Below the pieces are notes generated by a model, which saw only the letters and a program-made list of their open reading frames with translations, had not been told where the DNA came from and ran no database searches. 26,061 nucleotides of DNA, taken from positions 1 to 26,061 of IMG/VR virus record IMGVR_UViG_3300007346_000190; one strand, written 5' to 3'. The translations under genes and the position numbers were made by a program. The stretch comes from a virus. Shown here piece by piece: positions 1-26,061 of the stretch (the first letter of the stretch is position 1; every line of letters starts with the position of its first letter).

Positions 1-2
1 AA

Positions 3-503
3 CAGTTAGCAAATTACAAAGCAGTTCAGGTTGAAAGCAACGGTGTGCCAGAGACAGAAGTGCCCGAAGGCGTGACCCTAGTATGTAGTCCCAAGTGCAT
101 TGAAAAGAATGGGCGTGCTATCAAGTATCTTGCACCAAGTAAGACTATCTTAGAACGTGCAGACTGTTTGAAGTTTGTGGTCAGTGCAGACCCAGAGTCG
201 CCATACAGCACAGTTCCAGACTGGGCCATTGAGTGGAAGGCAAACAATCCCAACAAAGAAGTCTACTGTAGTCCTATGAATATCTACAACAGTTTTCCAC
301 AACGGATTAAATTACTACGTGCGGAAAAAGGCACAATCACAATGGCAGAGCGTAGTACTGTTGATGAAGTTATTAGTTTCTGGGAACCTGGACTGCTTAA
401 CTTAGCAGACAATCAACGCAATCACGAATACGTGGGTCAGTTCTGTATTGAGAACGGATTTAAACTTAACTTACAACAACACTTGTACGCAAGTTTGGCA
501 TAA
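3..503 (+). CDS. queE: QueE-like 7-carboxy-7-deazaguanine synthase, C-terminal part
   Basis: The frame is open from the window edge, so only the last 166 residues are present; the GTG at 45 is internal and is not the start. The part seen has the features I associate with the QueE C-terminus: a VCSPK strand, then LKFVVSADPES, a YCSPMNIYN segment, and the ending LNLQQHLYASLA, which matches the usual QueE tail. QueE is a radical SAM enzyme that contracts carboxytetrahydropterin to the 7-deazaguanine precursor used for queuosine or for phage DNA modification. The CxxxCxxC cluster motif would lie upstream and cannot be checked. Marine T4-like phages often carry queE. No other preQ0 gene is visible here. 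The stop overlaps the next ATG (TAATG). Confidence 0.82.
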   Translation, partial: QLANYKAVQVESNGVPETEVPEGVTLVCSPKCIEKNGRAIKYLAPSKTILERADCLKFVVSADPESPYSTVPDWAIEWKANNPNKEVYCSPMNIYNSFPQRIKLLRAEKGTITMAERSTVDEVISFWEPGLLNLADNQRNHEYVGQFCIENGFKLNLQQHLYASLA

Positions 504-676
504 TGATTAAAAGTTTTTGGAAAACATGGCAGTATGCTATTGGTTCGTTTGATGACGAAACTACTCGACCTTATGACACAAGAGTTGCTGTAATTAGAAC
601 CTTTTGGGTTGTGCTACACATCACAACCTGCGTATTCATTATAGTGGGCAACGGCAGAACGCTGGGCTTTTGGTGA
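503..676 (+). CDS. Small conserved phage protein with one membrane segment
   Basis: A 57-residue protein too short for many gene finders. Its ATG overlaps the queE stop (TAATG) and its TGA overlaps the next ATG (TGATG), so it sits in a translationally coupled chain. The N-terminus MIKSFWKTWQYAIGSFDDET is followed by RPYDTRVAVIRT and a hydrophobic stretch at about residues 34-49 (FWVVLHITTCVFIIVG) that could be one membrane helix. I recall very similar small proteins in cyanophage and pelagiphage myoviruses, none with a known function. The coupling and the conserved feel of the N-terminus make it a real gene; its role is unknown. Confidence 0.7.
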   Translation: MIKSFWKTWQYAIGSFDDETTRPYDTRVAVIRTFWVVLHITTCVFIIVGNGRTLGFW

Positions 677-927
677 TGATGGGTACCAGTTACGTAGGCA
701 ACAAATTACGAGGTTTGTCAATCAATGGCGACTTTGGTCTACAACATGTACAAAATTGGCGTCTTCTGCGTACTTGGTTGCCACGTAAATGCTTTTTAAG
801 TGACAAACAACTTTGGTTACGCAAGGCCTACGTGGGTTATCATATTATTACTGGACCTGGGGAACCTGTTATCAACTATTACTGGCTATCACCAGAAGAA
901 TTTGTTGTTTGGCAATTAAAGCAATGA
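676..927 (+). CDS. Hypothetical phage protein (83 aa)
   Basis: The start was placed at ATG 676, which overlaps the upstream stop (TGATG); a second ATG follows at 679. A longer in-frame GTG/TTG-type extension back to 604 would run inside the previous gene and is unlikely. The 83-residue product is rich in Trp, Tyr, Leu and Arg, with the segments NWRLLRTWLPRKCFLSDKQL and GEPVINYYWLSPEEFVVWQL. I recognise no domain. Its stop overlaps the next ATG (ATGA), so it belongs to the same polycistronic chain of small phage genes. Confidence 0.6.
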   Translation: MMGTSYVGNKLRGLSINGDFGLQHVQNWRLLRTWLPRKCFLSDKQLWLRKAYVGYHIITGPGEPVINYYWLSPEEFVVWQLKQ

Positions 928-1169
928 CAGTATCAGATACTGCGGTAATAGACTTTCCAAAAGCCAACTACGGTCAGTATAACTACAGATATCGAGCGTC
1001 AGAAAAAGCAATAGAAATAGTTCATTGGTTACAGGCGCAGGGACTAACTGCTAACACAGACTTTACTTGGTATTTTGACATCAGTACTGAACGGATATTG
1101 ATTCATTTTGCTCGCGGTTTTGAGCAATATGTGAGTTATACTGCTCTTAAATACAATAATGATAGATAG
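924..1169 (+). CDS. Hypothetical phage protein (81 aa)
   Basis: The start is ATG 924, in an ATGA overlap with the preceding stop; the longer reading back to 813 overlaps the neighbour and is rejected. The protein is 81 residues, soluble-looking, with a mixed alpha/beta pattern (EKAIEIVHWLQAQGL then DFTWYFDISTERILIHFARG). The pattern suggests a small alpha/beta fold, but I cannot name a family. It overlaps the next gene by 11 bases. Confidence 0.6.
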   Translation: MTVSDTAVIDFPKANYGQYNYRYRASEKAIEIVHWLQAQGLTANTDFTWYFDISTERILIHFARGFEQYVSYTALKYNNDR

Positions 1170-1359
1170 TGTTCAAAGACGAGCCCATGTTAATCGATAT
1201 ACTGACTCATACACCGAAGTTGTGCGTCAGCAGGAATTACATAGAAAACATGTTCAAGAGCAAGAACAGTTAAAAGCACAAAGACTGCATGTAGAACATT
1301 TAGATAAGATAAGAGACCGTGAAACAGAAAAAGGTAGATACGTTGACGTCAAAGTCTAA
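1159..1359 (+). CDS. Conserved small phage protein, helical
   Basis: A 66-residue protein starting at ATG 1159, overlapping the previous gene by 11 bases. It begins MIDSVQRRAHVNRYTDSYTE and then becomes a long charged helix rich in Gln, Glu, Lys and His (about residues 22-58), ending with a short YVDVKV strand. I recall proteins of this pattern (an N-terminal RRAxVNxYT segment and a charged helix) in marine T4-like phages, without assigned function. The composition suggests a helical or coiled-coil adaptor, which is inference. Confidence 0.65.
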   Translation: MIDSVQRRAHVNRYTDSYTEVVRQQELHRKHVQEQEQLKAQRLHVEHLDKIRDRETEKGRYVDVKV

Positions 1360-1831
1360 CAGCGCAAAGGGACGAACCAGTTTTGATGCCAATGTTGCGG
1401 GCGAACTAATACCGTTTTTTAATCGCAATGTGTCAGAGTATCCCACTGAGGCCGGTGCACCAAAGTTTGAATTAATCGATGTCAAACAGCAAAAAGACAT
1501 CATGATTAATGTTGCACGTCAACATGCCGAACAAGAATACAATCGCATAATGGATTTGGTTGCAGTACTACAGCGACAGGCCCAAGACATACGACGGCGA
1601 CTAGATATTACCGACATGGTACATGGTGCTAAATACAGTTTCAAGCCAGTGCATGGGCACACATATTGGTTAGCACACGACACAATGAAACAACAAGTAA
1701 TATTGGCAATGCATGGTCCAAATGACTGGACTGTGGGCGCACCCAGCTGGTATGAATATATAGCCAAGGTTAAATTCTTAGGTGACTACACTTGGCAAGA
1801 AGTTGAAGAGGACAACAATGGGACTGTTTGA
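1319..1831 (+). CDS. DUF2452-like protein
   Basis: The 170-residue reading starts at GTG 1319. A TTG at 1343, with AAGG about eight bases upstream, is a credible alternative giving 162 residues and less overlap. The C-terminal half has the pattern I associate with DUF2452: a helical region rich in Gln and Ala around residues 58-95 (QHAEQEYNRIMDL, then LQRQAQDIRRRLDI), followed by AKYSFKPVHGHTYWL, a strand, GPNDWTVG and VKFLGDYTWQEV. DUF2452 occurs in bacteria and phages with unknown function. The gene overlaps its neighbours on both sides (41 and 14 bases), as is common in this chain. Confidence 0.62.
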   Translation: MKQKKVDTLTSKSNSAKGRTSFDANVAGELIPFFNRNVSEYPTEAGAPKFELIDVKQQKDIMINVARQHAEQEYNRIMDLVAVLQRQAQDIRRRLDITDMVHGAKYSFKPVHGHTYWLAHDTMKQQVILAMHGPNDWTVGAPSWYEYIAKVKFLGDYTWQEVEEDNNGTV

Positions 1832-2192
1832 TAGATTTCGTAAACCTGAGCCTGTAAAGGCACAGCCAGAGCCTAAACAGAAAAAGAAGTCAAAAAAGGA
1901 CTTAGCCACAGAACGGGGCGAGCCTTATGTGGAAATTATCAGTGTGGACATTGATCCAGACAATATAGGACAGGGTGCGTTTGAATTAGAATGGAATGAC
2001 ATTTTCCTTGCCAAACTTGTACGTGCAGGTTATGAAGGACGTACCGATGAGGACATTGTGGATCGCTGGTTTCAAGATGTTTGCCGTAATGTAGTTCTTG
2101 AAACTTATGAGCAGTACGAAGCAAATAATCCTAGGCCTGTCAATGGTGTACAGAAAAAAGACATAGGCGGCGGCAGAACTGAGGTAAGTTAA
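1818..2192 (+). CDS. Conserved marine T4-like phage protein (124 aa)
   Basis: The start is ATG 1818 (MGLFDRFRKPEP); a longer reading from 1782 adds residues that overlap the previous gene and look spurious. The protein has a short N-terminal segment, a Lys/Pro-rich linker (residues 9-30) and a compact acidic domain containing GEPYVEIISVDIDP, FELEWNDIFLAKLVRAGYEG, DEDIVDRWFQDVCRNV and the ending GGGRTEVS. I recall this layout from cyanophage myovirus hypotheticals. Function is unknown; there is no membrane segment or catalytic motif that I can see. Its stop overlaps the next ATG (TAATG). Confidence 0.7.
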   Translation: MGLFDRFRKPEPVKAQPEPKQKKKSKKDLATERGEPYVEIISVDIDPDNIGQGAFELEWNDIFLAKLVRAGYEGRTDEDIVDRWFQDVCRNVVLETYEQYEANNPRPVNGVQKKDIGGGRTEVS

Positions 2193-2419
2193 TGCCTAGT
2201 GTGTTTGAAAAAAAATTCCAAATGGAATTTAATATTCCTCAAAAAAGTTGTAACACTGTTCAAGAGTATCTAGAAAAAAATGTAGGTCCTAGAACCTATC
2301 ACTTACACAGTCAAATTGGTGGTAAAAACTGGGCTATAAAAAATAAATTTAGCCTAAATGTTGTTGTTTGTGTTGAAGATCCCGAACTGGCAACATTTAT
2401 TACGTTAAAATACACATGA
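2192..2419 (+). CDS. Hypothetical phage protein (75 aa)
   Basis: A 75-residue protein with ATG at 2192, overlapping the previous stop in a TAATG. It contains FEKKFQMEFNIPQKSCNTVQ, GPRTYHLHSQIGGKNW and a beta-rich end (FSLNVVVCVEDPELATFITL). The codon use is more A+T rich than the neighbour upstream. No family recognised. Its position in the coupled chain supports it as a gene. Confidence 0.6.
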   Translation: MPSVFEKKFQMEFNIPQKSCNTVQEYLEKNVGPRTYHLHSQIGGKNWAIKNKFSLNVVVCVEDPELATFITLKYT

Positions 2420-2487
2420 TACTGTACGTAAACGGCAAGGCGGTAGAACCGAAGTTTCATAATTTATCAAAATACATTGACACATAA
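2416..2487 (+). CDS. Possible 23-residue ORF before the exonuclease
   Basis: An ATGA overlap at 2416-2419 opens a 23-codon frame beginning MILYVNGKAVEPKF and ending at TAA 2485-2487. It could be a real micro-protein or the decayed remnant of a longer gene. The last bases coincide with the -35 box of the exonuclease promoter (2477-2482). Support is only the coupled start, so confidence is low. Confidence 0.3.
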   Translation: MILYVNGKAVEPKFHNLSKYIDT

Positions 2488-2505
2488 TGGATAATATGCT
2501 ATTAT
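2477..2505 (+). promoter_or_regulatory. Sigma-70-like promoter of the exonuclease gene
   Basis: TTGACA (2477-2482), a 17-base spacer and TATTAT (2500-2505). The exonuclease ATG is at 2513, only seven bases after the -10, so the expected transcript start falls on or next to the ATG. There is no Shine-Dalgarno sequence in between, which implies a leaderless or nearly leaderless message from this promoter. An upstream transcript could also read through. Confidence 0.65.
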
Positions 2506-2512
2506 TATCCTT

Positions 2513-3499
2513 ATGCGATATCTAATAGTTGACACTGCTAATACATTTTTCCGTGCCCGGCATGCGGCACATAGACAGGCTGATACTTGGGACCGACTGG
2601 GTTTTGCCATACACGTTACACTGGGTAGCGTTAACAAAGCCTGGCGAGATCAAAAGGCCAATCACGTAGTTTTTTGTTTAGAAGGGCGTAGTTGGCGCAA
2701 AGACTACTACGAACCTTACAAAAAGAACCGTCAGGTTGCTCGTGCTGCCTTAACTGAAGCAGAACAAGAAGAAGATAAACTGTTTTGGGAAACTTTTGAC
2801 ACACTGCAACAGTTCTTGCGTGAACAGACTAACTGTACCGTTCTGCAACACCCTGAACTTGAAGCAGATGATTTGATTGCAGGCTGGATACAAAATCACC
2901 CCAATGATGAGCACATTATTGTGTCCTCAGATTCGGACTTTCATCAACTGCTAAATACTAATGTCAAACAATACAATGGCATAGCAGACGAATTGCATAC
3001 CATAGAGGGAATATTCGATAAACGGGGCAAACTTGTAATAGACAAGAAGACCAAAGAACCTAAAAAAATTCCAGACCCAAGTTGGATCTTATTTGAAAAA
3101 TGTATGCGCGGTGATCCCACAGATAACATATTCAGTGCCTATCCAGGTGTACGCACCAAAGGTAGCAGGAATAAGGTTGGCTTACAGGAAGCATACGAAG
3201 ATAGAAGTCACAAAGGCTTTAACTGGAATAACCTAATGCTACAACGTTGGGTTGATCATAATGGTGATGAACATCGTGTATTAGATGACTATGAGCGTAA
3301 TCGTGTGTTGGTAGACTTAACTGCACAACCGGATGCAGTAAAAGTAAAAATTAATGAAACAATTAAAACAATGGCTGTACCAAAAACTGTAAGTATGGTA
3401 GGTGCTAAGTTTCTTAAGTTTTGTGGCAAGTACGAACTTAACAGGTTAAGCGAACATGCTACCAGTTTCAGCGACTTTTTAAGTGCGGAGTATCAATGA
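2513..3499 (+). CDS. 5'-3' exonuclease / flap nuclease (FEN, RNase H-like phage family)
   Basis: A 328-residue PIN-type nuclease of the FEN/5'-3' exonuclease family, comparable in role to T4 RNase H (rnh) and T5 exonuclease: removal of RNA primers and 5' flaps during phage DNA replication. Metal-binding acidic residues are visible in order: D7 in YLIVDTAN, the LEADD motif at 116-120, the SSDSD motif at 138-142 and GDPTDN at 200-205. The basic FCLEGRSWRKDYYEPYKK region (54-71) is the expected arch/DNA-contact segment, and a helix-hairpin-helix-like PGVRTKG segment follows the last acidic motif. Length and motif order fit a complete enzyme. It has its own consensus promoter with almost no leader. 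Confidence 0.9.
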   Translation: MRYLIVDTANTFFRARHAAHRQADTWDRLGFAIHVTLGSVNKAWRDQKANHVVFCLEGRSWRKDYYEPYKKNRQVARAALTEAEQEEDKLFWETFDTLQQFLREQTNCTVLQHPELEADDLIAGWIQNHPNDEHIIVSSDSDFHQLLNTNVKQYNGIADELHTIEGIFDKRGKLVIDKKTKEPKKIPDPSWILFEKCMRGDPTDNIFSAYPGVRTKGSRNKVGLQEAYEDRSHKGFNWNNLMLQRWVDHNGDEHRVLDDYERNRVLVDLTAQPDAVKVKINETIKTMAVPKTVSMVGAKFLKFCGKYELNRLSEHATSFSDFLSAEYQ

Positions 3500-3651
3500 C
3501 ATTTAGACAATGGCTTCACGAGATGTGGTTAGAAAACTGCGAAGAGCGTGGTGCTTGGCACATGGACACACATACAGTTCAACAATATTTTCAACAGTAC
3601 AAATGGTGGTTACGTAGAGAGTATAGATATCAACAAGGACAACAACAATGA
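3496..3651 (+). CDS. Small conserved marine T4-like phage protein (51 aa)
   Basis: ATGA overlap with the exonuclease stop opens a 51-codon frame starting MTFRQWLHEMWLENCEERG, with a KWWLRREYRY segment and a Gln-rich tail. The TGA overlaps the next ATG in the same way. I recall near-identical openings (MTFREWLHEMW) in cyanophage and pelagiphage genomes. Highly aromatic and charged; function unknown. Conserved motif plus double coupling make this a confident small gene. Confidence 0.75.
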   Translation: MTFRQWLHEMWLENCEERGAWHMDTHTVQQYFQQYKWWLRREYRYQQGQQQ

Positions 3652-4121
3652 CAGTGTTTGCAAAACCAGTATTAAAAAATAAATTTTGGATAGTAGAAAA
3701 CCAAGGCGAAAAAGTTGCCACTATTCAAATGGTGGACGATGGTAGTGTAGTTTATGTAAGTTCGACAGAACGTAAGAAGTACGCCAGCATTAAACTATTG
3801 AGTAAAGATTACAACATCGTATTTGACAAAGAAAATAAAAAATCCAAAGACGTAAAAACAGAACATGAACTATACGGGTATCCTGTTAACGGTAAACCGT
3901 GGAATAGTTTGTACGATATAAAACATCAATTTCCAATTTATACTAAGACCAGCAAAAGTAAAAGTTACTATTGTGCAGGTCATTATATTATTAAATTTAA
4001 TAATGGCTGGGTCAAAAGTTTTTGTCCTAAGTTTATTACACTTAATAGGTATGAGTATCAAGGACCTTTTAAAACAAAACTGGAAATGCAGGAACAGTTA
4101 AGGTTAGCAAATGGAAAGTAA
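3648..4121 (+). CDS. Conserved marine T4-like phage protein (157 aa)
   Basis: Starts at ATG 3648 in an ATGA overlap. The 157-residue protein has an N-terminal beta-rich half (FWIVENQGEKVATIQ, then GSVVYVSS) and a strongly patterned second half: HELYGYPVNGKPWNSLYDIK, FPIYTKTSKSKSYYCAG, YYIIKFNNGWVKSFCPKF-like segments and GPFKTKLEMQEQL. The second half matches what I remember of a conserved cyanophage myovirus hypothetical. Two cysteines sit in SYYCAG and SFCPKF. No known activity. It overlaps the next gene by 11 bases. Confidence 0.75.
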   Translation: MTVFAKPVLKNKFWIVENQGEKVATIQMVDDGSVVYVSSTERKKYASIKLLSKDYNIVFDKENKKSKDVKTEHELYGYPVNGKPWNSLYDIKHQFPIYTKTSKSKSYYCAGHYIIKFNNGWVKSFCPKFITLNRYEYQGPFKTKLEMQEQLRLANGK

Positions 4122-4329
4122 CTTGCCATTACACATTAAAAAGTTTAACGACAAAGTTAAACTGATGAACCAAACTAACAAACAAAATTTAACATTGAAT
4201 GCCAATGAAGCACGTAGTTTGCATAATGAAATTTACGAACTACTTGCTTATTGCACCAAACTAAGCAAAACTGTAATGGATAGTGGAGAAACTAGTACCA
4301 ATGTGCGTATGGACGGTGGCAATTGGTAA
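4111..4329 (+). CDS. Conserved small phage protein, helical (72 aa)
   Basis: ATG 4111 lies inside the end of the previous gene. The 72-residue product is largely helical, with HIKKFNDKVKLMNQTNKQNL, LNANEARSLHNEIYELLAYC and a Gly-rich acidic tail. The LxANEARxLHxEI pattern resembles small helical proteins next to this position in marine T4-like phages. Function unknown. A putative late promoter follows, so this gene closes the first coupled chain. Confidence 0.65.
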   Translation: MESNLPLHIKKFNDKVKLMNQTNKQNLTLNANEARSLHNEIYELLAYCTKLSKTVMDSGETSTNVRMDGGNW

Positions 4330-4347
4330 AAACTACGCACATTTAAA

Positions 4348-4355
4348 GATAAATA
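4348..4355 (+). promoter_or_regulatory. T4-type late-promoter-like box (GATAAATA)
   Basis: GATAAATA differs from the T4 late consensus TATAAATA at one base. A start about six bases later (4361-4362) would give a leader of about 12 bases before ATG 4374 containing AGAGAA as a weak ribosome site. This is pattern matching only; no sigma factor or start site is shown. Confidence 0.4.
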
Positions 4356-4373
4356 ATATACTAGAGAACTTCA

Positions 4374-4661
4374 ATGAGTAGACCCAAACCTAATGTACTA
4401 ATCGAGTATGTCAACAAACAAAACTATAAAACTGAGCAAGTACTCAGTAGTGAAGGTATTTGGGCTGTGTTTTACGAAAACAAACCTATTAATTTAAAGT
4501 CCGGTAACATGCTGGTCAGTTATCCAGGTCCTAAGTATAAAAAGACTTCTTTTAGTAATCCCGGACACGCAATCAACTTGGCTAAAAAATTGAACACGCT
4601 TTTTAAAACTGACCAATTCACTGTGGTGCTTTTAAAAAGTGGTGACCAAATCTTCCCCTAA
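4374..4661 (+). CDS. Conserved marine T4-like phage protein (95 aa)
   Basis: A 95-residue protein starting MSRPKPNVLIEYVNKQNYKT. Recognisable conserved blocks are IWAVFYENKPINL, LVSYPGPKYKKTSFSNPGHA and NLAKKLNTLFKTDQFTVVLL. I recall this SYPGPKYKKxSFSNxGHA block from cyanophage myoviruses, always of unknown function. It may have its own late-type promoter at 4348 and overlaps the following gene by 23 bases. Confidence 0.75.
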   Translation: MSRPKPNVLIEYVNKQNYKTEQVLSSEGIWAVFYENKPINLKSGNMLVSYPGPKYKKTSFSNPGHAINLAKKLNTLFKTDQFTVVLLKSGDQIFP

Positions 4662-5022
4662 AAGGTATACACAAAGACAGTTAACCGAAGTGTTTCTAGC
4701 TTCGTCGAATATACCTGTTCAACAACTAAGCACATGGCAACGCCGTATCTGGTTTAATCCTGTAGATAATGAAAGTCTCAGATTAAACTTAGTAGGTTAT
4801 CAATTTTTAATGGACAATGTTAAACTAAAAGGTTACGAGTATAAATTAAAATCGCCGTTGTCCAGTAAAAACCTCATTCAACTTGAACGATACTTTCAAG
4901 GTCCTTACTACTTGTTTCAAAATAAAAAAATAATTGTGTTTGACGAAACAGAAGCAAGTATGTTATCATTAATGGACGGCGATCTAAGAAGTTATTTGGA
5001 AAACTTAGAAATCAATACATGA
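4639..5022 (+). CDS. Conserved marine T4-like phage protein (127 aa)
   Basis: Starts at GTG 4639 (or the adjacent GTG 4642); an in-frame TAA lies just upstream and no ATG is available before the conserved part. The 127 residues contain KRYTQRQLTEVFLASSNIPV, LSTWQRRIWFNPVDNESLRL, LVGYQFLMDNVKLKGYEYKL and GPYYLFQNKKIIVFDETEAS. This is a pattern I associate with a conserved cyanophage/pelagiphage hypothetical. The stop overlaps the mini-TctB start (ATGA), so the transporter cassette is translationally coupled to this phage gene. Confidence 0.75.
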   Translation: MVTKSSPKRYTQRQLTEVFLASSNIPVQQLSTWQRRIWFNPVDNESLRLNLVGYQFLMDNVKLKGYEYKLKSPLSSKNLIQLERYFQGPYYLFQNKKIIVFDETEASMLSLMDGDLRSYLENLEINT

Positions 5023-5192
5023 AAAAAATTATTACCAGTTTACTGTTTTGTAGCATTGGTGCCTATTTTAGCATCGGCGCAGCTATATTTTACAAAATTG
5101 GCTCGTTGTCTAAAATGGGCCCAGGATTTTTTCCGTTGGCTTTGGGATTATTTTTAATATTATTAGGGGTACTTAACGGAGTCAAGAAATGA
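5019..5192 (+). CDS. tctB: Minimal TctB-like small membrane subunit
   Basis: A 57-residue ORF with ATGA overlaps at both ends, directly before tctA. It has two hydrophobic helices (about residues 4-25 and 38-53) and, between them, IGSLSKMGPGFFPLALG, the hallmark of TctB small subunits of tripartite tricarboxylate transporters. Family members as I know them are about 140-170 residues with four membrane segments, so only the first two helices are here. The frame is not broken: it ends exactly on the tctA start, so this is a compact form and not a truncation by frameshift. It would sit in the inner membrane with TctA. Position supports the call strongly; whether a half-size TctB works is unknown. 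Confidence 0.72.
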   Translation: MKKIITSLLFCSIGAYFSIGAAIFYKIGSLSKMGPGFFPLALGLFLILLGVLNGVKK

Positions 5193-6673
5193 TAGACAAT
5201 CTTTTGCTCGGATTTCAAACAGTATTTGAAATTAATAATTTATTGTTTCTAATTGCAGGTTGTTTGTTAGGCACTGCTATTGGTATTCTACCGGGTATCG
5301 GTACTGTAATTTGTTTAAGTATTCTTTTACCCTTTACCTACGGTTTTGATCCTATTACTAGTATTATTCTTATGGCAGGAATCTACTATGGAGCACAATA
5401 TGGAGGATCCAATACTAGTATCTTGCTTAATGTGCCAGGAGAACCCAGTACAGTAATGACTTGTATAGATGGGTATCCAATGGCACAACAAGGCAGGGCC
5501 AGCGAAGCAATTATCTCAGCAGGCATAGGCAGTTTTGTTGCTGGTATCTTTGCAGTATTTGCCATTGCCTTTGCCGCTCCAGCACTAAGTGACATTGCTT
5601 TTGAGTTCGGACCAACAGAGTTTGCCAGTTTAATGTTATTGGGTATAATAAGCATTAGTGTAATTACTAGTGAAAACCTTGTGACAGGTTTGGGCATGGC
5701 CTGTATTGGCATGCTATTAGGAACTGTTGGCACAGACATAAATTCTGCCACAGAAAGATTCACACTTAATCAACTTGAACTAGTAGATGGCATTACTGTT
5801 GGAGCGTTAGTTATTGGTGTGTTAGGATTGCCGGCCTTAGTAACGCATTTATTAGACAAAAACTTAGAAAATAAACCCATGGAGTTTAAACTCAGATTTA
5901 GTTTCCAGGATTTAAAACGAGTTATCCCTAGTATACTAAGAGGTACAGGAGTAGGAACAGTAATGGGTGTGATTCCGGGTGGTGGTGCAGTTATGAGTGC
6001 TTTCGCCGCTTATGTAGTAGAGAAAAAAGTAAGTAAAAACAAACAAGATTTTGGAAAGGGCGCAATAGAAGGAGTTGCGGCCCCGGAAAGTGCCAATAAT
6101 GCTGCTAGTCAAACAAGCCTAATTCCATTGCTGACTTTGGGAATTCCTGAAAATCCAGTTATGGCGTTGATACTGTCTTCGCTGATTATAAATGGCGTCC
6201 AACCTGGTCCCGGGACCGTTACAGAGTATCCTGAATTATTTTGGGGATTACTAGCAAGTATGCTTCTAGGCAATATGTTTTTGTTATTTCTAAACATACC
6301 ATTTGTAAAAATGTGGATGAAGATTATAAGTTATCCAAAATCTATTTTATATCCTTTATTAATTTCCATAGCATTAGTTGGAGTCTATTTTATCAAAGAG
6401 AGTTGGTTTGATGTAGGCACTGCTATATTTTTTACTTTGTTGGGTATTGTTTTTATATTCTGTAAGTTAGAGTCAGCGCCTTTAATCTTTGGATATATTA
6501 TAGGACCTTTATTTGAAGAAAACCTAAGGCGAACACTAACGATTTCAGATGGCAGTTTTATGAAATTTTTAGAAAGCAATATAAGTTTGTTCTTTTTGTC
6601 AATTAGTGTAATCTTTATACTTTGGAGTTTTGTCAGAAAATTTAATTACTTACATCGACAGTTGACTAAATAA
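5189..6673 (+). CDS. tctA: TctA-family large membrane subunit of a tripartite tricarboxylate transporter
   Basis: A full-length 494-residue TctA, the multi-spanning inner-membrane subunit of the TctABC secondary transporter (family substrates are citrate and other carboxylates). Hallmarks are GILPGIG (32-38), YYGAQYGGSNTSILLNVPG (66-84), VIPGGGA (261-267), APESANNAAS (298-307) and LTLGIP (315-320). About ten to twelve hydrophobic segments are visible. It is translationally coupled to the mini-TctB by an ATGA overlap. Codon use is A+T rich and similar to the flanking phage genes, so it does not look freshly acquired. Both Gly-rich loops expected for the two half-transporters are intact, so it is probably functional. 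Substrate cannot be read from the sequence. Confidence 0.92.
   Translation: MIDNLLLGFQTVFEINNLLFLIAGCLLGTAIGILPGIGTVICLSILLPFTYGFDPITSIILMAGIYYGAQYGGSNTSILLNVPGEPSTVMTCIDGYPMAQQGRASEAIISAGIGSFVAGIFAVFAIAFAAPALSDIAFEFGPTEFASLMLLGIISISVITSENLVTGLGMACIGMLLGTVGTDINSATERFTLNQLELVDGITVGALVIGVLGLPALVTHLLDKNLENKPMEFKLRFSFQDLKRVIPSILRGTGVGTVMGVIPGGGAVMSAFAAYVVEKKVSKNKQDFGKGAIEGVAAPESANNAASQTSLIPLLTLGIPENPVMALILSSLIINGVQPGPGTVTEYPELFWGLLASMLLGNMFLLFLNIPFVKMWMKIISYPKSILYPLLISIALVGVYFIKESWFDVGTAIFFTLLGIVFIFCKLESAPLIFGYIIGPLFEENLRRTLTISDGSFMKFLESNISLFFLSISVIFILWSFVRKFNYLHRQLTK
6665..6672 (+). promoter_or_regulatory. Late-promoter-like box (ACTAAATA) at the end of tctA
   Basis: ACTAAATA overlaps the tctA stop codon. 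A start about six bases downstream would fall near 6678, just before the first hairpin of the structured intergenic region. It matches the TAAATA core seen at three other places in the window. Weak evidence by itself. Confidence 0.3.
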
Positions 6674-6685
6674 TTCTAGCAACGC

Positions 6686-6785
6686 CACAATGATGTGACG
6701 TCGGAACAATCAATCGACGCTTAGAGTAGCAAAACTCTTTTACTGTTGTGTTACAACAGAACGCCGTCCGTAAGCGAATTCTCGC
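6686..6785 (+). ncRNA. Candidate structured RNA between tctA and tctC
   Basis: Five short inverted repeats follow one another with almost no gap: CACA/TGTG (6686-6697, loop ATGA), CGTCG/CGACG (6699-6719), AGAGT/ACTCT (6723-6738), CTGTTGT/ACAACAG (6743-6759, three-base loop) and GCGA/TCGC (6774-6785, loop ATTC). No T-run follows any of them, so they are not ordinary terminators. No reading frame of interest covers the stretch. It could be an attenuator or mRNA-stability element between tctA and tctC, or an independent small RNA. No known RNA family was recognised. Confidence 0.4.
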
Positions 6786-6804
6786 AAGCATTAAACCAAA
6801 ACTA

Positions 6805-6834
6805 TTGACAATGTTTTATACAAAAAAGTATAAT
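6805..6834 (+). promoter_or_regulatory. Strong sigma-70-like promoter of tctC
   Basis: TTGACA (6805-6810), an 18-base spacer and a perfect TATAAT (6829-6834). The expected start is near 6841, where an ATG opens a seven-codon mini-frame (MTLLRRN) that ends in TAATG on the tctC start. The tctC ribosome site is ACGGAG at 6852-6857, inside this mini-frame. So tctC can be expressed separately from tctBA, which fits the usual excess of binding protein over membrane subunits. Confidence 0.75.
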
Positions 6835-6863
6835 TTGTCTATGACTTTATTACGGAGAAATTA

Positions 6864-7781
6864 ATGAAATTTAAATCAATCTTATTAACAGGTGCGCTAA
6901 CACTTGGCACTATTAATTTTTCTTACGCACAACAACTTGAAGCCTTCCTCACACACGGTGGTGGACTTCTAGATCGAATCTGTCGAAAAATGTTTAGTGA
7001 GTATGAACAAAAATTCAACGAAACAGTTAAAATCAATGTTAAAACCGGTGCTGATGGAATTTTGGCTGCTAGGGAAATGAGCAATAACTCTAGTAAAACT
7101 AAAGTTCTTTGCCATGGTAGTAGTGTATGGGTACAAAACCGTTTTGTACACAAAGACAAAGATATCGGTGTAAGCGACAAATCAATTCTTGTTAAGTACA
7201 GCGATGAACCAACACTATGGTATGTACCCAACAGTGTTAAAGGAGTTAATTCCTGGGATACACTGATGTCTTACCTAAGGAGTTTTGACCGGCCAATTAA
7301 AGTAGGCGGCTTTACTGGTGTACACCGTGCCCAAATTGCATGGTTGGCAAAAGAATACAATTTGAACTTAGTTGTTGTTCCTTTCAAGAAAGGCCCAGAA
7401 ATTTTGCCAGCACTTTCAAAAGGTGATTTGGACTTGGCGCTAGATCCAGGCGTAGGTTACAAAGCAGCCAAAGCAGGCAAATTTCAAATTGTAGGCTACA
7501 ACATGATCAAGCAAAACAGCATTCTTAAAGATAAGCCAAACTTTGATTCAGTTAATCAAAATATGAAAACATTTGGTCTATGGCTAGGACTTACTGTGAA
7601 TGCAGATATGGATCCTGCTTACAAAGCCAAACTAGCAGATCGTATGAAATCTATTATTACCACTGATAGTTTCAAAGAATTTGCAGAGGTTGCTTTTGCT
7701 CCTGTAGATTGGACTCCAGGTGCAGATGCAGAAGTGTTTATTAACAAGCAAATCAAAGATACCGAAAAACTATTGAAGTAA
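6864..7781 (+). CDS. tctC: TctC-family periplasmic solute-binding protein
   Basis: A 305-residue extracytoplasmic receptor of the TctC/Bug type. It begins with a clear Sec signal peptide: basic MKFK, a hydrophobic core, then NFSYA followed by QQ, with likely cleavage after A22. The mature part has HGGGLLDRICRKMFSEY (the GGxxDxxxR element of domain 1), INVKTGADGILAAREM, GFTGVHRAQIAWLA and VVPFKKGPEILPALSKGDLD, matching the ligand-handling loops of the family. Export to the periplasm implies a Gram-negative host. It has its own strong promoter and a GGAG ribosome site. Next to tctBA it completes a three-part uptake system. The bound solute is not predictable by eye. Confidence 0.85.
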   Translation: MKFKSILLTGALTLGTINFSYAQQLEAFLTHGGGLLDRICRKMFSEYEQKFNETVKINVKTGADGILAAREMSNNSSKTKVLCHGSSVWVQNRFVHKDKDIGVSDKSILVKYSDEPTLWYVPNSVKGVNSWDTLMSYLRSFDRPIKVGGFTGVHRAQIAWLAKEYNLNLVVVPFKKGPEILPALSKGDLDLALDPGVGYKAAKAGKFQIVGYNMIKQNSILKDKPNFDSVNQNMKTFGLWLGLTVNADMDPAYKAKLADRMKSIITTDSFKEFAEVAFAPVDWTPGADAEVFINKQIKDTEKLLK

Positions 7782-7792
7782 AGAGGTAAAAC

Positions 7793-8932
7793 ATGCTTTA
7801 TTCTCCTTCCTCAATGAGACTAGGCTACTATCAAGTCGGCGACAAAATTCATTTGAATAAGGTTGCTGCCTTAATAGATGGTACAGAAAGAAACATACAC
7901 CCTGAATGGGTCTTCAACAATGATGTTTTCGATAAATTTTCTTGGTCTGAAGAGCCAGAGGAGAGTCTCAGTGAATTGTATTCGCAAAGAGCAAAGGAGA
8001 TAAGGCAAACTTACGATTATGTAATACTTGCTTTTAGTGGTGGTTCTGACAGTCACAATATACTAAATGCATTTATAAAAAATAATCTGAAAATCGACGA
8101 AATCGTAGTCTCATGGGCAGTAAAACTTTCAGAAGTACGAGGTACTGATCCATGGGACTATAAAGATGTCAATCAATTGTCTGAATGGGAATTAACTGTA
8201 AAACCCAAACTACAGTGGATGAGACAAAATCATCCCGAAACTAAAATTACTGTTTATGATTGGACTGATGGATACAGCAATTATAAAATAGATGATGATT
8301 TTAGTTTGCATAGAGGAACAAACCTAGCGTATTTTGCTGACAAAAGATGGAGTATAGATAATATATCTTCAATCGAAAAACGTATCAGTACAATGCAAAA
8401 TAGTATTATCATCTGGGGTATATGTAAACCAAGAGTATGTTTACAGGACAATACTTACAAATTGTATTTCTTAGATCAAGTTGGTTTTGCAACAACTTCG
8501 GAACTTAACAATGAAAGAACAGAATATTTTTATTGGCATCCCAGTAGTGCAAGAATGATTGCAAAGCAGTGCCATTTAATTGTAAGGTTTTTTGAAGAAA
8601 ATCCAATGTTCAAACAATTTATACGGTGGCCGCAAACACCAAGAGCCAGGGAGTTCTACGAAAATTGTATTAGAGCAATAATTTATCCAGAAGTAGATCT
8701 TAACTTTTTCCAAGGATCTAAATGGAGCAATTTTAATTTTGCGTGGGATCTAGCGCTCATGGATCTTGATCCAGCAATGAATGACAAACTTAATTATCAT
8801 TTCTTTGAAACAATGCAAGGGTTGCATTCTGTAATTGAAAACAAATATTTTCAAACAGTAGCAGAAGGGGAAAAACTGACAGGATTTATCGCAGGAATGT
8901 ACCCTATCGCAAAAGAATCAATAACATCCTAA
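7793..8932 (+). CDS. PP-loop ATP pyrophosphatase-like protein
   Basis: A 379-residue protein 11 bases after tctC, with an AGAGG ribosome site, so probably on the tctC transcript. Residues 76-87 read YVILAFSGGSDS, a P-loop of the adenine nucleotide alpha-hydrolase (PP-loop) type used by asparagine synthetases, tRNA-lysidine synthases and QueC to adenylate a substrate. A Trp-rich N-terminal region precedes it. The C-terminal half (about 255-330), with WHPSSARMIAKQCHLIVRFF and FFQGSKWSNFNFAWD, is unlike the ones I know. No glutaminase Cys at residue 2 and no QueC-type zinc cysteines are seen, so it is neither a standard AsnB nor QueC. It may activate a carboxylate; linking this to the Tct substrate is inference. 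Confidence 0.72.
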   Translation: MLYSPSSMRLGYYQVGDKIHLNKVAALIDGTERNIHPEWVFNNDVFDKFSWSEEPEESLSELYSQRAKEIRQTYDYVILAFSGGSDSHNILNAFIKNNLKIDEIVVSWAVKLSEVRGTDPWDYKDVNQLSEWELTVKPKLQWMRQNHPETKITVYDWTDGYSNYKIDDDFSLHRGTNLAYFADKRWSIDNISSIEKRISTMQNSIIIWGICKPRVCLQDNTYKLYFLDQVGFATTSELNNERTEYFYWHPSSARMIAKQCHLIVRFFEENPMFKQFIRWPQTPRAREFYENCIRAIIYPEVDLNFFQGSKWSNFNFAWDLALMDLDPAMNDKLNYHFFETMQGLHSVIENKYFQTVAEGEKLTGFIAGMYPIAKESITS

Positions 8933-8940
8933 AAAAATAA

Positions 8941-8950
8941 TACTTTAGTA
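8941..8950 (+). promoter_or_regulatory. TACTTTAGTA box upstream of a promoter
   Basis: A near-palindrome (TACT, central TT, AGTA) ending four bases before the -35 at 8955. The same core, or its complement TACTAAAGTA, recurs with the same four-base gap at 9268-9277 and 11502-11511. It is a candidate activator or operator site shared by this gene block. Confidence 0.55.
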
Positions 8951-8954
8951 GTAC

Positions 8955-8983
8955 TTGCAGAATATTCCGTTTTTTGCTACAAT
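8955..8983 (+). promoter_or_regulatory. Sigma-70-like promoter of the 9014 gene
   Basis: TTGCAG (8955-8960), a 17-base spacer, TACAAT (8978-8983), with TGC just before the -10 (extended -10 style). An AAGGAG ribosome site at 9002-9007 precedes ATG 9014. Confidence 0.7.
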
Positions 8984-9013
8984 TATGGCATCAGTTAAGA
9001 AAAGGAGTAATAA

Positions 9014-9253
9014 ATGCAAAGCACAGAAATTCGAGAGTATCGGGGTAAATTTTACGATGGTCGTCACGGTGGCCCATTCGACCGTGGTAGCGCCGATAGT
9101 TGGTACAGCCGTCCACGTCGCCCACACTTTTTCACAGATGCCACTTATCAAAGTGACGAGATCGAAGAGCGTTTTATGACCAAGGATCAGATAGCCGAAT
9201 ACAATGCGGGCTATGACTGGAACGAAGACTTGGGCGGCAAGAAAGAATGGTAG
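9014..9253 (+). CDS. Conserved phage protein (79 aa)
   Basis: A 79-residue protein with an excellent ribosome site (AAGGAG, six-base spacing) and its own promoter. Conserved-looking blocks are GKFYDGRHGGPFDRGSADSW, YSRPRRPHFF and MTKDQIAEYNAGYDWNEDLG, ending GGKKEW. I recall the GSPFDRGSADSxY and EYxAGYDxNE blocks in marine phage hypotheticals. It is acidic at the C-terminus and aromatic throughout, with no membrane segment. Function is unknown. The strong promoter and ribosome site suggest high early expression. Confidence 0.78.
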   Translation: MQSTEIREYRGKFYDGRHGGPFDRGSADSWYSRPRRPHFFTDATYQSDEIEERFMTKDQIAEYNAGYDWNEDLGGKKEW

Positions 9254-9280
9254 TACTAAAGTATTACTACTAAAGTAGTA
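9254..9280 (+). promoter_or_regulatory. Double TACTAAAGTA box upstream of a promoter
   Basis: Two copies of TACTAAAGTA, at 9254-9263 and 9268-9277, 14 bases apart. The second is embedded in a longer palindrome TACTACT-AA-AGTAGTA (9265-9280). Its core ends four bases before the -35 at 9282, the same spacing as at 8941 and 11502. The stop codon of the previous gene lies at its left edge. Confidence 0.6.
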
Positions 9281-9281
9281 C

Positions 9282-9310
9282 TTGCTCGAAATTCGTCATT
9301 TTGCTATAAT
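9282..9310 (+). promoter_or_regulatory. Sigma-70-like promoter of the 9341 gene
   Basis: TTGCTC (9282-9287), a 17-base spacer, perfect TATAAT (9305-9310) with TGC before it. The ribosome site GGAG at 9331-9334 precedes ATG 9341. Confidence 0.72.
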
Positions 9311-9340
9311 ATAGGCATAGTGTAAGAAAAGGAGTTTGAA

Positions 9341-9610
9341 ATGCGTACACCTACTTTTATCGGCGGCTTCAAAAACAGCCAACGTATTCGTGTTATTGTC
9401 GATGGTGTTGGTTTTTACACCACGGTAGCTGGCACTGCCGATATCTGCACTGACATGCATGCGACAGCAACCCAGATGGCTCTTATGAATTTGGCACAAG
9501 AACGTCGTCATGCAAAACGTCGGGGCGACAAAGAAATGCCTGTTGGTTTTGGCTTTAATTATAACGGCGTGGATGGTAGCATTACGCCTGTTCAAGTTGA
9601 CTTGGTTTAA
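9341..9610 (+). CDS. Small phage protein (89 aa)
   Basis: An 89-residue protein starting MRTPTFIGGFKNSQRIRVIV with its own promoter and GGAG ribosome site. It has a beta-rich start (RIRVIVDGVGFYTTVAGT), a basic helix (MNLAQERRHAKRRGDKEM) and a second beta region (VGFGFNYNGVDGS ending VQVDLV). No family is recognised, though this arrangement recalls small early proteins of marine phages. A basic helix could bind nucleic acid, which is inference only. The TAA is followed directly by the AAGGAG site of the next gene, so the two are co-transcribed. Confidence 0.72.
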   Translation: MRTPTFIGGFKNSQRIRVIVDGVGFYTTVAGTADICTDMHATATQMALMNLAQERRHAKRRGDKEMPVGFGFNYNGVDGSITPVQVDLV

Positions 9611-9621
9611 GGAGAACTAAA

Positions 9622-9900
9622 ATGGTTTCAATTAACGACATCAATCACTCTATCATTGCTGGTAACTTTACCAACGAGCAGTTGAACAGTATTTCGATGG
9701 CTATTAAATTTGCTCGTAATCAGTTGGTAAAAGAGAATCGTGGAAGCCTGGTTATAGGCACCAAGGTTAAGTTCACTAGCGGCCGCAATGGTCAGACTTA
9801 TGTTGGTGATGTCACCAAGATTGCTCGTAAGTATGTCACTGTTCGTAGTCCAGGCTATGGCCTATGGCGTGTTCCTGCCAATATGTTGGAGGCTGTATAA
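9622..9900 (+). CDS. Conserved phage protein with an SH3/KOW-like C-terminal half
   Basis: A 92-residue protein preceded by AAGGAG (9609-9614). The N-terminal half is helical (MVSINDINHSIIAGNFTNEQ, then ISMAIKFARNQLVKEN). The C-terminal half is a beta segment (LVIGTKVKFTSGRNGQTYVG, DVTKIARKYVTV and WRVPANMLEAV) that looks like a small SH3/KOW-like barrel. I recall close relatives in cyanophage myoviruses with the same GTKVKF and WRVPANMLE motifs. Function unknown; binding to RNA or to a host polymerase or ribosome would fit the fold guess but is inference. Its stop overlaps the next ATG (TAATG). Confidence 0.75.
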   Translation: MVSINDINHSIIAGNFTNEQLNSISMAIKFARNQLVKENRGSLVIGTKVKFTSGRNGQTYVGDVTKIARKYVTVRSPGYGLWRVPANMLEAV

Positions 9901-10268
9901 TGGGGTTGGATCAATATGCTTACTGCCGTGCTAAGAAAAAAGGCAGTTATGGTGACAGTCGTGAAATTGCCTACTGGCGTAAACACCCCAACCTTCAGGG
10001 TTGGATGGAACAACTCTGGATCAAACGAAATCCTGACTATAATCCAGAAGGCAATAATATGTTCAACGGCGTTGAGTTGGAACTTACCTGGGAGGATCTC
10101 GCTGAACTTGAACGAGCAGTGATCCATGACCAACTACCGCAAACTAAAGGCTTCTTTTTTGGCGAGGACAGTGACGATTACTATAAGCAATCAGTATTAG
10201 AGTTCGTCCGAAATGCCCGGGCAGAACTGTTCTTGGGTTTGAAAGTTTTTTACAATAGTTCGTGGTAG
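9900..10268 (+). CDS. Conserved phage protein, MGLDQYA/WRKHPNLQGW family
   Basis: The start is ATG 9900 in a TAATG overlap, with GGAGG at 9888-9892 as ribosome site; the longer reading from 9864 is rejected. The 122 residues contain MGLDQYAYCRAKK, AYWRKHPNLQGWMEQLW, MFNGVELELTWEDLAELERA and TKGFFFGEDSDDYYKQSVLE, ending FLGLKVFYNSSW. This is a widespread family in phages and some bacteria, in some genomes labelled phosphoglycerate kinase; nothing here resembles that enzyme, so I do not use the name. Soluble and acidic, function unknown. Confidence 0.78.
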   Translation: MGLDQYAYCRAKKKGSYGDSREIAYWRKHPNLQGWMEQLWIKRNPDYNPEGNNMFNGVELELTWEDLAELERAVIHDQLPQTKGFFFGEDSDDYYKQSVLEFVRNARAELFLGLKVFYNSSW

Positions 10269-10283
10269 TGTTGTAAAAAAACT
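10244..10283 (+). repeat. Inverted repeat before the MoxR promoter
   Basis: AGTTTTTTACAA (10244-10255) and TTGTAAAAAAACT (10271-10283) are complementary over 12 pairs with one bulged A, around a 15-base loop. The left arm is in the end of the previous gene and the right arm ends one base before the -35. No T-run follows, so it is not a normal terminator for the plus strand. It may be an operator or an mRNA 3'-end stabiliser. Confidence 0.45.
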
Positions 10284-10284
10284 A

Positions 10285-10313
10285 CAGACAATAATTCCGA
10301 AAAGTCATATAAT
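10285..10313 (+). promoter_or_regulatory. Sigma-70-like promoter of the MoxR gene
   Basis: CAGACA (10285-10290), a 17-base spacer beginning ATAATTCCGAAA, and TATAAT (10308-10313). The spacer closely resembles that of the 11516 promoter (ATAATTCAGAAA). AAGGAG at 10327-10332 precedes ATG 10339. Confidence 0.7.
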
Positions 10314-10338
10314 ATAGATATGTTGAAAGGAGTATTTT

Positions 10339-11445
10339 ATGACAGTAAGTGAACACCGTACCGTAACGACCCAGCAGGCGTCACGGCTCATCTCTAAGTG
10401 CTTCCAGAAGAAGCGCCCTGTATTCCTATGGGGTCCTCCAGGAATTGGCAAAAGTGAAGTGGTTGCCAGTATCGCCGAAGAGCAAAATGGTCTGATGATT
10501 GACCTGCGTTTGGCGCAAATGGAGCCCACCGACCTGCGTGGTATCCCTTACTACAATAAAGACAGTGGTTTGATGGATTGGGCACCGCCCATCGACTTGC
10601 CCGACGAAGAGTTGGCCAGTCAGTATCCTGTGGTTGTTTTGTTCTTGGACGAGATGAACTCAGCGGCTCCCAGCATTCAGGCTGCGGCTTATCAGTTGAT
10701 TCTTAACCGCCGCATTGGCAAGTATAAACTGCCTGACAATGTGGTAGTGATTGCGGCTGGTAACCGTGAATCGGACAAGGGTGTTACTTATCGTATGCCT
10801 GCTCCGTTGGCTAACCGCTTCCTGCACTTGGAGATGCGAGTAGATCACCAAGCATGGGAGACGTGGGCTACCATTAACCGCATCCACAAAGACGTGGTCG
10901 GTTACATTGGCTTTGCCAAGCAGGACCTTTACGACTTTGATCCGCGTAGTAGCAGTCGTAGTTTTGCTACACCTCGCTCGTGGACCTTTGTTAGCGAAAT
11001 CCTTGAAGACGAGGACGTTGGTGAAGCAGATCTCACTGACTTGGTAACAGGTGCAGTTGGTGAGGGTGTGGCTGTTAAGTTTATGGCTCACCGCAAGATT
11101 GCTGGACAGTTACCCAAGCCTGAAGATGTATTGGCTGGTAAGGTCAAAGAACTCAAAGTAAAAGAAGTCAGCGCCATGTACAGTTTGGTAGTCAGTATGT
11201 GCTACGAACTTAAGGATGCCGCAGACAAGATTGGTGGCAAGCCTAATGCAGAATGGCATGAGATGGCAGATAACTTCTTCCGTTATATGATGGACAATTT
11301 CACAACGGAGTTGACTGTTATGGGTGCTCGTACTGCTCTTACCACTTACAACCTGCCGTTTGTTCCTGGCAAACTCAAGAATTTCGATGAGTTCCACAAG
11401 CGGTTTGGTAAGTACATTGTAGCCGCAAGCGCCGGCAATCGATAG
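10339..11445 (+). CDS. MoxR/CobS-type AAA+ ATPase
   Basis: A 368-residue AAA+ ATPase. Walker A is GPPGIGKS (32-39), Walker B is VVLFLDEMN (99-107), the sensor-1 region is VIAAGNRESD (136-145), and PAPLANRF (154-161) carries the expected arginine finger. This is the MoxR/CobS group; cyanophage versions are often labelled CobS, but no cobalamin genes are here. MoxR ATPases usually act as chaperones with a VWA partner, and the next gene encodes one, so they are likely a functional pair remodelling a protein complex. It has its own promoter and AAGGAG ribosome site. Codon use is more G+C rich than the Tct genes, fitting strong expression or a different origin. Confidence 0.87.
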   Translation: MTVSEHRTVTTQQASRLISKCFQKKRPVFLWGPPGIGKSEVVASIAEEQNGLMIDLRLAQMEPTDLRGIPYYNKDSGLMDWAPPIDLPDEELASQYPVVVLFLDEMNSAAPSIQAAAYQLILNRRIGKYKLPDNVVVIAAGNRESDKGVTYRMPAPLANRFLHLEMRVDHQAWETWATINRIHKDVVGYIGFAKQDLYDFDPRSSSRSFATPRSWTFVSEILEDEDVGEADLTDLVTGAVGEGVAVKFMAHRKIAGQLPKPEDVLAGKVKELKVKEVSAMYSLVVSMCYELKDAADKIGGKPNAEWHEMADNFFRYMMDNFTTELTVMGARTALTTYNLPFVPGKLKNFDEFHKRFGKYIVAASAGNR

Positions 11446-11459
11446 TTTATGGAGGCATT

Positions 11460-11499
11460 GGTCTTACTCCTTTCTTTACCATGTAAGTCCTCCCCTTTT
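11460..11499 (+). terminator. Weak terminator candidate after the MoxR gene
   Basis: GGTCTTAC (11460-11467) pairs with GTAAGTCC (11483-11490) apart from one T/T mismatch, with a 15-base loop. The stem is followed by CCCCTTTT (11492-11499). A weaker outer GGAGG/CCTCC pairing is an alternative. The stem is short and the T-run is only four, so this is tentative. Confidence 0.35.
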
Positions 11500-11501
11500 A
11501 A

Positions 11502-11511
11502 TACTTTAGTA
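11502..11511 (+). promoter_or_regulatory. TACTTTAGTA box upstream of the VWA gene promoter
   Basis: Same ten-base near-palindrome as at 8941-8950, again ending exactly four bases before a -35 (11516). Confidence 0.58.
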
Positions 11512-11515
11512 TTAA

Positions 11516-11544
11516 TAGACAATAATTCAGAAAGATTGTATAAT
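11516..11544 (+). promoter_or_regulatory. Sigma-70-like promoter of the VWA gene
   Basis: TAGACA (11516-11521), a 17-base spacer and TATAAT (11539-11544). AAGGAG at 11555-11560 precedes ATG 11566. Confidence 0.7.
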
Positions 11545-11565
11545 ACACTATAACAAGGAGCAGAA

Positions 11566-12861
11566 ATGTCAAAAGATACTACAACCAATCCCAAGTCCGG
11601 CATCAGCGGCAGGCTAACCGAAACGACAGATCCCGCATTGGATCGTGCGGTGCGTGAAAAGTTGACTACTGCTCGAATTGGCTTGTTGCTTCGTGCTCCG
11701 TTTTTTGGTAACTTGGCTACTCGACTGGAATTGGTTAATGCTGATTCATGGTGTGGCACTGCCGCAACCAATGGCAGGAAATTTTACTACAATACCGAAT
11801 TCGTAAACAAACTCAAACCCAAAGAACTTGAATTCTTGTTTGGGCATGAAGTGTTACATAATGTCTACGACCATATGGGTCGTTGCGGTCCGGATCGTGA
11901 CCCTATGCTTTTTAATTGCGCCGCAGACTTTTGCGTAAACGCAGACTTGGTTGAACAACGGATTGGCGACAAGATTACTCCTTGCCTGCATGATACAAAG
12001 TATCAAGGTTGGAGTGCTGAAGAAGTCTACGACGATTTGTATGAGAAGGCTGAGAAGATTGACATCAGCGATCTCATTGACAAAATGATTGACGAGCACC
12101 TCGACGAGCAGGAAGGTTCGGGTGATCAGGACGATGACAAGGACGGAGACAAAGAAGGCAACGGCAAAGGTCGTCCTAAAATGTCAGATGAGGAACGCCG
12201 TCAAATTCGTGACGAAGTTCGCGAAGCAGTACTACAGGCTGCTCAGGCTACAGGTGCAGGTAACTTGCCCTCAGGTGTTAAGCGTCTTATTAAGGACTTG
12301 ACGCAACCTGTGGTTGACTGGCGTGAACTGCTTCAGCAACAGATCCAAAGTATTGTCAAAGATGACTTTAGTTGGATGCGTCCCAGCCGACGTGGTTGGG
12401 CAATGGATGCAGTTATGCCCGGTATGATTCCCGGTGACCAAATTGAAGCGCACATCGCATTGGACATGTCGGGCAGTATTGGTGACGAAGACATCAAGGC
12501 TTTCCTGGGCGAAGTCAAAGGCATTATGGAAGCCTATGATGAATACAAAATTCATATCTGGTCATTTGATACAGAAGTGTACAATCATCAAGAGTTTAGC
12601 AGTGACAATCTCGACAGCATCTTGGAATATGAACCCCAAGGCGGTGGTGGTACTGACTACGACTGTAACTGGACTTACATGAAAGAAAATGATATTCAAC
12701 CTAAGAAGTTTATCATGTTTACTGATGGTTATCCATATGGTTCGTGGGGTGACCCCGACTACTGTGATACTGTATTCATTATCAAAGGCAACACTGAGTG
12801 CGAGCCGCCCTTTGGTGTTTGGGCTCACTATGAAAAGGCAAAAGAACTGGCAGGTGCATAA
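11566..12861 (+). CDS. Metallopeptidase-like / VWA-like protein (DUF2201 type), partner of the MoxR ATPase
   Basis: A 431-residue two-domain protein. The N-terminal part (about 30-160) is a putative metallopeptidase-like domain with FGHEVLH (HExxH, H94-H98) and then NCAADFCVNADL. A highly acidic linker follows (about 184-200, Asp/Glu/Gly/Lys). The C-terminal part (about 290-431) is VWA-like with a MIDAS pattern: DMSGS (300-304), GGGGTDY (359-365) and MFTDGYP (384-390). This arrangement matches DUF2201_N plus DUF2201 in VWA-like proteins that pair with MoxR ATPases. The HExxH suggests zinc binding; protease activity is inference. It has its own promoter and AAGGAG site, and shares the TACTTTAGTA box with other genes in this block. 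Its stop overlaps the next ATG. Confidence 0.87.
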   Translation: MSKDTTTNPKSGISGRLTETTDPALDRAVREKLTTARIGLLLRAPFFGNLATRLELVNADSWCGTAATNGRKFYYNTEFVNKLKPKELEFLFGHEVLHNVYDHMGRCGPDRDPMLFNCAADFCVNADLVEQRIGDKITPCLHDTKYQGWSAEEVYDDLYEKAEKIDISDLIDKMIDEHLDEQEGSGDQDDDKDGDKEGNGKGRPKMSDEERRQIRDEVREAVLQAAQATGAGNLPSGVKRLIKDLTQPVVDWRELLQQQIQSIVKDDFSWMRPSRRGWAMDAVMPGMIPGDQIEAHIALDMSGSIGDEDIKAFLGEVKGIMEAYDEYKIHIWSFDTEVYNHQEFSSDNLDSILEYEPQGGGGTDYDCNWTYMKENDIQPKKFIMFTDGYPYGSWGDPDYCDTVFIIKGNTECEPPFGVWAHYEKAKELAGA

Positions 12862-13091
12862 TGGAACTAGTAACGTTTTTTATTCCGGTCATAATGGCCT
12901 GTGCTAGTAATCAGGTCTCCAGTTGTGAAATGGTACAGTACGAAGGTTATTATGAAAGTGAACAACAGTGCCAGAAAAAACTTCGTGACACACTATGGCC
13001 CAGGCTTAAACCAGGACAACAGTTTAACACCATGTGTGTAACATTAGAAGTAAATCGTGTGAAGAAAAGTGACTTGAATAAAAATCTTTAA
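12861..13091 (+). CDS. Small Cys-containing protein with hydrophobic N-terminus (76 aa)
   Basis: TAATG overlap with the VWA gene. The first 15 residues (MELVTFFIPVIMACA) are hydrophobic and could be a short signal anchor, though without basic residues at the start. Four cysteines (C14, C22, C37 and C59) are spaced as in small secreted proteins with two disulphides. I recall similar small Cys-patterned proteins in marine phages. No function known. Coupling to the VWA gene suggests co-expression. Confidence 0.6.
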   Translation: MELVTFFIPVIMACASNQVSSCEMVQYEGYYESEQQCQKKLRDTLWPRLKPGQQFNTMCVTLEVNRVKKSDLNKNL

Positions 13092-13094
13092 ATA
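13087..13094 (+). promoter_or_regulatory. Late-promoter-like box (TTTAAATA)
   Basis: TTTAAATATC lies immediately before ATG 13100; a late start about six bases after the box would coincide with the ATG. No Shine-Dalgarno sequence is visible for this gene. The box resembles GTTAAATATC at 13699. Tentative. Confidence 0.35.
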
Positions 13095-13099
13095 TCAAT

Positions 13100-13399
13100 A
13101 TGAGCAAATCAGAAGATAAACTAAAGCATAGTAAACGTTTACAAAAAGAAGAAAACGCAATTCACAAACAACAAAAAATTGCTAAGTCGCACGGAATGCC
13201 TGATCACCAATATGAGGGACATCGCTTTGCCAAGCACCATGCACTGAACTGCGGTGATCCCAAATGCACCCTATGTGCTAATCCAAGAAAATTTGGCGAA
13301 CTGACAGCACAAGAACAAAGATTATTTCAAGATGTGGATCAGACACGTGACTTTCACAGCAATGGTTTGCCTCCCACAGATGAGTTAGACGATGCTTAA
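13100..13399 (+). CDS. Conserved phage protein with a CxxxxCxxC cluster (99 aa)
   Basis: A 99-residue protein with a basic N-terminal helix (KLKHSKRLQKEENAIHKQQK), then FAKHHALNCGDPKCTLCANP and an acidic tail. The HHALNCGDPKCTLCANPRK block carries three cysteines (CxxxxCxxC) plus histidines and could bind zinc. I recall this HNAMNCGNPxCxxCxNPRK motif in several marine phages and bacteria. Function unknown. It has no ribosome site upstream; a late-like box ends six bases before the ATG. The stop lies inside the next gene. Confidence 0.72.
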   Translation: MSKSEDKLKHSKRLQKEENAIHKQQKIAKSHGMPDHQYEGHRFAKHHALNCGDPKCTLCANPRKFGELTAQEQRLFQDVDQTRDFHSNGLPPTDELDDA

Positions 13400-13673
13400 A
13401 CACGGTGAAGTCAATCCACTTAATGTTCATAACTTACGTAAGTGGGACGAATGCCCTCCGCATTTTGAAAAAGTATTTTTCGAATCTCGTACTTACGATA
13501 GAGACATTCTAAACTGGATATATGAAAATTTAGAAGGTCGTTTCTATTTAGGTGAGCACATTACTACTGATTCAGGATCTTTGGTTAGTCGCAAGTGTGC
13601 GGCCTTTGAACGTCACAGTGAAGCCAGTTATTTTACACTAATGCTAGATACTTTTAACAAAAACCAGTTTTAA
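13392..13673 (+). CDS. Hypothetical phage protein (93 aa)
   Basis: ATG 13392 overlaps the previous gene by eight bases. The 93 residues include NVHNLRKWDECPPHFEKVFF, DRDILNWIYENLEGRFYLGE and CAAFERHSEASYFTLML. The WIYENLEGRFYLG pattern suggests a compact globular protein. It could be a small regulator or virion protein; I cannot place it. It ends just before the 13681 hairpin. Confidence 0.65.
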   Translation: MLKHGEVNPLNVHNLRKWDECPPHFEKVFFESRTYDRDILNWIYENLEGRFYLGEHITTDSGSLVSRKCAAFERHSEASYFTLMLDTFNKNQF

Positions 13674-13680
13674 AAAAATT

Positions 13681-13724
13681 TCTCCGTTGTCTGTAAGGGT
13701 TAAATATCTTTACAAACACGGAGA
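13681..13724 (+). promoter_or_regulatory. Hairpin that hides a ribosome site, with a late-promoter-like box in its loop
   Basis: TCTCCGT (13681-13687) pairs with ACGGAGA (13718-13724), and TGTAA (13692-13696) pairs with TTACA (13710-13714). The right arm contains the GGAG (13720-13723) ribosome site for GTG 13730. GTTAAATA (13699-13706) sits in the apical loop. A read-through transcript would fold and mask the site; one started from the loop box (near 13712) would lack the left arm and be free. This is the logic known for the T4 lysozyme gene e. Confidence 0.55.
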
Positions 13725-13729
13725 TTTTT

Positions 13730-13948
13730 GTGGCAGAAGAAGACCAAAAACAAACAACCCCTTTACAAGTTCAAGACCTAGTTGTTGCACTAGAAGCAAT
13801 TCAACTAGCATCTAATCGTGGTGCTTACAGAGTAGAAGAATTTACTGCTATTGGTCAAGCATACACAAACTTATACAATTTTTTAGTGGCTAGTGGAGTA
13901 GTAACTCCTCAACAGCCAGAGCAACCCGCTCCCGAAGAAAATCAATAA
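13730..13948 (+). CDS. Conserved phage protein (72 aa), probably late
   Basis: Starts at GTG 13730, with GGAG at 13720-13723. The 72 residues have a helical core (LQVQDLVVALEAIQLASNRG, then YRVEEFTAIGQAYTNLYNFL) and a Pro/Gln/Glu-rich tail. I recall a homologous pattern (IQxAxxRGAxRxEELxxxG) in cyanophage myoviruses, of unknown function. The apparent late-gene control suggests a virion or assembly role, which is inference. Confidence 0.72.
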   Translation: MAEEDQKQTTPLQVQDLVVALEAIQLASNRGAYRVEEFTAIGQAYTNLYNFLVASGVVTPQQPEQPAPEENQ

Positions 13949-13959
13949 AGGATATTTTT

Positions 13960-14631
13960 ATGATTAAGCACGTCGGTAAACATAACAGCCGCAAAGTTGT
14001 TATTCTATATAGAAAAGTACCAGAAGAGGATCATATGTGTCTAGTCACATATCCAGATGCATTACCTGTACATATTCATGATGACATCATGCAAGCACTG
14101 GAATCTGATTCAGGACAACAAGCAAAAGAGTTCAGTGATTACTTATTTAGGTATACTTTGCGAGACGGCAACAATGCATTACAAACATTGCACTCCGAAG
14201 CAATGATCAAAAAAGTTCCTACCAATCAAGTTATTGTTACTCCAACTGCAACATCAAATGTTAGACTAGATGAACTAAATGCTATCCTTGACAAAATGGC
14301 TCTTGGCGAAGAAGCCATTAAAGAAATGGCTGACTTAGATGCCAATGCAGGAATGGTAACTCGAAGGAGAACCAATGAAGGCCAGGACGTGGGCGAACTA
14401 CGTGCTCCTCCTGGAAGTGCTCAACCTGCACAAGTACAAGGAACCGCAAATGCCACAGACTTCTTAAGCGATGATCAAATTGCTACGCAACGTAGAGCAC
14501 AGGCAATGAAGATGGCCGCAGAAGCAAAACAATTACTTGCAGAGTCTGAGCGTTTAATGGCAGAGGCTGCTAATCTTTCCGGTGAGACAAAGAATGCCCC
14601 AAGGAAAAAAGCCAAAGCCAAAACGGCTTAA
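13960..14631 (+). CDS. Conserved marine T4-like phage protein (223 aa), possibly structural
   Basis: ATG 13960 with AAAGGA upstream. The first ~125 residues contain MIKHVGKHNSRKVVILYRKV, PEEDHMCLVTYPDALPVHIH and KKVPTNQVIVTPTATSNVRL then DELNAILDKM, a pattern I remember from cyanophage myovirus genomes near structural and replication genes. The C-terminal ~60 residues form an Ala/Glu/Lys/Met-rich coiled coil (KMAAEAKQLLAESERLMAEA) with a Lys/Ala tail. Compared with the relatives I recall, the tail seems long. No activity known. It overlaps the next gene by 38 bases. Confidence 0.75.
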   Translation: MIKHVGKHNSRKVVILYRKVPEEDHMCLVTYPDALPVHIHDDIMQALESDSGQQAKEFSDYLFRYTLRDGNNALQTLHSEAMIKKVPTNQVIVTPTATSNVRLDELNAILDKMALGEEAIKEMADLDANAGMVTRRRTNEGQDVGELRAPPGSAQPAQVQGTANATDFLSDDQIATQRRAQAMKMAAEAKQLLAESERLMAEAANLSGETKNAPRKKAKAKTA

Positions 14632-14923
14632 CTTAAACAATAAAAAAGCATGGCGTGAGATTCTCAAGGACGTAGAGAAAAAAGAAGTACCGGTACACGT
14701 ATTAGAACGTTTAATAGTACATCTTAAAGATGGCACTGAAGTAAATATTGATATCAAACATATATTATCTGAAGGTGCCGATCCCGATGAGATCGAGCAC
14801 CATGTTAGTAAAAAATTAGAAGAACTTGATCAATATATTGCTAATGTAGATTTCTATGTTGATGTAGATCTGGTTGAGCAGGCAATCCAGCCCGAGACAG
14901 ATAGAATACTTTCTAACTTATGA
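14594..14923 (+). CDS. Conserved marine T4-like phage protein (109 aa)
   Basis: The start at ATG 14594 (MPQGKKPKPKRLNLNNKKAW) was preferred to the upstream GTG at 14582 because it gives the expected basic N-terminus. After the basic stretch come EILKDVEKKEVPVHVLERLI, VHLKDGTEVNIDIKHIL and DPDEIEHHVSKKLEELDQYI, then an acidic YVDVDLVEQAIQPETDRIL end. The pattern matches a cyanophage conserved hypothetical that often follows the previous gene. Function unknown. Its stop overlaps the DHFR start (ATGA). Confidence 0.75.
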   Translation: MPQGKKPKPKRLNLNNKKAWREILKDVEKKEVPVHVLERLIVHLKDGTEVNIDIKHILSEGADPDEIEHHVSKKLEELDQYIANVDFYVDVDLVEQAIQPETDRILSNL

Positions 14924-15426
14924 TTAAAGCAATATTTGCCGTCGACACCTGGGGTGGCATGGGATTCCGAGGTAGCCTCCCATGGCCGCACCACAGTGAA
15001 GACATGCAGTATTTTAAAAAGCAAACAGAAGGACATGTTGTAGTAATGGGCAGACGTACATACGATGATCCTAAAATGCCTAAGCCTTTGAAAAATCGAA
15101 TAACGTATGTAGCAACCAATCGTCCACTTTATACTGCCGGCACAGTCAAGGGTAATTTAGTCGAGCAAGTTCCGTTACTGCAAAAACGTCATCCCAATAA
15201 GCACATTTGGATAATCGGTGGTCCTGAGATTATCCTCTCCTGTAAAGACATTATTGACGAAATGCACGTTACTCATTTCAAAAGTCAATTCAAAAGTGAT
15301 GTCAAAATAGACATGCGTAAGATGACTTTGATGATGCGAGCAATGGGTGCTTGGCCCAGTCAAGACGGAAAATGTACTTGGACTGTTTACAAAAACGTTG
15401 ACATTTTCAGGCCCTTGTCAGTATAA
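14920..15426 (+). CDS. folA: Dihydrofolate reductase
   Basis: A 168-residue DHFR reducing dihydrofolate with NADPH, which regenerates the folate used by the thymidylate synthase encoded next. Visible motifs are [19 protein letters not shown] (4-22, the substrate/cofactor loop), the acidic ED at 27-28 in the position of the catalytic acid, [10 protein letters not shown] (41-50) with the NADPH-binding Arg/Thr, and WIIGGPEI (97-104). The [10 protein letters not shown] loop replaces the common GxIGxxxxLPW. Length is normal. ATGA overlap with the previous gene; the end of this gene contains the thyA promoter. Confidence 0.9.
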
Positions 15427-15427
15427 T
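15398..15427 (+). promoter_or_regulatory. Consensus sigma-70 promoter of thyA
   Basis: Perfect TTGACA (15398-15403), 18-base spacer, perfect TATAAT (15422-15427), inside the end of the DHFR gene. ATG 15434 is six bases after the -10 and there is no ribosome site between, so the message would be leaderless, as at the exonuclease gene. Confidence 0.7.
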
Positions 15428-15433
15428 ACAGTT

Positions 15434-16333
15434 ATGAAAACTTATTTAGATGCACTCCGGTTTGTTTTAGACAATGGCGTAACTAAAACAGACCGTACAG
15501 GTACAGGTACTGTCAGTGTGTTTGGCATGCAACAACGCTACAACTTGGCTGACGGTTTTCCTGCTGTCACTACAAAGAAACTGGCCTGGAAGAGCGTAGT
15601 TTCAGAGTTGCTGTGGTTCATTGAAGGTTCAGGGGACGAAAATCGTCTACGAGAGATACTACATGGTAGTAGAGCGTCTGAAAAGACAACCATCTGGACT
15701 GCCAATGCCACAGCTCCGTATTGGACAAACAAATACAAAAAGTTTCCGCCCCGAGGTCCACAGTTTGAAGGAGACCTAGGCAGAGTCTATGGAGTACAAT
15801 GGCGTCATTGGCAAGCCAAGGATCAAGTATTTGATGGTCCCAGTAAGTTAGTGTATCGTGAAGTAGATCAATTAGCAAACTTGATTGAGGGTATTAAAAA
15901 GGATCCTAATGGACGTAGACATATTTTAACTGCATGGAATCCAGCAGAACTAGATGATATGGCACTACCTCCTTGCCACGTGTTCAGTCAGTTCTATGTT
16001 GCAGATGGTAAACTTAGTTGCCAAATGTATCAACGCAGTTGTGACATGTTTTTAGGCGTGCCTTTTAATATTGCGTCTTATGCCTTACTAACGCACATGA
16101 TTGCACAAGTGTGCGATTTAGCGGTTGGAGAGTTCGTTCACGTGCTGGGCGACGCACATATATACCTAAACCATGTAGAGCAAGTAAAAGAACAATTAGA
16201 GCGTGAACCATTACCTGCTCCACATCTAAAACTAAATTCAGAATGCAAGACGATAGATTCATTCGGTATGGAGGATATCGAGCTCATTGGCTATACCTCA
16301 CACCCCCCGATTCGAGCAGACATGGCAGTATGA
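15434..16333 (+). CDS. thyA: Thymidylate synthase ThyA
   Basis: A 299-residue ThyA that makes dTMP from dUMP and methylene-tetrahydrofolate. The start at ATG 15434 was chosen over a longer frame from 15347 that only overlaps DHFR. Key residues: R21 in KTDRTGTGT (phosphate binding), W61 in ELLWFIEG, C181 in LPPCHVF (nucleophile), RRH at 161-163, and N212 in [10 protein letters not shown]. The Asn at 212 is the residue that favours dUMP; dCMP hydroxymethylases have Asp, so this is not a T4 gp42-like enzyme. An insertion at about 78-105 ([16 protein letters not shown]) is shared with other phage and bacterial ThyA. It probably works with the DHFR just upstream and the dCMP deaminase on the other strand. 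Confidence 0.93.
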
Positions 16334-16578
16334 TAAAACTTAAAGTCTATGAATTTCCAATGGGCGATGTAGAAGACCCGGAAATTTATGTGGCTGAACC
16401 TTTGTATCGCTGGGAAAAAGAAACAGAACAAGGACAATGGGTTATGGAGCATGCTGTAGAACGACCTGTGTTTTACATAGGACATTGTATGTTAACTTAT
16501 GGTTACCGATGTAGAGTAGAAGCTATCCTATCAGACGAAGACGCTACGTTTTTTCAATTAAAGTGGGGCAACAATTGA
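16330..16578 (+). CDS. Conserved marine T4-like phage protein (82 aa)
   Basis: ATGA overlap with thyA sets the start at 16330; a longer frame from 16243 is rejected. The 82 residues contain [40 protein letters not shown] and [14 protein letters not shown]. The [11 protein letters not shown]...WEKxxxGQWVMxxAV pattern is one I recall from cyanophage hypotheticals. Function unknown. The ending overlaps the TTG start of the epimerase. Confidence 0.75.
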
Positions 16579-17561
16579 ACGTATTAGTAACTGGTGCCAG
16601 TGGATTCATTGGACATAATGTTGTAAAATATCTAGAACAAGAAGGACATACATGTTTTGGTATAGACAGTTTTACCAATTACAATTTTATTCCTAAAGAT
16701 GAACTTGAATACTTAAAGCGTGAACGCAAACGCAAAGTAAGATGTAACACACACAACATTGATATTAGAAATCGCAAAGGCATTTCAGATATGATGTTGG
16801 CATTCCACCCTAAGATGGTAGTACACCTTGCCAGTTTTCCTAGACAGCGTGTAGTACTACAAAATCCTGTGGTAGGCAGTGAAGTAATGATCACTGGTTT
16901 AATTAACTTATTGGAAGAGTGCAAAAATCATTGTGTAAAGAAGTTTGTCTACATTAGTTCCAGTATGGTCTATGGAGATTTTGAACAAGACTTTGTCACA
17001 GAAACTGCACAGTGTACGCCACAAGGTCAGTACGCTATTATGAAATTAGCGGGCGAACAAATTGTAGCAGACTATGCACGCCGCATAGGCATGGACTATG
17101 TTATTGTTCGTCCCAGTGCAGTCTATGGTGAATTGGATGTCGACGACAGAGTAGTCAGCAAGTTCATGCTAAGTGCATTACAGGGCAAGACCTTACAAGT
17201 ACAAGGCGCACAGGAAGTATTAGACTTTACACACGTCGACGACACTGCCAAAGGAATTGCATTGGCGGCATTAGAATCCAAAGCCAATGGCAACATCTAT
17301 AACATCACACGCAGTAATCCCATTGCGCTAACGTTAGAGGGTGCTGCCCAACTTTGTATAGATATTGTAGGTCGTGGCAGTTACGAAGTTCAAGATAGAG
17401 ACTTAAACTTTCCCAAACGTGGTAGACTTAGTATTGAACGAGCACAGGCAGACTTAGGCTATTTCCCCACAGTAGATGTAGAACAAGGTTTTGAACGATA
17501 TCACGCTTGGTTAGTAGGAAGTAAATTTTGGCAACACAAATTATCCCTTTTACCGGCGTAG
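16575..17561 (+). CDS. NAD-dependent nucleotide-sugar epimerase/dehydratase (extended SDR)
   Basis: A 328-residue extended short-chain dehydrogenase. The start was set at TTG 16575 ([10 protein letters not shown]), giving the usual Rossmann opening and overlapping the previous stop as TTGA, with GGGG six bases upstream; GTG 16563 would add four residues. Motifs: GASGFIG (7-13, dinucleotide binding), IDIRNRK (62-68), HLASFPR (84-90), SSSMVYG (128-134) and the catalytic pair Y153 and K157 in YAIMK. Such enzymes act on UDP- or GDP-sugars (epimerisation, dehydration). It is followed by a DegT aminotransferase, the classic pairing for an amino- or deoxy-sugar. The exact sugar is not predictable. 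Confidence 0.88.
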   Translation: MNVLVTGASGFIGHNVVKYLEQEGHTCFGIDSFTNYNFIPKDELEYLKRERKRKVRCNTHNIDIRNRKGISDMMLAFHPKMVVHLASFPRQRVVLQNPVVGSEVMITGLINLLEECKNHCVKKFVYISSSMVYGDFEQDFVTETAQCTPQGQYAIMKLAGEQIVADYARRIGMDYVIVRPSAVYGELDVDDRVVSKFMLSALQGKTLQVQGAQEVLDFTHVDDTAKGIALAALESKANGNIYNITRSNPIALTLEGAAQLCIDIVGRGSYEVQDRDLNFPKRGRLSIERAQADLGYFPTVDVEQGFERYHAWLVGSKFWQHKLSLLPA

Positions 17562-18634
17562 CACGTCAATATCAAAACCTACGTGAAGAACTGTTAGCAG
17601 TAACAGATCAGGTCTACACCAGTGGACAAATGCTGGACGGTGACTATACTCAAAAGTTTGAACAGGAAATAGCAAAACGTTGCCATAGACGTTATGCAGT
17701 AGCAGTAGGCAGCGGCACACAGGCTTTAGTATTTGCACAACAACTGTTGTTTCAAGAACCTGTAAAGATTATTATTCCTACAATTAGTTTTATTGCTACA
17801 ATAAACGCTGTGTTATTAAACGGCAACACACCTGTGTTATGCGACACAGATGATCAAGCACTGATAAATTTGGAAAGTATGGACTATGCCATAGATGCTG
17901 CCGGCATACAGGCAGTAATGTACGTAAACATATTTGGCAACGTTGTTGACTACGACAGATTCTACAACATCTGTAGATTTTTTAATAAAGACATAAAAAT
18001 TATCGAGGATGCTGCACAGAGTTTTGGTGCAAGTTATCGGGGCATGCCCAGTGGCTGTCTTGGAGACGTAAGCATTTTAAGTTTTGATCCTACAAAGAAC
18101 TTGCCCAACTATGGATCAGGTGGCATGGTGTTAGTGGACAATTTGGCAGATGCCAAAACCATACGTGACTACAGAGACAACGGCAAAACCAACAGTCATG
18201 ACATAACTGGCACTAACAGTAAAATGTCAGAAGTAGACTGCGCTCAAATGTTGGTTAAGTTAGAGCATTTTGATCAGTGGCAGCGAAGACGCCAACAGAT
18301 AGCCAATTACTATACACAAGAACTTCGGGACATTGTAGACACACCTCGAGTAACTGAAGGTGCAGAACATGCTTGGCACAAGTATGTAATTAAAACTGTG
18401 GACCGTAGTGGCTTACTTAAACACATGACTACCAGAGGCATTGAAGTAAAGGTACACTACGAACGTCCTTTATACGAATATCCTGTGGGCTATCCCTATA
18501 TTAACTACGTAGCAGAGTTATACAGGGAAGCCAGTGCGTTCTGTGTTGAATGTTTGAGTTTACCTATCTATCCAGAAATGGAAGATACGGAAGTAGAACG
18601 TGTAGTTAGTACAGTTAAGGGTTACCTGCGTTAA
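17528..18634 (+). CDS. DegT/DnrJ/EryC1-type PLP aminotransferase
   Basis: A 368-residue sugar aminotransferase of fold-type I. The start is TTG 17528 with AGGAAG six bases upstream, overlapping the epimerase by 34 bases; the next in-frame ATG is far inside. Visible motifs: GSGTQAL (61-67, PLP phosphate region), IIEDAAQSFGA (158-168, with the PLP-contacting Asp161), SFDPTKNL (185-192, Schiff-base Lys190), and GSGGM (196-200). These enzymes transfer an amino group from glutamate to a keto-sugar nucleotide. Together with the epimerase it would make an amino-sugar donor. It ends in a 20-base convergent overlap with the minus-strand operon. Confidence 0.88.
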   Translation: MATQIIPFTGVARQYQNLREELLAVTDQVYTSGQMLDGDYTQKFEQEIAKRCHRRYAVAVGSGTQALVFAQQLLFQEPVKIIIPTISFIATINAVLLNGNTPVLCDTDDQALINLESMDYAIDAAGIQAVMYVNIFGNVVDYDRFYNICRFFNKDIKIIEDAAQSFGASYRGMPSGCLGDVSILSFDPTKNLPNYGSGGMVLVDNLADAKTIRDYRDNGKTNSHDITGTNSKMSEVDCAQMLVKLEHFDQWQRRRQQIANYYTQELRDIVDTPRVTEGAEHAWHKYVIKTVDRSGLLKHMTTRGIEVKVHYERPLYEYPVGYPYINYVAELYREASAFCVECLSLPIYPEMEDTEVERVVSTVKGYLR

Positions 18635-20438
18635 AGCGTTCTTGTAACCACTGCCAATCGTAACTGAGTTTTAGTTTATCGTAGTCACCACTGACTTCAC
18701 GATAATAATCGACTGCATCTTGTGCGCCTTTTAAGCAGTATTCACTGTACTGGCCAGTGGCTTTGGTCAACCAAGTGTTTAGTCTATGTTTGTTTTCTAC
18801 AGTAGGTGTTTGCTCTTGAAACTGCTGTAGTTTTAATACTTCACGGAAAGCAGTACGCCATGTCATCCAAGCACTTTGGTTAAACATGGCTTCGCCACTT
18901 AGTATAGGAACCACTTCGTGTTCTTGTGTTAGTGTAAAATCTAACCCTGGATCATTATTAGCCAAAACTAATTTTTTGTTATAAGCAATTATGGCTTGAT
19001 GCCCATACTCCAAACCGTTTATAGGATTACGTGCATGGAAAATATAGTGCTTGGGCTGTTGCCAATAATCCGGTTGCCAGCGCCAATCGAAATCTCGATC
19101 TGCTTTTAATTTGGCAAATATTGCAAAGAACCAGGGAGTTTCGCTCATTCGGGCAGCAGCCTGATAGGCCTGTGTTCTACCATTCACACCTCGAACCCAT
19201 TTTACAACGTAACGCCTACTGGGATTGACACAGGCCTGTAGCCAATCAAAATAAAATTGTTCGTCGGGTTCGCCATTACTGATATAGATAATATCCAACG
19301 GTTCTTCAGCGAAAAAGTGTACGTCTCGGTCCTCTACGTGGGGATAATCGTAGATTTGTGTGCGTAAATGTGCCTTTACATCACGGGGTATGGCACACAC
19401 CGCCTTGCTAGTGCTAAATGCTGTTGCAATACGATCTTTTTCGGTCCAAAGGCAAGGATGCCAATGAGTATAAAGATTTGGTTGATTGGTAAACAGAGCG
19501 TATGGTGCAGTGAATTGATAGTTCTTTACTTCCGAAACTAAATTATCACCTTGATAATAATGTACAGGCATTTCTACTCTGGGCACACGAAATGTGTCGA
19601 CATAATTGATTACATTAAACCAATCTAATAACTCCAAATCATACATTTGATTTTTAAAACTTTGCACATGTATCAAAAATGTATCACCACGTTTTTGGCT
19701 TTCGCTGTAAAAGCAGTGAATCATTTCACGTTGACTTTCTTCTGGATGCCAAGTAAAGTCAAAATCTGTGTAATCACAAATGCTGCTGGTAATCCAAACA
19801 AACTCTGTTGTGGCTAAGTTGACGATACGTTTGAAAACTGTTAAATGATTATCCACATATCTAGTTCGTTTAATGTCAGGATACAGTACTTGCAGTTTTT
19901 GGTATCGTTCTGCGCTGCCAGGATCAAGAAAATCCATGTAAAATATCTGTGTAGCATTTGCACGGACCTTTTGGCTATTTGAATATTTTATACCAGCAGT
20001 GCCGTTGTATATAGGTCCGCCTTCACGTTGGTGTTGTGTGGGAAATCTATATTCGTAGTCGGGTTCAATGGTGTCAGGATGCCAACTAAAATCAAAATCT
20101 GCGGTATCACACAACTCGGGCACAGACCATTTGGTCATGTCCACTAAACGCCGAACTGACTGTTCCTGTCTGAAGTGCCATTCTCGATTACCAGCAGTCC
20201 ACTTGCGAGCAAAGTAAACATCCGCATTACGTTGCCATTGACTGGCAAATACATGTACATGATCACGTTCCCATGGTGGAGGTTGCCATTCGAAGTCAAA
20301 GCCTGTATAATCGTTATTGCCGTGTATGTACCAAAAGTATTCAGTACGACTCAGTTCAGCCGCTTGTTCTAAACTTGCAGCAGGCTGTTCAAATGCAAAA
20401 AGATTGGGTTTACGGTCTTGATAAAATACGTCAAACAT
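18615..20438 (-). CDS. 607-residue repeat protein, glycosyltransferase-like phage family (tentative)
   Basis: A large protein with four internal copies of one pattern, roughly an aromatic strand, then D-x-FDFxWxP, then H-x-F-xSQ: residues 33-69 (DYTGFDFEWQP, HVFASQWQ), 108-138 (ADFDFSWHP, FPTQHQ), 212-249 (DYTDFDFTWHP, CFYSESQK) and 435-470 (RDFDWRWQP, YIFHAR). The C-terminal part (about 381-607), starting LDIIYISNGEPDEQFYFDWL and including AWMTWRTAFREVLKL and HRLNTWL, resembles a cyanophage family of unknown function that I associate with GT-A-like transferases. It could add sugars built by the epimerase/aminotransferase pair; that is inference. It is the last gene of the minus operon, overlapping dCMP deaminase by eight bases. 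Confidence 0.7.
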   Translation of the reverse strand: MFDVFYQDRKPNLFAFEQPAASLEQAAELSRTEYFWYIHGNNDYTGFDFEWQPPPWERDHVHVFASQWQRNADVYFARKWTAGNREWHFRQEQSVRRLVDMTKWSVPELCDTADFDFSWHPDTIEPDYEYRFPTQHQREGGPIYNGTAGIKYSNSQKVRANATQIFYMDFLDPGSAERYQKLQVLYPDIKRTRYVDNHLTVFKRIVNLATTEFVWITSSICDYTDFDFTWHPEESQREMIHCFYSESQKRGDTFLIHVQSFKNQMYDLELLDWFNVINYVDTFRVPRVEMPVHYYQGDNLVSEVKNYQFTAPYALFTNQPNLYTHWHPCLWTEKDRIATAFSTSKAVCAIPRDVKAHLRTQIYDYPHVEDRDVHFFAEEPLDIIYISNGEPDEQFYFDWLQACVNPSRRYVVKWVRGVNGRTQAYQAAARMSETPWFFAIFAKLKADRDFDWRWQPDYWQQPKHYIFHARNPINGLEYGHQAIIAYNKKLVLANNDPGLDFTLTQEHEVVPILSGEAMFNQSAWMTWRTAFREVLKLQQFQEQTPTVENKHRLNTWLTKATGQYSEYCLKGAQDAVDYYREVSGDYDKLKLSYDWQWLQERFNAGNP

Positions 20439-20868
20439 CTAACTGTTCTACTCGGACTCCAGATTTCTTAAGGAATTCAATTCCAGCAGTATCACGATAA
20501 TGACTGCGATAGTAAACACTGTGAATTCCACTTTGATAAACAAGTTTTGCACAGTCCAAACACGGGCTATGAGTAATAAACAATACAGCACCATCACCAC
20601 TTTCCGTGCTTTTTGCCAACTTAGCGATTGCGTTTGTTTCTGCATGTAGTACCTCTGGCTTGGTGTTTAGTCTTTCTTCGCCGCCTTTGTCATAGCCTAC
20701 AAAGTTTTCGCAGGTGTTATCCCAACCTGACGGCATACCATTGTAACCAATACTGATAATCCTGTCGTCCTTGACAATGATTGCACCTACTTTAGCACGA
20801 ACAGCAGTACTACATTCTGCAAATACTTCTGCTGTTCGCATAAAGGCCTGTTTATGTTTTTCTTTCAT
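20431..20868 (-). CDS. dCMP deaminase
   Basis: A 145-residue zinc-dependent deoxycytidylate deaminase making dUMP for the thymidylate synthase across the junction. The zinc and catalytic motifs are HAETNAIAK (75-83, His75 and Glu77) and SPCLDCAK (101-108, Cys103 and Cys106). GYNGMPSGWDNTCEN (41-55) is the usual substrate loop of phage dCMP deaminases. Length is normal for the phage form. It lies between the carbamoyltransferase (four-base overlap) and the repeat protein. Confidence 0.9.
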   Translation of the reverse strand: MKEKHKQAFMRTAEVFAECSTAVRAKVGAIIVKDDRIISIGYNGMPSGWDNTCENFVGYDKGGEERLNTKPEVLHAETNAIAKLAKSTESGDGAVLFITHSPCLDCAKLVYQSGIHSVYYRSHYRDTAGIEFLKKSGVRVEQLDV

Positions 20869-22355
20869 GATAAAACTCGAATTCCGTATAGTCGTTCAAA
20901 CCTGTCTGCATCTGCTCTGTCGTTGACCATGGGCTCGCCTCTGATGTTTAAACTGGTATTCAATAACATCGGACAACCCGTTAACACAAACCATTTTTCT
21001 AATAACTCTCTAATACCCGTACCATCAGCAGGCACAGTTTGGACACGGCTTGAACCGTCATGGTGTATTATAGCAGGAAATTGTTCAGGATGTCTACAGT
21101 AAGCAGTAGCCTGCATATATCTACTGTTCGAAAAACCCGGCGGCATATGGAAATATTCTTGTGCTTGTTCTTCCAAAATAACTGGAGCAAATGGACGAAA
21201 CTTTTGGCGGCGCTTTATTTCGTTGACCTTATCTTTGATATCAGGTCCTCTGGGATCAGCAAGCAGACTACGATTACCCAGTGCTCTGGGTCCAAATTCT
21301 GCTCTGCCAGATGCAATGCCTACTATTTTATCTGTAGTAAGAGCATCAAGGGCACGAACGGTAGGATAATCCCCAGCGATATTGTGGCCAAGAAAAGCAT
21401 TAGTCCAGCTAACACGATGACCATAGGCCAAAGCAGCGGCGCCAAGGCTACTACCAGCATCGCCAGGATTAGGCATAATCCAAATGTTTTCAAAGTACGC
21501 TCCTAAGTTTCTATTTGCAAGGCAGTTAAGTGCCACCCCACCCATGTAAACAAGATTACTGCTGAATCCAAAATCTCTTGCCTTACGCATTATATTATAA
21601 ATTAAGTTTTCTGTCAAACTCTGTGCGCCTGCAGCGATATCGAAATCTTCAGTTCTAATCCATTCCTCACTATTTACACCTATGTGCAGATTTTCTTTAA
21701 ATTCGGCTGTAGACTCATTGGCAACATATCTTGCTTTCATAAAGTTATCCCAATGTACTCTACCGTATGCTGCCATGCCCATCATGATGTATTCTTCGTC
21801 CATGGGTTTTAGACCCACGTGTTTGGTCATGGCACTGTAAAACATACCTATGCTATGTGGGTAACGTTGACGCCAAAGTTTGCGATACTGTGCTTGACCT
21901 TTTCGATCGTATTCTGCTGCCCAAATGCTGATAGTGTCCCATTCACCTATAGCATCAATAACTACAACGGTTGCCTTGTTATAAGGTGATGTTTGAAATC
22001 CTGCAGCCGCATGGCTAAGATGATGATTGTAAGTATGTGTCTTTATTTTCTGTAAGCCGCGTATACTACTATGCTTGTTTAAATATCCACCAACTGTTAA
22101 TGTTGTGGTGTCAAATGCTAAATCGTATTGTCCACTGTAGATTTGTCTAATCTTTTTAAGCCATGGACGTTCATAATATGCCAAACAGTCTGGTTGCCCA
22201 TAACCGAGTGCTTCACATAGAATTTGATCATTGATATGTTCATCGTGCTTCTTTTTACTATAGCGTTCACTGTGTGCGGCAAACTTAATTTCACCGTCAT
22301 CAATCACAGTAACGCCACTGTCATGAAACCCAGCCGAGATTCCTAATAGCTTCAT
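20865..22355 (-). CDS. NodU/TobZ-type carbamoyltransferase
   Basis: A 496-residue O-carbamoyltransferase. The start was set at ATG 22355 (MKLLGISAGFHDSG); a TTG six codons earlier is less likely. Domain 1 is ASKHA-like (Kae1-like) with HDSGVTVI (11-18), the metal site HHLSHA (111-116), DAIGEWD (134-140) and MGMAAYG. The central part has GGVALNCLANRNL and NPGDAGSSLGAAALA. Domain 2 is YrdC-like with SGRAEFGPRALGNRS, RRQKFRPFAPVI and MLLNTSLNIRGEPMVN. All hallmark blocks are present, so it should be active, forming carbamoyl-adenylate from carbamoyl phosphate and ATP and passing the carbamoyl to a hydroxyl. The acceptor (sugar, lipid or modified base) is unknown. It overlaps the upstream SGNH gene by 35 bases. 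Confidence 0.93.
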   Translation of the reverse strand: MKLLGISAGFHDSGVTVIDDGEIKFAAHSERYSKKKHDEHINDQILCEALGYGQPDCLAYYERPWLKKIRQIYSGQYDLAFDTTTLTVGGYLNKHSSIRGLQKIKTHTYNHHLSHAAAGFQTSPYNKATVVVIDAIGEWDTISIWAAEYDRKGQAQYRKLWRQRYPHSIGMFYSAMTKHVGLKPMDEEYIMMGMAAYGRVHWDNFMKARYVANESTAEFKENLHIGVNSEEWIRTEDFDIAAGAQSLTENLIYNIMRKARDFGFSSNLVYMGGVALNCLANRNLGAYFENIWIMPNPGDAGSSLGAAALAYGHRVSWTNAFLGHNIAGDYPTVRALDALTTDKIVGIASGRAEFGPRALGNRSLLADPRGPDIKDKVNEIKRRQKFRPFAPVILEEQAQEYFHMPPGFSNSRYMQATAYCRHPEQFPAIIHHDGSSRVQTVPADGTGIRELLEKWFVLTGCPMLLNTSLNIRGEPMVNDRADADRFERLYGIRVLS

Positions 22356-23058
22356 GTACGTGTGCTGCCACAATTATGTGTCCAGGTTCTAAAAAGTGTC
22401 CGTTAGGGCCTTTGGGACTGTTTTCTGGGACCCATTCCATCATTCCACCGACTCCCCAATCAATAAAAAATTTTTTATCTATCTTTTTATCATAATCATC
22501 AAAAGTTGCATATGCAATATCAGAATTACCACCATTATCTGGATCAGTTAAAAAATCTGTTTTTGTTTTATAATAGTCATTTTGCATTATATTAAGCATA
22601 AGACATTTTAAACCATAATTCTTTGCAAGAGTTTGAACTATAATAATTTGTTGTAAAAATTTTTCATAGAATGACGAGTCATTGTGGTAAAGAGAAACAT
22701 ACTTTGTTAACTGATGTCTATGACTATAAACAGGATCCATCCAAATCCTGCCTGACCTAGCAGGCCATACATCAAAAAAGCCTTCTTGGTCATGGAATTC
22801 TGTTCTTCCAGGAATACTCCAACCGATAATAATTAATTGTTTACTCAACTGGACAGAATTGTGTAACGGTATTTTATCGGAAGATAATACTCTTATAAAT
22901 TTTCTTACTATCTGATCATTGCTGCCTCCAGGTGTCGCAAAATTTTGCACAGTAGCATCACATCTTCTTGCTACAATATAAGGCCAGGCACTTTTGTTAT
23001 CGGACAGTTCTTCGCCGTAGGTAAAACTATCCCCAAATGTAAGAATATTTCTTATCAT
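22321..23058 (-). CDS. SGNH-hydrolase-like protein (245 aa)
   Basis: An SGNH/GDSL-type hydrolase: block I FGDSFTYG (8-15, nucleophile Ser), block II Gly/Asn in TPGGSNDQIVRKF, a GWSIPGRTEF strand, and the C-terminal FLEPGHIIVAAHVHEAI region where the catalytic Asp/His would be (the usual DxxH is not clean here). SGNH enzymes hydrolyse or transfer acyl groups. It resembles its neighbour at 23136-23903 in order and motifs, so the two are probably paralogues. The end of the gene lies within the start of the carbamoyltransferase. Confidence 0.78.
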   Translation of the reverse strand: MIRNILTFGDSFTYGEELSDNKSAWPYIVARRCDATVQNFATPGGSNDQIVRKFIRVLSSDKIPLHNSVQLSKQLIIIGWSIPGRTEFHDQEGFFDVWPARSGRIWMDPVYSHRHQLTKYVSLYHNDSSFYEKFLQQIIIVQTLAKNYGLKCLMLNIMQNDYYKTKTDFLTDPDNGGNSDIAYATFDDYDKKIDKKFFIDWGVGGMMEWVPENSPKGPNGHFLEPGHIIVAAHVHEAIRNLGWVS

Positions 23059-23062
23059 GTAA

Positions 23063-23164
23063 TTATTTGTAAATGAAAGGATCTCGTTTCTTTAATTCTT
23101 TTAATTTTTTACGATACCGTATTTCTAATCGAATTTTATTCCAGATGTTTTTTAACCATTTCAT
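23063..23164 (-). CDS. 33-residue basic protein, ending RDPFIYK
   Basis: A short frame between the two SGNH genes. It starts at ATG 23164 inside the end of the upstream SGNH gene and stops four bases before the next. The sequence begins MKWLKNIWNKIRLEIRYRKK and ends LKKRDPFIYK. I recall small basic proteins with the same KKRDPFIY ending next to SGNH (DUF6071-like) proteins in cyanophages, which is why I trust so short a frame. It fills what would otherwise be a 77-base gap. Function unknown; a basic amphipathic helix is likely. Confidence 0.6.
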   Translation of the reverse strand: MKWLKNIWNKIRLEIRYRKKLKELKKRDPFIYK

Positions 23165-23903
23165 AGAATTTGTCTTTCATTAATCCAGCAGCATCTCTGT
23201 GAGCTGCTTCTAAAGGATGAGTATCTCCTATAGGGTATTTATTGTGAGTTGCCCACTCGTAAAAGCCTTTATTACCAGGGAAGAAAAACCATTTACTAAA
23301 ATCGATATTTTCATAATATGCGTTAATGGTCAGATCGTTTGACAAAATTGTTGAGTTATTTAAAAAAGATGCGTCGGCACAGGTAAACAAGTAAGGTATT
23401 TTTTTGCTTTGTAGAAAACTTTGTAAAAATAATATTTCTTTAATGGTAGCATAAGTCTCCCAATATTCTGAGGAAGCAACATATTGAAAATAATTTACAG
23501 CAAAATCATACACATTGTTAAGTTTGGCCTTGTTTACATGGTCAGATATTAATTTTTTGTGTTCATTATTTTTTGAATAAAACTTATTTCCAATGGTCCA
23601 ATGATTTATAACTTGCCAATTTGGTATTTTACTATCAAAACCGAAATTAAATTCATAACGGCCTGGAAAAGTCCAAGAAACAATAACAAAAATTTTGCTA
23701 TTGCCTTGTACTTGCAAAAAATTTATTACCTGTCTTGAAATAGAATCATTTCCATTACCAGGATAGGCTGCACAAATATATTGATGTCCGTGAGATAACA
23801 ATGCTGTAAAAGTATTTTTACTGTATCCGTCTGGGCCACCGTGCGGACTATCTGCTAGTTCGCTGCCCCATATGAAACTATCACCGCCTGCTACTATAAT
23901 CAT
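23136..23903 (-). CDS. DUF6071-like SGNH protein (255 aa)
   Basis: An SGNH-fold protein with GGDSFIWGSELADS (6-19, Ser9 as nucleophile), AAYPGNGNDSISRQVI (45-60, Gly/Asn blocks), SWTFPGRYEFNFGFDS and a C-terminal DTHPLEAAHRDAAGLM, which supplies a catalytic Asp/His pair (DTH). The order GDSFIxGSELAD, PGNxNxxI, SWTFPxRYEF, THPLExAHxDAA matches a cyanophage family I know as DUF6071. The enzymatic substrate is unknown; ester hydrolysis or acetyl transfer on a glycan is a family-based guess. It overlaps the 359-residue gene by 23 bases. Confidence 0.82.
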   Translation of the reverse strand: MIIVAGGDSFIWGSELADSPHGGPDGYSKNTFTALLSHGHQYICAAYPGNGNDSISRQVINFLQVQGNSKIFVIVSWTFPGRYEFNFGFDSKIPNWQVINHWTIGNKFYSKNNEHKKLISDHVNKAKLNNVYDFAVNYFQYVASSEYWETYATIKEILFLQSFLQSKKIPYLFTCADASFLNNSTILSNDLTINAYYENIDFSKWFFFPGNKGFYEWATHNKYPIGDTHPLEAAHRDAAGLMKDKFYEMVKKHLE

Positions 23904-24960
23904 AACCTGGTTTCATCATATCTATTTGCATTTGATTATAACTAAGATCTGACCAACAGTAATCAAATGTTTGTTCTACGTCATTAACGACGATTTTATA
24001 AATGTCTAAATGATTACCGAGTATATCCCATATATCGTTATAATCTGTAGATCCAAAACTTTGTTTTAAATTTACTTGTGCGATAGGCAAATATCCTAAA
24101 CTTAGTTTTGGGTCATCAGGATCTCGGTTATTATCTGTTAACCATTTTTTAAAGTTGTCTTGTTCTTGATTGTGCCACAATTGTTCGCCTCCATAAACTA
24201 CATTGTTACCCCATTCAACATCAAACTCACCGCTATAATACTTTAACTCGGTGATTGCTTCACAAACAGTATCTGTAAGTTCAGGTGCATGCTCATCTCT
24301 GAAAACTTCAAACAGTGTTTTACCTATCTGTGTCCAGTGCATGTATACTCCGCCTAACACTCTATCATAACCATTCACTAAAAACAATTCTCTATGTATG
24401 TCTTTAAGATCGTACCTGGGTGCTTGTAACCATGTAGTAATTTGACTAGGCCTGACCCAATAAGGAACGGTATTGAATTTTCGCTGGCTTAAAATCAATG
24501 TTTCCATTTCGTGACAAATATTGTTTAACTGTCTAATTGCATATTTTGTTTCATAGTCTGCACGTTTATAATAATCACTTAAATTCCAGACAGTTCCTTG
24601 CAATACTTCGAAATGATTGTGTAACCGATTCATCATGTCATGATTTATACCGTTTTCGGCATAATCGTATCCAACAACATTATCTGGCGTAAAAAACTCT
24701 TCAATTTGATAAGATGGAAAGTGCTTATTAATAGTTTTACAATGTTGATTTAACTCGTTACAAAGATAATCCAAGGTCCTTGCAGTTTTAGGAAAACCCA
24801 TAAAACAAAAATTTTTTTCTAATAAAAGATTTTTATGTAGCAATTCTTTTAATGCTGGAATCCAATCTTGTGCTAATGCATTGTCGAACACTTCTATAGT
24901 GTAGTCAACTTGATCTTGATAATTTAACGGATTGCGTAATACTACTTTAACAGTCTTCAA
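23881..24960 (-). CDS. Conserved marine phage protein of unknown function (359 aa)
   Basis: A 359-residue soluble protein with no recognised catalytic motif. It has KNFCFMGFPKTARTLDYLCN (49-68), a helical middle (NRLHNHFEVLQGTVWNLSDY, then YETKYAIRQLNNICHEMETL) and a second half with LFLVNGYDRVLGGVYMHWTQ, EWGNNVVYGG and FKKWLTDNNRDPDDPKLSLG, LPIAQVNL. I recall cyanophage proteins with the FMGFPxxxRxLxYLCxELN start. It sits between the radical SAM gene (14-base overlap) and an SGNH gene, so it probably shares their pathway. Confidence 0.7.
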   Translation of the reverse strand: MKTVKVVLRNPLNYQDQVDYTIEVFDNALAQDWIPALKELLHKNLLLEKNFCFMGFPKTARTLDYLCNELNQHCKTINKHFPSYQIEEFFTPDNVVGYDYAENGINHDMMNRLHNHFEVLQGTVWNLSDYYKRADYETKYAIRQLNNICHEMETLILSQRKFNTVPYWVRPSQITTWLQAPRYDLKDIHRELFLVNGYDRVLGGVYMHWTQIGKTLFEVFRDEHAPELTDTVCEAITELKYYSGEFDVEWGNNVVYGGEQLWHNQEQDNFKKWLTDNNRDPDDPKLSLGYLPIAQVNLKQSFGSTDYNDIWDILGNHLDIYKIVVNDVEQTFDYCWSDLSYNQMQIDMMKPGYDYSSRR

Positions 24961-26061
24961 TTGTCATCCACCATTTGAGCGCTTCAGGACGTAGACTGAT
25001 AATGTCAGTAAACGTTGTTTTTTGATCTCTTATTTGCTCTAACCTTAGTATGCGGTGCTTGCCACGACTAATACCCTCACGATATTCATCAGGCCATTGC
25101 TCTTGAAAAGTTGGTCTAGTTTTAAGTTGGATTAATGTGTCCCGCAAGGCGCCTCTAACTTGGGGTACTAGTTCGTCTATCCAAGGATGTAATATGTCCT
25201 TGGGCAGTGCTAACGGCGACATCACTATGTCGGGACTAAAACTAAACACAACTTTTGACAGCACATCAACACCTAACTTGTCTGCCAGTTGTTGAATATT
25301 TACTATTTCAAACAGGCCTGGCAGTGTTAATGTGAAGTCTAATCTCATTTGCCTTTTGTGACGTTGGATTTCAACTCCTGCACGAAAGTTTTCAAGCCAT
25401 TGGTTATAGTTAAGACCTGTTCTAATATATTCTCCAATGACTCCAGTTCCGTCGATGCTCGCGCAGATCTGCCAATCGCGAATCCTAGGAAGAATATCAC
25501 TAAACAGATCAACATTCCGGTAGCGGCGCCGGCTAAGATTAGTATTATATCTGGCATATAGTTTGTCACCATCCCCTAACTCTATTATTCTCTGCATATA
25601 ACGCCAGTGCTGTTCATACATCAAAGGCTCTCCACCCACCCAGTAGACTTCTTCTACTCTGTGTTCCTCAACTGCCTGACTAAATTCTTGTTCGATTTTG
25701 GTATCTTGAAACTGCTCAATCTGCTGCTTGACTTCAGGTCGCATCCAATTATTCTTTGGATTGGTGTAGTCGATCATGTTATGTTGGCGTTGCTCACTTT
25801 CCCAAGCACTGCTTAACATGTCCCCACACATACGACACTTGAAGTTACAGAGATTGCTAAACCTATAGTCCCAACTAACAGGCTTCATTGTGGTATAACC
25901 CGACTCGTCAGTTGTGTCCAGTATGTCGTTGTACTTATTGCCAAAAAGGTTGTTGAAATAACTGCGGTAAACGTCTGTGTTTAACAGCTTGTCGTTACAG
26001 ACTTCGCACTCGGGCAGTGTTTCTCCTGCCATCATACGACGACGGACACTACGCATATGTT
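24947..26061 (-). CDS. Twitch-type radical SAM protein, N-terminus missing
   Basis: The frame runs off the right edge; ATG 26056 is only the first Met visible and the true start is probably upstream. Counting from that Met: CEVC (17-20) may be an auxiliary cluster motif, CNFKCRMC (70-77) is the radical SAM CxxxCxxC, and YWVGGEPLMYEQH (138-150) is the GGEP SAM-binding segment. IDGTGVIGEYIRTGLNYNQW is typical of the TIM-barrel part. The C-terminus is short. I recall such twitch-domain radical SAM proteins in cyanophages without assigned substrate. It heads the minus-strand operon as far as seen; a carbon or peptide modification is likely, the substrate unknown. Confidence 0.85.
   Translation of the reverse strand, partial: HMRSVRRRMMAGETLPECEVCNDKLLNTDVYRSYFNNLFGNKYNDILDTTDESGYTTMKPVSWDYRFSNLCNFKCRMCGDMLSSAWESEQRQHNMIDYTNPKNNWMRPEVKQQIEQFQDTKIEQEFSQAVEEHRVEEVYWVGGEPLMYEQHWRYMQRIIELGDGDKLYARYNTNLSRRRYRNVDLFSDILPRIRDWQICASIDGTGVIGEYIRTGLNYNQWLENFRAGVEIQRHKRQMRLDFTLTLPGLFEIVNIQQLADKLGVDVLSKVVFSFSPDIVMSPLALPKDILHPWIDELVPQVRGALRDTLIQLKTRPTFQEQWPDEYREGISRGKHRILRLEQIRDQKTTFTDIISLRPEALKWWMTIEDC

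Follow-up and report, generated by a model that had tools for sequence, protein, structure and literature searches.

The window analysed here, a stretch of 26,061 bases from a viral record, contains a gene cassette of the tripartite tricarboxylate transporter (TTT) family flanked by the phage genes ORF127 and ORF379. The three genes are arranged in the order B-A-C and encode a short TctB-like protein (mini-TctB), a TctA permease and a TctC receptor (Table 1). ATGA overlaps join ORF127 to the mini-TctB gene and the latter to tctA. With these overlaps and phage genes on both sides, the TTT genes are integrated in the phage gene order, in agreement with the first-pass annotation. Its description of the cassette as complete needs qualifying because the TctB gene spans only profile positions 3-47 of 137; only the N-terminal half of TctB is encoded, so this is no standard complete TTT. 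Homologues of ORF379 were also found beside TctC genes in the otherwise unlike phages L201, L205, L213, L276 and L292. A function for ORF379 could not be taken from its predicted model, which was of low confidence (pLDDT 57) and resembled LarE and GMP synthetase in the PP-loop core only.

Table 1. Features of the transporter cassette and its surroundings in the window
Feature	Coordinates	Strand	Evidence and remarks
ORF127	4639..5022	+	Conserved phage gene; left border of cargo; G1158 and G1161, both sister phages, have homologues in this position
mini-TctB, 57 aa	5019..5192	+	GPGFFP loop with a predicted helix on either side; Pfam TctB 25.1 bits
TctA permease, 494 aa	5189..6673	+	Full-length Pfam TctA match, 467 bits
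TctA motif copy 1 (residues 24-38)	5258..5302	+	Sequence and alignments; motif from PMC5812351
TctA motif copy 2 (residues 252-266)	5942..5986	+	Sequence and alignments; motif from PMC5812351
tctA-tctC intergenic stretch	6674..6863	+	No Rfam match; ordinary fold
Perfect sigma-70-type promoter TTGACA-N18-TATAAT (predicted)	6805..6834	+	12/12 consensus bases; upstream of tctC
TctC, periplasmic solute-binding receptor, 305 aa	6864..7781	+	Iterated profile; model pLDDT 88; Z 29-33 to Bug/TctC structures
Predicted TctC signal peptide (residues 1-22, ending SYA)	6864..6929	+	Sequence reading, low-confidence model start, alignment
ORF379, PP-loop (SGGSDS) protein	7793..8932	+	Homologues adjoin TctC in several other phages; weak Pfam match
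Cargo stretch, ORF127 to MoxR	5019..10268	+	Missing from the corresponding site of G1158, a sister phage, which has a 71-bp gap there

The TctA product matched Pfam PF01970 with 466.7 bits (cut-off 28.9, E 8e-140) over profile positions 1-422 of 423. It retained 68 of the 72 near-invariant positions, defined as those conserved in at least 97% of 160 bacterial TctAs. The motif G-x3-G-x3-G-x2-P-G-x-G, whose duplication in TctA has been described (PMC5812351), was present in both copies, and the hallmark loops noticed in the first-pass annotation are thus borne out. A sequence search found no solved structure of TctA or TctB.

TctC scored 26.7 as a protein against Pfam PF03401 (cut-off 27.0) and 28.6 in a six-frame search of a 76-kb contig of the same phage population. 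The matches of TctC and mini-TctB were just below the Pfam cut-offs and other evidence was therefore needed. An iterated profile search starting from the window TctC gathered TctCs adjoining both bacterial and phage TctA. A model predicted from 43 sequences (mean pLDDT 88) had its best solved matches in Bug27, the R. palustris oxoadipate receptor, terephthalate receptors, BugD and MatC (Z 29.0-32.8), while the next structural class was well below these (Z 16.7). Judged by its predicted fold, TctC is a divergent but genuine Bug/TctC receptor. A substrate could not be taken from the closest structures: the Bug27, oxoadipate, terephthalate, BugD and malate receptors were almost equally close, and therefore no ligand can be named. 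The signal peptide claimed earlier was recovered as a prediction from sequence reading, with a basic start, a hydrophobic core and SYA; the model had a low-confidence start and its alignment to mature receptors began at residue 22.

A perfect sigma-70-type consensus, TTGACA-N18-TATAAT, was located directly upstream of tctC. Four such sites were observed in the 76-kb contig compared with 0.08 expected. Since tctC lies behind its own consensus promoter, it need not belong to the upstream co-transcript. The ATGA coupling to the preceding phage gene noticed in the first-pass annotation holds. If the receptor is required in excess, a strong promoter of its own would be fitting. The thymidylate synthase gene has a second perfect site (15398-15427) immediately before its likely ATG, and this phage may therefore use consensus promoters to mark certain metabolic genes. 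No structured RNA was detected between tctA and tctC by Rfam, and the folding of this stretch was not unusual (z -1.35).

The same cassette was detected on four further IMG/VR contigs of 7.5-76 kb with 99.6-99.96% DNA identity. The whole window was colinear with the 76-kb contig, with 12 mismatches in 26,061 bases, and that contig continued into virion-type genes in an order common to an 81-kb sister phage. Because five assemblies of one population agreed and the 76-kb contig was colinear and carried virion genes, a chimera or contamination was ruled out, and the cassette is real and well beyond what chance would give. The phage context was also evident from the exonuclease family, the relatives among large phages and the virion genes common to the sister phage. 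The closest GenBank phages by the exonuclease and VWA genes were the PA5oct-type Pseudomonas phages (about 287 kb), Sinorhizobium phage Phosso (469 kb) and Agrobacterium phage Atu_ph07 (490 kb). The surrounding genes had been called T4-like, and T4-type genes are indeed present; by the genes tested, however, the phage is closest to these very large phages and is better described as their relative with T4-type genes. A run of related genes with a radical-SAM-type CxxxCxxC motif is present at 24947-26056 of the window and goes on in the 76-kb contig (L015-L018); about eight homologues stand one after another in the sister phage G1158.

Two alignment-based scans detected TctA in dozens of viral contigs, one of them 315,778 bases long; contigs with TctA at the very edge (L005-L009, L253, L254, L262, L271 and L282) were treated as bacterial. 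Several TctA contigs had clear viral genes, such as those for tail sheath and terminase, T4-type DNA polymerase and baseplate or head proteins. The cassette of the window is one case of a recurrent trait. TctC-type genes were identified in 23 of 36 TctA-bearing viral records tested, a count that includes some near-copies of one population, and in 12 of the 13 records of at least 60 kb. Phages therefore generally carry receptor and permease together. No PHROGs family matched TctA or TctC, and tblastn with TctC against GenBank phages gave no match. TctA matches among GenBank phages were only 29-44% identical and belonged to unannotated or bacterial-type records.

Other uptake-related genes were observed on some of these contigs. 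The only long TctA contig where TctC was not found, the 182-kb L028, encodes a TonB-plug-domain protein (9823-11433; Pfam Plug 48.6 bits) about 2.3 kb from its TctB-TctA pair. Contigs L036 (2553-7455) and L037 (2571-7455) carry a distant TctA, about 30% identical to that of the window, together with a TctC-profile receptor, a TonB-dependent outer-membrane receptor of 737-740 aa and a small membrane protein; in L037 the run is followed by tail-like genes. By its gene content, this run resembles a phage-borne uptake route leading from the outer to the inner membrane. The 316-kb record L269, which has mini-TctB and TctA, contains genes reading like PstS (5805-6809) and peroxiredoxin (8693-9226) within 4 kb. 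In L021, a gene reading like a tryptophan halogenase (3020-4546) directly precedes mini-TctB and TctA.

The larger TctA tree comprised 24 phage and 46 other rows, the bacterial rows being the matches listed in one scan plus samples of Burkholderiales, Alphaproteobacteria and Gammaproteobacteria. The window TctA fell within an all-phage clade of 15 lineages (bootstrap 100, SH-aLRT 99), in which it was placed next to L247 (100/97) and then L021 (99/94). The phage copies thus formed a clade, as the first-pass annotation had proposed, among the bacteria sampled; a bacterial relative missing from the sample could break it. A second phage clade of five (100/99) was nested among TctAs of aquatic Burkholderiales (89/99), and L276/L277 and L288 were separate again. 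According to the tree, TctA was gained by these phages in separate events. One common origin for every phage TctA was rejected, the larger tree needing four label changes; in a smaller tree, one phage clade was not rejected (AU p 0.305).

The window and G1158 have in common the order exonuclease, ORF157, ORF95, ORF127 homologue, MoxR and VWA. In G1158, MoxR follows the ORF127 homologue after only 71 bases and the site holds no cassette, while its own tctB-tctA, a TRAP-type receptor and tctC are located about 9-13 kb further on. In G1161 (L026), TctA occupies the same site as in the window but comes from the other TctA clade, and the smaller tree rejected (AU p 0.018) the sister relationship of the two TctAs expected from the shared gene order. 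From the gap in G1158 and the other-clade TctA in G1161, backbone and transporter would differ in history, and the cassette site may take up cargo repeatedly.

The proteins of TctA and TctC were invariant among the five assemblies, and the sole non-synonymous change in the cassette was A22V in mini-TctB. Because the window population varies too little, selection was measured in the related pair L024/L027, where dN/dS was 0.04-0.05 for TctA, 0.09-0.10 for TctC and 0.17-0.21 for TctB. These ratios point to strong purifying selection on TctA and TctC in this pair, and by extension from these other phages the window cassette may be under similar selection. The reading frames were intact in all copies seen. 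A recent capture of host genes carried without function is already disfavoured and highly improbable: transporter genes are common passengers and the site differs between related phages, but the all-phage clade is long-standing, dN/dS is low in relatives and the frames are intact in the copies seen.

The mini-TctB matched Pfam PF07331 with 25.1 bits (cut-off 29.1) over the profile positions given above. Its 57 residues contain two hydrophobic segments and do not cover the four helices of the whole TctB model, and on its sequence it is classed as TctB-derived and not as TctB. Phage TctBs fell into two size classes, 138-159 aa or 57-67 aa. The short class consists of the N-terminal half, with a helix, a GPGxFP-type loop and a helix; it overlaps the start of TctA and there is therefore no room for the other half. 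Short TctBs were present in seven phage lineages at two separate places on the TctA tree, which would need at least two independent truncations. In bacteria, a TctB adjoining TctA was found at 145 loci, and none of these proteins was shorter than 145 aa. A profile made only from the seven short TctBs was also searched against 379 Burkholderiales and 367 Alphaproteobacteria genomes, with open frames counted from stop to stop; among the about 220 matches listed, none lay in an open frame shorter than 149 aa except one of 124 aa near a contig start.

TctB is a four-helix subunit of unknown function, and the full TctB is essential in one bacterial system (PMC5812351). The half-size TctB was accordingly counted against a working importer. 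The mini-TctB might be a dying remnant beside functional TctA and TctC, with a host TctB borrowed or none needed. The survival of the N-terminal half alone, the A22V change as the only protein change of the population, the lack of an adjacent TctB in L026 and L281 by the model used and the existence of archaeal TctA without TctB (PMC5812351) are all consistent with this. However, seven lineages retain an open frame for this half, complete with the GPGxFP-type loop and the coupling to TctA, and at least two independent truncations ended at the same point, as would not be expected of decay, which makes a remnant rather unlikely. The chances are about even that large aquatic phages maintain a TTT lineage of their own, passed from phage to phage instead of being copied anew from hosts, in which TctB was pared at least twice to a working two-helix core. 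If so, the phage half-TctB would reveal the part of TctB that counts, and its recurrent halving amounts to a natural experiment on a subunit of unknown role (PMC5812351).

Considering the full-length TctA, the fold of TctC, the ATGA couplings, the promoter, the invariance of TctA and TctC among the assemblies, the dN/dS values, the 12 of 13 long contigs and the phage clade, the cassette is likely a phage-borne auxiliary uptake system, namely a TTT importer that works with a reduced TctB. In the infected cell, mini-TctB and TctA would be made by translation coupled to the preceding phage gene and inserted into the inner membrane. TctC would be expressed from a strong promoter of its own that the host polymerase can read, and exported to the periplasm, where it would bind a small organic anion and hand it to TctA for import driven by an ion gradient. 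Expression, export and transport of this kind would be expected to deliver carboxylates or similar substrates and to benefit the phage. Such viruses probably help infected bacteria to take up nutrients, judging from their gene content. An effect on host carbon intake is only what we infer, because the substrate cannot be read from sequence.

A role other than import, such as host signalling, a ligand sink or blocking of a rival phage at the cell surface, appears improbable. TctC-type receptors do join signalling in some bacteria, and some phages place a signal-less TRAP-type receptor beside TctA, but the permease core is conserved and strongly constrained in relatives, and signalling or shielding by TctC only would need neither. 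The TRAP-type receptors in question (L023:7479-8429, L038:2203-3144, L038:9194-10150 and L281:5458-6411; Pfam DctP, about 150 bits) are located beside TctA or TctC and are without any signal peptide; the start overlaps the TctA stop in L281 and follows TctA by two bases in L023. Such a receptor would be expected to stay cytoplasmic beside an importer.

Individual uptake genes are known from viruses and mainly concern phosphate and nitrogen. If an importer with receptor and permease is kept as an all-phage set across many large phages, the uptake that viruses steer in infected aquatic bacteria would extend to carbon or another organic nutrient. Phage pstS and amt are auxiliary metabolic genes raising host nutrient uptake (reviewed in PMC6359870). 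The window cassette resembles them as virus-borne uptake genes, but it has a secondary-transporter permease with a receptor and its substrate is probably an organic anion rather than phosphate or ammonium. TTT-type genes on viral contigs have been mentioned before: tctA in a SUP05 viral contig was a domain hit of unknown role (PMC4164917), which recurs in abbreviated form in a review (PMC6359870), and an island of an OMZ myovirus was noted to hold tricarboxylate-transport genes (PMC8115048). Each of the two original cases is mentioned once, with no receptor, phylogeny, TctB or selection analysis, and no dedicated study of phage TTT genes was found in the literature searched. The entries named "PBP2_Bug_TTT" or "Bordetella uptake protein" of uncultured Caudovirales phage in BFVD (e.g., A0A6J5T247) were named automatically and have the same receptor fold, at 14-19% identity to the window TctC. 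Phage uptake genes and TTT transporters are both known, and the cassette is a variant of each. Compared with the bacterial TTTs (Salmonella TctCBA, Comamonas TpiBA/TphC and Bordetella Bug), the cassette has the same TctA family, receptor fold, clustered genes and duplicated motif, with at most about 50% identity between the window TctA and those of the bacteria sampled. It differs from them in the half-size TctB, the B-A-C order, the separate promoter of tctC and its location in a phage.
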